Source: an uncultured Pseudoflavonifractor sp. (GTDB taxonomy: Bacteria; Bacillota; Clostridia; Oscillospirales; Oscillospiraceae). From it: a stretch of DNA of 64,000 nucleotides. The position numbers were made by a program, and so were the translations under genes. Shown here one piece after another: positions 1-64,000 of this stretch; position 1 is the stretch's first letter; each line of letters begins with the position of its first letter. The notes beneath the pieces were generated by a model that was not told the DNA's origin, ran no database searches, and saw only the letters and a list, made by a program, of their open reading frames with translations. The DNA lies in NCBI GenBank assembly GCA_947651395.1, contig CANSYW010000004.1:1-64000 (forward strand), written 5' to 3'.

Positions 1-27
1 CCACCGCCCCCCGGGGGGTGGTTTTTT
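1..27. terminator. GC-rich hairpin plus T-run, possible terminator cut by the window edge
   Basis: CCACCgcCCCCCGGGGGGTGG followed by TTTTTT. Confidence 0.5.
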
Positions 28-91
28 GTGGTTACCCCCCCCCTAAAACGGGGGGGGGCCGCGTTCGCTTGGGGCCGGGCCCCACGTTTTT

Positions 92-910
92 TTACAGCCG
101 TTGGAACAGGTGGATCCGAAACTGACCGGTCACCGTCAGCTCCTCCAGCCTCTCCAGCCGCCGCGCGCCCTGCCTGGGCGTCTTCCAGAAATAGGGGGTC
201 ATCCGGTAGAGGTCGCCGATGGCCTGGGGGGTGGGGAGGGTAAAGACGGTCTCCACCGGGAGGATGTCCAGGTAGCGGAAGCCGGGGTATTCCTCCCGCC
301 TGTCCTCGTTTTCGTAGGGGTGTTCGTAGAGTACGGATTTCAGCTCCCACAGATGCCGGGGGGCGGGGACTACATAGAGGAATATACCGCCCGGTTTCAA
401 CACTCTGTAAAACTCCTTCGCCGCCAGAGGGGAGAAGCAGTCGGTGAGGACGTCCACCGACCCATCCCCCAAGGGCAGATGGTACACCGAGGCCACGGCG
501 AACTCTCCGCCGGGCAGTCGCCGGGCCGCCTTCTTAACGGCGGGCTTGGAAAGGTCCACCCCCGCCGTCCGCCCGCCCATGGCGGCTACGGTCTCCGCCA
601 GAGCGGCGGTATACCACCCCTCCCCGCACCCCGCGTCCAGCAGGGCAGGGGCTTGGGGGACATATTTCTCCACCAGGGCGCACAGCGTCTCCCGCAGGGG
701 TCCATACCAGCCCCCCTCCAGAAACCGGGTCCGGGCGGCGGCCATCTCCCTGTCGTCCCCGGGGGCTTTGGAGTGCTGGCGGTTGGCGGGGAGAAGATTC
801 ACATAGCCCTCTTTGGCGAGGTCAAAGCTGTGGCCCCGGGGGCAGGAATACCGCCCCGGCTCCCGCCCCAACCCTTTCCCGCAGATGGGACAGCAAAACA
901 GACTTTCCAT
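92..910 (-). CDS. rlmA: RlmA-family 23S rRNA guanine methyltransferase (putative)
   Basis: N-terminal zinc motif CPICGKGL...YSCPRGHSFDLAKEGYVNLL and SAM motif LLDAGCGEGWYT. Confidence 0.8.
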   Translation of the reverse strand: MESLFCCPICGKGLGREPGRYSCPRGHSFDLAKEGYVNLLPANRQHSKAPGDDREMAAARTRFLEGGWYGPLRETLCALVEKYVPQAPALLDAGCGEGWYTAALAETVAAMGGRTAGVDLSKPAVKKAARRLPGGEFAVASVYHLPLGDGSVDVLTDCFSPLAAKEFYRVLKPGGIFLYVVPAPRHLWELKSVLYEHPYENEDRREEYPGFRYLDILPVETVFTLPTPQAIGDLYRMTPYFWKTPRQGARRLERLEELTVTGQFRIHLFQRL

Positions 911-971
911 CCGGCCCCCTCCTTTTTCCCCAGTATACCACAGGGGGGCGCGGGGGACAAGGGCGGGAAGA

Positions 972-1000
972 TTGACAAGGCCAGGTGGGTAGGCTATGAT
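972..1000 (+). promoter_or_regulatory. Sigma-A-type promoter TTGACA-17-TATGAT
   Basis: TTGACA at 972-977, 17-nt spacer, TATGAT at 995-1000, just upstream of the CDS at 1036. Confidence 0.8.
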
Positions 1001-1035
1001 AGAGATAAATTTCCGTTCAGGAAGGAAGGGATACC

Positions 1036-2799
1036 ATGAAGAAAACCTCTCGCCTGCTCTCCCTGCTGCTCTCGGCGGCCCTGGCCGTCGGTCTGTCCGC
1101 CCCCACCCTGGCGGCCGGCGGACAGGAATACTACCTGAAGACCACCGTCACCGTGGAGGGCGGTCTCCGCTCCGGACTGAAGACCGAGGTTTCAAAGGGC
1201 TTTGCCATCGCCTCCCAGGTCTTCCGGGGAGACCAGTCCGGCGCCCTGAACTGGGACGATACCCTCACCCGGGCCGAGGCGGTGACCATGATCATCCGCC
1301 TCATGGGCATGGACGAGGAGGCCCAGGCCGCCGCCTCCAAGCCCTCCCCCTTCACCGACGTTCCCGACTGGGCCAAGGGCTATGTGAATCTGGCCTCTGA
1401 AAAGGGGATCGCCAAGGGGGTGGGCAACGGCCGCTTTGACCCCTCCGGGGTGTGCGGCGCCCGGGAGTTCATCACCATGCTCTACCGGCTGACCCATCTT
1501 ACCGAGGGGGAGGACTACGCCTGGGCCTCCGCTCTGGAGGACTTTGTCTCCGGTGTAAAGGAGCTGCGGGATCTCCGGAGCAGCGGCTGGTCCCTGCCCT
1601 TCGCGCCGGAAAACTTTGCCACGGGGCTGAAAAACTGGTTTGACCAGGACGGCCCCTTCACCCGGGAGGTCACCGCCGACGTGATGTACCTGATGCTCAA
1701 CTTCAATGCCGGCCCTGAGAAGGAGAGCCTGGGCGACATTCTGGCCTCCGAGTACGGTATGTCCGACGTCCTTCTCTATGACCACTACGTCCGCCGCACC
1801 GCCTACGATATGCGGGGGACCACCAGCCTGACTTTGGAGAACTTCACCGGGGACGGTAAGACCGTAACGCTCTCCATCCAGAATGGCAAGCTCACCGTGG
1901 ACGACAGCCGCAAGGGGGACATGTCGGTGGATCTTCCCTCGGGCAGCGTCTCCGCCGGAAGTCCCATCACCCTGCCCAAGGAGACCTTTACCTCCGCCCT
2001 CCGCTACCAGGACCGTTTTCTGGCCGGCTATGACGAGGATGGGGATCCTCTCTACGGCGCCAAGGGCTATAATGAAAAATTCACCGTGACCTACGCCGAC
2101 GGGGAGTGGTCCCTGTCCAAGTGGGATGAGGAGAACTACGCCCCCGACTACGCCTACATCTACGCCTACCGCAGCGACGATCACTGGGAGGCCCTCCGCC
2201 GGCAAGACTGGGGGGAGGAGATCACCCCGGAGATCCAGGCCCTGGCCGATCAGCTCACCGCGGGGAAGAAGACCGAGCTGGAGAAGGCGGACGCCCTGTG
2301 TGAGTGGATCGCCACCCACATTTATTACGACTATGTGGATCTCAAAGCTCATATCGACGATATCAAGGATCAGAGCGCCGCCGCCGTGCTGGAGCGCCGC
2401 ACCGCCATCTGCGACGGCTACTCCGCCCTGACCCTGGCCATGCTCCGGGCCGCCGGTCTGGAGTGCTATGAGGAGACGGGCCAGGGCAACCGCCTGACCC
2501 ACGGCTGGAACGTGGCCTTCCTGGACGGGGAGTGGGTGGTCATCGACAACACCTGGGACAGCTCCCTGACCTACGAGAAGAACCCGGGGGAGGGCTATAT
2601 GTGCACCTACGACGACCCGGAGCTTATCTTTGAGGTCCGCGCCCCCAAGGATCACCTGGAGCCCCAGGCCGAGCGCAGCATATTCGGCAGCTACTTTAAC
2701 ATGAACTACGACGACTTCTACAAGGCCCATACCCTCTGGCGCCAGCCCCTCTACGCCAGCAAGACCGTCCTCAACGTCAACCACGTCCTGCCCCAGTAA
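1036..2799 (+). CDS. Secreted SLH-domain and transglutaminase-like domain protein
   Basis: Signal peptide; SLH-like segments (LTRAEAVTMIIRLMGM, PFTDVPDWAKGYVNLASEKGIAKGVGNGRFDPSG); transglutaminase motif (AICDGYSALTLAMLRAAGLEC...HGWNVAFLDGEWVVIDNTWD). Confidence 0.85.
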   Translation: MKKTSRLLSLLLSAALAVGLSAPTLAAGGQEYYLKTTVTVEGGLRSGLKTEVSKGFAIASQVFRGDQSGALNWDDTLTRAEAVTMIIRLMGMDEEAQAAASKPSPFTDVPDWAKGYVNLASEKGIAKGVGNGRFDPSGVCGAREFITMLYRLTHLTEGEDYAWASALEDFVSGVKELRDLRSSGWSLPFAPENFATGLKNWFDQDGPFTREVTADVMYLMLNFNAGPEKESLGDILASEYGMSDVLLYDHYVRRTAYDMRGTTSLTLENFTGDGKTVTLSIQNGKLTVDDSRKGDMSVDLPSGSVSAGSPITLPKETFTSALRYQDRFLAGYDEDGDPLYGAKGYNEKFTVTYADGEWSLSKWDEENYAPDYAYIYAYRSDDHWEALRRQDWGEEITPEIQALADQLTAGKKTELEKADALCEWIATHIYYDYVDLKAHIDDIKDQSAAAVLERRTAICDGYSALTLAMLRAAGLECYEETGQGNRLTHGWNVAFLDGEWVVIDNTWDSSLTYEKNPGEGYMCTYDDPELIFEVRAPKDHLEPQAERSIFGSYFNMNYDDFYKAHTLWRQPLYASKTVLNVNHVLPQ

Positions 2800-2804
2800 G
2801 AAAA

Positions 2805-2840
2805 AAGCGCCCCCGGCGGGAATCTCCCGCCGGGGGCGTG
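2805..2840. terminator. Convergent-gene terminator hairpin
   Basis: GCGCCCCCGGCGGGAATCTCCCGCCGGGGGCG inverted repeat between convergent genes. Confidence 0.75.
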
Positions 2841-2866
2841 TTTGCCCTTGTCCATAGAAGCCGCAT

Positions 2867-3445
2867 TTACCCCTTCCGCCCCCGCAGCCATATGTCCCGG
2901 GCCAGCAGGGTGGCGGAGATGGTGAAAAACACCTCCAGGGCGGTGGATACCATTTGGGGGATCAAAAAAAGGAGGGCGGAGACGGCCACGATGGCCCACC
3001 AGGCCCTCAGGGGGGCGCGCCAACGCTCCGGATCCTCCCGGCGCAGGGAGAGAAGGAGGATCAGCAAGGCGGCCATGAGCAGCGCGCAGGCCAGGGCGGC
3101 CAGCAGCACATGGAGGGCGGCGTATTTGGGGAAGCGGGCGGGGAGGTAGGGGATGGCCAGGGCGTAGCCCAGACTGAGGATGGCCAGGAGGGTCAGGATC
3201 AGCACCCCCACTCTGGCCCTGAGGCGGGGCAACCGTCCCGACAGACCCACCAGCATCACCAGAAAATAAACCCCCGCCAGGATTCCCCAATAGATAAAGC
3301 CCCGGTAGTGATCCGCCCCCATGACGGCGATGACCGAAAAGTTGGAGGCAAACCACTCCTTGCTCCCGGCAAAGAGCAGGGTGTAGGCGGGGATGAGAAA
3401 GCAGGCTACAAGATCCAGCCAAAAATGGTGTGAGGTTCGTTTCAT
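2867..3445 (-). CDS. Polytopic membrane protein of unknown function
   Basis: 192-aa ORF with about 6 hydrophobic segments. Confidence 0.6.
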   Translation of the reverse strand: MKRTSHHFWLDLVACFLIPAYTLLFAGSKEWFASNFSVIAVMGADHYRGFIYWGILAGVYFLVMLVGLSGRLPRLRARVGVLILTLLAILSLGYALAIPYLPARFPKYAALHVLLAALACALLMAALLILLLSLRREDPERWRAPLRAWWAIVAVSALLFLIPQMVSTALEVFFTISATLLARDIWLRGRKG

Positions 3446-3524
3446 AGTGATCTCCTGTTTGGGCGTCGTTTTTACCTATTATATGAGATCGGGAGGAAAG
3501 AAACAAGGAAAAGGGATATTTTCC

Positions 3525-3553
3525 TTGCCTTTCCCGCCCCTTGCTGATACAAT
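3525..3553 (+). promoter_or_regulatory. Promoter TTGCCT-17-TACAAT
   Basis: Spacing and near-consensus boxes upstream of the ABC-F gene. Confidence 0.65.
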
Positions 3554-3589
3554 AGCAGGGCTGAATTTTTATTTCCAAAGGAGTACGCC

Positions 3590-5188
3590 ATGATCACCGT
3601 TTCCGATCTTTCCCTCAACTATTCGGGCACCCCCCTGTTTTCCCACGTGGATCTGCAGTTCATCAAGGGCAACTGCTACGGTATCATCGGGGCCAACGGG
3701 GCGGGAAAGTCCACCTTTCTGAAGATCCTCTCCGGCCAGCTGGAGCCCACCTCCGGAGAGGTGTCCGTGCTACCCAACACCCGTATGTCGGTGCTCAAGC
3801 AGGATCAGAACCAGTATAACGCCTACACCGTGATGGACACCGTTCTCATGGGCAATCAGCACCTCTACGACATCGGCAAGGAGATGAACGCCCTCTACGA
3901 GAAGGAGGACTTCACCGATGAAGACGGCATCAAGGCCGCGGAGCTCCAGGCGGAGTACGCCGAGCTGGGGGGCTACGAGTCCGAGTCCGACGCCTCCCGG
4001 ATCCTCCAGGGGCTGGGGGTGGGCACCCAGTACCACGACACCCTGATGGAGAATATGGACGCCCGGCTCAAGGTGAAGGTGCTGCTGGCCCAGGCTCTGT
4101 TCGGCAATCCCGACATCCTGATGATGGACGAGCCCACCAACAACCTGGACATCGCCGCCACCAACTGGCTGGAGGACTTTCTGCTGGACTTTGAGGGCAC
4201 CGTCATCGTGGTCAGCCATGACCGCCACTTCCTCAATACCATCTGCACCCACATTGTGGACATCGACTACAATAAGATCAAGCTCTATGTGGGCAACTAC
4301 GACTTCTGGTACGACGCCAGCCAGCTCATGCAGCAGCTGATGAAGAACCAGAACAAAAAGAACGAGGAGAAGGCCCAGGAGCTCAAGGAGTTTATCTCCC
4401 GGTTCTCCGCCAACAAGTCCAAGTCCAAGCAGGCCACCGCCCGCCGGAAACTGCTGGAGAAGATCTCCCTGGAGGAGATCCCCGCCTCCTCCCGCCGCTA
4501 CCCCTGGGTCCAGTTTTCCCCGGATCGGGAGGTGGGCAAGGACATTCTCTTTGTCACCGACGTGAGCAAGACTGTGGACGGGGTGAAGGTGCTGGACAAG
4601 GTCTCCTTCATTGTGGGCCATGGGGACAAGATCGCCTTTGTGGGGGACAACGAGAACGCCCACACCGCCCTCTTCAAGATCCTCACCGGGGAGTGGGAGC
4701 CCGACGAGGGCACGGTGAAGTGGGGCCAGACCGCCACCTTCTCCTATTTCCCCAAGGACAACACGCAATACTTTGAGGGCTGCGGCGACAACCTGGTGGA
4801 GTGGCTGCGCCAGTTCTCCTCCGATCCTCACGAGGCCTATCTGAGAGGCTTCCTGGGCCGGATGCTCTTCTCGGGAGACGATGTATACAAGCCTGTGAAG
4901 GTTCTCTCCGGCGGAGAGAAGGTCCGGTGTATGCTCTCCCGGATGATGCTCTCGGGGGCCAATGTGCTGCTGCTGGATCAGCCCACCAACCACCTGGATC
5001 TGGAGTCCATCGCCGCGGTGAATAACGGCCTGGAGGCGGTGAAGTGCAACGTGCTCTTCTCCTGCCACGACCACCAGCTGGTGGAGACGGTGGCCAACCG
5101 GGTGTTTGACTTCACCCCCGAGGGTAAGCTCATCGACATGCCCATGACCTACGACGAGTATCTGGCCCGTCAGGCCCAGGCGGAATAA
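3590..5188 (+). CDS. ABC-F family ATPase (YkpA/YbiT-like)
   Basis: Two NBDs; NBD1 GANGAGKST and MMDEPTNNLD; NBD2 LSGGEKVRCMLSR and LLLDQPTNHLD; no transmembrane domain. Confidence 0.9.
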   Translation: MITVSDLSLNYSGTPLFSHVDLQFIKGNCYGIIGANGAGKSTFLKILSGQLEPTSGEVSVLPNTRMSVLKQDQNQYNAYTVMDTVLMGNQHLYDIGKEMNALYEKEDFTDEDGIKAAELQAEYAELGGYESESDASRILQGLGVGTQYHDTLMENMDARLKVKVLLAQALFGNPDILMMDEPTNNLDIAATNWLEDFLLDFEGTVIVVSHDRHFLNTICTHIVDIDYNKIKLYVGNYDFWYDASQLMQQLMKNQNKKNEEKAQELKEFISRFSANKSKSKQATARRKLLEKISLEEIPASSRRYPWVQFSPDREVGKDILFVTDVSKTVDGVKVLDKVSFIVGHGDKIAFVGDNENAHTALFKILTGEWEPDEGTVKWGQTATFSYFPKDNTQYFEGCGDNLVEWLRQFSSDPHEAYLRGFLGRMLFSGDDVYKPVKVLSGGEKVRCMLSRMMLSGANVLLLDQPTNHLDLESIAAVNNGLEAVKCNVLFSCHDHQLVETVANRVFDFTPEGKLIDMPMTYDEYLARQAQAE

Positions 5189-5262
5189 GGGGTCGCTTTT
5201 CAAACAGGGAAAAGTGTGCTATACTATTCTATTCCCAAAATTCCTCGCAGGGGGGAGTCAGT

Positions 5263-6129
5263 ATGCGAAAAGATATTATCCTGCCCGGAGCCGCGGCCGC
5301 CGTGGGCGCTTTGGGCTTTGGCCTGCGGCGGTGGCATTTGGCCTCCGGCTTTGAGCCGGACACCGGCCTGGCCATCCCTGGCGCTCCCGCCGTCGTGGCC
5401 CTGGCCGTCTGTGCGGCGGCCCTGGCGACGCTGGTGTTTCTGGCGGTTCTGGGCAACCGGGAGCGACGCTCCTGGAGCCGGGCGTTCCGCGGGGCCCGGG
5501 ACTGTCCGGTCTATATGACGGCCGTGGTCCTGGCGGCCTTCCTCCTGCTGCTCAGCGCCGGCGTGGAGGTGCTGGCCTATCCGGGCGCCTATCAGGCGGC
5601 CAGGTCGGCGGAGAACTGGGGACTGCGGACGGCGGGAATGGTGCTCTCCCCTCTGCGGATCCTTCTGTGTCTGGGCGGCTGCCCCTGCACGCTGCTTTGG
5701 GCCCGGAACCTTTACCGGGGAGGAAAGGGCGGAAGGGAGAGCCTTCCTCTGCTGGAGCTGTGTCTGCTCTACTGTGTGTGGCTGGTGTCCAACTACCAGA
5801 ACTGCGCCGCCAATCCGGTGGTGGAGGATTATATCTGGGAGGTGCTGGCCATTTGCCTGAGCCTGCTGGGACTCTACTATGTGGCCAGCTACTCCTTTTT
5901 AAAGGAGGGGCGGCCCCGGCGGACGGTGCTGGCCTGCCTGATGGGGACGTTCTTCTCCCTGACGGCCATGGGGGGAGGGATCTCCCCGGCGGAGCTGCTG
6001 CGCTGCGGCTTCTCGGTGCTGTTTCTGAGCGCCCACGCCGCCCTGCTGCTGCAGGATCATCCGGAGGAGGAAGAAGAGGAAGAGACCCCGGAGCTTACGG
6101 AAGAAAAGGAGGCACAAGACCATGCCTGA
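5263..6129 (+). CDS. Polytopic membrane protein of unknown function
   Basis: 288-aa hydrophobic ORF whose 3' end overlaps the metG start. Confidence 0.6.
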   Translation: MRKDIILPGAAAAVGALGFGLRRWHLASGFEPDTGLAIPGAPAVVALAVCAAALATLVFLAVLGNRERRSWSRAFRGARDCPVYMTAVVLAAFLLLLSAGVEVLAYPGAYQAARSAENWGLRTAGMVLSPLRILLCLGGCPCTLLWARNLYRGGKGGRESLPLLELCLLYCVWLVSNYQNCAANPVVEDYIWEVLAICLSLLGLYYVASYSFLKEGRPRRTVLACLMGTFFSLTAMGGGISPAELLRCGFSVLFLSAHAALLLQDHPEEEEEEETPELTEEKEAQDHA

Positions 6130-8089
6130 AAAGTTTTATATCACCACACCCATCTACTACCCCTCGGACAAACTCCACATCGGCCACACCTACTGCACGG
6201 TGGCCACCGACACACTGGCCCGGTATAAGCGGCTCCAGGGCTATGACGTCATGTTCCTCACCGGCACCGACGAGCACGGCCAGAAGATCGAGGACAAGGC
6301 CAAAGAGGCGGGTGTTACCCCTAAGGAGTTCGTGGACAATATTGTAGAGGGACCCCGGGGGGTCAAGGATCTGTGGAAGCTGATGAACATTTCCAACGAC
6401 AGGTTTATCCGTACCACGGACGACTACCATGTGAAGGCCATCCAGCGCATCTTTAAGAAGATGTACGACAACGGGGATATCTATAAGGGCGTATACAAGG
6501 GCAAGTACTGCAAACCCTGTGAGAGTTTCTGGACAGAGTCCCAGTTGGTGGACGGCAAGTGCCCTGACTGCGGCCGGGAGGTGCAGGACGCGGAGGAGGA
6601 GGCCTATTTCTTCCGCCTGTCCAAGTACGCCGACCGCGTCCAGCATCTGCTGGAGGACACCGATTTCTTAGAGCCCCACAGCCGGGTCAACGAGATGGTG
6701 AACAACTTTATCAAGCCCGGCCTGGAGGATCTGTGCGTGTCCCGCACCTCCTTCTCCTGGGGCGTGCCGGTGGACTTTGATCCCAAGCATGTGGTCTATG
6801 TGTGGATCGACGCCCTTTCCAACTATATCACCGCCCTGGGCTATGAAAACGACAAATATGACGACTACGACAAGGGCTGGTGGCCCGGGGTCAACATCGT
6901 AGGCAAAGAGATCGTCCGGTTCCACTCCATCATCTGGCCCGCCATGCTTATGAGCCTGGGGGAGCCTCTGCCCAAAAAGGTCTATGGTCACGGCTGGCTG
7001 CTGCTGGACGGCGGTAAGATGTCCAAAAGCAAGGGTAACGTGGTGGATCCCTATATCCTGGCGGAGAAGTTCGGGGTGGACGCCCTGCGGTTCTTCCTGA
7101 TGCGCACCTTCCCCTTCGGCTCGGACGGCAACTTCTCCAACGAGCTGCTGATCCAGACCATCAACACCGATCTGGCCAATGACCTGGGCAACCTGCTTAG
7201 CCGCACCGTGTCCATGGTGGACAAGTATTTCGGCGGGACTCTGCCCGCCGAACAGGCCGCCGATGAGGCTCTGGACGCGCCCCTGACGGAGCTGGCCTCG
7301 GGCCTGCGGGATCGCTATGAGGAGGCCATGGAGCATTACGCCCCCCACAAGGCCCTGGAAGAGGTATTCAAGGTCATCAGCCGGGCCAACAAGTATATTG
7401 ATGAGAACGCCCCCTGGGCCCTTGCCAAGGACATGGAAGCCAACGGCTCCCGGCTCGGGCGGGTCATGTATAACCTGCTGGAGGCCCTTCGCCTGAGCGC
7501 GGTGCTGCTGACCCCCTTCATGCCCGAGACCACCGCCAAGATCTTCGACCAGATCGGCGCCTGCCAGGGCTGCCGTACCTGGGACAGCGCCGGGCACTGG
7601 GGCAGCCTCAGCGTCACTGTTACGGTAAAGCGGGGAGAGAACCTGTTCCCCCGTATTGACGCGGAGAAGGAGCTGGCCGAGCTGGAGGCCGCCGCTGAGG
7701 CGGCCGGGAAAGCAGCCCTGCCGGCGCTGGAGATCGAGCCGCTGACGCAGGAGAAGGTGGATTTCGACACCTTCTGCAAGTCCGACTTCCGGGCGGTGAA
7801 GGTGAAAGCCTGCGAGGCGGTGAAGAAGAGCGAGAAGCTGCTGCGCTTCACCCTGGACGACGGCACCGGCGCCGACCGGCAGATCCTCTCGGGCATCCAC
7901 AAGTTCTACGAGCCTGAGGAGCTCATCGGCAAGACCCTGGTGGCCATTGTCAACCTGCCTCCCCGGAAGATGATGGGGCTGGACAGCTGCGGTATGCTTC
8001 TGTCCGCGGTCCACACGGAAAAGGGGGAGGAAAAGCTCCACCTGATCATGGTGGACGACGCCATCCCCGCCGGGGCCAAGCTGTGCTGA
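6122..8089 (+). CDS. metG: Methionine--tRNA ligase
   Basis: ITTPIYYPSDKLHIGHTYCTVATD; zinc cysteines CKPCESF...CPDC; KMSKSKG; C-terminal tRNA-binding domain. Confidence 0.97.
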   Translation: MPEKFYITTPIYYPSDKLHIGHTYCTVATDTLARYKRLQGYDVMFLTGTDEHGQKIEDKAKEAGVTPKEFVDNIVEGPRGVKDLWKLMNISNDRFIRTTDDYHVKAIQRIFKKMYDNGDIYKGVYKGKYCKPCESFWTESQLVDGKCPDCGREVQDAEEEAYFFRLSKYADRVQHLLEDTDFLEPHSRVNEMVNNFIKPGLEDLCVSRTSFSWGVPVDFDPKHVVYVWIDALSNYITALGYENDKYDDYDKGWWPGVNIVGKEIVRFHSIIWPAMLMSLGEPLPKKVYGHGWLLLDGGKMSKSKGNVVDPYILAEKFGVDALRFFLMRTFPFGSDGNFSNELLIQTINTDLANDLGNLLSRTVSMVDKYFGGTLPAEQAADEALDAPLTELASGLRDRYEEAMEHYAPHKALEEVFKVISRANKYIDENAPWALAKDMEANGSRLGRVMYNLLEALRLSAVLLTPFMPETTAKIFDQIGACQGCRTWDSAGHWGSLSVTVTVKRGENLFPRIDAEKELAELEAAAEAAGKAALPALEIEPLTQEKVDFDTFCKSDFRAVKVKACEAVKKSEKLLRFTLDDGTGADRQILSGIHKFYEPEELIGKTLVAIVNLPPRKMMGLDSCGMLLSAVHTEKGEEKLHLIMVDDAIPAGAKLC

Positions 8090-8172
8090 GGAGGCCAACA
8101 GACAAAAAGGACGGCTCCTGAGGCCCTGAAAGCCCTGGACGGGAGTCGATGCGCCTGACAGGTGACAAAAAG

Positions 8173-8216
8173 AACCCGGCGGATGGTTGCCCTTTGGCCC
8201 TCCGCCGGGTTATTCT
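8173..8216 (+). terminator. Terminator after metG
   Basis: AACCCGGCGGA...TCCGCCGGGTTATTCTT. Confidence 0.75.
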
Positions 8217-8239
8217 TACACCGTAAGGAGGGATGCCAC

Positions 8240-9439
8240 ATGACGTTGGCACGGCAGATACAGGCCCTGCGAAAAGAAAAGGGACTCTCCCAAGAGGAGC
8301 TGGGGGAGAAGCTGGGGGTGGCCCGGCAGTCGGTGAGCAAATGGGAGAGCGGCGCCACCGTACCGGAGCTGGACAAGCTCATCGCCATGAGCAGGCTCTT
8401 CGGGGTGTCGGTGGGGAGCATTTTGGGACTGGAGGAGACGGGGGAGCCGGAGCGCGAGCTCACAGAGCGGGAGCTGGAGGCCCTGGAGGCCATCGCCGGT
8501 CGGCTGACCCCGCCGGAAGCCGAGCCCAAAAAGCGGAAAAGATGGCCCTATGCCCTGGCGGCTCTGGTCGTGGCGGCAGCCCTCGGGGCCCTTTTGGGCC
8601 GCATCAACGGCCTGGAAAACCAGATCCAAGGTCTGCGATCCAATCTGTCCGATGTGCAGAATACCGTCTCCCGGGAGGTGGGCTCCATCGGTTCCCAGGT
8701 GCGGAGGATCCTGGAGGAGCAGAACAGGGTCACCGCCGGGGAGGGCTATGAGGTGACAGGTATGGATCTTTTGAACAATAAGGTGACCTTTGCCCTCACC
8801 GCCACCCCCCGGGAGTACCGGGAGGGGATGCGGGCGGTGTTTTCCGCCGTGGGCGACTTTGAAGCGGTGGAGGTCCCCGGTGTCCTGGGGGCGGGGCAGA
8901 CCTTTACGGGCTCGCTCACCTGCCCCCTCACCGACGACATCACCCTGTCGGTGGGCTTTGTCACGGAGGAGTCCACCGTGACCCAGCAGCTGGGGCAGGA
9001 GGGATATCTGCTGTCCGGGGCTCAACTGGATATGCGCGGAGATCTGAGCTGGACCGTCAGCTACAGGGATGGGGTGGGGAGCCTTACCCGGCTGCAGGCC
9101 GGCGTATGGGAGGCCGGCTCCGGCTGGTACCATGACGGCTCCGAGTGGCGGGAGCTGACCCTGGAAAAGGCGGAGCTGCGGCTGTGGAAGAACGACGCGG
9201 TGGTCTGGAGCGAGGCGCGGGAGGAGTTGGAGCGCGGCCTGGCCGTGGAGGAGCTTTCCATCCCGACTGAGGGTCTGGAGCCGGCGCCGGGGGATCGGCT
9301 GATCCTCTCGGTGCGCTATACCGACACCGCCGGCAGGGAGACCGAGACCTTCCTGGATGGCTTTTGGATAACACAGGAGAAAGAGCCGAAGAGGATCGAC
9401 CCCAGGGAAGAGACCGGGAGCGCGTATCCGTGGGAATAA
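8240..9439 (+). CDS. Membrane-anchored XRE-family transcriptional regulator
   Basis: N-terminal HTH (MTLARQIQALRKEKGLSQEELGEKLGVARQSVSKWESG), single TM (WPYALAALVVAAALGALL), long C-terminal domain; GGAG RBS before ATG 8240. Confidence 0.8.
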   Translation: MTLARQIQALRKEKGLSQEELGEKLGVARQSVSKWESGATVPELDKLIAMSRLFGVSVGSILGLEETGEPERELTERELEALEAIAGRLTPPEAEPKKRKRWPYALAALVVAAALGALLGRINGLENQIQGLRSNLSDVQNTVSREVGSIGSQVRRILEEQNRVTAGEGYEVTGMDLLNNKVTFALTATPREYREGMRAVFSAVGDFEAVEVPGVLGAGQTFTGSLTCPLTDDITLSVGFVTEESTVTQQLGQEGYLLSGAQLDMRGDLSWTVSYRDGVGSLTRLQAGVWEAGSGWYHDGSEWRELTLEKAELRLWKNDAVVWSEAREELERGLAVEELSIPTEGLEPAPGDRLILSVRYTDTAGRETETFLDGFWITQEKEPKRIDPREETGSAYPWE

Positions 9440-9447
9440 AAACATTC

Positions 9448-9492
9448 ACAAAAATTCCGGGCGGGGCAGAGGCCCCGACCCGGTATTTTTGT
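9448..9492 (+). terminator. Terminator hairpin
   Basis: ACAAAAATTCCGGG...CCCGGTATTTTTGT. Confidence 0.6.
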
Positions 9493-9574
9493 GCCGAAAG
9501 TATGCCACAAGGGAAAAGCGGGGAGAGAAGCGGGGGTTTGCCCGAAAATTCTGCGTAAAAAATGAAATTTTCTC

Positions 9575-9603
9575 TTGACTTCGGAACGGGTTTGATGTAT
9601 CAT
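9575..9603 (+). promoter_or_regulatory. S10 operon promoter TTGACT-17-TATCAT
   Basis: TTGACT at 9575-9580, 17-nt spacer, TATCAT at 9598-9603. Confidence 0.8.
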
Positions 9604-9609
9604 AATCAA

Positions 9610-9770
9610 GCGCCTGTTTAGGGCGCACTATGCGATGATGCGGGAGATTGCTCAGAAATGAGGTAACTTTCGCGGAGTATGTCCGTTGAATCGGGCGGCT
9701 GAGAGCCTCTGTTCACGCGTATATCGCCGTGAGGAGGGTAAACCGGCCAGCTATGTGCCGGTTTTCTTTC
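9610..9770 (+). promoter_or_regulatory. Structured S10-operon leader with intrinsic terminator/attenuator
   Basis: About 270-nt 5' leader; AACCGGC-cagctatgt-GCCGGTT followed by TTCTTTC at 9741-9770, upstream of rpsJ. Confidence 0.6.
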
Positions 9771-9879
9771 TGCCACGGAGTGATACGCACGAGAAAGTGG
9801 ACAGAAAAAATGACTCTCACCGATACGAAGCGAGGACAACCAGAACCAACGCACTTCGTATTTTAAGGAGGAAACAAGC

Positions 9880-10191
9880 ATGGCTCAGAAAGAAATGATC
9901 CGTATTCGTCTCAAGGCCTACGATCACCAGCTCATCGACCAGAGCGCCGAGAAGATCGTGGAGACCGCCAAGCGCACCGGCGCCACCGTCTCCGGGCCCA
10001 TTCCCCTGCCCACCAAGAAGGAAGTGGTCACCATCCTGCGGGCCGTCCACAAGTACAAGGACAGCCGTGAGCAGTTTGAGCGCCGCACCCACAAGCGGCT
10101 CATCGACGTCATCAAGCCCTCCCCCAAGACCGTGGAGGCCCTGATGAGCCTGGAGCTGCCCGCCGGTGTGGATATTGAGATCAAGCTCTGA
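9880..10191 (+). CDS. rpsJ: 30S ribosomal protein S10
   Basis: [39 protein letters not shown]. Confidence 0.98.
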
Positions 10192-10197
10192 GAAGGG

Positions 10198-10345
10198 CGG
10201 AGAACAGGTCGGCGAGGGAGCTTGGACTGAAGCGAGGGCGAGCGCAGGGCCGCATGGCGGCCCGGAGACCAGCCCGAGTCGGAGGGAAAGCGACCGAGCG
10301 TCCTGACCTGTTCGCAGCCTGACAGCCCCGGCGTGGGGCAAGCTA
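10198..10345 (+). other. Structured intergenic insert between rpsJ and rplC
   Basis: GAACAGGTC (10202) pairs with GACCTGTTC (10305); internal perfect hairpin GGGCCGC-atg-GCGGCCC (10247-10263). Confidence 0.55.
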
Positions 10346-10460
10346 AATTTGTGTACCGCGGTCTGCCGCCTATCGAGGCAGACGGGTCATGTTGACAGAG
10401 CAATATCCCGATGTGGATAACTCTCTCAACCAATAACCTTAATCAAGGAGGAAAAGACAC

Positions 10461-11186
10461 ATGGAAAAGGCCATTATCGGCAAGAAGGTCGGCATGACGC
10501 AGATCTTCGACGAGGTCGGGCACGTGATCCCGGTCACCGTCATCGCCGCCGGCCCCTGCACCGTCGTGCAGAAGAAGACCGACGAGACCGACGGCTACAC
10601 CGCCGTCCAGCTGGGCTTCGAGGATGTGCCTGAGCGCAAGCTGACCAAGCCTGAGCTGGGCCACCTGAAGAAGGCGGGTGAGGGTGTACTGAAAAGACAC
10701 CTCAAGGAGTTCAAACTCCAGAACAGCGACAGCCTCAATGTGGGCGACGTTCTGGATTGCACCGTGTTTGCCGAGGGCGACCGGGTGGACGTGACCGGCG
10801 TGAGCAAGGGCCACGGCTTCCAGGGTGTTGTCAAGCGCCACGGCGCCGCCGTTAAGCGCAACACCCACGGCGGCGGCCCTGTCCACCGTCATCAGGGCTC
10901 TCTGGGCTCGGGCACCGATCCCAGCCGCATCTTCAAGGGCCGTGACGGCGCCGGTCACATGGGCGCTGAGCAGGTCACCGTACTGAACCTGGACGTGATC
11001 AAGGTGGACGCCGAGCTGGGCATCATCGCCGTGCGGGGCGCCATTCCCGGCGCCAAGGGCGGTCTGGTTTACGTCCGCAACAGCGTGATCAACGTCAAGG
11101 AGAAGGGCGCCGGCGCCGCGGAGAGCAAGAACCCGCAGAAGGCTTCCGGCCGCAATCCCCAGAAGGCTTCGGCCCGCAACGCTTAA
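10461..11186 (+). CDS. rplC: 50S ribosomal protein L3
   Basis: [42 protein letters not shown]. Confidence 0.98.
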
Positions 11187-11205
11187 GGAAAGGAGAGAGT
11201 AAGAC

Positions 11206-11820
11206 ATGCCTAAGGCTAACGTTTTTAATATGGCCGGTAAGCAGGTCGGCGAGATCGACCTGAGCGAGGCCATTTTCGGCATCGAGCCCAACGTGAGCGT
11301 GATGCACGACGTGGTGAAGAACCACCTGGCCAACTGCCGGCAGGGCACCCAGAGCGCCCTGACCCGTGCGGAGGTCTCCGGCGGCGGCAGAAAGCCCTGG
11401 CGCCAGAAGGGCACCGGTCGGGCCCGTCAGGGCTCCATCCGGGCTCCCCAGTGGACCCACGGCGGTATCGTGTTCGCTCCCAAGCCCCGCAGCTATCGGT
11501 ACACCCTCAACAAGAAGGTGCGCCGCCTGGCTCTGAAGTCCGCCCTCTCCGCCAAGGCCGCTGAGGGTAAGGTGCTGGTGGTGGACGATCTCGGCATGGA
11601 CGAGATCAAGACCAAGACCTTCCAGGGCTTCCTGAACACTTTGGGCTCCAAGAAGGCCCTGGTGGTCACCGCCTGCCCCAACGTGGTGAAGTCCGCCCGG
11701 AACATCCCTGGGATCGTGACCAGCCCCGCTACGCTCATCAACGTCTACGACATTCTCAACGCCAATGAGTTCATCGTGGACAAGGCCGCTCTGGCCCAGA
11801 TCGAGGAGGTGTTCGCGTAA
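11206..11820 (+). CDS. rplD: 50S ribosomal protein L4
   Basis: [39 protein letters not shown]. Confidence 0.98.
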
Positions 11821-12122
11821 TGTCTGCCATGACTGCTTACGACATTATCAAGCGGCCCATCATCACCGAGCGCTCCATGGCCGGTACCGAGATGAAGCGG
11901 TACACCTTTGAGGTGGCCAAGGACGCCAACAAGATCCAGATCGCCAAGGCGGTGGAGGAGATCTTCGGTGTGAAGGTCGCCAAGGTCAACACCCTGAACA
12001 TGCAGGGCAAGGAGAAGCGCCAGGGCCGCTGGCCCGCCGGCCGCCGCGCTTCCTGGAAGAAGGCCATGGTCACTCTGACGCCCGATTCCAAGTCCATCGA
12101 GCTGTTCGAGAACATGGTGTAA
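11820..12122 (+). CDS. rplW: 50S ribosomal protein L23
   Basis: [14 protein letters not shown]...[26 protein letters not shown]. Confidence 0.97.
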
Positions 12123-12137
12123 GGGAGGAGATAGAAG

Positions 12138-12971
12138 ATGGCTATTAAGACTTATAAGCCCACGACCCCCTCCCGGCGCCACATGACCGTGTCCGCCTTT
12201 GAGGGGATCGACAAGAAGGCCAAGCCCGAGCGCAGCCTTCTGGAGAACCTGAAGAAGAACGCCGGCCGCAACAGCTACGGTCGCATCACCGTCCGTCATC
12301 GCGGCGGCGGCAACAAGAAGAAGTACCGCGTGGTGGACTTCAAGCGGGACAAGAACGGCACTGCCAAGGTCGTGAACCTGCAGTACGATCCCAACCGCTC
12401 CGCCAACATCGCCCTCATCGAGTACGAGGACGGCGAGCGTCGGTATATCCTGGCTCCTGTGGGCCTGAAGGCCGGCCACATCATCATGACCGGCCCCGGC
12501 GCCGACATTCTGCCCGGCAACGCCCTGCCCATCAGCGACATCCCTGTGGGTACTCTGATCCACAACATCGAGCTCTATCCCGGTAAGGGCGGCCAGCTGG
12601 TGCGCTCCGCCGGCGTGGCGGCTCAGCTGATGGCCAAGGAGAACGGCATGGCCCAGGTCCGTCTGCCCTCCGGCGAGATGCGTTATATCCGCCTGGACTG
12701 CATGGCCACCATCGGCCAGGTGGGCAACACCGATCACGAGAACATCCAGATCGGTAAGGCCGGCCGGAAGCGCCACATGGGCTGGCGGCCCACGGTGCGC
12801 GGCTCCGTCATGAACCCCAACGACCACCCCCACGGCGGCGGCGAGGGCAAGAGCCCGGTTGGCCGTCCCGGCCCGGTCACTCCCTGGGGCAAGCCCGCCA
12901 TGGGTTACAAGACCCGCTCCAAGAAGAGCCGCACTGAGCAGTTCATCGTCAAGCACCGCAACAGCAAGTAA
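12138..12971 (+). CDS. rplB: 50S ribosomal protein L2
   Basis: [13 protein letters not shown]...[37 protein letters not shown]. Confidence 0.98.
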
Positions 12972-12985
12972 GGAGGCAGTAAAAT

Positions 12986-13258
12986 ATGTCCAGAAGCGTT
13001 AAGAAGGGCCCGTTTTGCGCTCCCGAGCTGCTCAAGCGGGTCGACGAGCTCAATGAGAAGAACGAGAAGAAGGTTCTGAAGACCTGGAGCCGTGCCTCCA
13101 CCATCTTCCCCTCCTTCGTGGGTCATACCTTTGCCGTCCATGACGGCCGCAAGCACGTGCCCGTTTACGTCACCGAGGACATGGTGGGTCACAAGCTGGG
13201 CGAATTCGCCCCCACCCGCACCTTCAAGGGTCACTCGGGCAGCAAGACCGGCAAGTAA
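12986..13258 (+). CDS. rpsS: 30S ribosomal protein S19
   Basis: SRSVKKGPF...[49 protein letters not shown]. Confidence 0.98.
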
Positions 13259-13270
13259 GGAGGAGAGAAA

Positions 13271-13612
13271 ATGGAAGCGAAAGCAACTTTGAGATACGCC
13301 CGTATCTCTCCCCGTAAGGTCGGCGTCGTGTGTGACCTCATCCGGGGCAAGAGCGTGGCCCAGGCCACCGCTATCCTCATGACCACTCCCAAGGCCGCCT
13401 CTGAGCTTCTCCTGAAGCTCCTCAAGAGCGCCGCGGCCAACGCGGAGAACAACCATCAGATGGATCCTGAGAAGCTGTACGTGTCCAGCACCTTTGCCAC
13501 CCCCGGCCCCATCATCAAGCGGATCCGTCCGCGGGCCCAGGGCCGGGCGTTCCGGATCAACAAGCGCACTTCTCATATCACCGTCGCGGTGGCAGAAAAG
13601 GAGGCCAAGTAA
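13271..13612 (+). CDS. rplV: 50S ribosomal protein L22
   Basis: [23 protein letters not shown]...[21 protein letters not shown]. Confidence 0.97.
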
Positions 13613-13613
13613 T

Positions 13614-14480
13614 ATGGGACAGAAAGTCAATCCCCACGGCCTTCGCGTGGGCATCATCAAGGATTGGGACTCCCGCTGGTACGCCAAGAACGAGCTGGTG
13701 GGCGACCTGCTGGTGGAGGATCACAAGATCCGTGAGTATCTGAAGAAGAGCCTCTACTCCGCCGGTATCCCCCGCATCGAGATCGAGCGGGACAGCGCCA
13801 AGGTGCGCATTTACCTCCACTGCGCCAAGCCCGGCGTGGTCATCGGCAAGGGCGGCACGGAGATCGAGCGCATCCGCCTCCAGGTGGAGAAGCTCATCGG
13901 CAAGCCGGTGGCCCTCAACATCGTTGAGGTCAAGAGCATGGACACCAACGCCCAGCTGGTGGCGGAGAACATCGCCCAGCAGCTGGAGCAGCGCATCGGT
14001 CACCGCCGGGCCATGAAGAACGCCATGGGCCGGGCTATGCGGGCCGGCGCTCTGGGTATCAAGGTCTCCTGCTCCGGCCGTCTGGGCGGTCGGGAGATCG
14101 CCGGTACCGAGCACTACCATGACGGCACCATTCCCCTGCAGACCCTCCGGGCCGACATCGACTACGGCTTTACCGAGGCTGCCACCACTTACGGCCGCAT
14201 CGGCGTGAAGGTGTGGATCTACAAGGGTGAGGTGCTCACCCAGACCCTGCGGACCACCCCCCGTACTCTGGATACCAAGAACTTTAAGGAGCGCCCCGAC
14301 CGGCCCCGCCGGGATCGCCGGGACGGTGACCGCCGTGGCGGCGGCTTCCGTCGGGATGGCGACCGCCGTCAGAGCGGCCCCACCTATAACCGGGTGCAGA
14401 GCCGTCCGGCCCCCAAGGCCGCCCCTGCTCCTGAGGCCGCTCCCACCGCCCCTGAGACCCAGGAAGGAGGCCAAGACTAA
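13614..14480 (+). CDS. rpsC: 30S ribosomal protein S3 with Arg/Gly-rich and Ala/Pro-rich C-terminal extension
   Basis: [26 protein letters not shown] domain; ATG at 13614 chosen over the upstream ORF extension. Confidence 0.97.
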
Positions 14481-14482
14481 TC

Positions 14483-14923
14483 ATGCTGCTGCCTAAGAGA
14501 AGCAAATATCGCCGTGTCCACCGCGGCCGTATGACCGGCCGGGCCATGCGCGGCAACACCGTGACTTACGGTGAGTGGGGACTGCAGTCCACCGAGCCCG
14601 CCTGGATCACTTCCAACCAGATCGAGGCCGCCCGTGTGGCCATGACCCGTTACACCAAGCGTGGCGGTAAGGTCTGGATCAAGATCTTCCCCGACAAGCC
14701 CGTGACCAGCAAGGCTCTGGGTACCCGTATGGGTTCCGGTAAGGGCGCTCCCGACCACTGGGTGGCCGTGGTGAAGCCCGACAAGGTCATGTTTGAGATC
14801 GCCGGCGTTTCCGAGGAAGTCGCCCGTGAGGCCCTCCGTCTGGCCAGCCACAAGCTGCCTGTCAAGTGCAAGATCGTCAAGAGGGAGACCCCCGTTGAGA
14901 CCGAGAAGGGTGGTGAAGCGTAA
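14483..14923 (+). CDS. rplP: 50S ribosomal protein L16
   Basis: [39 protein letters not shown]. Confidence 0.97.
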
Positions 14924-15120
14924 TGAAGGCCAATGAAGTTCGTAAGATGTCCGCCGCCGATCTGGAGGCGAAGCTGGGCGAGCTGAAGAAGGATCTGTTC
15001 AACCTCCGCCTTCAGCACGCCACCAACCAGCTGGACAACCCCGTGAAGATCGCTCAGGTCAAGCGGGATATTGCCCGGGTCAAGACCATCATCCGCGAGC
15101 AAGAGCTCGCCGGCCGATAA
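14923..15120 (+). CDS. rpmC: 50S ribosomal protein L29
   Basis: [37 protein letters not shown]. Confidence 0.96.
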
Positions 15121-15133
15121 GGAGGAGTAGGAA

Positions 15134-15400
15134 ATGAGCGAAGAGAAGCGTACTTCTTCCCGCAAGACCAGAGTCGGCCTGGTGGTCTCTGATAAGATGG
15201 ACAAGACCGTAGTTGTGGCCATTGCCGACCGTGTGGCCCATCCCCTGTACAAGAAGATCGTCAAGAGAACCTACAAGCTCAAGGCTCACGACGAGCAGAA
15301 TGCCTGCGGCGTGGGCGACCGCGTGCGGGTCATGGAGACTCGGCCCCTCAGCAAGGACAAGCGCTGGCGCGTGGTCGAGATCCTCGAAAAGGCGAAATAA
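15134..15400 (+). CDS. rpsQ: 30S ribosomal protein S17
   Basis: [42 protein letters not shown]. Confidence 0.97.
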
Positions 15401-15412
15401 GGAGGTGCTGGT

Positions 15413-15781
15413 ATGATTCAGCAGGAAAGCTATCTGAAGGTCGCCGACAATACCGGCGCCAAAGAGATCAAGACCATCCGTGTGCTGGGCGGTTCCAAGC
15501 GGAAGTTCGGCAACATCGGCGATGTGATCGTGGCTTCCGTCCGCAAGGCCCAGCCCGGCGGAACCGTGAAGAAGGGCGAGGTGGTCAAGGCCGTCATCGT
15601 CCGCACGACCAAGGGTATTCACCGTCCCGACGGCAGCTATGTTCGCTTCGATGAGAATGCCGCCGTCCTCATCAAGGACGACAAGAACCCCAAGGGCACC
15701 CGTATCTTTGGGCCGGTGGCCCGGGAGCTCCGGGACAAGGACTACATGAAGATCCTGTCCCTGGCCCCTGAAGTGCTGTAA
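15413..15781 (+). CDS. rplN: 50S ribosomal protein L14
   Basis: [43 protein letters not shown]. Confidence 0.98.
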
Positions 15782-15799
15782 GGGGGGTAGGAGAAGAAC

Positions 15800-16117
15800 A
15801 TGAACACTATGAGCATCAAGAAGGGCGACACTGTGGTCGTTCTCTCCGGCAAGGACAAGGGCAAGCAGGGCAAGGTCCTGGAGGCCATGCCCGAGAGCCG
15901 CAAGGTCATTGTGGAGAAGGTCAACGTGGCCACCCGCCACCAGAAGCCCCGCAAGCAGGGCGAGCAGGGCGGCATCGTGAAGAAGGAAGCCCCCATCTAC
16001 GCCTGCAAGGTCATGCGGGTGTGCCCCAAGTGCGATAAGCCCACCCGTCCCGCCAGCAAGGTGGGCAAGGATGGTAAGCGGGTCCGCGTCTGCAAGAAGT
16101 GCGGCGCTGAGATTTAA
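15800..16117 (+). CDS. rplX: 50S ribosomal protein L24
   Basis: [40 protein letters not shown]. Confidence 0.97.
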
Positions 16118-16134
16118 GAGAGGAGGAGAACCAA

Positions 16135-16695
16135 ATGTCTGAGAAGAAAGTGCCCAATCTGAAGGCAAAGTACCAGGCCGAGGTGGCTCCTGCTCTGATG
16201 CAGAAGTTCGGCTATAAGTCCGTCATGCAGATCCCCCGCCTGGACAAGATCGTGGTCAACTGCGGCTGCGGTGAGGCCCGGGACAACTCCAAGGTCCTGG
16301 AGGCTGTCGTGGGAGATCTCACCAAGATCACCGGTCAGAAGGCCATTATCACCAAGGCCAAGAAGTCGGTGGCCAACTTCAAGCTCCGTGAGGAGATGCC
16401 CATCGGCGCCAAGGTCACCCTCCGGGGCGACCGGATGTGGGAGTTTTTGGACCGCCTCTTTAACGTGGCCCTCCCCCGTGTGCGTGACTTCCGGGGCATC
16501 AACCCCAACTCCTTCGACGGCCGGGGCAACTATGCTCTGGGCATCAAGGAGCAGCTGATCTTCCCTGAGATCGAGTACGACAAGATCGACAAGATCCGGG
16601 GCATGGACGTTGTGTTCTGCACCACCGCCAACACCGACGAGGAGGCCCGGGAGCTGCTCAAGCTTGTCGGCGCTCCCTTCGCCGACAAGGCGTAA
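16135..16695 (+). CDS. rplE: 50S ribosomal protein L5
   Basis: [33 protein letters not shown]...[28 protein letters not shown]. Confidence 0.98.
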
Positions 16696-16707
16696 GGAGG
16701 GAATATC

Positions 16708-16893
16708 ATGGCGAAGAAATCGATGATCCTCAAGCAGCAGAGGGCTCCCAAGTTCTCCACCCGCAGCTACAACCGCTGCAAGCTCTGCGGGCGTCCCCAT
16801 GCCTATCTCCGGGACTACGGCGTGTGCCGTATCTGCTTCCGGGAGCTGGCGTACAAAGGTCAAATTCCTGGGGTCAAAAAATCCTCTTGGTAA
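16708..16893 (+). CDS. rpsN: 30S ribosomal protein S14, zinc-binding type Z
   Basis: 61 aa with [38 protein letters not shown]. Confidence 0.97.
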
Positions 16894-16895
16894 AT

Positions 16896-17005
16896 TACCA
16901 AGGGGATTTCCCCGGTTTTTGAAATATCCCCGGCCGGTGGTAAAAGGTCGGAGCTGCCTAACTCCGATACCTTCCACTGAAACAGGCACAGCCTGTACTC
17001 TATAA
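16896..17005 (+). other. Structured intergenic segment between rpsN and rpsH
   Basis: Several short hairpins: GGGGATTTCCCC, GTCGGAG...CTCCGAT, CAGGCacaGCCTG. Confidence 0.4.
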
Positions 17006-17020
17006 GGAGGTAAGCAACTC

Positions 17021-17422
17021 ATGCACATCACAGATCCCATCGCGGATATGCTTACGCGCATCCGCAACGCGAACAACGCCAAGCACGACACTGTGGACGT
17101 TCCCGCGTCCAACATGAAGAAGTCCATCGCGCAGATCCTGCTGGATGAGGGCTATATCAAGAACTACCAGCTCATCGACGATGGCACCCAGGGTATTATC
17201 CGTATCACCCTGAAGTACAGCCAGCCCAACAAAGAGAAGGTCATCACCGGCCTGCGCCGGGTGAGCAAGCCCGGCCTTCGTATGTATGCCGGCGCCGACG
17301 AGCTGCCCCGGGTCATCAAGGGCCTGGGTATCGCCATCGTCTCCACCAGCAAGGGTGTTATGACCGACAAGGCCGCCCGCGCCGCCCATGTTGGCGGCGA
17401 AGTCCTGGCCTTCGTGTGGTAA
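17021..17422 (+). CDS. rpsH: 30S ribosomal protein S8
   Basis: [39 protein letters not shown]. Confidence 0.98.
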
Positions 17423-17437
17423 GGAGGGGAAGAGAGA

Positions 17438-17986
17438 ATGTCTAGAATTGGTAGAATGCCGATCTCTGTCCCCGCCGGTGTGGACGTGAAGATCGAGGCG
17501 GGCAACCTGGTCACCGTGAAGGGCCCCAAGGGTACCCTCACCGAGCAGCTGTGCCCGGCCATGACCATTAAGCAGGAGGGCACTGAGCTCACCGTGGCCC
17601 GGCCTGACGACGCCAAGGAGAACCGGAGCCTCCACGGGCTTACCCGGACCCTGCTCCACAACATGGTAGTGGGCGTCACCGACGGCTTCCAGAAGAAGCT
17701 GGAGGTCAACGGCGTGGGTTACCGTGTGGCCAAGGAGGGCACGAAGCTGGTGATGAACCTGGGCTTCTCCCACCAGGTCATTATGGAGGAGAAGGACGGG
17801 ATCACCATCGAGGTGCCCGATCCCAACCACATCGTCATCCACGGCGCCGACAAGCAGAAGGTGGGTCAGTTCGCCGCCGAAGTGAGAGAGAAAAGACCTC
17901 CCGAGCCTTATAAGGGCAAGGGAATCAAATATGCTGACGAGGTCATCCGCCGCAAGGAAGGCAAGACCGGCGTCAAGAAGAAGTAA
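17438..17986 (+). CDS. rplF: 50S ribosomal protein L6
   Basis: [34 protein letters not shown]...[29 protein letters not shown]. Confidence 0.98.
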
Positions 17987-18000
17987 GGAGGTGTGCCTAA

Positions 18001-18360
18001 ATGATTAAAAGACCTGATACCAACGCTCAGCGGCTCAAGCGCCACAAGAGAGTGCGGGGCAAGATCTCCGGCACGCCCGAGAGACCCCGTTTGAACGTGT
18101 TCCGCAGCGGGACCAACATCTATGCCCAGATCATCGACGATGTCGCCGGCAAGACTCTGGTCTCCGCTTCCTCCCTGGACAAGGCCTTCGAGGGCGTCGG
18201 CTCCAACTGCGAGGCCGCCAAGAAGGTTGGCCAGATGGTGGCCGAGCGTGCCAAGGCCGCCGGCATCACCACCGTGGTGTTCGACCGGGGCGGCTACGTC
18301 TATCACGGACGTGTGGCGGCTCTGGCCGAGGGCGCCCGTGAGGGCGGCCTGGAATTTTAA
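18001..18360 (+). CDS. rplR: 50S ribosomal protein L18
   Basis: [41 protein letters not shown]. Confidence 0.97.
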
Positions 18361-18378
18361 CGGGAGGAGGAAACGAAT

Positions 18379-18879
18379 ATGCCCAGATTTGAAAAAGAGC
18401 AGAGCGAGTACAGCGAGAAGCTCGTTTATCTGAACCGCGTATCCAAGACCGTCAAGGGCGGTCGTGTGGCCAAGTTCTCCGCCCTGATGGTGGTTGGCGA
18501 CGAGAAGGGCAACGTGGGCTTCGGCACCGGTAAGGCCGCCGAGGTTCCCGAGGCCATCCGCAAGGGCATCGAGGATGCCAAGAAGAACATGATCCACGTC
18601 AGCGTCTCCGGCACCACCATTCCCCACGAGGTCATCGGCATTTTCGGCGCCGGTAAGGTGATGCTCAAGCCCGCCCCCGCCGGTACCGGCATCATTGCCG
18701 GCGGCCCGGTGCGTGCGGTGATGGAGGCTGTGGGCATCCGGGATATCCGGGCCAAGTGCCTGCGCTCCAACAACCCCCAGAACGTGGTCTCCGCCACCTT
18801 TGAGGGCCTGAAGGCCCTGCGGACCCCCGAGCAGGTGGCCGCTGTCCGTGGTAAGACCGTCAGCGAGATCGTGGGTTAA
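18379..18879 (+). CDS. rpsE: 30S ribosomal protein S5
   Basis: [51 protein letters not shown]. Confidence 0.98.
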
Positions 18880-18892
18880 GGAGGACAGCGAA

Positions 18893-19075
18893 ATGGCTAA
18901 TTTGACTATCAAGCTGACCAAGAGCCTCAATGGCCGCATTGCCAAGCATAAGGCCACCGCCGAGGCTCTGGGCCTGCGCAAGATCGGCGACACCACCGTC
19001 CAGCCGGACAACGCCGCCACCCGCGGCAAGATCGCCAGCATCGGTTACCTGCTCCAGGTCACCGAGGGCAAGTAA
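18893..19075 (+). CDS. rpmD: 50S ribosomal protein L30
   Basis: ANLTIKLTKSLNGRIAKHKATAEALGLRKIGDTTVQPDNAATRGKI; ATG at 18893 with RBS. Confidence 0.95.
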   Translation: MANLTIKLTKSLNGRIAKHKATAEALGLRKIGDTTVQPDNAATRGKIASIGYLLQVTEGK

Positions 19076-19087
19076 GGAGGAGCGAGC

Positions 19088-19528
19088 ATGAATCTGCATG
19101 ATCTTTCCCCCGTAGCCGGTTCCAACCCCAAGGCCTGGCGCAAGGGCCGGGGCGCGGGCACCGGAAACGGGAAGACCGCCGGCCGCGGTCACAAGGGCCA
19201 GAAGGCCCGCTCCGGCGGCGGCGTGCGCGTGGGATTTGAGGGCGGCCAGATGCCTCTGGCCCGCCGGGTGCCCAAGCGCGGTTTCAACAATATCTTCGCC
19301 AAGCGTCTGGAGGCCATTAACGTGGCTTCCCTGAACAAGTTTGAGGACGGCGCCACCGTCAATGTCTGCGACCTGCTGGAAAAGGGTATCCTTTCCAAGT
19401 GTGAGTTCGGCGTGAAGGTTTTGGGCAACGGCACTCTGACCAAGAAGCTGACCGTCCGCGCCAGCGCCTTCTCCGCCTCCGCCAAGGAAAAGATCGAGGC
19501 TGCGGGCGGAAAGGCTGAGGTGATCTGA
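19088..19528 (+). CDS. rplO: 50S ribosomal protein L15
   Basis: [57 protein letters not shown]. Confidence 0.97.
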
Positions 19529-19529
19529 G

Positions 19530-20906
19530 TTGATCCAGACACTAAAGAACGCCTGGAAGGTGCCTGAGCTCAAGAGCAAGATCCTCTTTACCGTCTTCGC
19601 TCTGCTCATCTTCCGCCTGGGTTCCGCGGTCTATGTACCCTTTATCGATACCCAGGGACTGACCGACTATATCAACGGTATGTCGGGCACCATCTTTGGA
19701 CTGTTGGGTACCATGAACGGCACGGCCTTCTCCGTAGCCGCCGTATTTGCCCTGGGCGTACAGCCCTATATCAACAGCTCCATTATCATCGAGCTGCTCA
19801 CCGTGGCCATCCCCGCTCTGGAGCGGCTGGCCAAGGAGGGGGGCGAGGAGGGCCGGAAGAAGATCGCGGCCATCACCCGGTACACCACCGTGGCCATCGC
19901 CCTGCTTCAGGCCTTTGGCTACTACACCATCATCCGCACCAACCACTTCCTGGCGCTGGGCGGTATGAACGGCGTCTGGGCGGGCGTGGTCATCGTCACC
20001 TGCCTGGTGGCCGGCTCCGCCTTCGTCATGTGGCTGGGCGAGCAGATCACCGACAAGGGGATCGGCAACGGCATCTCCATGATCCTGTTTGCCGGTATCC
20101 TCTCCCGGATCCCCAGCATGATCAGCCAGCTCTATCAGGGTGTGTACAACTCCATGCACAGCGTCAGCCATGAGCAGATGGTGGCCGCCGGCTGGAGCGA
20201 GGCTCAGATGAACAACTATTTTGAGCTTCCCGTCTGGGGCATCATCCTCATCGTCCTGGGCATTCTGGCTCTCATCGCCTTCGTGGTCTTCATCCAGAAC
20301 GCGGAGCGCCGCATCCCCGTGCAGTACGCCAAGCGGGTGGTGGGCCGGAAGATGTACGGCGGCCAGTCCAGCCATATTCCCCTGAAGGTGAATATGTCCG
20401 GCGTGCTTCCCATCATCTTCGCCCAGTCCATCGCCTCCCTGCCCGCCACCATCTGTGCCTTCGCCGGCATCGAGGCGGCCAAGGAGCCCGGTGTGGGCAG
20501 CTTCTGGGAGCAGTTCCTGCGCATCTTTGACGCCAACGGCGGGGTGTACACCGTGGTGTACTTCCTGCTGATCCTGGCGTTCAGCTATTTCTATTCCACC
20601 ATGCAGTTTGACCCCACTGAGGTGGCCAACAACCTGAAGAAGAACGGCGGCTTTGTCCCCGGTTTCCGGCCCGGCAAGCCCACCGCCGACTTCATTCACA
20701 AGGTCCTCAGTAAGATCACGTTCTTCGGCGCCATGTTCCTGTCGGTCATTGCCATCCTGCCTATCGTCAGCGGCAATATCATCGGTGTGAGCGCTCTGGC
20801 TCTGGGCGGCACCTCCATCATCATTGTGGTGGGCGTTGCCCTGGAGACCAGCAAGGCCCTGGAGGCCCAGCTCATGATGCGTCACTACAAGGGTTTCCTT
20901 GAGTAA
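19530..20906 (+). CDS. secY: Preprotein translocase subunit SecY
   Basis: 10-TM pattern; GIGNGISMILFAGI; QFDPTEVANNLKKNGGFVPGFRPGKPT. Confidence 0.98.
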   Translation: MIQTLKNAWKVPELKSKILFTVFALLIFRLGSAVYVPFIDTQGLTDYINGMSGTIFGLLGTMNGTAFSVAAVFALGVQPYINSSIIIELLTVAIPALERLAKEGGEEGRKKIAAITRYTTVAIALLQAFGYYTIIRTNHFLALGGMNGVWAGVVIVTCLVAGSAFVMWLGEQITDKGIGNGISMILFAGILSRIPSMISQLYQGVYNSMHSVSHEQMVAAGWSEAQMNNYFELPVWGIILIVLGILALIAFVVFIQNAERRIPVQYAKRVVGRKMYGGQSSHIPLKVNMSGVLPIIFAQSIASLPATICAFAGIEAAKEPGVGSFWEQFLRIFDANGGVYTVVYFLLILAFSYFYSTMQFDPTEVANNLKKNGGFVPGFRPGKPTADFIHKVLSKITFFGAMFLSVIAILPIVSGNIIGVSALALGGTSIIIVVGVALETSKALEAQLMMRHYKGFLE

Positions 20907-20923
20907 GAAAAGAGTGTGAGCGG

Positions 20924-21553
20924 ATGAAACTGATATTCCTGGGCCCTCCGGGTGCCGGAAAAGGCACTCAGGCTTCCATCATCAGTAAAAAGCTGGGCAT
21001 TCCCACCATCTCCACCGGCGATATGCTCCGCGCCGCCATCAAGGCGGGTACTCCCACCGGCGTGAAGGCCAAGGCCTTCATGGACGCGGGCAAGCTGGTC
21101 CCCGACGAGGTGGTCATCGGCATCGTGGAGGAGCGGCTGGAGCAGAGCGACTGTGCCAGGGGCTATATTCTGGACGGAATGCCCCGGACCATCGCCCAGG
21201 CCGAGGCTCTGGAGAAGGGCGGCATCGAGTTTGATCGGGTGATCTCTCTGGAAGTGAAGGATGAGGTCATTGTCAAACGGATGAGCGGCCGCAGAGTGTG
21301 CGCCAAGTGCGGCGCCACCTTCCATGTGGAGAATATGCCGCCCAAGGCCCAGGACGTCTGTGACGCCTGCGGCGGGGAGCTTATCATCCGAGCTGACGAC
21401 GCCCCGGAGACCGTCCGGAAGCGCCTGAACATCTACCACGAGGAGACGGAACCTCTGAAGGCGTTTTACGCCGAGAGGGGAAAGCTCCGTGGGGTTTTCG
21501 GAGATCAGACCATGGAAGAGACCACCAAGGCTGTTGAAGAGGTCCTGGCGTAA
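20924..21553 (+). CDS. adk: Adenylate kinase
   Basis: MKLIFLGPPGAGKGTQA; ISTGDMLRAAIKAGT; zinc-type LID CAKCGATFHVENMPPKAQDVCDACGGELIIRADD. Confidence 0.98.
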   Translation: MKLIFLGPPGAGKGTQASIISKKLGIPTISTGDMLRAAIKAGTPTGVKAKAFMDAGKLVPDEVVIGIVEERLEQSDCARGYILDGMPRTIAQAEALEKGGIEFDRVISLEVKDEVIVKRMSGRRVCAKCGATFHVENMPPKAQDVCDACGGELIIRADDAPETVRKRLNIYHEETEPLKAFYAERGKLRGVFGDQTMEETTKAVEEVLA

Positions 21554-21554
21554 T

Positions 21555-22325
21555 ATGGACATGATCTCTATCAAGTCTCCCGCGGAGATCGAGAAGATGC
21601 GTGCCGCCGGACGGCTCACCGCCCAGGCCCGTAAGCTGGCCGGGTCGCTGATCCGCCCGGGGGTCACCACCGCCGAGATCGACCGGGAAGTGCGAAGGTT
21701 CATTGAAAGCCACGGCGCCAAGCCGTCCTTTCTGGGCTACGGCGGTTTTCCCGCCTCCACCTGCATCTCTGTCAACGAGGTGGTCATCCACGGCATACCG
21801 GGCCCCCGGAAGCTGAAAGAGGGGGATCTGGTAAGCGTGGATGTAGGCGCTTATCTGGACGGGTTCCACGGCGACTGTGCCGCCACCTTTCCCTGCGGAG
21901 AGATCTCCGCTGAGGCGCGTAAGCTGATGGAAGTGACCCGGCAGAGCTTTTTCGAAGGCATCAGGAATGCCAGAGTGGGCGCCCGGGTCTCCGACATCGG
22001 CCATGGGGTACAGCAGTACGTGGAGAGCTTTGGCTACAGTGTGGTTCGGGATTTTGTGGGCCACGGTGTAGGCCGGAACATGCACGAGGCTCCTGAGGTG
22101 CCCAACTACGGCGCGGCGGGCCACGGCGCCCGGTTCCAGCCCGGTATGGTCATCGCGGTGGAGCCTATGGTCTGTGCCGGCGACTGGCGGATCAAGGTGC
22201 TGGGAGACAAGTGGACCACCGTCTCCGCCGACGGCAGCCTCACCGCCCACTACGAAAACACCATCCTCATCACCGACGGGGAGCCTGAACTCCTGACGGT
22301 GGACGAGAACGGAGAGCCGGCCTGA
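21555..22325 (+). CDS. map: Type I methionyl aminopeptidase
   Basis: MISIKSPAEIEKMRAAGRL; VVIHGIPGPRKLKEGDLVSVDVG; FVGHGVGRNMHEAPEVPNYG; ATG at 21555. Confidence 0.96.
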   Translation: MDMISIKSPAEIEKMRAAGRLTAQARKLAGSLIRPGVTTAEIDREVRRFIESHGAKPSFLGYGGFPASTCISVNEVVIHGIPGPRKLKEGDLVSVDVGAYLDGFHGDCAATFPCGEISAEARKLMEVTRQSFFEGIRNARVGARVSDIGHGVQQYVESFGYSVVRDFVGHGVGRNMHEAPEVPNYGAAGHGARFQPGMVIAVEPMVCAGDWRIKVLGDKWTTVSADGSLTAHYENTILITDGEPELLTVDENGEPA

Positions 22326-22609
22326 TGTATGATTACACGGGCTGGATCGTCCGCTCTAACGCCGGACGGGATAAGGACGGCATTTTCTGTGTGATAGGCG
22401 TGGATGAGCAGCAAAGACTTCTTCTGGCTGACGGCAAGCGCCGTAAAGTGGCCGGGCCCAAGCCGAAGAAGCTGGGGCATGTATGCTGCCTCACCGACCA
22501 GCTTCACATGTATGACCATCCCGTCATCGAAAAGCTGAAGCAGGGAAAGGCCCTGACAGACAAAGAGCTGCGGAGGGCGCTGGCCGCCTTCCGAGCCAAG
22601 GAGGTTTGA
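22325..22609 (+). CDS. KOW/L14e-like RNA-binding protein
   Basis: 94 aa between map and infA; basic [15 protein letters not shown]; usual position for this family in Firmicutes. Confidence 0.65.
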
Positions 22610-22613
22610 CGCT

Positions 22614-22832
22614 TTGGCAAAGGACGACATGATCGAGGTGGAGGGCGTCGTCGTCGAATCCCTCCCCAACACCACCTTTCGGGTGGACATTGGTAACGGC
22701 CACATCATCCTGGCCCACATCTCCGGCAAGCTGCGGATGAACTTTATCCGCATCCTCCCTGGGGACAAGGTCACGGTCCAGATGTCGCCCTACGACCTCA
22801 CAAGAGGCCGTATTACCTGGAGAACCAAATAA
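22614..22832 (+). CDS. infA: Translation initiation factor IF-1
   Basis: [72 protein letters not shown] start. Confidence 0.97.
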
Positions 22833-22907
22833 GTTCGCAAAGACCCAAAGAAAATATAAACGACCGAGTCGCCGCAGACCTTGCCCTTTGCTCTTGACCT
22901 TGACCTT

Positions 22908-23087
22908 AAATGGGGTCCCCGCAAAAGCGGTCCTTAGCTTTTACCCGCAAGGGGTACGCCCCATCCGTAAGGCGGCAAAGCCGCCAACGGCTGGGCAGCG
23001 TGGGGAGAGGAGGAGCAGCGGAGCGACTGAGCTTTCGCCTTTAGGCGGAAGCGAAGGATGCGGAGCTTGCGACGACGAGGGGCCATT
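22908..23087 (+). other. Structured intergenic insert between infA and rpmJ
   Basis: Terminal complementarity AATGG..CCCC (22909-22920) with GGGGCCATT (23079-23087); internal hairpins GGCGGCaaaGCCGCC (22971-22985) and CTTTCGCC/GGCGGAAG (23032-23051). Confidence 0.55.
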
Positions 23088-23111
23088 CAGGCATTCACAA
23101 GGAGGTTTATC

Positions 23112-23225
23112 ATGAAAGTAAGACCGTCCGTGAAGCCCATGTGCGAGAAGTGCAAGATCATCAAGCGCAAGGGCAAGGTCATGGTTATCTGCGAAAACCC
23201 CAAGCATAAACAAAGACAAGGTTAA
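23112..23225 (+). CDS. rpmJ: 50S ribosomal protein L36
   Basis: Translated by hand (below ORF-track cutoff): [45 protein letters not shown]. Confidence 0.96.
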
Positions 23226-23246
23226 ATAAGGAGGTGCTGAAACAGT

Positions 23247-23615
23247 ATGGCTCGTATTGCTGGCATTGATCTGCCGAAGGACAAACGGATCGAGATCGGT
23301 CTGACCTATATCTTCGGCATTGGGCGCACCAGCGCCACCAAGATCCTGGCTGAGGCCAAGATCGACCCCAACACCCGTGTGAAGGATCTGAGCGAGGCCG
23401 AGGAGGCCAAGCTGCGTGAGATCATCGGTCACAGCTACACTGTGGAGGGCGACCTCCGCCGTGATCTGGCCATGGATATCAAGCGGCTGACCGAGATCGG
23501 CTGCTACCGGGGCGTGCGTCACCGCAAGGGCCTGCCCGTCCGGGGCCAGAGGACTAAGACCAACGCCCGTACCCGCAAGGGTCCCAAGCGCACGGTCGCC
23601 AATAAGAAGAAGTAA
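23247..23615 (+). CDS. rpsM: 30S ribosomal protein S13
   Basis: [34 protein letters not shown]...[35 protein letters not shown]. Confidence 0.98.
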
Positions 23616-23629
23616 GGAGGGATAAGCAA

Positions 23630-24025
23630 ATGGCTGCTACCAAAAAAGTGGTGCGTCGTCGCCGCGAAAAGAAGAACGTTGAAAAGGGTCAGGTGCATAT
23701 CCGCTCCTCCTTCAACAACACCATGATCACCGTCACCGACACGCACGGGAACGCTCTGAGCTGGGCGTCCTCCGGCGAGATGGGCTTCCGGGGCTCCCGG
23801 AAATCCACCCCCTTCGCCGCTCAGACCGCCGCCGAGACTGCCGCCAAGGCCGCCATCGAGAACGCGGGTCTGAAGAGTGTGGAGGTCTACGTGAAGGGGC
23901 CCGGCCAGGGCCGTGAGGCCGCCATCCGGGCGCTTCAGGCCGTGGGCCTGGAGGTCACCCTCATCAAGGATGTGACTCCCGTGCCCCACAACGGCTGCCG
24001 TCCGCCCAAGCGCCGCAGAGTGTAA
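23630..24025 (+). CDS. rpsK: 30S ribosomal protein S11
   Basis: [46 protein letters not shown]...[16 protein letters not shown]. Confidence 0.98.
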
Positions 24026-24043
24026 GAAGGAGGAGAATCCAAT

Positions 24044-24646
24044 ATGGCTAAGAATATGCAGCCCATTGCCAAGCGCTGCAAGGCGCTGGGGATCTCCCCC
24101 GCCGCCATGGGCTATGACAAGAAGACCACCAACCGCAAGCCGAAGGCCAATGTGCGCCGGAAGCAGAGCGAGTACGCCACCCAGCTTCAGGAGAAGCAGA
24201 AGGTCAAGTTCGTCTACGGCATTCTGGAGAAGCAGTTCCACTCCTACTACGAGAAGGCCATCCGTATGCCCGGCGAGACCGGCGAGAACCTGCTGATCCT
24301 GGTGGAGCGCCGTCTGGACAATGTGGTGTACCGTCTGGGCTTTGCCATGACCCGCCGTGAGGCCCGTCAGCTGGTGAACCACGGCCACTTTACCGTCAAC
24401 GGCAAGAAGGTCAATATCCCCTCCTACCTGGTGAAGGTGGGCGACGTGATCGAGGTCAAGGAGTCCAGCCGCCAGAGCGTGAAGTTCAAGCGCTTTGTGG
24501 GCGAGGACGCCATCATCGTCAACGTGCCCCAGTGGCTGGAGAAGGAGAAGAACGCCCTCAAGGGCACCGTGACCAAGCTTCCCGCCCGGGAGGACATCGA
24601 CCTGCCCATCGAGGAGCATCTCATCGTCGAGTTGTACTCCAAGTAA
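24044..24646 (+). CDS. rpsD: 30S ribosomal protein S4
   Basis: [51 protein letters not shown]. Confidence 0.97.
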
Positions 24647-24717
24647 GCCATACCCTCGCCCCGGCAAGCAACCAAACAGGCGGTGGGAAACGCCGCCCCA
24701 TTGAAGGAGGGTAATGA

Positions 24718-25665
24718 ATGGTTGAAATTGAAAAGCCCCGCATCGAATGCGATGACAACAGCGACACCAGCTACGGGAAGTATGTGGTAGAGCCCCTGGA
24801 GCGGGGCTACGGTACCACTTTGGGCAACGCCCTGCGGCGTGTGCTCCTTTCCTCTCTGCCCGGCACGGCGGTGACCTCCATCAAGATCAACGGTGTGCAG
24901 CATGAGTTCTGTACCATCCCCGGGATCAAGGAGGATGTGACCGAGATCGTACTGAACGTCAAGTCCATCATCGCCAAGCTCCACTGCGAGGGTGTGAAGA
25001 CGGTCTATATTGAGCAGAACGGTGAGTGCGAGGTCACGGCCGGCGATATCAAGGCTGACGGTGAGGTGGAGATCCTCAACCCCGAGCTTCATATCGCCAC
25101 TCTGGGCCCCGGCGCCAGCCTCAACATGGAGCTGACCCTGGCCCACGGCCGGGGCTATGATCCCGCCGAGCGCAACAAGAACGCCCAGACCGTCATCGGA
25201 GTTATCCCTGTGGACTCTGTCTACACCCCGGTGAAGAAGGTCAACTACACAGTGGAGAACACCCGTGTGGGAGATCGTACCGACTTTGACAAGCTGACCC
25301 TGGAGGTGTGGACCAACGGCACCATCGACGCCCGTGACGCCGTGAGCCTTGGCGCCCGCATCCTGGTGGATCACTTCCTCCTGTTCACCGATCTCTCTGA
25401 GACTATGGGCTCCGCCTCCACTGTGGTGGAGAAGGCCGAGGCCCAGCGGGACAAGGTGCTGGAGATGACCATCGAGGAGCTGGATCTCTCCGTGCGCAGC
25501 TTCAACTGTCTGAAGAGGGCCAACATCAACACTGTGGAGGATCTGATCTCCAAGACACAGGATGAGATGATGAAGGTCCGCAATCTGGGCCGCAAGAGCC
25601 TGGAGGAGGTCATCAACAAGCTGGCCATGATGGGCCTGAGCCTTGCGGATGACGAGAATAACTAA
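24718..25665 (+). CDS. rpoA: DNA-directed RNA polymerase subunit alpha
   Basis: [35 protein letters not shown]...[22 protein letters not shown]. Confidence 0.98.
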
Positions 25666-25690
25666 TACACGCCGAGAGGAGTGAGAGAAA

Positions 25691-26032
25691 ATGCCTGCAG
25701 TTCGTAAACTGGGAAAGCCCACTGACCAGCGTATGGCCATGCTTCGCGCCATGACCACCTACCTGCTGGAGAACGGCCAGATCAAGACCACCGTGACCCG
25801 TGCCAAGGAGGTGGCTCCTCTGGCGGAGAAGATGATCACCCTGGCCAAGAAGAACAATCTGGCGGCCTACCGTCAGGCCATGGCCTTCATCACCAAGGAG
25901 GATGTGGCCAAGAAGCTCTTTGACCAGATCGGACCCAAGTACGCCACCCGTGACGGCGGCTACACCCGCGTGGTCCGCATCGGCCCCCGCCGGGGCGACG
26001 CCGCTGAGATGGCCATCGTCCAGCTGGTGTAA
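25691..26032 (+). CDS. rplQ: 50S ribosomal protein L17
   Basis: [37 protein letters not shown]...[23 protein letters not shown]. Confidence 0.98.
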
Positions 26033-26063
26033 GAAGAGCGGCCAGACAAAGCAGAACCGATAA

Positions 26064-26116
26064 AAGAGCCCCTGTCCTATCCCCGAACTGCCGGGGACAG
26101 GACAGGGGCTTTTTGC
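26064..26116 (+). terminator. Ribosomal operon terminator
   Basis: AGCCCCTGTCCT...AGGACAGGGGCTTTTTG with inner TCCCCG/CGGGGA stem. Confidence 0.85.
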
Positions 26117-26140
26117 CTGTGGGAAAAGCGTGGTCTACGG

Positions 26141-26169
26141 TGGACATTTTGGCCGGCTTATGGTAAAAT
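26141..26169 (+). promoter_or_regulatory. Promoter TGGACA-17-TAAAAT for the dlt-like operon
   Basis: Near-consensus boxes with 17-nt spacing, upstream of CDS 26210. Confidence 0.6.
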
Positions 26170-26209
26170 ATATGGGTTTTATAGTAGCTTGTGAGGGGAG
26201 GAGAGGAAG

Positions 26210-29155
26210 ATGAGACGAAGGCTCATGGCGGTGATATGCGCCCTGGCGCTGCTGACGCCCTGTCTGTTTGGGGCCGAGGCCGCGCAGGAGGCGGAGCAGA
26301 CCCTGCGATGCGCTGTGCTCTACGCGGGAGACGGGGAGAACTGGCGGGACGCCTACTCCCATCTGGAACAGTCCCTTTTGCTGAATATGACCCTTCAGGG
26401 GGTGGACGTGTCGGGGAGCTACTCTCTGGAGGGCTACGATGTTCTCTACCCCGATCCCAGCGTGATGACGAGCGCCGGGGCCGACGCCCTTCGGGAGGAG
26501 CTCACCGCCTTTGCCGCGGAGGGGGGCGCCCTTTTCCTGGGAAATGAATTCTGGAATTTCCTCCCCGCGGAGGTCATCGGGGCCTGGGAGTTTGTGAAGC
26601 TGGATCACTGCCCGGCGGGCGGAGCGCTGACGGTTCACGAGGTGGAGGGGGATCTGAAGGAGCTTCAGGGCATCATCACCGACTTTGCATCCCTCTATCC
26701 CGACTATATGGACTATGAGCGCCTCAGCGGCTATGATTACGGCTACGCCGTGAAGGCCGGCACCGCGCAGGTGCTGGTGAGCGAGGGGGAGCTGGGGCTC
26801 TATACCATGAACCGCTACGGAGAGGGCTGGGTCTTTTTTACCAACCCCCTTCTGCCCAATATCTATTCGGTCAACGGCTTCTCCCTGAACAGCCGGAGTG
26901 AGGCCCAGGTCTCCCTGGCCAACTCCACCGCCGGGGCCAATCAGCTTATCCGCAATGCCTTTGCCGGTTTTGTGTCCAAAAAGAGATTCGGATACGCCCC
27001 CTACCGGGTCTTCGGGGTGCTGGGCCGGCCCTCCATGGCCTGGGAGCTCCACCTGGAGGATGTGACCGGGATGTCTCTCAACACCGCCCAGCCTTTTATT
27101 GACCTCACGAGACAGGCCGGGCAGATCCCCTCCTTCTCCCTTACCCGCTCTACCTATTACTGGCTCTCCCGGCTGGAGAGCGTCACCTATGCCCTGAACC
27201 GGAACGGGGAAGGGGGCATGGACTTCCAGATGGATTTCAACGAGAGCGCCTACTCCTCGGGTACGCACGTGGCCTTTGAGGAGGGCGGTTGGTTCCGGCT
27301 GGGAGGCATCGACGGCGCCGGCGGCAGCTACTTTACGGACTATCCGGAGTTCGACCAGCGGGTGTATCCCTATGTGGCCGACCTGAACGGGGACGGAAAC
27401 CTGGATCTGCTCTGCGGCGGAAGCGACAGTGAGATCCGGTTCTATGCCGGCGTGGGTGGAAAAGAGCGCTTTACCCTGGATGGGGAGGGCCATATTCTGG
27501 CCCAGGTCCCCGGCGGGTATGCCGCCCCCGTGGCCTTTGACGTGAACGGCGACGGGATGTGGGACATCATCTCGGGCTGTGAGGACGGGAATCTGTACTG
27601 GTTTGAAAATCAGGGCGGCTTTCAGTTCGAGCCTCAGGGCATTCTTCTGCGCACCGGTCTCACCGGCCAGGTCTTCCCCGAGGCGGGGGACTGGGACGGG
27701 GACGGCTGTCCCGATCTGATGGTGGGGAGCAACCAGGGGGTGCTGCGGCTCTACCCCGGCGCCTCCAGGCGCGCGCTCCGGGTGTCTCCCCGCCGGTATC
27801 GGGAGCTGTCCGGTCACTGCGGCGATGTGGAGGGAGACTGGCTGGCGCCCCGGATGACCGACTTCAACGGCGACGGCCGTACGGATCTGGCGGTGGGCAC
27901 CTTCCACGGCTACGTGGCCCGCTTTGTCCAGAACCCGCAGGGGACGCTGGACTTTTGCGGTTATATCACCGCTGATGAACCCAACTACAAGGGCGATCAC
28001 AATCTGAAATTTGGAAACAACAGCGTGCCCTGTTTTGCGGATCTGAACGCCGACGGCGCCATGGATCTGATCGTGGGCAGCCTGGAATACGGCCTGGCCT
28101 ATCCCATCGACGACCCCAATTTCCCCTATCGGGAGGCCCTGCAGGCCGAGGTGAAGGCCATTCTGGATTCGGGCAGCTACCTGGGGCTGCACTACTACAC
28201 CAATGTGGGCGCCACCAGGGAGCGGGAGCTCTGGGAACTGAATGCCCACAAGCGGGCCCTTGAAAGCTACGGCGCGGACATATCCCGCATTGGCTGCAAC
28301 CAGCACACCTGGCATCTGAGTGCCAACGATCAGACCCAGTCCTTTGAGGCCATGTGGGATGCGGGACTGCTGTGGAACTCCGGCTTTGAGCCCCCCCGCA
28401 GCGCCATTGTCCCCCAGGTCAGCGCCGAGAATGTGATGGCCCTGCCCTTCTTCCTGACCAAGGACGGGAGGAGGACACTGCTGATACAAAACTGTTCCAC
28501 CTACACCTACGTAACAGAGCCCTGGGACAGTATCTCCGCCAAATACGGTATGCCCACCTGTGTCTACTATCACTGTGACTGGATGTTCCTGCCCGATATT
28601 GAGGCGGAGGTGAAGGACAAGATCCGGCAGCTGGACCGGTTCCAGAGGGCGTATGAATATAACTTCGTCCGGGAGGATCAGATGATGCTGGCCACCGCCG
28701 CGGCCTACAATCTGAAGCTGGATTGCCGCCGGGAGGGGGAGACCCTCACCCTGACCCCCCATGGACTGCGCACCGACTTCCCCCTCTATCAGGAGGACTA
28801 CCAGAACGCCTGCGGCGTCCGTATCAGCTTCAGCCAGGAGGTGGACGTCTCCGGGGTGAGCACCGACGCCGACGTGTGGACGTGGATCAACAATGAGTTA
28901 TATGTTGGGCTGAATAGTCCTGTTTGTATTCGGTTTGACATCCCCCAGCCCCAGGGGAGCCACCTGACCAGAGTGAACCTTCCCGCCCTGATCACCAGAG
29001 GGGAGGACGGGGTCACCCGGCTGGAGTTCCGGGACGGGGGGATGATGCAGGTCTGGGTCGACGGCCCCGTCCAGGTCCTGACCCCGGGCTGGACGGTGGA
29101 GGGAGACCGGATCACCGGGTACGGCCCCGCCGGAACGCTGGAGCTTATTTACTGA
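26210..29155 (+). CDS. Secreted FG-GAP/VCBS-repeat protein with flanking enzyme-like domains (unknown function)
   Basis: Signal peptide; five Ca-binding-type repeats (DLNGDGNLDLL, DVNGDGMWDII, DWDGDGCPDLM, DFNGDGRTDLA, DLNADGAMDLI). Confidence 0.8.
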   Translation: MRRRLMAVICALALLTPCLFGAEAAQEAEQTLRCAVLYAGDGENWRDAYSHLEQSLLLNMTLQGVDVSGSYSLEGYDVLYPDPSVMTSAGADALREELTAFAAEGGALFLGNEFWNFLPAEVIGAWEFVKLDHCPAGGALTVHEVEGDLKELQGIITDFASLYPDYMDYERLSGYDYGYAVKAGTAQVLVSEGELGLYTMNRYGEGWVFFTNPLLPNIYSVNGFSLNSRSEAQVSLANSTAGANQLIRNAFAGFVSKKRFGYAPYRVFGVLGRPSMAWELHLEDVTGMSLNTAQPFIDLTRQAGQIPSFSLTRSTYYWLSRLESVTYALNRNGEGGMDFQMDFNESAYSSGTHVAFEEGGWFRLGGIDGAGGSYFTDYPEFDQRVYPYVADLNGDGNLDLLCGGSDSEIRFYAGVGGKERFTLDGEGHILAQVPGGYAAPVAFDVNGDGMWDIISGCEDGNLYWFENQGGFQFEPQGILLRTGLTGQVFPEAGDWDGDGCPDLMVGSNQGVLRLYPGASRRALRVSPRRYRELSGHCGDVEGDWLAPRMTDFNGDGRTDLAVGTFHGYVARFVQNPQGTLDFCGYITADEPNYKGDHNLKFGNNSVPCFADLNADGAMDLIVGSLEYGLAYPIDDPNFPYREALQAEVKAILDSGSYLGLHYYTNVGATRERELWELNAHKRALESYGADISRIGCNQHTWHLSANDQTQSFEAMWDAGLLWNSGFEPPRSAIVPQVSAENVMALPFFLTKDGRRTLLIQNCSTYTYVTEPWDSISAKYGMPTCVYYHCDWMFLPDIEAEVKDKIRQLDRFQRAYEYNFVREDQMMLATAAAYNLKLDCRREGETLTLTPHGLRTDFPLYQEDYQNACGVRISFSQEVDVSGVSTDADVWTWINNELYVGLNSPVCIRFDIPQPQGSHLTRVNLPALITRGEDGVTRLEFRDGGMMQVWVDGPVQVLTPGWTVEGDRITGYGPAGTLELIY

Positions 29156-29173
29156 GGAAAGGAAGGGGAGGAC

Positions 29174-30691
29174 ATGAATTCCGCTGTGATGATGCTGGAG
29201 AATACCGTTCGGCACTTTCCCGACAAGACCGCCGTCCGGGACGAGTGGGAGGGGCTGACCTTTCAGGCGCTGAGAGAACGGGCCCTCTCCATTGGGGGCG
29301 GGCTCGCCTCGAAGCGCGGGGAGAGACGGGGCATACTGCCTGTGGTGGTCTATCTGCCCAAGAGCGCCGACGCCGTGGCCTGTTTTGTCGGGGCGATGTA
29401 CGCCGGGGAGCCCTATGTGCCCGTGGCCGCCGACATCCCCATGCTGCGGCTCCAGAGCATTCTCAAAAGCCTGCGTCAGGGTCATCTCATCACCTGCCCC
29501 CAGCTGGCGGGAAATCTGGAGGGGCTGGATCTGACCGGCTTTACCGTCCATATTTCCCGGGAACTGCGGACGCTGCCCCCTGACGAGGCGGGGGCTATGG
29601 CCCGGTTGGAAGAGGTCCGGGATGTGGATCCCATCTATATCATGTATACCTCCGGCTCCACCGGTACACCCAAGGGGGTGACCATCCCCCACCGGGGGAT
29701 CCTGGATTATGCCCACTGGCTGGAGGAGACCTTCCACTTCGACGAGAAGACCGTGCTGGGAAACCAGTCGGCCTTCTATTTTGACAATTCCACCCTGGAC
29801 ATCTACACCATGCTGTACACCGGCGCGGAGATGGTCATTATCCCCGAGGTGCTCTTCCGCTTTCCGGCCAAGCTGCCGGAGTTCATTGAGGAGGAGGGGA
29901 TCAACGCCGTCTTCTGGGTGCCCACGGTGATGATCGCCGTGGCCAACTCCGGTATTTTGGCTCAGAAGGCCATGCCTGGGCTGAACAAGATCCTCTTCTG
30001 CGGAGAGGCCATGCCCAACCGGCAGCTGAACATCTGGCGCAGGGATCACCCCGGCGCTCTTTACGCCAATCTCTACGGCCCCACCGAGATCACCGACGTG
30101 TGTACTTACTATGTGGTGGACAGGCCCTTTGAGGACGCCGATCCCCTCCCCATTGGCCGGCCCTGCCGGAACATGGGAACGGTGGTGCTCACCGAGGAGA
30201 ATACCCAGGCGGCGGTGGGAGAGACCGGGGAGCTGTGCGTGCTGGGCAGCGGCCTGGCCCTGGGCTATTGGAACGCCCCTGAGCTCACCCGGGCGGCCTT
30301 TGTCCAGAATCCCCTGTGCCCGGACTACGACCAGCGGCTCTACCGCACCGGCGACCTGGCCTATGTGGCCCCCGACGGGCTTTTGATGTTTGTGGGCCGG
30401 AAGGACTCCCAGATCAAGCTCCGGGGCAACCGGATCGAGCTGGGAGAGGTGGAGGCGGCCTGCAAGACCCTTCCCGGGGTGGAGAACGCCTGCGTCCTCT
30501 TTGACGCCGGGAAGGAGGAGATCGTCCTCTTTGCCCAGACGGGAGAAGCGCTTGTACCGCGGAAGGTGAATCTGGAGCTGCGCAAGCGGCTGCCTGCCTA
30601 TATGCTTCCGGGCCGGCTGGTGTGCATGGAGGCCCTTCCCCAGACGCCCAATGGGAAGATCGACAGAGTCAAGCTGAAAAGCACCTTTTGA
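29174..30691 (+). CDS. DltA-like amino-acid adenylating ligase
   Basis: Adenylation motifs YTSGSTGTPKGV, NLYGPTEITD, YRTGDLAYVAPDG, GRKDSQIKLRGNRIELGEVE, PNGKIDR; followed by carrier protein and MBOAT. Confidence 0.9.
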   Translation: MNSAVMMLENTVRHFPDKTAVRDEWEGLTFQALRERALSIGGGLASKRGERRGILPVVVYLPKSADAVACFVGAMYAGEPYVPVAADIPMLRLQSILKSLRQGHLITCPQLAGNLEGLDLTGFTVHISRELRTLPPDEAGAMARLEEVRDVDPIYIMYTSGSTGTPKGVTIPHRGILDYAHWLEETFHFDEKTVLGNQSAFYFDNSTLDIYTMLYTGAEMVIIPEVLFRFPAKLPEFIEEEGINAVFWVPTVMIAVANSGILAQKAMPGLNKILFCGEAMPNRQLNIWRRDHPGALYANLYGPTEITDVCTYYVVDRPFEDADPLPIGRPCRNMGTVVLTEENTQAAVGETGELCVLGSGLALGYWNAPELTRAAFVQNPLCPDYDQRLYRTGDLAYVAPDGLLMFVGRKDSQIKLRGNRIELGEVEAACKTLPGVENACVLFDAGKEEIVLFAQTGEALVPRKVNLELRKRLPAYMLPGRLVCMEALPQTPNGKIDRVKLKSTF

Positions 30692-30703
30692 AAGGAGGGC
30701 TTC

Positions 30704-30949
30704 TTGATGAACGACATTGAGCAGGCCATTTACGACTTTATCCGAGAGAATTTCAATATTGGGGACGACCCCGACTTTACCCCCGACGTCCATCTCTTTG
30801 ACTCCGGCTTTGTGGATTCTCTGGGAGCCATTGAGATCGTGGAGTTTGCCGAGGAGCGCTGGCGCATTGAGATCACCCAGCGGGATCTGACCCTCTACCC
30901 CATGAACACGGTGGAGGAGATCGCCGCCGTGGTGGCCTCCAAGCTGTAA
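30704..30949 (+). CDS. DltC-like acyl/aminoacyl carrier protein
   Basis: 81 aa with phosphopantetheine site FDSGFVDSLGAIEIVEFAEE. Confidence 0.9.
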   Translation: MMNDIEQAIYDFIRENFNIGDDPDFTPDVHLFDSGFVDSLGAIEIVEFAEERWRIEITQRDLTLYPMNTVEEIAAVVASKL

Positions 30950-30950
30950 G

Positions 30951-31454
30951 ATGGCGCTGATCCGTGACGGTCAACCCCGGGATCTGGAGAGGGTGATGGG
31001 CCTTTACCGGGCCCTGTACGACCATTTGGAGGGCCATGGCCTGGCCTTTCGACTGGAGGAGGAAGGACTGGAGTCCTCCCTCAGGACCATGCTACGCTCG
31101 GAGCGGTGCTTCCTGGCGGTGGCCGAGGAGGGGGAGGAGCTGGTGGGCTTCCTGTGCGCCGGGGTGACGAGGATGGATCGGAAGCTCTCCTATGGAGGTG
31201 GAAATACCCTGGGCCTCATCCACGATCTGTACCTGACTCCCCCTGCCCGGAAACAGGGACTGGCGGGGGAGCTGCTGGATCGGGCGGAGGAATGGATGGT
31301 TCGGGCGGGGGCCGGAGTGGCCGAGTGTCAGGTGGTCTGGGACAACGGTCTGGGGCAGGAGTTTTGGGCCCGGCGGGGTTATGCCCCGGTAAGCGTTACC
31401 CGGGCCCGGGCCCTGGGCGCGAAGGAGGACGGTCATGTGGTTTCTGCAGACTGA
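30951..31454 (+). CDS. GNAT-family N-acetyltransferase
   Basis: IHDLYLTPPARKQGLAGELLDRAEEWMVRAGAGVAECQVVWDNGLGQEFWARRGY. Confidence 0.85.
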   Translation: MALIRDGQPRDLERVMGLYRALYDHLEGHGLAFRLEEEGLESSLRTMLRSERCFLAVAEEGEELVGFLCAGVTRMDRKLSYGGGNTLGLIHDLYLTPPARKQGLAGELLDRAEEWMVRAGAGVAECQVVWDNGLGQEFWARRGYAPVSVTRARALGAKEDGHVVSAD

Positions 31455-32571
31455 CACCCTTCTGGCCCTGACGGGCTTTTCCCTGGCGCTGGGGCTCCTG
31501 CGCAAGGTGCTGCCCGGTAAGGTCATGGGGGTGCTGTCCCCTGTGGCCTCATTGGCTGTGATCGCCTGGATCAGCCCCTCTCTGGCGTGGTTCAGCCTGG
31601 TCTACGCCCTGGCGGGACTGGCGTTGGCCGGTCTGCTGAGCAGAGTGCCCGGCGGGAAAAGGTTCTGCTTTCCTCTGTTCTGCCTTCTGGCCATCCTCCC
31701 CTTTGTGCTCAGCCGGGCCCCCGAGCTGGGGCTGGGGCTGACTCTGCCCTTTGAGACGGTGGGGCTGGCCTTCCAGATGCTGAAGGTCATCGATGTATTT
31801 TACTATGTGTACTACGGCGGCGAGAAGGTGAGGCCGGCGGCCTATCTGGGGTATCTGTTCTATCTGCCCCTGTTTACCGCCGGGCCGCTGTTTCGCTACC
31901 GGGACTATATACGCTCCTGTGAAAAGCCGCTGTGCCTGGATGTGGCGGAATTCACCGGGGACGTCCAGCGGCTCATCCGGGGCCTTTTCAAGAAGGTGGT
32001 GCTCTGCCGCCTGGCGGTGGAGATCATGGCGCGGCTCACCGGCGGGAGGCTCTGTGTGCCGGTGTGTCTGCTCATTGTGGCAGTGAGCTGGCTGATCCTC
32101 TACTGGGATCTGTCCGGGTACAGCGATATGGCCATCGCCCTGGGCCGCCTGGGGGGGCTGGACACCCCGGAAAACTTCAAGAGGCCCCTGAGGGCGGCCA
32201 GCTTCACCCAGTTCTGGCGCAGCTGGCACGCCACCCTCTCGGACTGGATCCGGGAGCACATCTATGTGGTGGTGGCCAAGAAGAAGCTCAGCCGGCCGGC
32301 CTCCGCCCTCATTGCCTTTGGGACCATGGTGGTCATGAGTCTGTGGCACGGCTTCAACCTGCCCTATCTGCTGGCGGGCTGCTACAACGGGGCCCTGCTG
32401 GCCCTGGAAAATCTGCTGGGGTGGACCACGGTGAGCAGGCGCGGGGGCAAAAGGAGCGTATTTGTCCTGCGCTGCGTGCTGGTGAATTTCCTCTTCGGGC
32501 TCAACACCCTGGTCTTCACCCTGCCGCCGGACACGGTTTTGGCCGTGCTCCGGGGCTTCCTGCGGGTTTGA
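31435..32571 (+). CDS. DltB-like MBOAT O-acyltransferase
   Basis: Polytopic; FTQFWRSWHATLSDWIREHIYV and SLWHGFNLPYLLAGCYNG; start overlaps the GNAT 3' end. Confidence 0.92.
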   Translation: MWFLQTDTLLALTGFSLALGLLRKVLPGKVMGVLSPVASLAVIAWISPSLAWFSLVYALAGLALAGLLSRVPGGKRFCFPLFCLLAILPFVLSRAPELGLGLTLPFETVGLAFQMLKVIDVFYYVYYGGEKVRPAAYLGYLFYLPLFTAGPLFRYRDYIRSCEKPLCLDVAEFTGDVQRLIRGLFKKVVLCRLAVEIMARLTGGRLCVPVCLLIVAVSWLILYWDLSGYSDMAIALGRLGGLDTPENFKRPLRAASFTQFWRSWHATLSDWIREHIYVVVAKKKLSRPASALIAFGTMVVMSLWHGFNLPYLLAGCYNGALLALENLLGWTTVSRRGGKRSVFVLRCVLVNFLFGLNTLVFTLPPDTVLAVLRGFLRV

Positions 32572-32575
32572 GGGG

Positions 32576-33472
32576 GTGGGGCGGATGAAGAAATTTTTCC
32601 AAAGGGGCGGCTGCTTTCTGCTGACGCTGTGCCTGCTCTTCCTGGGGCTGGACGTCTGGCTGACCCGGGGGGAGTTCATTGAGAAGGGCGAGTGCTTCCA
32701 CCACAATGACTTTGAGAAGACCCTTCTGGCCCACGGGAGCGAGAGGGTCTGTGACAAGATCTTTTTCGGCAACTCGGTGGTCATCTCCTCCTATGTGGAG
32801 TGGGCCTCCGATTCGGGGTATGTGAACTTCGGCATCGACTACGGGGTGATCACCGACCTGCGGGACATGCTCCTGCGGGGAGATATCACCGTCACCGAAG
32901 ACATCGTTCTGGGACTTAACTATTTTGTGTTCTACGACGACATGGACACCAACCCCACCTATCCCTGGCACCGTGGGAGCCTGGAGCCCTACCTCTACTT
33001 TCAGAGGGACAGGCTTCAGGCCCTGGGGGAGACCCTCTGGGAGGGCTTCCGGGAGACCGGGCGGCTGGAGCTTCCCCGATATGGGGAGGAGGCCAAGTTC
33101 ATGTACTCCGGCCAGCTGGATGAAAAGGCCATGGCGGAGAAGGTGGCCACCCACCGGGAGCTCTATTGGGGCCTGGGACTGGAGCACTATGGGGAGAATC
33201 TGGCCGCCCTGGGGGAGGTCATCCGCTTCTGCAGGGAAAACGGGATCCGCCTGCGGGCGGTGTGGCTGCCCTGGAACCCCACGGTTCCCATGCCCGAGGG
33301 GCCGGCCGGGCTTCGACAGGCGGCGGACAAGATCCTGGCGGAAGCGGGCATTGAGGTGCTGGACATGGAGGACGGCCTGGCGGCGGACTGCTTCCACGAT
33401 GTGGGCCACCTCAATATGGAGTATGGCGCGTTTGTATTTACGGAGGTGATGGATCCATGGCTGAAGTCCTGA
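32576..33472 (+). CDS. DltD-like SGNH/GDSL-type envelope protein
   Basis: N-terminal TM; FFGNSVV serine block and C-terminal DVGHLN; position after the MBOAT gene. Confidence 0.65.
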   Translation: MGRMKKFFQRGGCFLLTLCLLFLGLDVWLTRGEFIEKGECFHHNDFEKTLLAHGSERVCDKIFFGNSVVISSYVEWASDSGYVNFGIDYGVITDLRDMLLRGDITVTEDIVLGLNYFVFYDDMDTNPTYPWHRGSLEPYLYFQRDRLQALGETLWEGFRETGRLELPRYGEEAKFMYSGQLDEKAMAEKVATHRELYWGLGLEHYGENLAALGEVIRFCRENGIRLRAVWLPWNPTVPMPEGPAGLRQAADKILAEAGIEVLDMEDGLAADCFHDVGHLNMEYGAFVFTEVMDPWLKS

Positions 33473-33600
33473 AGGGATGGAAAAAATTTCGTCTGACCCT
33501 CCCGGGTCAGCTCCTGCTGGCCGTGGTCTATCTGGCCATGCTCTGCGCGGTGCTGGTCTTTTTTACCGGCAACGGCGAATTTATCTACGAGGGCTTTTAA
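33457..33600 (+). CDS. DltX-like 47-aa membrane microprotein
   Basis: Translated by hand: MAEVLKGWKKFRLTLPGQLLLAVVYLAMLCAVLVFFTGNGEFIYEGF*. Single TM and terminal FIYEGF; overlaps the 3' end of the DltD-like gene; absent from the ORF track. Confidence 0.75.
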   Translation: MAEVLKGWKKFRLTLPGQLLLAVVYLAMLCAVLVFFTGNGEFIYEGF

Positions 33601-33604
33601 AAAG

Positions 33605-33639
33605 GGACAGGGGCAAAGGGAAGACCCGTTCCCCTGTCC
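33605..33639 (+). other. Inverted repeat after the DltX-like ORF
   Basis: GGACAGGGG...CCCCTGTCC; no T-run, so termination is uncertain. Confidence 0.45.
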
Positions 33640-33679
33640 GGACACAGACCATAGTACATAAAGAGAGGAGGGAAAGGAG

Positions 33680-35617
33680 ATGGAGCATAGCAAGCGCGGC
33701 GGAGGCAAGCGGCTGGAGCGGCGCAAATATAACCCGTGGCTTTGGCTGGCCACTCTGCTTTTGGGGCCTCTGGCCATTCTCTTCTGTGTGCAGACCATCA
33801 CCTTTGCCTCCCTGTTCAAGGCGTTTTCCTGGTTCTTTACCCATCTGGGGGCGGGGGTGCTTTGCTACCTGGCTCTCCTGTTTGCCATGGTCATCATTCT
33901 GGCCCTGATCTGGAAGATCTGGAGCGCCTTTCTCATTCTGGCCATCCCGTCGGTGACGCTGGCGGTGGTGAACCGGATCAAGGAGAGTATTAACGGTACG
34001 CCCCTGCTGCTGAGCGATTTTACCCTGGTGGGGGACGCGGATGCGGTGGCCGACTTTGTCAACCCCCAGTTCAGGATCGGCCTGGGGGTTTGGGCGGGTC
34101 TGATCCTGACGGTGGTGGGCATCGTGCTGTCCACCCGTATCGGCTGGCGGCCCAAGGAGCTCACTCCCCGGTGGAGCCTGCGCCGGAAGGTCATTGAGAT
34201 CTCGGCGCTGCTGCTGGCCTTGGTGATGTTCCTCCCCTTTGGGTTCTATATGGGCCCCAAGGGGGAGTCCCAAGCGGAGCGGAACCAGCGGCTGGGCCTG
34301 CTGGGAGGGATGTACAGCGCCATTTTGAACCGGGCCTTCCAGAGGGAGGATTACGACAAGGAGGATCTGGACAAGCTTCTGAGTCAGATGGGGCAGTCCC
34401 CCTCCCCCCAGCCCTCGGCGGAGGCCACCCAAACGCCGGAGCCCACCCCAACCCCGGAGCCGGTGACGCCCAACGTGATCCTGGTCATGTCGGAGAGCTT
34501 CTGCGACCCCACGGTGATGCTGCCGGGAGTGGAGTTCACCACCGATCCGGTGCCCTATTACCACGATCTCGCCTCCAAGTGGCCCTCAGGGGAGTTTTAT
34601 TCCAACACCTATGCCGGAGGGACAGGGAGCGTGGAGATGGAGGTTTTCACCGGGATCCCCATGGCCTTCCTCCGGGAGGGAGAGGATCTGACCAATCTGC
34701 GGGGCGAGGGGGTCTATGACCGCCTGCCCTCCATTGTCAAAAGCTTTAAGAGCGCCGGCTACACCACGGAATTTATCCACAACTATACCACCCGGCTCTA
34801 CAACCGGGTGGACAACCTGCCCGCCATCGGCTTTGACAAGCTGACCTTTGAGGACGGCTTCCCCGAGGACGCGCAGTGGGACGGCCCCTACCTGCGGGAT
34901 ATGGAACTGACCTACGCCATGATCCGGGCATTTGAGGAAAAGGAGGAGGGGGAGCCCCTGTTCCTCTACGGTCTGACCATGGAAAATCACCAGCCCTACT
35001 ACGCCGGAAAATTCCCGGAGCGCTCCGGCCTGGAGCCCGGGAGCGACAAGCTGGGCTCCGGGGAGCTGGAAACGGTGGAGGCTCTGGTCTACGGCATTCA
35101 GGCCGCGGATCGGGCGCTGGGGGCCCTGATCGAGTACTTCGAGACGGTGGAAGAGCCCACCATCATCGTGTTCTGGGGAGACCATCTGCCGGGGCTCTAC
35201 GTGGACGACAACCGTACCATCTACTCCATGCTGGAATATGTGCCCACAGTGAATACCCTGGAGTGGGACGCCCAGATCATGAAGCGGATGCACACCACCC
35301 CCTTCCTGGTGTGGAACAACTATGACGCGCAGATCGAGGTGCCCGAAAGCACCGGGCCCAGCGCCCTGGGCGTCCACATCCTCAACTGGGCGGGAGTGGC
35401 CAAGCCCCTCTACTTCCAGTGGGTGGAGCAGAGCATGGACACCATGGAGCTTTACCGGACCAGACTCTATATAGACGATGAGGGCGTGCCCTACAAGCAG
35501 CCCCCTGAGGAGGACAAAGAGGTGGTGGAGCGCTACCGCAACCTGGTCTATGATCTGGTTTACGGAGAGGGGCTCACCGCCGAAGAGATGACCAAAACCG
35601 AAAGTTCGAGCGGATGA
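33680..35617 (+). CDS. LTA synthase family (sulfatase-fold) membrane protein
   Basis: N-terminal TMs then NVILVMSESFCDPTVM, YAGGTGSVEMEVFTG, IVFWGDHLPGLY. Confidence 0.9.
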   Translation: MEHSKRGGGKRLERRKYNPWLWLATLLLGPLAILFCVQTITFASLFKAFSWFFTHLGAGVLCYLALLFAMVIILALIWKIWSAFLILAIPSVTLAVVNRIKESINGTPLLLSDFTLVGDADAVADFVNPQFRIGLGVWAGLILTVVGIVLSTRIGWRPKELTPRWSLRRKVIEISALLLALVMFLPFGFYMGPKGESQAERNQRLGLLGGMYSAILNRAFQREDYDKEDLDKLLSQMGQSPSPQPSAEATQTPEPTPTPEPVTPNVILVMSESFCDPTVMLPGVEFTTDPVPYYHDLASKWPSGEFYSNTYAGGTGSVEMEVFTGIPMAFLREGEDLTNLRGEGVYDRLPSIVKSFKSAGYTTEFIHNYTTRLYNRVDNLPAIGFDKLTFEDGFPEDAQWDGPYLRDMELTYAMIRAFEEKEEGEPLFLYGLTMENHQPYYAGKFPERSGLEPGSDKLGSGELETVEALVYGIQAADRALGALIEYFETVEEPTIIVFWGDHLPGLYVDDNRTIYSMLEYVPTVNTLEWDAQIMKRMHTTPFLVWNNYDAQIEVPESTGPSALGVHILNWAGVAKPLYFQWVEQSMDTMELYRTRLYIDDEGVPYKQPPEEDKEVVERYRNLVYDLVYGEGLTAEEMTKTESSSG

Positions 35618-35622
35618 GTCAG

Positions 35623-35651
35623 CGCCCCGCCGGAGTTTCTCCGGCGGGGCA
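35623..35651 (+). terminator. Hairpin after LTA synthase-like gene
   Basis: GCCCCGCCGGAGTTTCTCCGGCGGGGC, weak T-tract. Confidence 0.5.
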
Positions 35652-35652
35652 C

Positions 35653-35681
35653 TTGACTTTCCCGGGGAAATGTGGTAAAAC
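35653..35681 (+). promoter_or_regulatory. Promoter TTGACT-17-TAAAAC
   Basis: Box match and spacing upstream of the TRAP gene. Confidence 0.55.
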
Positions 35682-35731
35682 TTTAGCTGTTACTTCAACA
35701 CTTTTAACTGGTAAAGTGAGGTGGGAGACCC

Positions 35732-37705
35732 ATGGAGGAAAAACGTGAGCAAAGGGGGACGCGGGAGGAGCAAAAGGCCCAGGAGCTACTGGAGGAGAAG
35801 GAAGCGGAGTCCCGGGTGCGCGTCTACAACGGGCCCATGGGGACGCTGCTCACTGTCCTGCTGTGCCTGTGGGCGGTGTTCCAGCTCTACTACAGCACGG
35901 TGGGCGTGATCAGCGCCATCGATCTGCGGGCCTTTCACTGTATCTTTTTGCTGTGCTTCACCTTTTTGCTCTACCCGACCTATAAAAAGGAACAGCGGGT
36001 GCGCAGGGTGCCGCCGGTGTGGGATATCCTGCTCATGGGACTGACGGCGGCGGTGTTCGGCTATCTGATCCTGAACTACACCCGCATCGCCCAGAGCGGC
36101 GGCCGGCTGACCGACTTTGAACTGGTCATTGCCGGCGTGGGGCTGCTGCTGGCTTTTGAGGCGGCAAGGCGGTGCTCGGGGAACCTGGCGGTGCTGGCCC
36201 TCATCTTCCTGGCCTACAACTGGTTCGGCAAGTTCATCCCCGGCCGGCTGGGCCACAACGGCTTTACCCTCAAGCGGGTGCTCTCCACCCAGTTCTGGGG
36301 CACCCAGGGCATTCTGGGCACCGGCATCGGCGTCTCGGCCACCTACATTTTCCTCTTTGTGGTCTTCGGCGCCTTCCTCAAGTACAGCGGCTTTTCCAAA
36401 TTCATCAATGACTTCTCCCTGACCCTGGTGGGGCAGACCCCCGGCGGTCCCGCCAAGGTGGCGGTGCTGGCCTCCGCCCTTATGGGGATGATCAACGGCT
36501 CCGCCATCGCCAATGTGGCCACCACGGGCACCATCACCATCCCCCTGATGAAGCAGACGGGCTACAAAAAGGAGTTTGCCGGGGCGGTGGAGGCGGTGGC
36601 CTCCACCGGCGGACAGTTCTGTCCCCCCATCATGGGGGCGGTGGGCTTTGTTATGGCGGAGTTTCTGGGCATGAGCTACACCAAGGTGATGCTGGCGGCC
36701 ATCCTGCCCGCCTTCCTCTACTATCTGGGCCTTCTCTTTGCCGTCCACTTTGAGGCCAGGCGACTGGGCCTTTCCGGCCTTTCCAGGGAGAACATCCCCG
36801 ACGCCATGAAGGTGGTTAAGGAGCAGGGGCACCTGGTCATCCCCCTGGTGGTGCTCATCGCCCTGATGGCGGTGGGGTACACCCCCCTCTACGCCGCCGT
36901 CATCGCCATCTTTGCCACCGTGGCCGCCAGCTGGCTGCGTAAGGATACCCGGATGACCTGGGATAAGATCGTGGCCGCCACGGTGGAGGGGGCCCGCAGC
37001 GCGGTGAGTGTGGGTGTGTGCTGCGTCATCATCGGCGTCATCATCGGCACCGTGACCCTCACCAGCCTGGGGCTGAATATGGGCTATCTCATCCTGTCCG
37101 TGGTGGACAACGGCAGCATCTACCTCACCGGCTTCCTGGTGATGATCATGTCCGCCATTCTGGGCATGGGCGTGCCCGGCGTGGCCGCCTATGTCATCGT
37201 TCAGGCGGTGGCGGTGCCGGTGCTCATCAAGGTGGGGGTGCTGGACATCTCGGCGCACCTCTTTTGCCTCATCTACGCCTGTCTTTCCAACATCACGCCC
37301 CCGGTGGCCATGAGCGCCTATGTGGCCTCGGGCATCGCCGGCTCCGACCAGACCAAAACGGGACTTCTGTCGGTGCGGCTGGGTCTCATTGGTTTTCTCA
37401 TCCCCTTCTTCTTCCTGGACAGCCCCATCCTGCTCATCGGCGTAGACCCCACGGTCACCGTATGGGCCACGGTCTGGGCGGCCTTCACCGCCTCGGTGGG
37501 GACGGTGACCCTGGTGGGGGGACTGGAGGGCTGGCTCCTGCGCAGGAGCGCCTGGTGGGAGCGGGTGGTGCTGGTGGCGATCGCGCCCCTGATGCTCTCC
37601 CCCGGCCACCTCACCGACGCCGTCGGCTTTGCCCTGCTGGCGGCGGTGATCGCCTTTCAGCATTTTACCCGTCGTCCCGCGAGCCCTGCCAAGGGCGTCG
37701 CCTGA
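35732..37705 (+). CDS. TRAP transporter fused permease (4TM and 12TM subunits)
   Basis: 657-aa polytopic; GSAIANVATTGTITIPLMKQTGYKKEFAGAVEAVASTGGQFCPPIMGAVGFVMAEFLG. Confidence 0.93.
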   Translation: MEEKREQRGTREEQKAQELLEEKEAESRVRVYNGPMGTLLTVLLCLWAVFQLYYSTVGVISAIDLRAFHCIFLLCFTFLLYPTYKKEQRVRRVPPVWDILLMGLTAAVFGYLILNYTRIAQSGGRLTDFELVIAGVGLLLAFEAARRCSGNLAVLALIFLAYNWFGKFIPGRLGHNGFTLKRVLSTQFWGTQGILGTGIGVSATYIFLFVVFGAFLKYSGFSKFINDFSLTLVGQTPGGPAKVAVLASALMGMINGSAIANVATTGTITIPLMKQTGYKKEFAGAVEAVASTGGQFCPPIMGAVGFVMAEFLGMSYTKVMLAAILPAFLYYLGLLFAVHFEARRLGLSGLSRENIPDAMKVVKEQGHLVIPLVVLIALMAVGYTPLYAAVIAIFATVAASWLRKDTRMTWDKIVAATVEGARSAVSVGVCCVIIGVIIGTVTLTSLGLNMGYLILSVVDNGSIYLTGFLVMIMSAILGMGVPGVAAYVIVQAVAVPVLIKVGVLDISAHLFCLIYACLSNITPPVAMSAYVASGIAGSDQTKTGLLSVRLGLIGFLIPFFFLDSPILLIGVDPTVTVWATVWAAFTASVGTVTLVGGLEGWLLRRSAWWERVVLVAIAPLMLSPGHLTDAVGFALLAAVIAFQHFTRRPASPAKGVA

Positions 37706-37739
37706 CATAAAAGCCTCGTTGAAAAGGAGTAGAAATGAA

Positions 37740-38753
37740 ATGAAAAAGACTCTGTCTGTGATCCTTGCTTCCGCCCTGCTGGTGAGCGCCCTGGCCAGCT
37801 GCGGCGGCGGAAGCGCCAACACCCCCGCCCCCGCGGAGAGCAAGAGCTCCGGGTCTGAAGGGGAGCACGCCCCCGTGACCATCAACTTCCCCACCGCCGG
37901 GGCCTCCGGCGCCCTGTACGCCGTGGGCGCCGCCATCACCAACCTGTGGGACACGCAGATCAGCTATGTCTCCGCCTCCAGCCAGGCCTCCGAGGGAGGC
38001 ATCGACAACCTCAACCAGATCTCCGAGGGGGAGAGCCAGGTGTCCATCGCCATCAGCTCCAACTGTCTGCAGTGCATGAACGGCACCGACAGCTTTGACG
38101 GCCGCGCCTACGGCGATCTGAAGGTCATCGCCGGGCTGTACTTCAATCCCAATCAGGTGGTGGTCACCAACAAGTCCGGCATCGACGACCTGGCCGGGGT
38201 GAAGGGTAAGCACTTCGCCGTGGCCGCCGCGGGCTCCAGCGTGTACGGCGAGTGCGACAACCACTTTACCGCCGCCGGTTTGAACTTCCCCGATGACATC
38301 CAGGCGGAGTACATCGCCTTCGGCGACGCCGCCGACATGCTCCAGAACGGCACCATCGACGGGGCCTGGATCATGTCCGGTGCCCCCGCCGGCGCCGTGA
38401 GCCAGGCCATGTCCGCCGACTGCAAGCTGCTCAATATCAGCGATGAGCTCATCGCCCAGCTCCAGAAGGACTACCCCTGGTATGCCCCCTGCACCATCCC
38501 CGCGGGCACCTATCCCAACCAGGACGAGGACGTGCAGACCTCCGCCATCAAGATGGTGATGTTCTGCCGGGGAGATCTGGACGAGCAGACCGTCTACGAC
38601 CTGACCAGGACCCTGTGGGAGAACATTGACGCCCTGGGCCAGGCCCAGGCCAATCTGGAGGGTCTCACCCCTGAGGAGGCGGTGAAGGACATCGCCGGCC
38701 TGCCCCTCCACGCCGGGGCGGAGAAGTACTACAAGGAGATCGGGGTACTGTAA
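37740..38753 (+). CDS. TAXI-family TRAP solute-binding lipoprotein
   Basis: Lipobox LVSALASCGGG; INFPTAGASGALYAVGAAITNLW; directly after the fused permease. Confidence 0.92.
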   Translation: MKKTLSVILASALLVSALASCGGGSANTPAPAESKSSGSEGEHAPVTINFPTAGASGALYAVGAAITNLWDTQISYVSASSQASEGGIDNLNQISEGESQVSIAISSNCLQCMNGTDSFDGRAYGDLKVIAGLYFNPNQVVVTNKSGIDDLAGVKGKHFAVAAAGSSVYGECDNHFTAAGLNFPDDIQAEYIAFGDAADMLQNGTIDGAWIMSGAPAGAVSQAMSADCKLLNISDELIAQLQKDYPWYAPCTIPAGTYPNQDEDVQTSAIKMVMFCRGDLDEQTVYDLTRTLWENIDALGQAQANLEGLTPEEAVKDIAGLPLHAGAEKYYKEIGVL

Positions 38754-38767
38754 GCCTTTCCGTGCTG

Positions 38768-38807
38768 GGATCCCCGGACGCTGTCAGCGTCCGGGGATCC
38801 TTTTTTT
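38768..38807 (+). terminator. Strong intrinsic terminator
   Basis: GGATCCCCGGACGCTgtcAGCGTCCGGGGATCCTTTTTTT. Confidence 0.95.
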
Positions 38808-38810
38808 CTG

Positions 38811-38839
38811 TTGACGGATGGGGCGTGAGGTTGTATGCT
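38811..38839 (+). promoter_or_regulatory. Promoter TTGACG-17-TATGCT
   Basis: Immediately after the terminator, upstream of CDS 38884. Confidence 0.65.
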
Positions 38840-38883
38840 TATTGGTTGTATGGATATCCTTTCAAGGGAAGGTGTGGTTGGAT

Positions 38884-39831
38884 ATGAAGGAACCGGTGCT
38901 GGTCATTATGGCCGCCGGGATGGGTTCCCGGTTCGGCGGACTCAAGCAGATCACCCCGGTGGACGACAAGGGGCATATGATCATAGACTTTTCCCTCTAC
39001 GACGCCTGGCGCTCCGGGTTTCGGAAGGTGGTCTTCATCATCAAGAGGGCCATTGAGGCCGACTTCAGGGCGGCGATAGGGGAGCGGATGGAGAAAATTT
39101 TTGACGTGCGCTATGTCTATCAGGAGCTGGAGTGTCTGCCGGAGGGCTTCTCCGTCCCGGAGGGGCGGGTCAAGCCCTGGGGCACCGCCCACGCCATCGC
39201 CTGTGCCGCCCAGGCCATCGACGGGCCCTTCGCGGTGCTCAACTCCGACGACTACTATGGGCCCACCTCGCTGAAGACCATCTACGATTTCCTGGCCGCG
39301 CCCCACGGGCCCGGGGAGCATGCCATGGTGGGCTACCTGTTGCGCAACACCGTTACGGAAAACGGGTATGTCTCCCGGGGGGTCTGCTCCACCCGGGACG
39401 GATTTCTCACCCAGGTGGTGGAACGGGTGCGGATCGAAAAGCGTGGGGAGGACGCCGCCTATTCCGAGGATGGGGGCGGGAGCTGGATCCACCTGCCGGG
39501 GGAGACGGTGGTGTCCATGAATCTCTGGGGCTTTCAGTGGGAACTGCTGGAGGAGTTTACCGGTCGCTTCCCCGCCTTCCTGGAGGAGAAGCTGCCTGAA
39601 AATCCCCTGAAATGTGAGTATTTTCTGCCCCTGATCCCCAACCTCCAGATCCAGGAGGGGAAGGGGAGCGTCCGGGTGCTTCCCACCCAGGACGTGTGGC
39701 ATGGTATGACCTATCCCCAGGATCTGGAGGATCTGAAGACCTCCATCGCCGCCATGACGGCCCAGGGGCTCTATCCCCGGGAGCTGTGGGCCGGGGTCCC
39801 TTTCCGCAATGAGGGGAACCGGGATGGATAA
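38884..39831 (+). CDS. Nucleotidyltransferase (sugar-phosphate NTP-transferase family)
   Basis: MKEPVLVIMAAGMGSRFGGLKQITPVDDKGHMIIDFSLYDA; FAVLNSDDYYG. Confidence 0.85.
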   Translation: MKEPVLVIMAAGMGSRFGGLKQITPVDDKGHMIIDFSLYDAWRSGFRKVVFIIKRAIEADFRAAIGERMEKIFDVRYVYQELECLPEGFSVPEGRVKPWGTAHAIACAAQAIDGPFAVLNSDDYYGPTSLKTIYDFLAAPHGPGEHAMVGYLLRNTVTENGYVSRGVCSTRDGFLTQVVERVRIEKRGEDAAYSEDGGGSWIHLPGETVVSMNLWGFQWELLEEFTGRFPAFLEEKLPENPLKCEYFLPLIPNLQIQEGKGSVRVLPTQDVWHGMTYPQDLEDLKTSIAAMTAQGLYPRELWAGVPFRNEGNRDG

Positions 39832-39840
39832 GAAAAAGGA

Positions 39841-41808
39841 GTGACGGTCATGTCCATGCAGGAGGCCGTGGAGCACTATCAAAGAGCCCTCAGGCTGGGC
39901 AAAAAATGCTATAAGGAGCTGACGGCCCACGGCAGTTACCCCTATCTGCCCGCCCTGGAGGATCGGCTGGGCGGGCCCAGTATGGCGGGGGTCGCCGACC
40001 TGGGGGTGATGGAGATCCCCATGGAGGACGTGATCGGCACCCGTACCGACGCCCGGAGGAACGCCTTTGCCGCCAATTTCATGCCGCTTCTGGGGCCCGA
40101 TACGGAGTTTGCCGCCAAGTGGGTGCGCCTGTGCGACGACCATCTGGGGGAGGCGGGGATCACAGACCCCATCCGCTGTGTAGAGTATCTGGGCCGGTTT
40201 TACGTTCAGGAGGGCAACAAGCGCTGCAGCGTACTCAAAAGCTTTGGGGCGGCCACGGTCAGCGCCTATGTTACCCGGATCCTGCCGCTGTGGAGCGAGG
40301 ATCCGGAGATCGTGGCCTATTATGAGTTCCTTCATTTTTATGACTGCGCCCACATCTATCAGATCCGCTTCGACCGCCCGGGGCAGTACTCCAAGCTCCA
40401 GGCGGCCCTTGGGTTTGAGTCGGAGCATGTCTGGAGCGAGGCGGAGCGGCAGAGCTTTCTGGCGGGCTTTGCCCGCTTTCAGGCGGTTTTCGCCCGCAGG
40501 CACGGGGAGGAGCTGGGTCTCTCCGTCTCCGACGCTCTGCTGGTGTGGCTGAAGGTCTATCCCTTCCAGCTGCTGCGGGAGCTGAGCGAGGGGGAGCTGA
40601 CCAGGACCCTGGCGGCGGTGTGGCCCGATGTGGTCACCGATGTCCAGCCCGATCCCATCACGGTGGATACCCTTCCCGTGGAGCCGGACAAGGGCATCAA
40701 GGGGCTGCTGGCCGGCGTGGGGCGGCCCAGCCATCTGCAGGTGGCCTTTGTCTACTCCCACGCCCCGCTGAACAGCCACTGGGTGCTGGGTCACGACCAG
40801 GGCCGGAGATATATGGAGGCCGCCATGGAGGGCAGGGTGAGCACCAAGACCTATTGGCCTGAGGAAGATGACGACACCGACGAGGGACTGATGGAGGTGG
40901 CTATCGCCCAGGGAGCCCAGGTGCTGTTTGCCACCGCGCCCCAGCAGATTGGCGCCTGCCGGAGGATGGCGGCGGCCCACCCGGAGGTGAAGCTGCTCAA
41001 CTGCTCTCTCTTTATGCCCTATACCGGGGTGCGCACCTACTACAGCCGCATCTATGAGGCCAAATTCCTCTCCGGGGTGGCGGCGGGAGCCCTGTGCCGG
41101 GGGGAGGATATCGGCTACATTGCCAGCTATCCTATTTTCGGCGTTCCTGCGGGTATCAACGCCTTTGCCCTGGGGGCCACCCTCACCTGTCCCGGGGTCA
41201 AGGTGCGTCTGCGCTGGTCCTGCTGCGACCCGGAGGCGCTCAAGCGCTTTGATGAGGAGGGGGTGCGGCTGGTGTCCAACCGGGACGTGCCCACTCCCAG
41301 CCAGTATCAGGCCCAGTGGGGATTGAGCCGGCTGCGGGAGGATGGAAGCCGGGAACCCCTGCTCTCCCCTTTCTGGAACTGGGGCATCTTCTATGAGCAG
41401 GTGGTGGGAAGCATTCTGGACGGCGGCTGGGACATGGCGGGCAGCCATGGAAAGGGCCAGGCCATCAACTATTGGTGGGGGATCCAGAGCGGCGTGGTGG
41501 GAATGCGCTGTGCCCCCACGCTTCCCGAGGGGGCCCGCCGGCTGGTGGAGATCATGGAGCGGGAGGTCCGGGAGGGGGCGGTGGATCCCTTCCGCCGGGT
41601 CATCCGGGACAACACCGGAAAAGAGCGCAGCGACGGGGAGCGGTGGTTTTCTCCGGAGGAGATCCTGAAGATGGATTGGCTGTGTGAGAATGTGGAGGGA
41701 GAGATCCCGCCCTTTGAGACCATCATTCCCGCCGCCCGGGGGATGGTACGCCTTCAGGGCGTTTATCGGGAGGAGATCCCGCCTGAGAAGGAGGGGGTGT
41801 TGTTGTGA
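39841..41808 (+). CDS. Fusion of a ParB-like N-terminal domain with a BMP-family periplasmic-binding-protein domain
   Basis: N-terminal VEYLGRFYVQEGNKRCSVLKSFGAATVSAYVTR; C-terminal BMP fold (LQVAFVYSHAPLNSHWVLGHDQGRRYMEAAM; GAQVLFATAPQQ); no signal peptide. Confidence 0.7.
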   Translation: MTVMSMQEAVEHYQRALRLGKKCYKELTAHGSYPYLPALEDRLGGPSMAGVADLGVMEIPMEDVIGTRTDARRNAFAANFMPLLGPDTEFAAKWVRLCDDHLGEAGITDPIRCVEYLGRFYVQEGNKRCSVLKSFGAATVSAYVTRILPLWSEDPEIVAYYEFLHFYDCAHIYQIRFDRPGQYSKLQAALGFESEHVWSEAERQSFLAGFARFQAVFARRHGEELGLSVSDALLVWLKVYPFQLLRELSEGELTRTLAAVWPDVVTDVQPDPITVDTLPVEPDKGIKGLLAGVGRPSHLQVAFVYSHAPLNSHWVLGHDQGRRYMEAAMEGRVSTKTYWPEEDDDTDEGLMEVAIAQGAQVLFATAPQQIGACRRMAAAHPEVKLLNCSLFMPYTGVRTYYSRIYEAKFLSGVAAGALCRGEDIGYIASYPIFGVPAGINAFALGATLTCPGVKVRLRWSCCDPEALKRFDEEGVRLVSNRDVPTPSQYQAQWGLSRLREDGSREPLLSPFWNWGIFYEQVVGSILDGGWDMAGSHGKGQAINYWWGIQSGVVGMRCAPTLPEGARRLVEIMEREVREGAVDPFRRVIRDNTGKERSDGERWFSPEEILKMDWLCENVEGEIPPFETIIPAARGMVRLQGVYREEIPPEKEGVLL

Positions 41809-42425
41809 AGATCCTCTGTCTGTCCGATGAGGAGTGCCCCGCCCTCTGGGGGAATTACCGCCCGGAGCTTCTGGAGGGGGTGGAGCTCATGATCTCCTGC
41901 GGAGATCTGGATCCGGAGTATCTCTCCTTCCTGGTCACCATGGCGGGAGTGCCCCTGCTCTATGTCCACGGCAACCACGACGAGCGCTATGCCCGCACCC
42001 CACCCGAGGGCTGCGACTGTATCGACGGAAAAGTGGTCACGGTAAATGGCCTTCGCATCGCGGGGCTGGGCGGCTCCCGCAGGTATAAGCCCGGGCCCCA
42101 CCGCTACACGGAGGGGGAGATGGCCCTCCGGGCGGCCAGGCTCCTCCCCGGGGCGCTGCGGCGGGGCGGGGTGGATCTGCTGGTCACCCATGCCGCCCCC
42201 AGGGGCTATGGGGACGGAGAGGACTATGCCCACCAGGGGTTTGAGACCTTCAACCGGCTTTTGGAGCTGTGGAAGCCCTCCCACCTGGTGCACGGCCACG
42301 TCCATCTGAATTACGGGCCCAATCTTCCCCGGCAGCACCAGTGCGGAGATACGACGGTTCTCAACGCCTTTGGACGATATCTGCTGGATATTGAGCCAAA
42401 GGGATTGACAAGCCGGAAAAAATAA
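41805..42425 (+). CDS. Metallophosphoesterase
   Basis: ISCGDLDPEYL, VHGNHDER, LLVTHAAPRG, HGHVHL. Confidence 0.88.
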   Translation: MKILCLSDEECPALWGNYRPELLEGVELMISCGDLDPEYLSFLVTMAGVPLLYVHGNHDERYARTPPEGCDCIDGKVVTVNGLRIAGLGGSRRYKPGPHRYTEGEMALRAARLLPGALRRGGVDLLVTHAAPRGYGDGEDYAHQGFETFNRLLELWKPSHLVHGHVHLNYGPNLPRQHQCGDTTVLNAFGRYLLDIEPKGLTSRKK

Positions 42426-42441
42426 GTTATATATGTTATAA

Positions 42442-42537
42442 ACAAAGGGAGTAGCCTGCACGGAAAGTCCGTGTTCGCGGAGTCGTCAATACGGCCGTTT
42501 GGCCCGGCTGCGTGATGAAAAGGCGAGACTTTGCTGT
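42442..42537 (+). promoter_or_regulatory. Candidate yybP-ykoY (Mn2+) riboswitch aptamer
   Basis: acaAAGGGAGTAGCctgc...AGTCGTCAATACGGcc...CGGCTGCGTGATGAaaaggcGAGACTTTGC, matching the recalled AAAGGGGAGUAGC / GUCGUCAAU / GACCUUUGC landmarks. Confidence 0.75.
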
Positions 42538-42566
42538 TATTTCGACAGCGAAGCCTCGCCTTTTTT
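42519..42566 (+). terminator. Riboswitch expression-platform terminator
   Basis: AGGCGAGaCTTTGCTGTtatttcgACAGCGAAGcCTCGCCTTTTTT; 5' arm overlaps the 3' strand of aptamer P1. Confidence 0.9.
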
Positions 42567-42613
42567 GGCCTGAAATGGGCAAACTACCCCTGGGAAACGG
42601 AGGGAGAGACGCT

Positions 42614-44242
42614 ATGACATTGGGAGGACTGGCCCTGTTTTTTGTCCGCCTTTTGGCCGGAACGGGTGTGTTCCTGGTGGGGGTGCACCTGCTCACAGCC
42701 AACATCGAGCAGCTTGCCACCGGGAAACTGAAGGAGCTGTTCGGAAAGACCGCCGACAAGCGGCTGGTGAATGTGGGCGTGGGCGCCGCGGCCACAGCCC
42801 TCATCCAGAGCTCCGGGGTGACCACGGTGCTCATTGTGGGCTTTGTCAACGTGGGGGTGATGAACCTCTACCAGGCGGCGGCCATGATCATGGGCGCCAA
42901 CATCGGCACTACCGTCACCGCCCAGATCGCCGCCCTGAGCGCCTTTCCCATCACCACTTACATCCAGGTCCTGGTGTTTGTGGGCATCATGCTCAGTATG
43001 ATCGGGAAGGAGGACACCCAGAAGAAGCTGGGCCTTCTTCTGGCGGGTCTGGGATTGATCTTTATCGGACTGGCCCTGATGTCGGATGCCATGAAGGCCG
43101 ACCGGGACGCCATCCAGAGCCTGTTCACGGTGGTGCGCAATCCGCTGCTGCTGTTTTTCATCGGGATCTTCCTCACCGCCCTGGTGCAGTCCAGCTCAGC
43201 CACCACCTCCATCATCATCGCCATGTCGGTGGCGGGACTCACCGTGGGCACCGGGGGCAACGAGGTGCTCTACATCATTCTGGGCACCAACATCGGCTCC
43301 TGCGTTACGGCCCTGATGAGCTCCTTTACCGCCGGGGCCAACGCCCGGCGGGCAAGCTTCATCCACCTGATGTTCAACACCCTGGGCTCGGGGATCTTTT
43401 TCCTGGTTCTGGCGTTCTGGCCGGGATTCATGGCGAGTACCTTCGGCCGGTGGTTCCCAGAGACCGCTACCCAGATCGCCATGTTTCACACCTTCTTCAA
43501 TGTCACCTGTACGGTGCTGTTCCTGCCGCTGTGCGGCTGGTTTGTCCGGGTGTCGGAGCAGCTGATCCGGGAGCGGGAGGTCCGGGAGGAGCCCCAGGAG
43601 ACCTACCTGGACGAGCGTATGCTGGCCTCCACCTCTCTGGCCATTTCCCAATTGGAAAAGGAGATGGTTCGCCTGTCCGACACGGCCATGGAGGCCTTTC
43701 GGACAGGCTACCGGTCTTTCCAGGACAGGGACAAGGAGCTTATTGCCCCCACACAAAAACTGATCGACCGGGCGGGGGGCGTCGAGCAGGCTGTGGTCAA
43801 CTACCTGATCCGTCTGGCCGCCCAGAGCAAGCTCTCCGACGAGCGGGATATCTCCCGGCTCCACGGGAGTCTGGCGGATATTATGCGTATCGCGGAGATC
43901 GCCGACAACCTGACCAAGTATACCCGTGCCTCCGTGGACAGGAACCTGGACTTTTCTCAAAGCGTGCGCCAAGAGCTGGATGGAATGACGCAGCGGGTGG
44001 AGGAGCTCTACGGCCTGACCAGGCGGGTAATGGTGGAAAAGGATGCGGGCCTGCTGGGTGAGGTGGATCGGGTGGAAAATGACGTCGACACCCTGCGCAA
44101 ACGGCTCATTGAAAGCCACATTGAGCGGCTCAACCAGGGCGCGTGCAGTGCCGCCTCCAGCGGAGTGTTCATCAACCTGGTGTCCAATCTGGAGCGTTTG
44201 GGAGACCACCTGACCTACATTGCCCACAGCACAGTGGAATAA
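42614..44242 (+). CDS. Na/Pi cotransporter family protein with PhoU-like C-terminus
   Basis: QSSGVTTVLIVGFVNVGVM, IMGANIGTTVTAQIAAL and VQSSSATTSIIIAMSVAG repeats; C-terminal helical PhoU-like domain; ATG at 42614 with GGAGG. Confidence 0.9.
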   Translation: MTLGGLALFFVRLLAGTGVFLVGVHLLTANIEQLATGKLKELFGKTADKRLVNVGVGAAATALIQSSGVTTVLIVGFVNVGVMNLYQAAAMIMGANIGTTVTAQIAALSAFPITTYIQVLVFVGIMLSMIGKEDTQKKLGLLLAGLGLIFIGLALMSDAMKADRDAIQSLFTVVRNPLLLFFIGIFLTALVQSSSATTSIIIAMSVAGLTVGTGGNEVLYIILGTNIGSCVTALMSSFTAGANARRASFIHLMFNTLGSGIFFLVLAFWPGFMASTFGRWFPETATQIAMFHTFFNVTCTVLFLPLCGWFVRVSEQLIREREVREEPQETYLDERMLASTSLAISQLEKEMVRLSDTAMEAFRTGYRSFQDRDKELIAPTQKLIDRAGGVEQAVVNYLIRLAAQSKLSDERDISRLHGSLADIMRIAEIADNLTKYTRASVDRNLDFSQSVRQELDGMTQRVEELYGLTRRVMVEKDAGLLGEVDRVENDVDTLRKRLIESHIERLNQGACSAASSGVFINLVSNLERLGDHLTYIAHSTVE

Positions 44243-44249
44243 ATGATGG

Positions 44250-44291
44250 AAAAAGAGGGACACAGGACAGAGATCCTGTGTCCCTCTTTTT
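44250..44291. terminator. Bidirectional terminator
   Basis: AAAAAGAGGGACACAGGAcagagaTCCTGTGTCCCTCTTTTT. Confidence 0.92.
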
Positions 44292-44299
44292 CAGTGGCC

Positions 44300-45379
44300 T
44301 CAGAGCTCCACGCAGGGGAGGGATATCTGGGTGAGAAGGCCGCCGTCGGGGGCGTTTTGGGCGTGGATGACGCCCCCGTGGGCCTTGACGATGCTGCCGC
44401 AGATGGCCAGGCCCAGGCCGGAGACCTTCCTTCCCCGGTCGGAGGTGTAGAGCGGCTCGAAGATCTGGCCCAACAGCTCCTGGGGCACCCCCACGCCGTT
44501 GTCCCGGAAGGAAAACAGGATCCGATCCTCCTGACGCTCACAGGTGAGCTCCAGCGCCAGGCGGGGGGCCTGGGCATGGTTGATGCTGTTGGAGATGAGG
44601 TTGCCGAAGAGCCGGCGCATATGCTCCCAGCTGCAGATGAGCTGGGCCCCGGGGTCGAGACACTCCACCCGGAAGGACACCCCTGCATCCTCCAGCTCGT
44701 CGCTGTACTCGTGCCGGAGGCGGCGGCACAGCTCCCCCGCCTCCATGAGCACCATGGGGGCGGCGTCCCGGAGCCCCACATCCAAATAGTCGTCGAACTC
44801 ATCCACCACCGCCTTCAGGTGGAGGGCTTTTTCATGGATAAGATCCAAATACTGCTCCTTGCGCTCCGGGGAGAGGCTGCCCGCGCGCAGACGCTCGGAA
44901 TAGCCCAGCACGGAGGTGAGCGGGGTCTTGATGTCGTGGGAGATGGAGGCGATGAGCCGCCGCTCGGCCTGCTCTTTGCGCGCGATGGTCTCCGTCAGCT
45001 CCACAAAGGCGTTTTGGAGCCGGCCGATCTCGTCGGAGCGGACGGTGCGCTCCGGGGCCTGGCCGGAGGCGGAATACTGCCGCATGGCCTTCCGCAGGCG
45101 GATGATGGGGGCGATGACCAGCAGAAAGAAGAGGATGGCGGCCACCGCCAGCACCAGCAGATTGAAAAGCAGCATGCTCAGGGCGGCGTACCGGGAGGCC
45201 ACCGCCGGGTCGGCGGCAGTGTAGATAGCCTGAAGCGCGTCCACAAAGTGGAGGGAGATCACACACCAGTCCAGCAGGGCCAAGGCCACCACAATGACGA
45301 TGAGCTTGCGGCTCAGCCGGCTGGAGAGCCAGCCCACGCCGGGGAAGCCGCTTTTGTTCTGTGCTTGCTGTGTATCCAT
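44300..45379 (-). CDS. Sensor histidine kinase
   Basis: Two TMs, HAMP, LIASISHDIKTPLTSVLGYSE, NLISNSINHA, FRDNGVGVP, GLGLAICGSIVKAHGG. Confidence 0.93.
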   Translation of the reverse strand: MDTQQAQNKSGFPGVGWLSSRLSRKLIVIVVALALLDWCVISLHFVDALQAIYTAADPAVASRYAALSMLLFNLLVLAVAAILFFLLVIAPIIRLRKAMRQYSASGQAPERTVRSDEIGRLQNAFVELTETIARKEQAERRLIASISHDIKTPLTSVLGYSERLRAGSLSPERKEQYLDLIHEKALHLKAVVDEFDDYLDVGLRDAAPMVLMEAGELCRRLRHEYSDELEDAGVSFRVECLDPGAQLICSWEHMRRLFGNLISNSINHAQAPRLALELTCERQEDRILFSFRDNGVGVPQELLGQIFEPLYTSDRGRKVSGLGLAICGSIVKAHGGVIHAQNAPDGGLLTQISLPCVEL

Positions 45380-45386
45380 GTCCCCT

Positions 45387-46097
45387 TCACTCCCCCTCGA
45401 TCAGGCCGCTCTGGGTGACGAACCGGTAGCCCTGGCCCCAGACGGTCTTGATGTAGCGCCACTCCGGATCCAATTTCAGGCGCAGATTTTTGATGTTGAT
45501 GGCCACGGCGCTCATGTCCCCGTACTCGGTCTGCCACACGTCCCGGTAGATGCGCTCCCGGGAGAGGGTCTGGCCCGCATGGGTCATGAGGTAGTGGAGC
45601 AGCTCCAGCTCCCGGGTGGACAGGGGGACGGGCACGCCGGCCCTGGTGACGGTGACGTTCTCCGCGTCCAGGCAGATCTCTCCGATTTGGATGACCCGGG
45701 AGGCGGGGGTGGAGGAGAGGATGCGCTCCTGGCGGCGCAGGTGGGCCTGGACGCGGGCGGAGAGCACCTCCAGCTCAAAGGGCTTGGTCAGGTAGTCGTC
45801 AGCCCCCAGTCCAAGGCCGGCGATGATATCCTGGGCGGAATCCTTGGCGCTCAAAAAGAGAATGGGGCACTCTACGCTGTCCCGGACGCGGCGGCAGACC
45901 TCAAGGCCGTCCATGCCCTTCATCATGATATCCAGCAGGATGAGCTCGAAGCTCTCCCCCTCCAGAATGGCGAGGGCCTCCTCGCCGGAGGCGGCGGTGG
46001 TGACGGAGAGACCCTGGTCGCTCAGCACGTCGGAGACCAGGAGGCGGATGGAGGCGTCGTCGTCCACCACAAGTATTTTAGCGCTCATTTGAGCCAC
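45387..46097 (-). CDS. OmpR/PhoB-family response regulator
   Basis: KILVVDDDASIRLLVSDVL, LILLDIMMKGMDG, winged-helix C-terminus TVWGQGYRF. Confidence 0.95.
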   Translation of the reverse strand: MAQMSAKILVVDDDASIRLLVSDVLSDQGLSVTTAASGEEALAILEGESFELILLDIMMKGMDGLEVCRRVRDSVECPILFLSAKDSAQDIIAGLGLGADDYLTKPFELEVLSARVQAHLRRQERILSSTPASRVIQIGEICLDAENVTVTRAGVPVPLSTRELELLHYLMTHAGQTLSRERIYRDVWQTEYGDMSAVAINIKNLRLKLDPEWRYIKTVWGQGYRFVTQSGLIEGE

Positions 46098-46139
46098 TCC
46101 CTTTCACTCTGAATCATACCATACCCAGGGCGAAAAATC

Positions 46140-46195
46140 CATGAAAAAGTATGAAAAGCCAAGGGCAGTCCCGTTCATGAAGAATTATGAGAAAG
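46140..46195. promoter_or_regulatory. Two direct-repeat operator candidates for the response regulator
   Basis: cATGAAAAAGTATGAAAAG (46140-46158) and cATGAAGAATTATGAGAAAG (46176-46195); half-sites 10 nt apart. Confidence 0.6.
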
Positions 46196-46207
46196 GCCCC
46201 CAAACCA

Positions 46208-46237
46208 TTGACTTTTGGGCCTGGAAAAAACTAAGAT
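46208..46237 (+). promoter_or_regulatory. Promoter TTGACT-18-TAAGAT for the MMPL gene
   Basis: Boxes and spacing upstream of CDS 46298. Confidence 0.55.
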
Positions 46238-46238
46238 A

Positions 46239-46267
46239 GGGGCGTCCCCGCAAAGAGGGGACGCCCC
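46239..46267 (+). other. Perfect inverted repeat in the MMPL 5' UTR
   Basis: GGGGCGTCCCC-gcaaaga-GGGGACGCCCC; no T-run. Confidence 0.6.
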
Positions 46268-46297
46268 GCTTAACAGGGACTGACTATTCCCCGGAAG

Positions 46298-48439
46298 GTG
46301 ATCGAATTGCTGGAAAAAATCGCCCACAAGCTGACGAGAAGACCCAAACTGGTGGTGACCATTGCCGTAGCGCTGCTCATTCCCAGTATCCTGGGCTATT
46401 TCGGAACGCGGGTCAATTACGACATCCTGACCTACCTGCCCCAGGAGCTGGACTCGGTAAAGGGGGAGGCCCTTTTGGAGGAGCCCTTCCAGATGGCGGC
46501 CACCACCATGCTCATTGTGGAGGATATGCCGCCCCAGTACACCAACCAGCTGCTGGAACAGGTGAAGGAAGTCCCCGGCGTTAGCGGGGCCATCTGGATC
46601 TCCAATATGGCCGGGATCCAGATTCCCCAGGAGATGATCCCCGCCGAGGTGCGGGATGTGTTCTTCTCGGGAAAGGCCACCATGATGATCGTCCAGTACG
46701 ACCAGGCCGGCGCCTCGGAATCCACCATGAACGCTATCGCCCAGGTGCGCCGGCTGTGCAATGAGAAGTGCTTCCTGGCCGGCTTTTCCGTGTTTATCAA
46801 GGACACCAAGGATCTGGTCATCAAGGAGATGCCGCTGTATGTGGTCATGGCGGTGATCCTGTCCATGGTGGCCATGTGCCTGATGATGGACTCCTGGCTC
46901 CTCCCCGTAGCTCTGCTGCTCAGCATCGGCCTGGCGGTGATCTATAACTTTGGCACCAACATCATGTTTGGCGAGATCTCCTTTATTACCCAGGCAATTG
47001 CCGCGGTGCTGCAGCTGGGCGTTACCATGGACTACTCCATCTTCCTCTATGACCGGTACATAGAGGAGCTGCACAACTACGAGGACAAGCGGGACGCCAT
47101 GGCCACCGCCATCGTGGCCGCGTTCAAGTCCCTCTCCGGCTCCTCTCTTACCACCATCGCCGGCTTTCTGGCCCTGTGCTTCATGCGCCTGACCCTGGGC
47201 AAGGACATCGGCTTTGTCATGGCCAAGGGCGTGGTGCTGGGGGTGGCCACGGTGGTGCTGGTGCTGCCCGCCATCCTCCTGCAGATGGATAGAGGCATCC
47301 AGCGCTTCCGCCATCCCTGCCTCAAGCCCAAAATGGCGGGGGTCAACGCCTTCATCGTCCGGCACCGGAAGGGCTTTGTGATCCTGTTTTTGGCGCTGTT
47401 CATCCCGGCGGTATACGCCAACAACCATGTGGAGATGTACTACAAGCTGGACGAGTCCCTGCCCCAGGATATGCCCTCCATTGTCTCCACCAACAAGCTC
47501 AAGGACGACTTTGATATGGCCTCCAGCCACTTTGTTGTCATGGAGGACGACCTGAGCCACAACGAGATGCTCCGGCTCATCGACGAGATCGAGGCGGTGC
47601 CCGGCATCACCAGCGTGGCGGCCTACGACAAATTTCTCCCCGCGGGCATCCCGGATTTCTTTATCCCCGACGCCGTCAAGGATATCTGCAAAAAAGACGG
47701 ATATCAAATGATGATGATCAACTCCTCCTACGTCACCGCCTCCGATGAGGTGGCCGCCCAGCTGGAGACGCTGAAGGATATCCTCCATACCCACGACCCC
47801 AACGCCTACATTACCGGCGAGGCCGCCCTTACGGCAGACCTCATCACCGTCACGGACGTGGACTTCAAGGTCACAAGCTACCTGTCCATCCTGGCCATTC
47901 TGATTTTGGTGGCCATCACCTTTAAATCCATCGCCGTGCCTATTCTGCTGGTGGCCACCATCGAGCTGGCCATCTTCATCAACCAGGGCATCCCCTACTT
48001 TACCGGCAGCGTGGTGGCCTTTGTGGCGCCCACAGTCATCGGCTGCGTCCAGCTGGGCGCCACGGTGGACTACGCCATTCTGATGACCACCCGGTTCCAG
48101 GAGGAGCTGCAAAAGGGCCATGACAGGCTGGAGGCCATCCAGCGCGCCGCCACCTCGGCAGACACCTCCATCCTCACCTCCGCGCTGGTGTTCTTCTGCG
48201 CCACCATCGGCGTGGCGGCGGTGTCCACCATGGACATCGTGAAGGCCATCTGCATGATGCTCTCCAGGGGCGCCATCATCTCCGCCTTTGTAAGTATTTT
48301 CATTTTGCCCTCGGTGCTGTGCGTCTTTGAGCCGCTGATCCATAAGACCACCCTCCACTGGCGCACGCCCAAGCCCCCCAGGGAGAAAAAAGTCCCGGCC
48401 CTGCAAGCTGTCCAAGGAAAGGAGTCCGATCCCCAATGA
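46298..48439 (+). CDS. MMPL/RND-family transporter
   Basis: Two 6-TM halves with large loops; LGVTMDYSIFLYDRY and LGATVDYAILMTTRF motifs. Confidence 0.9.
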   Translation: MIELLEKIAHKLTRRPKLVVTIAVALLIPSILGYFGTRVNYDILTYLPQELDSVKGEALLEEPFQMAATTMLIVEDMPPQYTNQLLEQVKEVPGVSGAIWISNMAGIQIPQEMIPAEVRDVFFSGKATMMIVQYDQAGASESTMNAIAQVRRLCNEKCFLAGFSVFIKDTKDLVIKEMPLYVVMAVILSMVAMCLMMDSWLLPVALLLSIGLAVIYNFGTNIMFGEISFITQAIAAVLQLGVTMDYSIFLYDRYIEELHNYEDKRDAMATAIVAAFKSLSGSSLTTIAGFLALCFMRLTLGKDIGFVMAKGVVLGVATVVLVLPAILLQMDRGIQRFRHPCLKPKMAGVNAFIVRHRKGFVILFLALFIPAVYANNHVEMYYKLDESLPQDMPSIVSTNKLKDDFDMASSHFVVMEDDLSHNEMLRLIDEIEAVPGITSVAAYDKFLPAGIPDFFIPDAVKDICKKDGYQMMMINSSYVTASDEVAAQLETLKDILHTHDPNAYITGEAALTADLITVTDVDFKVTSYLSILAILILVAITFKSIAVPILLVATIELAIFINQGIPYFTGSVVAFVAPTVIGCVQLGATVDYAILMTTRFQEELQKGHDRLEAIQRAATSADTSILTSALVFFCATIGVAAVSTMDIVKAICMMLSRGAIISAFVSIFILPSVLCVFEPLIHKTTLHWRTPKPPREKKVPALQAVQGKESDPQ

Positions 48440-50970
48440 GAAAAAATCGTAACCGTGCCCTGGCGCTGGCTCTGGCGCTGAGCGTGACCGCCGCCTCCCT
48501 CGTCCCCGCCGCCAAGGCAATGACCATCCCCGCCTCCTACGACGAGGCCTATTACGCCACCCTGGACTACTATGGCGGGGTGCAGGAGGCCAGTGTGGTG
48601 AAAAGCTACCGCCTGAATGGCGCCGACACCGTCACCGACTACGGGACATATGACGAGGTGATCAACCTCACCGACGGCGTTGCCCCCGTCATTGACGGCG
48701 GGAAGGTCACCTTCCAGATGGGGGAGGCCGCCCCGGAGAAGTTCTATTTTGAGGGCAAGACCGTGAAGCCCTTTGAGGAGCTGCCCTGGAGTATTGCGGT
48801 GTCCTACCGGCTCAACGGCGCACCTGCGCTGGCGGAGGAGCTGGCGGGAAAGACGGGGCTTGTGGAGATCTGCCTGGACGTGACGCCCAGGGCCTCCGCC
48901 CCGGCCTACAGCCGGGACAACCTGGTGCTCACCGCCGCCGCTGCCTTCAATGACGACGACATCGTCTCCCTGGAGGCCCCCGGGGCGGAGGTACAGCTTG
49001 TCGGCAACCTGCGCACTGTGCTCTTTGCCGCCCTGCCCGGGGAGGAGGATCACTTTGTCATCCGGGTGGGCAGCGAGGACTTCTCCTTCTCCGGCCTCAT
49101 CTTCCTGGCGGTGCCCGCCACCCTCCAGCAGATGGAGAAGGTGGCTGACCTGAAGCAGGCCAAGGAGAAGGGGGAGGACTCCCTGGACGCCATCAGCGAC
49201 AGTCTGGACGTGATCTTAGATACCCTGGACGGCATGAGCGGCAGTCTCAATGCCACCGCCAACGGCCTGGATCAGCTCAGCGGCGCCCGGAGCACCGTCT
49301 CACGGGGGAAGGGGGAGGTCTATGACCAGACCGATCTGGCCCTGGAGGGGCTCAACGGCCTGGTGGACACCCTGGGGAGCATGGACAGGTACGCCCAGGT
49401 GGCCTCTCAGGCCATCACTGACCTCAACGGCGATCTCAACCGGCTCAACGCCACCACCCAGGGCCTGGCCCCGGAGCTGGAGCGGGCGCGGAAGACCATC
49501 GCCGCCATCCAGGCCGATACCAAGGCCCTCAGCGAACTACTCACCGACGTGGAGAGCTACAACAAGCGGGCCAGCGCCATCGCCAGCAGCCTGTCCAGCG
49601 GCATGGAAGAGCTGGACGACGAGATGGAGGGGATGCGTTTCGCCCTGGATATGCTGGAGGCGGCGCTGAAGAGCACCAAGGGCATCTCCACCATCAAGGA
49701 CTCCGACATGCTGGGGATGCTCTCTCCCGACCAGGCGGCCCAGATGAAGACGGTGCTGGAATACCGCCGGCAGTACGAGAGCTATCTGGCGGAGAACGGG
49801 CTGAGCGAAACGGATATGTCCTTCCAGGACTTTATCGTTTTGGGGGCCTTTCAGCAGGGGTATGAAAAGCAGGTGGAACAGACCGCCAAGGATCAGGTGG
49901 CCGCTGCGTATGCGGGCTATGTCGCCGGCGTACAGCCCGGGGATACCCCGATGACTCCGGAGGAGTTTGCCGCCGGGCCGCAGGGGCAGGCCATCGTGGC
50001 CATGGTAAAGCAGCAGGCCGAGGCGAATTTTCAAAGCGCTTACGCCGCCTTTTTGGCCGGTGGGAGCAGTGAGCTGACCGCCGCCCGAAATCAGGCGGCC
50101 GCCGCCGACGCGGCCTACGCGGAGTTCTCCGCCCAGATGCCCATGGTGGACACCGTGAACAAGAAGATCAAAGAGATCAACAACCTGATCACCGGCCTTA
50201 CCGACCCCACCGCCCGGCTGGTGGGGGAGCTGTCCGACATCTGCGAGCTGGTGGGGGACACGGGGACTGTGGACGACCTCCACTCCCTGGCCAAGCTGTG
50301 CCGGGATCTCCTGAAGACCCTGAAGGAGCATGAGGGGGAGGGCGCCGCCCTTCTGGGGGATCTGGACGAGGTGGGCGATCTTCTCTCCCGTATTACGATC
50401 ACCGCCGACACGGCCCTGTCCGATCTGGACAGCCTCATCGCCACGCTCAATACCTATGAGCTGGAGCTCCAGGCCGCCGTGACGGACGTCCAGAGCTTGT
50501 CCGCCTCCGCCCAGACCGCCCTGGGAGGCACCGCCTCCGCCATCGGCTCCGCCGAGAGTCTGCTGCGGCAGGCCGGGCCCCAGCTGGACGCGGGCACCGC
50601 CAACACCTTGAGCGGGCTCTCCGATGCCCTGCGCAAAGCCACCATGGGACTGGAGCAGACCGGCACCATCCGGGACGCCAAGAGCACCATTTCCGACCTC
50701 ATCGACGACGAGTGGGACGACCACAGCGGCCGGGTGGACGGAATTTTGAACATGGACGCCAACGCCACGCCGGTGTCCATGACCGACCAGCGCAACGCCG
50801 CGCCCCGGAGCGTGCAGTATATCATGCGCACCCAGGAGATTAGGGTAGAGGAGCCGACGGAGGAGCTCCCGGAGGAGCAGAGGGTGGAAAAGACCACCTT
50901 CTGGCAGAGAGTGGCGGATATGTTCCAAGGTATCTGGGCAAACTTTAAAAGACTGCTGCACATCGGGTGA
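48436..50970 (+). CDS. Exported coiled-coil protein, putative partner of the MMPL transporter
   Basis: Signal peptide; repeated L/D-rich helical stretches (LDAISDSLDVILDTLDGMSGSLNATANGLDQLSGA); ATGA overlap with the MMPL gene. Confidence 0.65.
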   Translation: MRKNRNRALALALALSVTAASLVPAAKAMTIPASYDEAYYATLDYYGGVQEASVVKSYRLNGADTVTDYGTYDEVINLTDGVAPVIDGGKVTFQMGEAAPEKFYFEGKTVKPFEELPWSIAVSYRLNGAPALAEELAGKTGLVEICLDVTPRASAPAYSRDNLVLTAAAAFNDDDIVSLEAPGAEVQLVGNLRTVLFAALPGEEDHFVIRVGSEDFSFSGLIFLAVPATLQQMEKVADLKQAKEKGEDSLDAISDSLDVILDTLDGMSGSLNATANGLDQLSGARSTVSRGKGEVYDQTDLALEGLNGLVDTLGSMDRYAQVASQAITDLNGDLNRLNATTQGLAPELERARKTIAAIQADTKALSELLTDVESYNKRASAIASSLSSGMEELDDEMEGMRFALDMLEAALKSTKGISTIKDSDMLGMLSPDQAAQMKTVLEYRRQYESYLAENGLSETDMSFQDFIVLGAFQQGYEKQVEQTAKDQVAAAYAGYVAGVQPGDTPMTPEEFAAGPQGQAIVAMVKQQAEANFQSAYAAFLAGGSSELTAARNQAAAADAAYAEFSAQMPMVDTVNKKIKEINNLITGLTDPTARLVGELSDICELVGDTGTVDDLHSLAKLCRDLLKTLKEHEGEGAALLGDLDEVGDLLSRITITADTALSDLDSLIATLNTYELELQAAVTDVQSLSASAQTALGGTASAIGSAESLLRQAGPQLDAGTANTLSGLSDALRKATMGLEQTGTIRDAKSTISDLIDDEWDDHSGRVDGILNMDANATPVSMTDQRNAAPRSVQYIMRTQEIRVEEPTEELPEEQRVEKTTFWQRVADMFQGIWANFKRLLHIG

Positions 50971-50977
50971 CAGAGAG

Positions 50978-51022
50978 AAAAAACGCCGCCGTTTCCGATT
51001 CGGAAACGGCGGCGTTTTTTCT
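50978..51022. terminator. Bidirectional terminator
   Basis: AAAAAACGCCGCCGTTTCCGAttCGGAAACGGCGGCGTTTTTT. Confidence 0.95.
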
Positions 51023-51025
51023 GTT

Positions 51026-51943
51026 TTATCCCTCCGAGGAGGAGAAATTTGAAATACAGCTTCTGGCACAGCGGATGAACAGGGGGACGATGGGATTGGT
51101 GTTTTCCTGTTTCCAGACCAGGGTAGCGCCGTCGGTGGTGGGGGCGTCCTCATCCTCCCCTAGATCCAGCTCGATGAAGCGAAGATCATAGTTGAACGAC
51201 TCCTTGTGGAGCTTGAAGTTCAGGCTGATCCCGATCCCGGTGGTCACCAGCATCATCATGGAGCTCAGCGAGTTGGTCTCTGTGACGATATTGGGCTTGA
51301 AGCCGCCCTTTTCACAGATCTCAAGGATGCGCTCGTCCGCCCGGCTCAGAGTTCGGTCGATAAAGATAAAGCGCTCGTTTCTCAGCTCCCCGATTCCGAC
51401 CTTCTTTCGGTCGGCCAGGGGATGGGAGGGGGAGGTGACCAGCATGAGGGGGGAGGGGTAATAGACAAGGGACTGAAAGCCGTGTTCAGGAACGGTGTAG
51501 GAGGTCATGACGCCAAAATCCACTTTTCCGGCGTCGATGGCCTTGAGTAATTCCTCCGGGTTATAGCGCTTGACGGAGATGGCGCAGTGGGGATGCCTAG
51601 CGGAAAATTTGTTGACGATCTGTGGGAAATAGCGATTTTCATTCAGATCCCCGATGCCGATCTCCAGGGCGCCGGAGACGGTGATGGCATCCTGGGGATT
51701 CTGACTTTTGAGCATTTCGCACTGCCGGAGAAACCCCCGGCAGGTGATGAGAAATTGTTCTCCCGCCGCGGTCAGGCGGACGTTTCGGGTACTGCGGGAA
51801 AAAAGTCGGACGTCCAGATCCCGCTCCATGTTGGAAATGATCTTGCTCAGACCGGGCTGAGACATGTAGAGCCGCTGGGCGGCGGTGGTGAAGTTGAGAC
51901 ATTCCGCCAGCTCGGCAAAACAAAGGATATCCCGTTGGAACAT
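51026..51943 (-). CDS. LysR-family transcriptional regulator
   Basis: FAELAECLNFTTAAQRLYMSQPGLSKIISNMERDLDVRLFSRSTRNVRLTAAG. Confidence 0.95.
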   Translation of the reverse strand: MFQRDILCFAELAECLNFTTAAQRLYMSQPGLSKIISNMERDLDVRLFSRSTRNVRLTAAGEQFLITCRGFLRQCEMLKSQNPQDAITVSGALEIGIGDLNENRYFPQIVNKFSARHPHCAISVKRYNPEELLKAIDAGKVDFGVMTSYTVPEHGFQSLVYYPSPLMLVTSPSHPLADRKKVGIGELRNERFIFIDRTLSRADERILEICEKGGFKPNIVTETNSLSSMMMLVTTGIGISLNFKLHKESFNYDLRFIELDLGEDEDAPTTDGATLVWKQENTNPIVPLFIRCARSCISNFSSSEG

Positions 51944-51963
51944 TGGCGCCTTCCCCCCTTTGG

Positions 51964-51983
51964 CATATAAGAAATTCTATATG
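51964..51983. promoter_or_regulatory. Candidate LysR operator
   Basis: Imperfect palindrome CATATAAGAAATTCTATATG adjacent to the divergent LysR start; partial copy AAGAATTTATAA about 40 nt away. Confidence 0.45.
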
Positions 51984-52139
51984 ACGGCAAGGGCTTTGTC
52001 AACAAGAATTTATAACCAGAAGGAATAAAAGGAGGGGCTTATCGCATTTGATTATTTCTCTTTTTTGGTCGAAAGAGATATGATAGCAGAAGAAAGAGAA
52101 TCGGGGTTAGACAGAATGACGAAACCGGAGGTATAAAAA

Positions 52140-52850
52140 ATGTATTGTGGTTGGCGCGCCAGGATCGGCTTGATCATGCCCAGCAGCGGGACGAACCCGG
52201 AGCATGAGTTTCATCAGTATGCCCCCGAGGGGGTCACGGTGGTCACCCAGAGGGTGCTGTTTGAGCGGGTGGATCCGGAGGGACTGCGGGAGATGGGAGC
52301 GCGGGTGGATGAGGCGGCTCAGATGCTGGCCCGGGCCCATCCGGACATCATTCTCTTCGGCTGTACCAGCGGCAGTCTCATCAACGGTCTGGGCTACGAT
52401 CAGGAGCTTATCAAACGCATTGAGGACAAGACCGGCATCAAGGCGCTGACCACCTCCTCCGCGGTGCTTATGGCGCTTCAGGCGCTGGGCTCCCGGCGGC
52501 TGGTGGTGACCACCCCCTACATTGACCGGGTCAATGAGATTGAAAAGAAGTTCCTGGAGGACAATGGCTTCCAAGTGCTGAACATAAAGGGACTTCAGAA
52601 TCTGGACCCCGATCTGATGCCCCTGGAGCCCCTCCACCGGCTGTATGACCTGACAAAGGGGGCGCTGACGCCGGGGGCGGACACTGTGTTTATCAGCTGC
52701 ACCGGTCTGGGGATCTGCTATGGGATCAATATGATGGAGCGGGACTTCGGGCTTCCTGTGGTCACCAGCAATCAGGCCTCCATTTGGGGGGCGCTGCGGG
52801 CGTTGTCCATCCGGGACGATGTGGGACTGGGCAGACTGTTTTCCCTGTAA
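52140..52850 (+). CDS. Maleate isomerase/arylmalonate decarboxylase-like (Asp/Glu racemase superfamily)
   Basis: IGLIMPSSGTNPEHEFHQYAPEGV; IILFGCTSGSLINGLGYD; VFISCTGLGI: two catalytic-type Cys. Confidence 0.85.
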   Translation: MYCGWRARIGLIMPSSGTNPEHEFHQYAPEGVTVVTQRVLFERVDPEGLREMGARVDEAAQMLARAHPDIILFGCTSGSLINGLGYDQELIKRIEDKTGIKALTTSSAVLMALQALGSRRLVVTTPYIDRVNEIEKKFLEDNGFQVLNIKGLQNLDPDLMPLEPLHRLYDLTKGALTPGADTVFISCTGLGICYGINMMERDFGLPVVTSNQASIWGALRALSIRDDVGLGRLFSL

Positions 52851-52892
52851 GGGATCATCCCGGCAAATTTAAAAGATGGAGTTGATGGGAGC

Positions 52893-53951
52893 ATGGCGCA
52901 GATCGCTGTGTTAGGGGGCGGCGGAACCGGCTGCTATATCGCGGCGGAGCTCTCTTTGCGGGGGTTTTCCGTTGCCCTTTATGAGGAGAAGGCCTATTGG
53001 CATGAAAATATTGACGGCATCCTGGAACAGGGAGGCGTGGAGATGACCGGGCTTGGGGTCAACGGCTTTGCCAGGATCGGGGAGATCACCGACGATCTGT
53101 CCCGGGCCCTGGAGGGGTGTGATCTGGTCATCGTCTCCATGGTGGCCTGGCGGCACAAAAAACTGGCCCAGGCCATGAAGCCCCTGGTGAGGGAGGATAT
53201 GGTGATCGTCTTTTCCGCCGGCAACTTTGGTTCCATATTGTTCAAGCGGATCTTTGGCCCGGGGTGCGGAGCGGTGGTGGGGGAGACGTGCGGAAACATG
53301 TTTCCCTGCCGGATGATCGGGCCGGGAAAGGCGATTGCCGCCGGAACCTACGCACCCAAGCTGGTGGCGGCCTTCCCCGGACGGGATACCCCGGCGCTGA
53401 TGGAGCGGTTTTCCAAATATTTTCCCTGTAAACCGGCTCAAAATGTATTTGAAGCGGCCCTCAATGCCCCCAATGTGGTCATTCATCTGGCCGGCTCCGT
53501 GCTCAACACCGGCGCCATCGAGCGCAATCCGGCTTTCGCTCTGTACCGGGACGGCCTTTCCCAGGGGGTAATCAGCTGTCAAAAGGCGGTCCAGGCTGAG
53601 AAGAAGCGGATCATGGAGGCTATGGGCTATCAGATGGTGATCCACACCGAGCAGATGGAGCGGCTGGTACAGTACGACAAATACCCCGAATTTGACTGCT
53701 TCCGCAGTCTGGCCGGCCCCGACGGAATGCGCCACCGCTATGTGGAGGAGGACGCCACGATGGGCGATTCCATCCTGCTCCAGCTGGGGCGGCTTCTGTC
53801 CATCCCCACGCCCACGGTCTGGGCCCTGATCCAGGTGGCGGGGGCGATCAATGAGGAGGACTACTTTTCCAGGGGACTCAAGCTGGAGACGCTGGGGATC
53901 ACGGGAAAGACCCCTGAGGAGATCAACCGATATCTGTTCTCGGGAGAGTGA
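52893..53951 (+). CDS. NAD/NADP octopine/nopaline dehydrogenase family protein
   Basis: N-terminal Rossmann IAVLGGGGTGCYIAAELSLRGFSVALYE; C-terminal opine-dehydrogenase-like helical domain. Confidence 0.82.
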   Translation: MAQIAVLGGGGTGCYIAAELSLRGFSVALYEEKAYWHENIDGILEQGGVEMTGLGVNGFARIGEITDDLSRALEGCDLVIVSMVAWRHKKLAQAMKPLVREDMVIVFSAGNFGSILFKRIFGPGCGAVVGETCGNMFPCRMIGPGKAIAAGTYAPKLVAAFPGRDTPALMERFSKYFPCKPAQNVFEAALNAPNVVIHLAGSVLNTGAIERNPAFALYRDGLSQGVISCQKAVQAEKKRIMEAMGYQMVIHTEQMERLVQYDKYPEFDCFRSLAGPDGMRHRYVEEDATMGDSILLQLGRLLSIPTPTVWALIQVAGAINEEDYFSRGLKLETLGITGKTPEEINRYLFSGE

Positions 53952-54004
53952 GAGGACAGGCTCTCCATGGGATGAAGCTATAAAAACAATAAGGAGGCAT
54001 TTAT

Positions 54005-55423
54005 ATGGCATTCCATCTGTTTGCGGGCGCGGGCGAGGAGACCCATTACACAGAGATCCTCTCCAATTTCATCAGAGACCTGAAGTATGAGGACATCCCC
54101 CCGGAGGTGCTGGAGCGGGCCAAGGGCATCGCCATGCAGACCATCGGCGCCTCCCTGGCGGTCAACGGGATCCCCGTGGCGGAAAAGGCCATCTCCCTGG
54201 GCAAGCTGTGCGGCGGCTCCGGCGGCGACGCTACCCTGTGGATCGACGGCAGCAAGACCACCATCCCCGGCGCCGTGTTCTGCAACAGCACCCTGGCCGA
54301 CGCCCTGGACTGGGAGGACTGCGCCTGGACCGGCCATCCCTCCGCCGGCATCGTCCCCGTGGCCTTCGCCTGCGCGGAGGCCGGGCACAAGAGCGGCAAG
54401 GACTTCCTCACCGCCATCGTGGCCGCCTACGAGGTCTACACCCGCATCGCCATGGCGGTGCAGCCTCCAGAGATCTGGCCCAACTACAAGGGCTGGGGCC
54501 TCACCGCCTGGCAGATCTTCGCCGCCGTGGTTCCCGCCGCCAAGCTCCTGGACCTCTCCCCGGGGAAGATCAACCAAGCCATCGGCTTCGGCGCCACCAG
54601 CTGTCCCATCCCCCAGAGCTTCCACCAGTCCGCCATGAGCGACGCCTACCACTACGAGCACGGCTTCCGCTCCATGGAGGGGGTCATGTGCGCCTACAAC
54701 GCCCAGGCCGGTGTGGACAACTATATGAACGTGCTCGACGATCCCTGGTCCTTTGAAAACCACGTCTCCGTTACCCCGGACAGCAGCTGGTACACCCGGG
54801 AGCTGGGCAAGCGGTGGCTCATCATGGAGACCCTGCTCAAGCACTGGCCGGCCAACATGTGGATCCAGACTCCCATGGAGCTCACCGACAGCATCATGAC
54901 CAAGAACCATCTGACCAAGGACGACATTGAAGAGCTGACCGTGGATCCCCCCACCTATCTGCGCATGGCCTACTACCCCGAGGGCTACACCTCCCTCACC
55001 CAGGCCCAGTTCAGCATGCCTTTTATGCTGGCCAGCTATATCTGCGATCCCGTCCCCGGCAGCAGGTGGCTCCGGACTGAGCGGCTCACCGATCCGGAGC
55101 TCCTTGCCATGGCCGCCAGGGTCAAGTCCGGGCCCAGCGAGCCCCTGCTGATGCCCACCTGCTTCAAGAACTTCCAGAAGGGCAGGCACCCTGTCATCAC
55201 CGTCACCATCAGGACCAAGGACGGCAGAGAGTTCTCCGAGACCATGGAGCGCCATCTGGGCCACCCCTACAACATGATGAGCCTGGAGCAGTTCAAGGAG
55301 CGCTTCCGCGTCCAGGCCGCCCCCTGCATGAGCGGTGAGCGGCTGGAGCAGGCCGTGGAGCTCCTGGCACACGTGGAGGACTGCCCCGATATGGCACACA
55401 TCGCTCAGCTGCTGCATCGGTAA
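54005..55423 (+). CDS. MmgE/PrpD family protein (copy 1)
   Basis: FCNSTLADALDWEDCAWTGHPSAGIVPVAFA; AYEVYTRIAMAV; YHYEHGFRS; GHPYNMM. Confidence 0.92.
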   Translation: MAFHLFAGAGEETHYTEILSNFIRDLKYEDIPPEVLERAKGIAMQTIGASLAVNGIPVAEKAISLGKLCGGSGGDATLWIDGSKTTIPGAVFCNSTLADALDWEDCAWTGHPSAGIVPVAFACAEAGHKSGKDFLTAIVAAYEVYTRIAMAVQPPEIWPNYKGWGLTAWQIFAAVVPAAKLLDLSPGKINQAIGFGATSCPIPQSFHQSAMSDAYHYEHGFRSMEGVMCAYNAQAGVDNYMNVLDDPWSFENHVSVTPDSSWYTRELGKRWLIMETLLKHWPANMWIQTPMELTDSIMTKNHLTKDDIEELTVDPPTYLRMAYYPEGYTSLTQAQFSMPFMLASYICDPVPGSRWLRTERLTDPELLAMAARVKSGPSEPLLMPTCFKNFQKGRHPVITVTIRTKDGREFSETMERHLGHPYNMMSLEQFKERFRVQAAPCMSGERLEQAVELLAHVEDCPDMAHIAQLLHR

Positions 55424-55448
55424 TGGCCGCACGGGTTGGGAGAGCTGT

Positions 55449-56717
55449 ATGAAAAATTATGCCATTGTAGGCTTTGGCTGTGCGGGCTATCACGCCGCCC
55501 GGGCCATACGCGGAGCCGACCCCCATGGGCGGATCGCGGTGTTCAGCGACACGGGCCAGCCCCCCTTTAATCCCATGCTCACCACCTATTACGCCTCCCA
55601 GCGGCTGAGCCTGGAGGGGGTGTTCCCCTTTGGGACGCTGGAGGAGGTAGAGCGGGAACTGTCTCTGGAGCTCCACGGGGATCAGCCGGTCCTGCGGGTG
55701 GATGCCCGGGCCCGGCGGGTGGAGACTCAGGCGGGGGGAGAGGACTTCGACGCCATTCTTATTGCCACCGGAGCCAGGGCCCTGGTGCCGGAGAGTCTCC
55801 GGCAGGGGGGAGGGGACTTCTTCCTGATGCGCACCCTCGCGGACGCCCAGGGACTGCGGGATCATCTGGATTCCCACCGGGTGGAAAAGGCCGTGGTGGT
55901 AGGCGGTTCCATGGTGGGCATCAAGGTGGCGGAACTCCTTCACCGAAGGGGGATCCAAACCACCATGGCGGACGCCGCCCCCTATCTCTTTCCCCTGGCC
56001 GCCTACCGGAGTACGGCGGAGGCCATTGAGGCGCGGCTGAGGGAGGCCGGACTGAAGCTGGTGTTCAACGCCCAGGTGTCGACCATAGAGCCCGGCGGCG
56101 TCCGGCTGGTCTCGGGCGAACTGCTGGAGGCCGATCTGGTGTGTCTGTGTATCGGTACCAGGGCCAATGTGGAGCTGGCCGCCAACACCCAGGTGGTGGA
56201 GGGGCAGGGCGTACGCATCGGCAGGGGGATCGTGGTGGATGAGCGGATGGCCACCGACTGTCCGGGGGTCTACGCCGCCGGGGATTGCTGTGAGGGGATC
56301 GATCTTCAGACCGGAAAGACGGCGATCATCGGGCTCTGGGCCAATGCCGGGGCGCAGGGGGACTGCGCGGGCCGGAATATGGCCGGGCTCCCCGCCCGGT
56401 ATTACGGCAACATCCTCCACAACATCACCCACTTCTTTGACATGGACTTCATCGGTCTTGGAGATCCCCGCCTTCCCGGGCAGCGTCATCTGTTCCAGGG
56501 GAAGAATTACACGGTGGAGATCGCCCTGGAGGGGGAACGGCTCAACAGTGTGAATATCTTTGGAAATTATCGCATCAGCGGTATTTTGAAAAGCGGCCTC
56601 ACCAAGCGTCTGCTGGACGGCGGAGCCAGGCTGACCACGGCCCAGCAGGGACTGCTGCGCGCGGAGGGTATGAGCGCCGATTTCGTGGAACTCATAGGAG
56701 GTGACAGAGCCCTATGA
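55449..56717 (+). CDS. FAD-dependent NAD(P)/FAD oxidoreductase
   Basis: YAIVGFGCAGYHAARAIRG; ILIATGARALVP; VVVGGSMVGIKVAELLHRRG; VYAAGDCCEG. Confidence 0.9.
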   Translation: MKNYAIVGFGCAGYHAARAIRGADPHGRIAVFSDTGQPPFNPMLTTYYASQRLSLEGVFPFGTLEEVERELSLELHGDQPVLRVDARARRVETQAGGEDFDAILIATGARALVPESLRQGGGDFFLMRTLADAQGLRDHLDSHRVEKAVVVGGSMVGIKVAELLHRRGIQTTMADAAPYLFPLAAYRSTAEAIEARLREAGLKLVFNAQVSTIEPGGVRLVSGELLEADLVCLCIGTRANVELAANTQVVEGQGVRIGRGIVVDERMATDCPGVYAAGDCCEGIDLQTGKTAIIGLWANAGAQGDCAGRNMAGLPARYYGNILHNITHFFDMDFIGLGDPRLPGQRHLFQGKNYTVEIALEGERLNSVNIFGNYRISGILKSGLTKRLLDGGARLTTAQQGLLRAEGMSADFVELIGGDRAL

Positions 56718-58846
56718 ATGATTTGAGGGCAATGACAAAAGGAAAGCTGCCGGGCTCGGAGACGGGAATTGAGATCAGACATACCATATGTGACATCTGT
56801 ACCCCGGGCCCCCAGTGCGGGATCGACGCCTATGTGAAGGACGGCGTGGTCATTAAGGTGGAGGGAACGCCCGGCTTTCCCACCAACCAGGGGGCGCTGT
56901 GCACCAAGGGAGCCGCCAACCGGCAGTACATCTATCGGCCCGACCGGATCCGCACCCCCCTGCGCCGGGTGGGAAAGCGGGGCGAGGGGCGGTTTGAACC
57001 CATCTCGTGGGAGACGGCCATGGAGGAGATCGCCCGGGGACTGAACAGGGTAAAGGAGACCTATGGCCCTGAGTCGGTGGCCTTTATGACGGGCTATCCC
57101 AAGTGGTACAGGCCCTGGCTGCAGCGGCTGGCCTTTTCCTTCGGCAGTCCCAACTACTTTACCGAGTCCAGCACCTGCCACAAGTCGGAGACCATGAGCT
57201 GGCGGCTCACCTATGGCTGTGAGATGCGTCAGGATATCCTGGGTATGCCGGAGGTGCTGGTGGGCTGGGGCTGCAATCCGCTGGTCAGCGCCTATCCCAT
57301 GGGACGCAGCTACTATCAGTACAAGGAGCAGGGGGGCAAGGTGGTGATCATCGATCCCCGCCGCACCCCCACGGCGACCCAGTGCACCGACCTGTTCATC
57401 CGGCCCAGGACGGGGACGGACGGCTATCTGGCCAACACGGTGGCCCGGCTCATCATCGAAAACGGCTGGGCGGATATGGAGTTTATCCAGGCCCACGTCC
57501 ATGGCTTTCCCGCCTACCGGGAGATGGTCATGGGCTATACGGTGGAGAAGGCGGTGGAGATCACCGGGGTTCCCGAAGAGGAGATCCGGGAGCTGGCCAG
57601 GCTCATCGGCACCGCGAAGAAGGCCATCGTACAGCCCAGCAACGGTCTGAGCCACCACAAAAACGGCCTGAGCACCCACCGGGCGGTTATCTGCCTGAAC
57701 GCGCTGACCGGAAATGTCAACAAGCCGGGAACGCTGTTTCCCGCCTGGGACACCGCGGCGGATATGTCGGCGGGGTTCCGGACCTATGAGGGGGAATTTG
57801 CCACCGAGCGCTTTCCCCAAAAGGCCCGACCCAGGGTGGGGGCGGGGCGCTTTCCCCTCTGGTGTGAGATGTTCTACGAGGCCCAGGCCATGGATCTGCT
57901 GCGGTTCTGGAAGGCGGAGGAGAGCTATCCCATTAGGGCCATGTATGCCCACGGGGTGAACCACCGGATGTATCCGGAGTCCTCCGGGCTGCTGGAGATG
58001 GCCGGAGAGATGGAGCTTGTGGTGGCCGCCGATCTGTTTATGACGGACTTCTGCCGCCATGCGGATATCGTACTGCCCGCCTGCTCCTCCTTTGAGCGGG
58101 GTGAGGTAAAGTCCTACCCCGGCGGCTACATCAACTACACAAGTCCCGCCATTGCGCCCCTCTATGAGAGCAGGGACGATGTGGCCATCATTACCATGAC
58201 CGCCAATGCGCTGGGACTGGACGATCCCCTTCTGCGCGCGGGCTACGACATCTCGGTCAAGCACATCTACCGGGATGTGCCTCTGGATCTGGATGAGGTG
58301 AAGGCGGCCGGTCTGCCCTCCAAAGTGGAGTGCGGGGCGGGGAGAGACTACTTTGCCGCCCCGCTGAATACCCCCACGGGGAAGATCGAGCTCTACAGCG
58401 AGCGCATTGCCAAATATGAGGCTGACTATGGCCTGGATCCCCTGCCGGTCTTCTCCGACGGTTTTGACTGCCCTCCCACGGCGGAGTTTCCCATGAGTCT
58501 GATCACGGGGGGACGGCTGACCAACGCCGTCCACTCCCGGCTCCACGATGTGCCCTGGCTGCGGGATCTGCGCCCTGAGCCGGCGGCGGATATCCACCCG
58601 GAGGACGCCAGGCGGCTGGGGATCGCCCAGGGCGACGAGATCTGCCTGGTCACACGCCTGGGCCGGATCCGGGTCAAGGCCAACCTCAGCGCCATCTCCG
58701 CCCCCGGCGAGGTCAACTTCTACCACGGCTACCGGGAGGCAAACGTCAACGAGATCATCCCCAAAGAGCATCTGGATCCCTATTCCGGGTTTCCCGGCTA
58801 TAAGCAGCTGCGCTGCCGGGTGGAGAAGGCGGAGGTGACGATGTGA
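56714..58846 (+). CDS. Molybdopterin-dependent oxidoreductase, large subunit
   Basis: Fe-S motif CDICTPGPQCGIDAYVKDGVVIKVEG...GALCTKG; molybdopterin domain; no Tat signal seen. Confidence 0.92.
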   Translation: MNDLRAMTKGKLPGSETGIEIRHTICDICTPGPQCGIDAYVKDGVVIKVEGTPGFPTNQGALCTKGAANRQYIYRPDRIRTPLRRVGKRGEGRFEPISWETAMEEIARGLNRVKETYGPESVAFMTGYPKWYRPWLQRLAFSFGSPNYFTESSTCHKSETMSWRLTYGCEMRQDILGMPEVLVGWGCNPLVSAYPMGRSYYQYKEQGGKVVIIDPRRTPTATQCTDLFIRPRTGTDGYLANTVARLIIENGWADMEFIQAHVHGFPAYREMVMGYTVEKAVEITGVPEEEIRELARLIGTAKKAIVQPSNGLSHHKNGLSTHRAVICLNALTGNVNKPGTLFPAWDTAADMSAGFRTYEGEFATERFPQKARPRVGAGRFPLWCEMFYEAQAMDLLRFWKAEESYPIRAMYAHGVNHRMYPESSGLLEMAGEMELVVAADLFMTDFCRHADIVLPACSSFERGEVKSYPGGYINYTSPAIAPLYESRDDVAIITMTANALGLDDPLLRAGYDISVKHIYRDVPLDLDEVKAAGLPSKVECGAGRDYFAAPLNTPTGKIELYSERIAKYEADYGLDPLPVFSDGFDCPPTAEFPMSLITGGRLTNAVHSRLHDVPWLRDLRPEPAADIHPEDARRLGIAQGDEICLVTRLGRIRVKANLSAISAPGEVNFYHGYREANVNEIIPKEHLDPYSGFPGYKQLRCRVEKAEVTM

Positions 58847-59352
58847 GCTATATCTTTGTGCTGGATACGAAGCGGTGTATCGGCTGCGGGGCCTGCGCCG
58901 TGGCCTGTATGGATCAGAACGATCTGGAGCCCCGGCAGGGGGATCCGGTTTTCCGCCGATGCTTTACGGTGGAAAAGGGGGAGAATAAGTATGACCCTGT
59001 GACCTATATGTCCATGAGCTGTATGCACTGTAAGGACGCGCCCTGTATTCAGGGCTGTCCCTCCGGGTGCCTGAAAAAGGATCCGGAGACCGGCTTTACC
59101 GTCTATGACAACACCAACTGCATCGGCTGCCACTCCTGCGCCATGGCCTGTCCCTTTGCCGCGCCGGGCTTTGGCCGGGAGGGGAAGATGGTCAAGTGCG
59201 ACGGCTGTATTGAGCGGGTCCGCCAGGGCCTGCAGCCTGCCTGTGTCAAAGTCTGCCCCTATCAGGCCCTGTCTCTGGTATCTCAGGAGGAGTTTGAACA
59301 AAGGAACCGGGAGAAAAAGGCGCGATTGCTGGCATATACGGCCCTGATCTGA
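58843..59352 (+). CDS. 4Fe-4S dicluster ferredoxin subunit
   Basis: CIGCGACAVACMDQN, CMHCKDAPCIQGCP, CIGCHSCAMACPFAAP, CDGCIERVRQGLQPACVKVCP. Confidence 0.94.
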   Translation: MSYIFVLDTKRCIGCGACAVACMDQNDLEPRQGDPVFRRCFTVEKGENKYDPVTYMSMSCMHCKDAPCIQGCPSGCLKKDPETGFTVYDNTNCIGCHSCAMACPFAAPGFGREGKMVKCDGCIERVRQGLQPACVKVCPYQALSLVSQEEFEQRNREKKARLLAYTALI

Positions 59353-59501
59353 TCAGACGTCCCAACGATAAGGGACGGCGATTTCCACGTTGTGTTCCGG
59401 AAAGGCCGGCGGCGGTGCTTTCCGACACGTTGTTAGCACATCCCCAGCAGAGCACGAAGTTCCATACGGCCCCAAAACAAAAAACCAAGGAGGAAGAAAA
59501 A

Positions 59502-60593
59502 ATGAAAAAGATCCTTACCCTCACGTTGTCTGTGGCCATGACAGTGTCCCTGCTCGCCGGATGCGGCGGCTTTGGCTCCGGTCAGAAAACGACCCCCGCA
59601 CCCGCCGCCTCCCAGGGACAGGGAGGACAGCAGACCGAGGCAGCTGACTATCCCACCGCCGAAAAGCCCCTCACCGTCAAGCTGGGTTATTCCGCACCCC
59701 CCAACTCCATTACCGACGTAAACTTCCAGATGTATGCCGAGGCCGTAAAAGAGGGCACCGGCGGCGCCGTGCTCTTTGAGCTCTATCCCAACAGCCAGCT
59801 GGGCAACGAGACGGTGATGATGGAGGGGGTCCTGAGCGGCACCATTGAGGCGGCCGCCCTGAGCGCCAACACCATGGCCACCGCCGTGCCTGAGATGAAC
59901 GCCCTGTGCCTGCCCTTCCTGGTGCCCACCTATCAGGACTTCTGGAACATTGTCACCAACGAGGAGTTCCGGGAGGGGATGAACAAGGTACTGCTTCCCA
60001 AGGGAGTCGAGTTCCTCACCACCAGCACCACTGCCCCCCGGGCCGTTACCACCAAGAACCCCATGCGTACCCCGGAGGATTTTAAGGGGCAGAAGATCCG
60101 GGTCATGGACGGCAATATCTATACCGATATTTTTGCCACCTTCGGCTGCGGCACCACCGTAATGCCCTTCCCCGAGTGCTATGCCGGCCTCCAGCAGGGC
60201 GTGATCGACGGTCTTGACGTGGATCTGGGTATGAGCGTGTCCATGAAGTTCTTTGAGGTGGCCAAGTACCACACCGATACCAACCACGTGTTCCACGCCA
60301 CCTGCGTTGTGATCAACAACGGCGTGATGTCCAAGCTCTCTGAGGAGCAGAAGACGGTGCTGCGTGACAGCGCCAGCGTCATCTGGGACACCGGTCTGGA
60401 GCGCATGGAGGCTGATTTTGCCGATAAGGCGGCCAAGGCCGCGGAGATGGACGTGGAGCTCATCCATCTGGATGAGGCCGAGCGGGCCGTTTTCCGTGAG
60501 GCCTGCCAGCCCGTTTACGACAAGTATAAGGATATTATCGGCGAGGAGTTCTACAATTGGTATACGGAGCTGGTGGCGTCCAAGATCGCCTGA
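59502..60593 (+). CDS. TRAP transporter DctP-like solute-binding lipoprotein
   Basis: Lipobox SLLAGCGG; GQKIRVMDGNIYTDIFATFGCGTTVMPFPECYAGLQQGVIDGLD. Confidence 0.93.
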   Translation: MKKILTLTLSVAMTVSLLAGCGGFGSGQKTTPAPAASQGQGGQQTEAADYPTAEKPLTVKLGYSAPPNSITDVNFQMYAEAVKEGTGGAVLFELYPNSQLGNETVMMEGVLSGTIEAAALSANTMATAVPEMNALCLPFLVPTYQDFWNIVTNEEFREGMNKVLLPKGVEFLTTSTTAPRAVTTKNPMRTPEDFKGQKIRVMDGNIYTDIFATFGCGTTVMPFPECYAGLQQGVIDGLDVDLGMSVSMKFFEVAKYHTDTNHVFHATCVVINNGVMSKLSEEQKTVLRDSASVIWDTGLERMEADFADKAAKAAEMDVELIHLDEAERAVFREACQPVYDKYKDIIGEEFYNWYTELVASKIA

Positions 60594-60610
60594 TGGGAGG
60601 TTTCTGAGCC

Positions 60611-61108
60611 ATGAGCGTTATGAAAAAGCTCTATGACCTGTTATGTGGCTTTGAAAAAGTGTTTTTCAGCGTACTGTTTCTCTTCCTGTCCTTTGCCATT
60701 GTGGCCGAGGTCCTCATGCGGAAGATGACGGCCAACGGGTTCCCATGGCTGGAGGAGCTGTGCCGGTATTCCTTTATTGTGGTCTCCTTCCTGGGCAGCA
60801 GCATTGCCGTCACCTCGGATGAGCACCCCAGAATGACGGCGCTGCACTCTGTGGTGGGGCCCAGGGCCAGGCTGGTGCTGATCCTTGTGTCTGACGTTAT
60901 CTGCACGCTGTTTTTTGCCTATATGATCCCCTTTGCCCTTCAACAGACGGGCAACTCCTACCTGATGGGAACGCTGACCTCCACGATCCAGCTGCCCTTG
61001 TTCATCTTTTTCGCGGTGGTGCCCCTGGCCTTCGCGGGGATGATCGTGCGCTACTGCTTCCGGATGTGGGAGACGGTAAAAAAGCTGAGAGGAGGGGCTG
61101 AGACATGA
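60611..61108 (+). CDS. TRAP transporter small permease, DctQ-like
   Basis: 4 TM; FPWLEELCRYSFIVVSFLGSSIAV. Confidence 0.9.
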   Translation: MSVMKKLYDLLCGFEKVFFSVLFLFLSFAIVAEVLMRKMTANGFPWLEELCRYSFIVVSFLGSSIAVTSDEHPRMTALHSVVGPRARLVLILVSDVICTLFFAYMIPFALQQTGNSYLMGTLTSTIQLPLFIFFAVVPLAFAGMIVRYCFRMWETVKKLRGGAET

Positions 61109-62373
61109 TCGTGATCGCGCTGTTTTTCCTGCTGCTGGTGCTGGGCCTTCCCATTGGCTTTATCATTCTCATGTCGGCCACCGCGGGTGTGGCCACCACC
61201 ACCTCCACCTCAATGCTCATTGTAATCCAGCAGCTGTTCGGAGGACTCAATAACTCCGTACTGCTGGCCATCCCCTTCTTTATCATCGCCGGAAACCTGG
61301 CGGCCAAGGGAGAGACCTCAGGGCACCTGATCAAGGTGATGAACGTTCTCTTCGGCCGGATCAAGGGCGGCCCGGTGATCGCGGCCATCTTCGCCTGCAC
61401 CTTCTTCGCCGCCATTTCAGGCTCCAGCGTGGCCACCATTGTGGCCATCGGCAGTATCATGATCCCCGGACTGATCAAGGCGGGCTATCCGGAGAAGCTG
61501 GCCATCGGCGTCATCTGCGCGGCGGGCTCCATCGGGATCCTGATCCCGCCCAGCAGTCCCATGATCTCCATCTGTGTGGCCATGGAGACCTCTGTGGGCA
61601 AGCAGTTTATGGCGGGCTTTATTCCCGGTGTACTGCTGGCCATCGCCTGGAGCGCCTATGTCTGGCTGGTATCCCGGAAGCACAACTACGGCACCACCGA
61701 GACCTACACCAGGCAGGAGGTCAAAACGATCCTCATCAAGGCCATCCCTGCCCTCATCTTCCCGGTGATCGTGCTGGGCTCCATCTATACCGGCTGGGCC
61801 ACCGCCACTGAGGCCTCGGCCATCTCTGTGGTCTATGTTCTGTTTATTGAGATATTCATCTACCGCACCCTGGACTTCAAGGCGCTGCCCACCGTAGTTT
61901 ATAAGGCGCTGGTCACCTCGGCCACCGTGACCATCGTGATTGGCTGCGCCAAGGTGTTGGACTGGCTGGTGACGGTCAACCAGATCCCCTCCATGATCGT
62001 GGAGTTCCTGACCACGTATGTCAATTCCCCCATTCTCTTTATCCTGCTGATCAACCTGATCTTTATCGTGGCCGGGTGCTTCATGAACCTGATCTCCCTG
62101 GTGGTCATTCTCAGTCCCATTCTGATGCCCGCCCTGGCCTATTTCGGAGTGGATCCCATCCACTTCGGCATCATCGCCATCATGAACGCCCAGATCGGCT
62201 TTGTCACACCCCCCTTCGGCACCAATCTGTTCGTCACCATGAACATCTCCGACCGGTCCCTGGGACAGGTCAGCAGAGCTACCATGCCCTTTACCATAAT
62301 CCTGTTGCTGTTGACCGTCCTCTTTTCCTTCGTGCCCCAGATCTCCCTGTGGCTGCCCAGTATGATGAAATAG
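61105..62373 (+). CDS. TRAP transporter large permease, DctM-like
   Basis: FAAISGSSVATIVAIGSIMIPGLIKAGYPEKLAIGVICAAGSIGILIPPSSPMI. Confidence 0.95.
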   Translation: MIVIALFFLLLVLGLPIGFIILMSATAGVATTTSTSMLIVIQQLFGGLNNSVLLAIPFFIIAGNLAAKGETSGHLIKVMNVLFGRIKGGPVIAAIFACTFFAAISGSSVATIVAIGSIMIPGLIKAGYPEKLAIGVICAAGSIGILIPPSSPMISICVAMETSVGKQFMAGFIPGVLLAIAWSAYVWLVSRKHNYGTTETYTRQEVKTILIKAIPALIFPVIVLGSIYTGWATATEASAISVVYVLFIEIFIYRTLDFKALPTVVYKALVTSATVTIVIGCAKVLDWLVTVNQIPSMIVEFLTTYVNSPILFILLINLIFIVAGCFMNLISLVVILSPILMPALAYFGVDPIHFGIIAIMNAQIGFVTPPFGTNLFVTMNISDRSLGQVSRATMPFTIILLLLTVLFSFVPQISLWLPSMMK

Positions 62374-62460
62374 CAAGCCGGATCGCAGACCGGGGCAGCC
62401 CGTCTGCTCCCGGAGGAGGAAGCGGGCCGCCACGGCACAAAACAAAAAGGAGTTTTTGCT

Positions 62461-63873
62461 ATGGCCTTCCAAGATCCCACCCTTTCCACCCACTACACAC
62501 AGACCCTGGCCGAGTACGCCTGGAATTTGAAATATGAAGATCTGCCCGACGAGGTGGTGGAGCGGGCCAAGTGCATTTTGATCCACACCTTCGGCGCCGC
62601 CCTGGCCTCCAGCGGGGTGGACATGTCCCGCAAGGCCATTGAGACGGGCAAGGCCTTCAACGGCGGCGCCGGCGGCGGAGCCACCGCCTGGATCGACGGC
62701 GCGCCCCTGTCCATGGCCAACGCTGCCTTTGTCAACGGCACCCTGTCCGATATGCTGGACTGGGAGGACTGTGCCTGGACGGGCCATCCCGCCGCCGGGG
62801 TAATCCCGGTGGCCTGGGCGGTGGCCGAGGCGCAGAAGAAAAGCGGCAAGGATCTCATCACCGCCATTGTGGCCGCCTATGAGGTCTATACCCGGATCGC
62901 CATGGCGGTTCAGGATCCCAAGGGTCAGGAGGCGGGACATGGCTGGGGACTGGTGAGCTGGCAGATCTTCGGGGCCATTATCCCCGCCTGTAAGCTGCTG
63001 GATCTGGACGCGGAGCAGATCAACCAGGCCATCGGCTTCGGCACCTCCTGCAGTACCATTCCCGCCAGTCTGCACAACACCACCATGTCGGACGCCTATC
63101 ACTATGAGCACGGCTTCCGGGCCCACAGCGGCGTGGCCATCGCCCACGCGGTGAAAAACGGGGTGATGAACTATAAGAACGCCCTGGACTACAAGACGGC
63201 CTACGCCATCCACATGACCCCTGACGAGGCCCCCGAGTGGTACACCCGGGATCTGGGCAAGCGGTGGCTCATCATGGAGACCCTGCTCAAGCACTGGCCC
63301 GCCAATATGTGGGTGCAGACCCCGGTGGAGCTGGCCCATGTGCTCACCGAGAAGTATCAGCTCAAGCCTGAGGAGATCCAGGAGATCATCATCGACCCGC
63401 CCACCGCCAAGCGGATGGCCTTTGCCCCCGACGGCTATACCTCTCTGACCCACGCCCAGTTCTCCATCCCCTACGCGGTCTCGGTGGCCATCCACCATCC
63501 CCGGCCCGGCGCCTATTGGTACAGCCCCGAAAATATGACCGACCCCAGCATTCTTGAGCTGGCCGGAAAGGTCCATGCCGGCCCCAGCCAGCAGCACACC
63601 CTTCGGGGCTCCTTTAAGCTGATGCAGGACGGCAGCTATCCCATGAAGACCCTCACCGTCATCACCAAGGACGGCCGGATCCTGTCCGAGAGCATGGACC
63701 GCCATCCCGGCCACCCTTACAACATGATGACCCGGGAGGAGCTGGGAGAGCGTTTCCTTCTCCAGTCGGAGGGGGTACACGACCGGGAAAAGGCGGAAAA
63801 GGCGCTGGCGGCCTTCTGGGATGTGGAAAACTGTCCCGACGTCTCCGCCCTGGCCCATTTCCTGCACCGGTGA
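62461..63873 (+). CDS. MmgE/PrpD family protein (copy 2)
   Basis: FVNGTLSDMLDWEDCAWTGHPAAGVIPVAWA; DLGKRWLIMETLLKHWPANMWVQTP almost identical to copy 1. Confidence 0.92.
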   Translation: MAFQDPTLSTHYTQTLAEYAWNLKYEDLPDEVVERAKCILIHTFGAALASSGVDMSRKAIETGKAFNGGAGGGATAWIDGAPLSMANAAFVNGTLSDMLDWEDCAWTGHPAAGVIPVAWAVAEAQKKSGKDLITAIVAAYEVYTRIAMAVQDPKGQEAGHGWGLVSWQIFGAIIPACKLLDLDAEQINQAIGFGTSCSTIPASLHNTTMSDAYHYEHGFRAHSGVAIAHAVKNGVMNYKNALDYKTAYAIHMTPDEAPEWYTRDLGKRWLIMETLLKHWPANMWVQTPVELAHVLTEKYQLKPEEIQEIIIDPPTAKRMAFAPDGYTSLTHAQFSIPYAVSVAIHHPRPGAYWYSPENMTDPSILELAGKVHAGPSQQHTLRGSFKLMQDGSYPMKTLTVITKDGRILSESMDRHPGHPYNMMTREELGERFLLQSEGVHDREKAEKALAAFWDVENCPDVSALAHFLHR

Positions 63874-64000
63874 GCGGATCAAAGATCGGGCTGATCTTTC
63901 CGGCGGGAGGCAGAAAGAGCCCTGAGGAGGAGATCGGGCGTTACCTGCCGGAGGATATGGCCCTGATATCCCATCAGATCCGATTTGATCAGATCAGCCC
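63870..64000 (+). CDS. Truncated CDS, maleate-isomerase/AMDase-like N-terminus (second copy), runs off window
   Basis: GTG start overlapping upstream TGA: (M)SGSKIGLIFPAGGRKSPEEEIGRYLPEDMALISHQIRFDQIS, similar in layout to IGLIMPSSGTNPEHEFHQYAPEGV at 52140. Confidence 0.55.
   Translation, partial: MSGSKIGLIFPAGGRKSPEEEIGRYLPEDMALISHQIRFDQIS

Follow-up and report, generated by a model that had tools for sequence, protein, structure and literature searches.

A 47-codon gene at positions 33457–33600 closes an acylation cassette in an uncultured Pseudoflavonifractor sp., and its product very probably works, by analogy with DltX in the D-alanylation of teichoic acid, as a transmembrane acyl-Tyr shuttle between a carrier-protein-dependent MBOAT acyltransferase and an SGNH transferase. 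We studied the gene in the window, that is, the whole 64,000-nucleotide stretch of contig CANSYW010000004.1 under analysis. A peptide of this length is one that gene-finding easily misses, and this one had been noticed in a sequence-only reading of the same DNA, whose idea of a shuttle (a single-TM protein with an FxYxxF end, encoded beside adenylation, carrier, MBOAT and SGNH genes) is well supported by conservation, by selection and by an MBOAT that has no motif of its own.

The microprotein gene and its conservation

Translated from an ATG start, the ORF gives MAEVLKGWKKFRLTLPGQLLLAVVYLAMLCAVLVFFTGNGEFIYEGF*, exactly the peptide that the sequence-only reading had worked out by hand. The single TM helix and the FIYEGF end described there were also found: residues 19–37 form the strongest hydrophobic stretch (mean Kyte-Doolittle 2.79) and the only peak, and the sequence ends in FIYEGF, within which Tyr44 is the presumed acyl carrier. 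Four positive charges and one negative charge precede the hydrophobic stretch, and no positive charge follows it. Because positive residues lie only on its N-terminal side, the microprotein is predicted to be a single-pass protein with N-in/C-out topology.

As had been noted, the ORF overlaps the 3' end of the SGNH gene, sharing 16 nt with it, and is the final gene of the acylation block in the window. Its GGAGG ribosome-binding site lies 10 nt upstream of the ATG and is kept at equal spacing in nearly all stand-alone relatives, being absent at two starts (L119 and L120, both from genomes with a split operon, described below). Within the window, GGAGG stands at a comparable spacing before only 65 of 941 ATGs, and when all six frames were cut at stops into segments of 20 aa or longer, the microprotein alone among the 1503 had an FxYxxF end.

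A scan of GTDB genomes with an SGNH profile yielded 25 related loci, and a shuttle sequence lies downstream of the SGNH gene in every one of them, as a stand-alone ORF in 19 and fused to a polytopic membrane protein in 6. Loss of the frame or the motif in relatives would have spoken against the microprotein; both recur in 25 of 25 loci, with F-[ILV]-Y-E invariant. Across an alignment of 20 stand-alone sequences, in which the start of L077 was guessed (counted from an ATG further upstream it would have 61 aa), Y25, M28, F36, G40, F42, I43, Y44 and E45 are invariant. The motif Tyr is thus present in 20/20 and the terminal Phe in 16/20; the last Phe is not essential, since four sequences end in FIYELG (L057 and L058) or FIYEL (L060 and L063).

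Seven pairs were compared outside the overlap, and in every one of them pN falls well short of pS: 0.18 against 0.53 for the window and the same-genus locus L053, and 0.011 against 0.185 for the L057/L058 pair. By this codon-level measure the microprotein gene is under purifying selection. An ORF of only 47 codons that overlaps another gene might be suspected of being an untranslated chance overlap, a reading to which we assign next to no probability: frame, start, ribosome-binding site and motif are kept across Clostridia and Planococcus, pN stays below pS, and six loci have the same domain fused to a larger protein. We rejected it on conservation and pN/pS together, and on this comparative evidence the ORF is a real gene.

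Carriers of the cassette include Agathobaculum desmolans, Flavonifractor sp. An306, Pseudoflavonifractor, Avoscillospira and Planococcus chinensis, a range that covers Oscillospiraceae, Butyricicoccaceae, other Clostridia and one Planococcus; most carriers are gut Clostridia. The microprotein gene has a patchy distribution: among 60 close relatives, the window genome counted in, only 3 have the SGNH protein, and of 391 genomes from the class, a profile search found 9 with a strong microprotein match. This profile search worked better than a search of 295 genomes with the single 47-aa sequence, which gave two convincing extra matches, the rest (E >0.01) being noise. The Planococcus cassette has all seven parts and sits isolated between unrelated genes, which suggests horizontal movement.

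The cassette and the missing hexapeptide

Seven genes on the forward strand make up the cassette (Table 1).

Table 1. Cassette genes and ribosome-binding site in the window
Feature	Positions	Strand	Basis
Large secreted FG-GAP beta-propeller protein	26210–29155	+	Pfam FG-GAP_3, 4.2e-25
Amino acid adenylation enzyme, DltA-like	29174–30691	+	AMP-binding, 2.5e-64; AA-adenyl-dom, 347 bits, above cut-off
Carrier protein, FVDSLG attachment motif	30704–30949	+	Pfam PP-binding, 3.5e-6
GNAT acetyltransferase	30951–31454	+	Pfam Acetyltransf_1, 1.4e-11
MBOAT O-acyltransferase, 378 aa	31435–32571	+	Pfam MBOAT, 1.1e-25
SGNH-fold transferase, DltD-like, one N-terminal TM helix	32576–33472	+	Family alignment, AlphaFold2, Foldseek
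GGAGG ribosome-binding site of the microprotein	33442–33446	+	Within the FTEV codons of the SGNH gene
DltX-like acyl-shuttle microprotein (putative)	33457–33600	+	Translation, family alignment, purifying selection, topology

The FG-GAP protein is a constant member, found in 21 of the 25 related loci; in the other four (L061, L062, L066 and L074) the contig starts close upstream of the core genes. The GNAT acetyltransferase, present in many related cassettes and missing from some, is an accessory part. In the family alignment of the MBOAT, His265 and His305 are invariant. Likewise, Ser67, Asp275 and His278 of the SGNH protein are invariant in 25 sequences and fit, as read from the alignment, a catalytic triad of Ser and DxxH. 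The AlphaFold2 model of the SGNH protein (pLDDT 93) was matched by Foldseek to SGNH esterases (E 3e-5) and to the DltD structures 6pfx and 7dxm (E 7e-4). By sequence, the window protein had no Pfam match and the SGNH profile found no PDB sequence above cut-off; the homologue in L061 clears Pfam DltD (28.5 bits vs 22.7).

By eye, from the ORF list, the genes for ribosomal proteins S11, S4 and L17 and rpoA (23630–26032) lie directly upstream, and the cassette seems to be placed behind a housekeeping operon. Directly after it lies a gene for an LtaS-like sulfatase-family membrane protein (33680–35617). We considered this gene as a further part of the cassette and rejected it, its only strong match being in L053, with one weak match elsewhere.

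A 2025 account of MBOAT/SGNH acylation shows that the acyl group is carried on the Tyr of a C-terminal hexapeptide, which has the general form FXYXXF and reads FIYANF in PatA of N. gonorrhoeae (PMC12148441). DltX supplies this hexapeptide to DltB in trans as a separate protein, and in non-Dlt MBOAT/SGNH pathways it is fused and there is no DltX-like microprotein (PMC12148441). The hexapeptide is absent from the C-terminus of all 23 MBOATs of the cassette family, the window protein among them. The 15 other non-DltB MBOATs of these genomes, on the other hand, all have it fused, with ends such as NPFLYFRF, NPFIYFRF and AQDFIYGQF. Three of these 15 are the other three MBOATs of the window genome itself; one of them (L044:6034-7548, contig C13), which ends in AQDFIYGQF and has a weak SGNH match adjoining, offers a built-in contrast. 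As the window MBOAT has no motif of its own, and the other MBOATs of its genome have theirs fused, it would be the sole MBOAT seen there that needs a shuttle in trans, and by analogy the microprotein is its obvious supplier.

A tree of 44 MBOAT rows separates DltB, the motif-fused MBOATs and the cassette family into three well supported groups on long branches. With three groups and very long stems the tree could not be rooted, and which two groups are closest, and whether the separate shuttle arose once or twice, is beyond its resolution.

Mechanistically, the adenylation enzyme would activate an amino acid and load it onto the carrier protein. At the cytoplasmic face, the MBOAT would accept the aminoacyl group from the carrier and pass it through a membrane funnel to Tyr44 of FIYEGF. 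In turn, the aminoacyl-Tyr would be presented to the extracytoplasmic SGNH protein and the group moved onto the SGNH Ser. The SGNH protein would then esterify an acceptor outside the cell, probably some glycopolymer of the cell surface that is handled together with the FG-GAP protein. We infer the acyl-Tyr chemistry of this scheme from the published biochemistry of DltX/DltB/DltD and PatA/PatB.

Fused and split forms and the FG-GAP protein

The shuttle is found in more than one genetic setting. In six loci of Flavonifractor-type genomes (L070, L071 and L073–L076) it makes up the C-terminal domain in a polytopic protein some 400–520 aa long (e.g. L075:6842-8293), and this fusion partner gives at best a weak PMT_2 signal, in one protein. 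In the linked operons of family f156 the order is SGNH, microprotein, FG-GAP. In three further genomes, G898, G866 and G965 (L119, L120 and L123), the microprotein gene lies directly upstream of the FG-GAP gene, and the pair stands among unrelated genes. G898 and G866 have the MBOAT and SGNH genes on another contig, where there is no shuttle match and the MBOAT has no motif; G965 is a weaker case, as its MBOAT gene runs into the contig end and SGNH was not found. Each of the three has exactly one strong shuttle match. They are drafts in which mis-assembly is possible, and as three species of one genus they agree with each other.

The split pairs suggest that the microprotein and the FG-GAP protein also belong together. 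It could then be argued that the microprotein serves chiefly to partner or anchor the FG-GAP protein in the membrane, its FIYE end being a binding or recognition motif and not an acyl carrier, and the gene order in the split genomes, where it lies away from MBOAT and SGNH, and in the f156 operons would agree with this. We consider such a role improbable: in the window and in most loci the microprotein gene overlaps the SGNH gene, at the opposite end of the operon from FG-GAP, its motif equals the proven acyl-shuttle motif (PMC12148441), and the window MBOAT would be left as the only one in its genome without a shuttle. The FG-GAP protein itself has a propeller flanked by other domains, and its structural model reached pLDDT 77. 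Its best PDB match by Foldseek is PelA (9cgy, E 1e-6, TM-score 0.23–0.26), and by this weak likeness to an enzyme that modifies the Pel polysaccharide it is possibly a polysaccharide-acting enzyme; the likeness is also a hint, from the model, of a polysaccharide acceptor for the acyl shuttle pathway.

Relation to Dlt and other acylation systems

The sequence-only reading had likened the peptide to DltX and the block to a dlt operon; that the peptide is a DltX proper, or the block a canonical dlt operon, is not supported. The window microprotein has no match to Pfam DltX (PF12459, curated score 25 bits), and searches of Pfam and NCBIfam with it returned nothing above cut-off. PF12459 gives sub-threshold matches in 6 of 20 relatives (best E 0.024) and none in the window genome at E 10. 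Comparison of the microprotein family with PF12459-type sequences by hhalign reports 88.6% probability over 10 columns, which are the terminal motif only, so that common ancestry and convergence on the motif are not separable by it. From these comparisons we take the microprotein to be DltX-like in function, its membership of the DltX family being not shown.

The Dlt-like enzymes and carrier of the cassette fall below the equivalog cut-offs of Dlt, the MBOAT and the SGNH protein far below. On the DltB model TIGR04091 (cut-off 375), the window MBOAT scores 136 bits and the MBOATs of two relatives 156–164, against 450–525 for three canonical DltB proteins. The adenylation enzyme reaches 275 bits on DltA TIGR01734 (cut-off 560) and the carrier protein 28 bits on the DltC model (cut-off 68). 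The window SGNH protein has no match to DltD TIGR04092, and the one matching relative tested scores 23 vs 150 bits.

The adenylation pocket, at positions set by sequence motifs and not by structure, reads D-N-L-W-L-C-L-D-V in the window, against DLMSLC(T/L)VA in four of the five canonical DltA enzymes compared. Within the family it is nearly constant: most members have DN-F/L-W-x-C-L-D-V, and one subgroup has DVMWxALDV. Most of its positions differ from DltA, with which it has in common the amine-binding Asp and often the Cys at position 301. Prediction of the amino acid from the pocket, which is clearly non-DltA, was tried and let us assign no substrate. The transferred group is likely an amino acid, and D-Ala is possible; it is not established as such because the pocket differs from that of DltA.

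Two adenylation genes are adjacent in L060, L063, L070, L071, L073–L077, L117, L118, L121, L122 and L124, with three in L118. A second pocket type, DNFWVALVD, is found in many of the loci with two such genes; where it was read, the pocket of the second copy differs, and two amino acids may be activated.

The microprotein could still be the plain DltX of a divergent dlt operon that D-alanylates lipoteichoic acid as in Bacilli, sequence drift hiding the family. Its cassette has the five functional parts of dltXABCD, and Cys301 is common to DltA and the window enzyme. A search of the window genome (78.5% complete) and of four others that carry the cassette found no DltB above cut-off, leaving a niche that the cassette could fill, and the LtaS-like gene follows it. 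We regard this as unlikely. The separate MBOAT groups, a pocket that is unlike DltA at most positions and yet nearly constant within the family, the two adenylation enzymes with differing pockets in many cassettes, and the constant FG-GAP gene, which is not part of dltXABCD, all argue against it, as does the near restriction of the LtaS-like neighbour to one same-genus locus. The shuttle mechanism is common to this explanation and to the one we prefer, and our confidences in the two overlap.

We describe the cassette of the proposed acyl-Tyr shuttle as a sister system to Dlt rather than Dlt as libraries define it. More tentatively, and at somewhat less than even confidence, we propose that, alongside Dlt, it represents a second membrane aminoacylation system that depends on a carrier protein. 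With its distinct MBOAT clade, it would place onto a polysaccharide, and not onto teichoic acid, an amino acid that is not D-Ala. Its shuttle would be a mobile module, occurring as a stand-alone peptide, as the C-terminal domain of a polytopic protein that may be glycosyltransferase-like, or as an FG-GAP-paired gene. We found no description of it in the open-access literature; an earlier account is possible in subscription papers, which lay outside the search. The cassette is distinct and apparently undescribed.

According to the 2025 account, only Dlt combines a carrier protein with a shuttle microprotein encoded separately (PMC12148441); the cassette has both and yet falls outside Dlt as the libraries draw it. 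It would mean that gut bacteria have a surface modification so far unrecognised, the microprotein being a missed gene required for reconstituting it, and it lets one probe how far the acyl-Tyr shuttle is an exchangeable part.

Compared with DltX (PF12459), the microprotein has the same traits: about 50 aa, a single TM helix, a C-terminus predicted to lie outside, and an FxYxxF end with an invariant Tyr that would act in trans to a motif-less MBOAT. It has FIYE where the canonical DltX examples compared mostly have FIYN. In DltX two residues are completely conserved, a Leu within the TM part and the C-terminal Tyr (PMC5541007). At the spacing of the former, 16 residues before the motif Tyr (Tyr-16), the canonical examples compared have Leu or Phe and the microprotein family an invariant Met; the family also has a Tyr at Tyr-19 that does not vary. 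The TM parts are not reliably alignable. The dltXABCD operon resembles the cassette in setting an adenylation enzyme, carrier, MBOAT and SGNH protein alongside a microprotein. The DltX gene, however, comes first, usually just upstream of dltA (PMC5541007), whereas the microprotein gene is last (after SGNH, as in the window) or mid-operon, among parts under the DltA, DltB and DltC cut-offs, and unlike DltX it may form part of a polytopic protein or lie apart from the MBOAT and SGNH genes. MBOATs of the PatA type (PatA/PatB and similar) have the same hexapeptide and, presumably, the same acyl-Tyr chemistry with an SGNH partner; their motif is within the MBOAT and their donor is acyl-CoA, whereas the window cassette has a separate gene and a carrier protein. 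DltB/DltD, finally, are alike in pairing an MBOAT with an SGNH protein and in using a carrier-protein donor, and differ in that the window MBOAT belongs to a separate clade and scores under the DltB cut-off, and that the window SGNH protein has no match to the DltD model.
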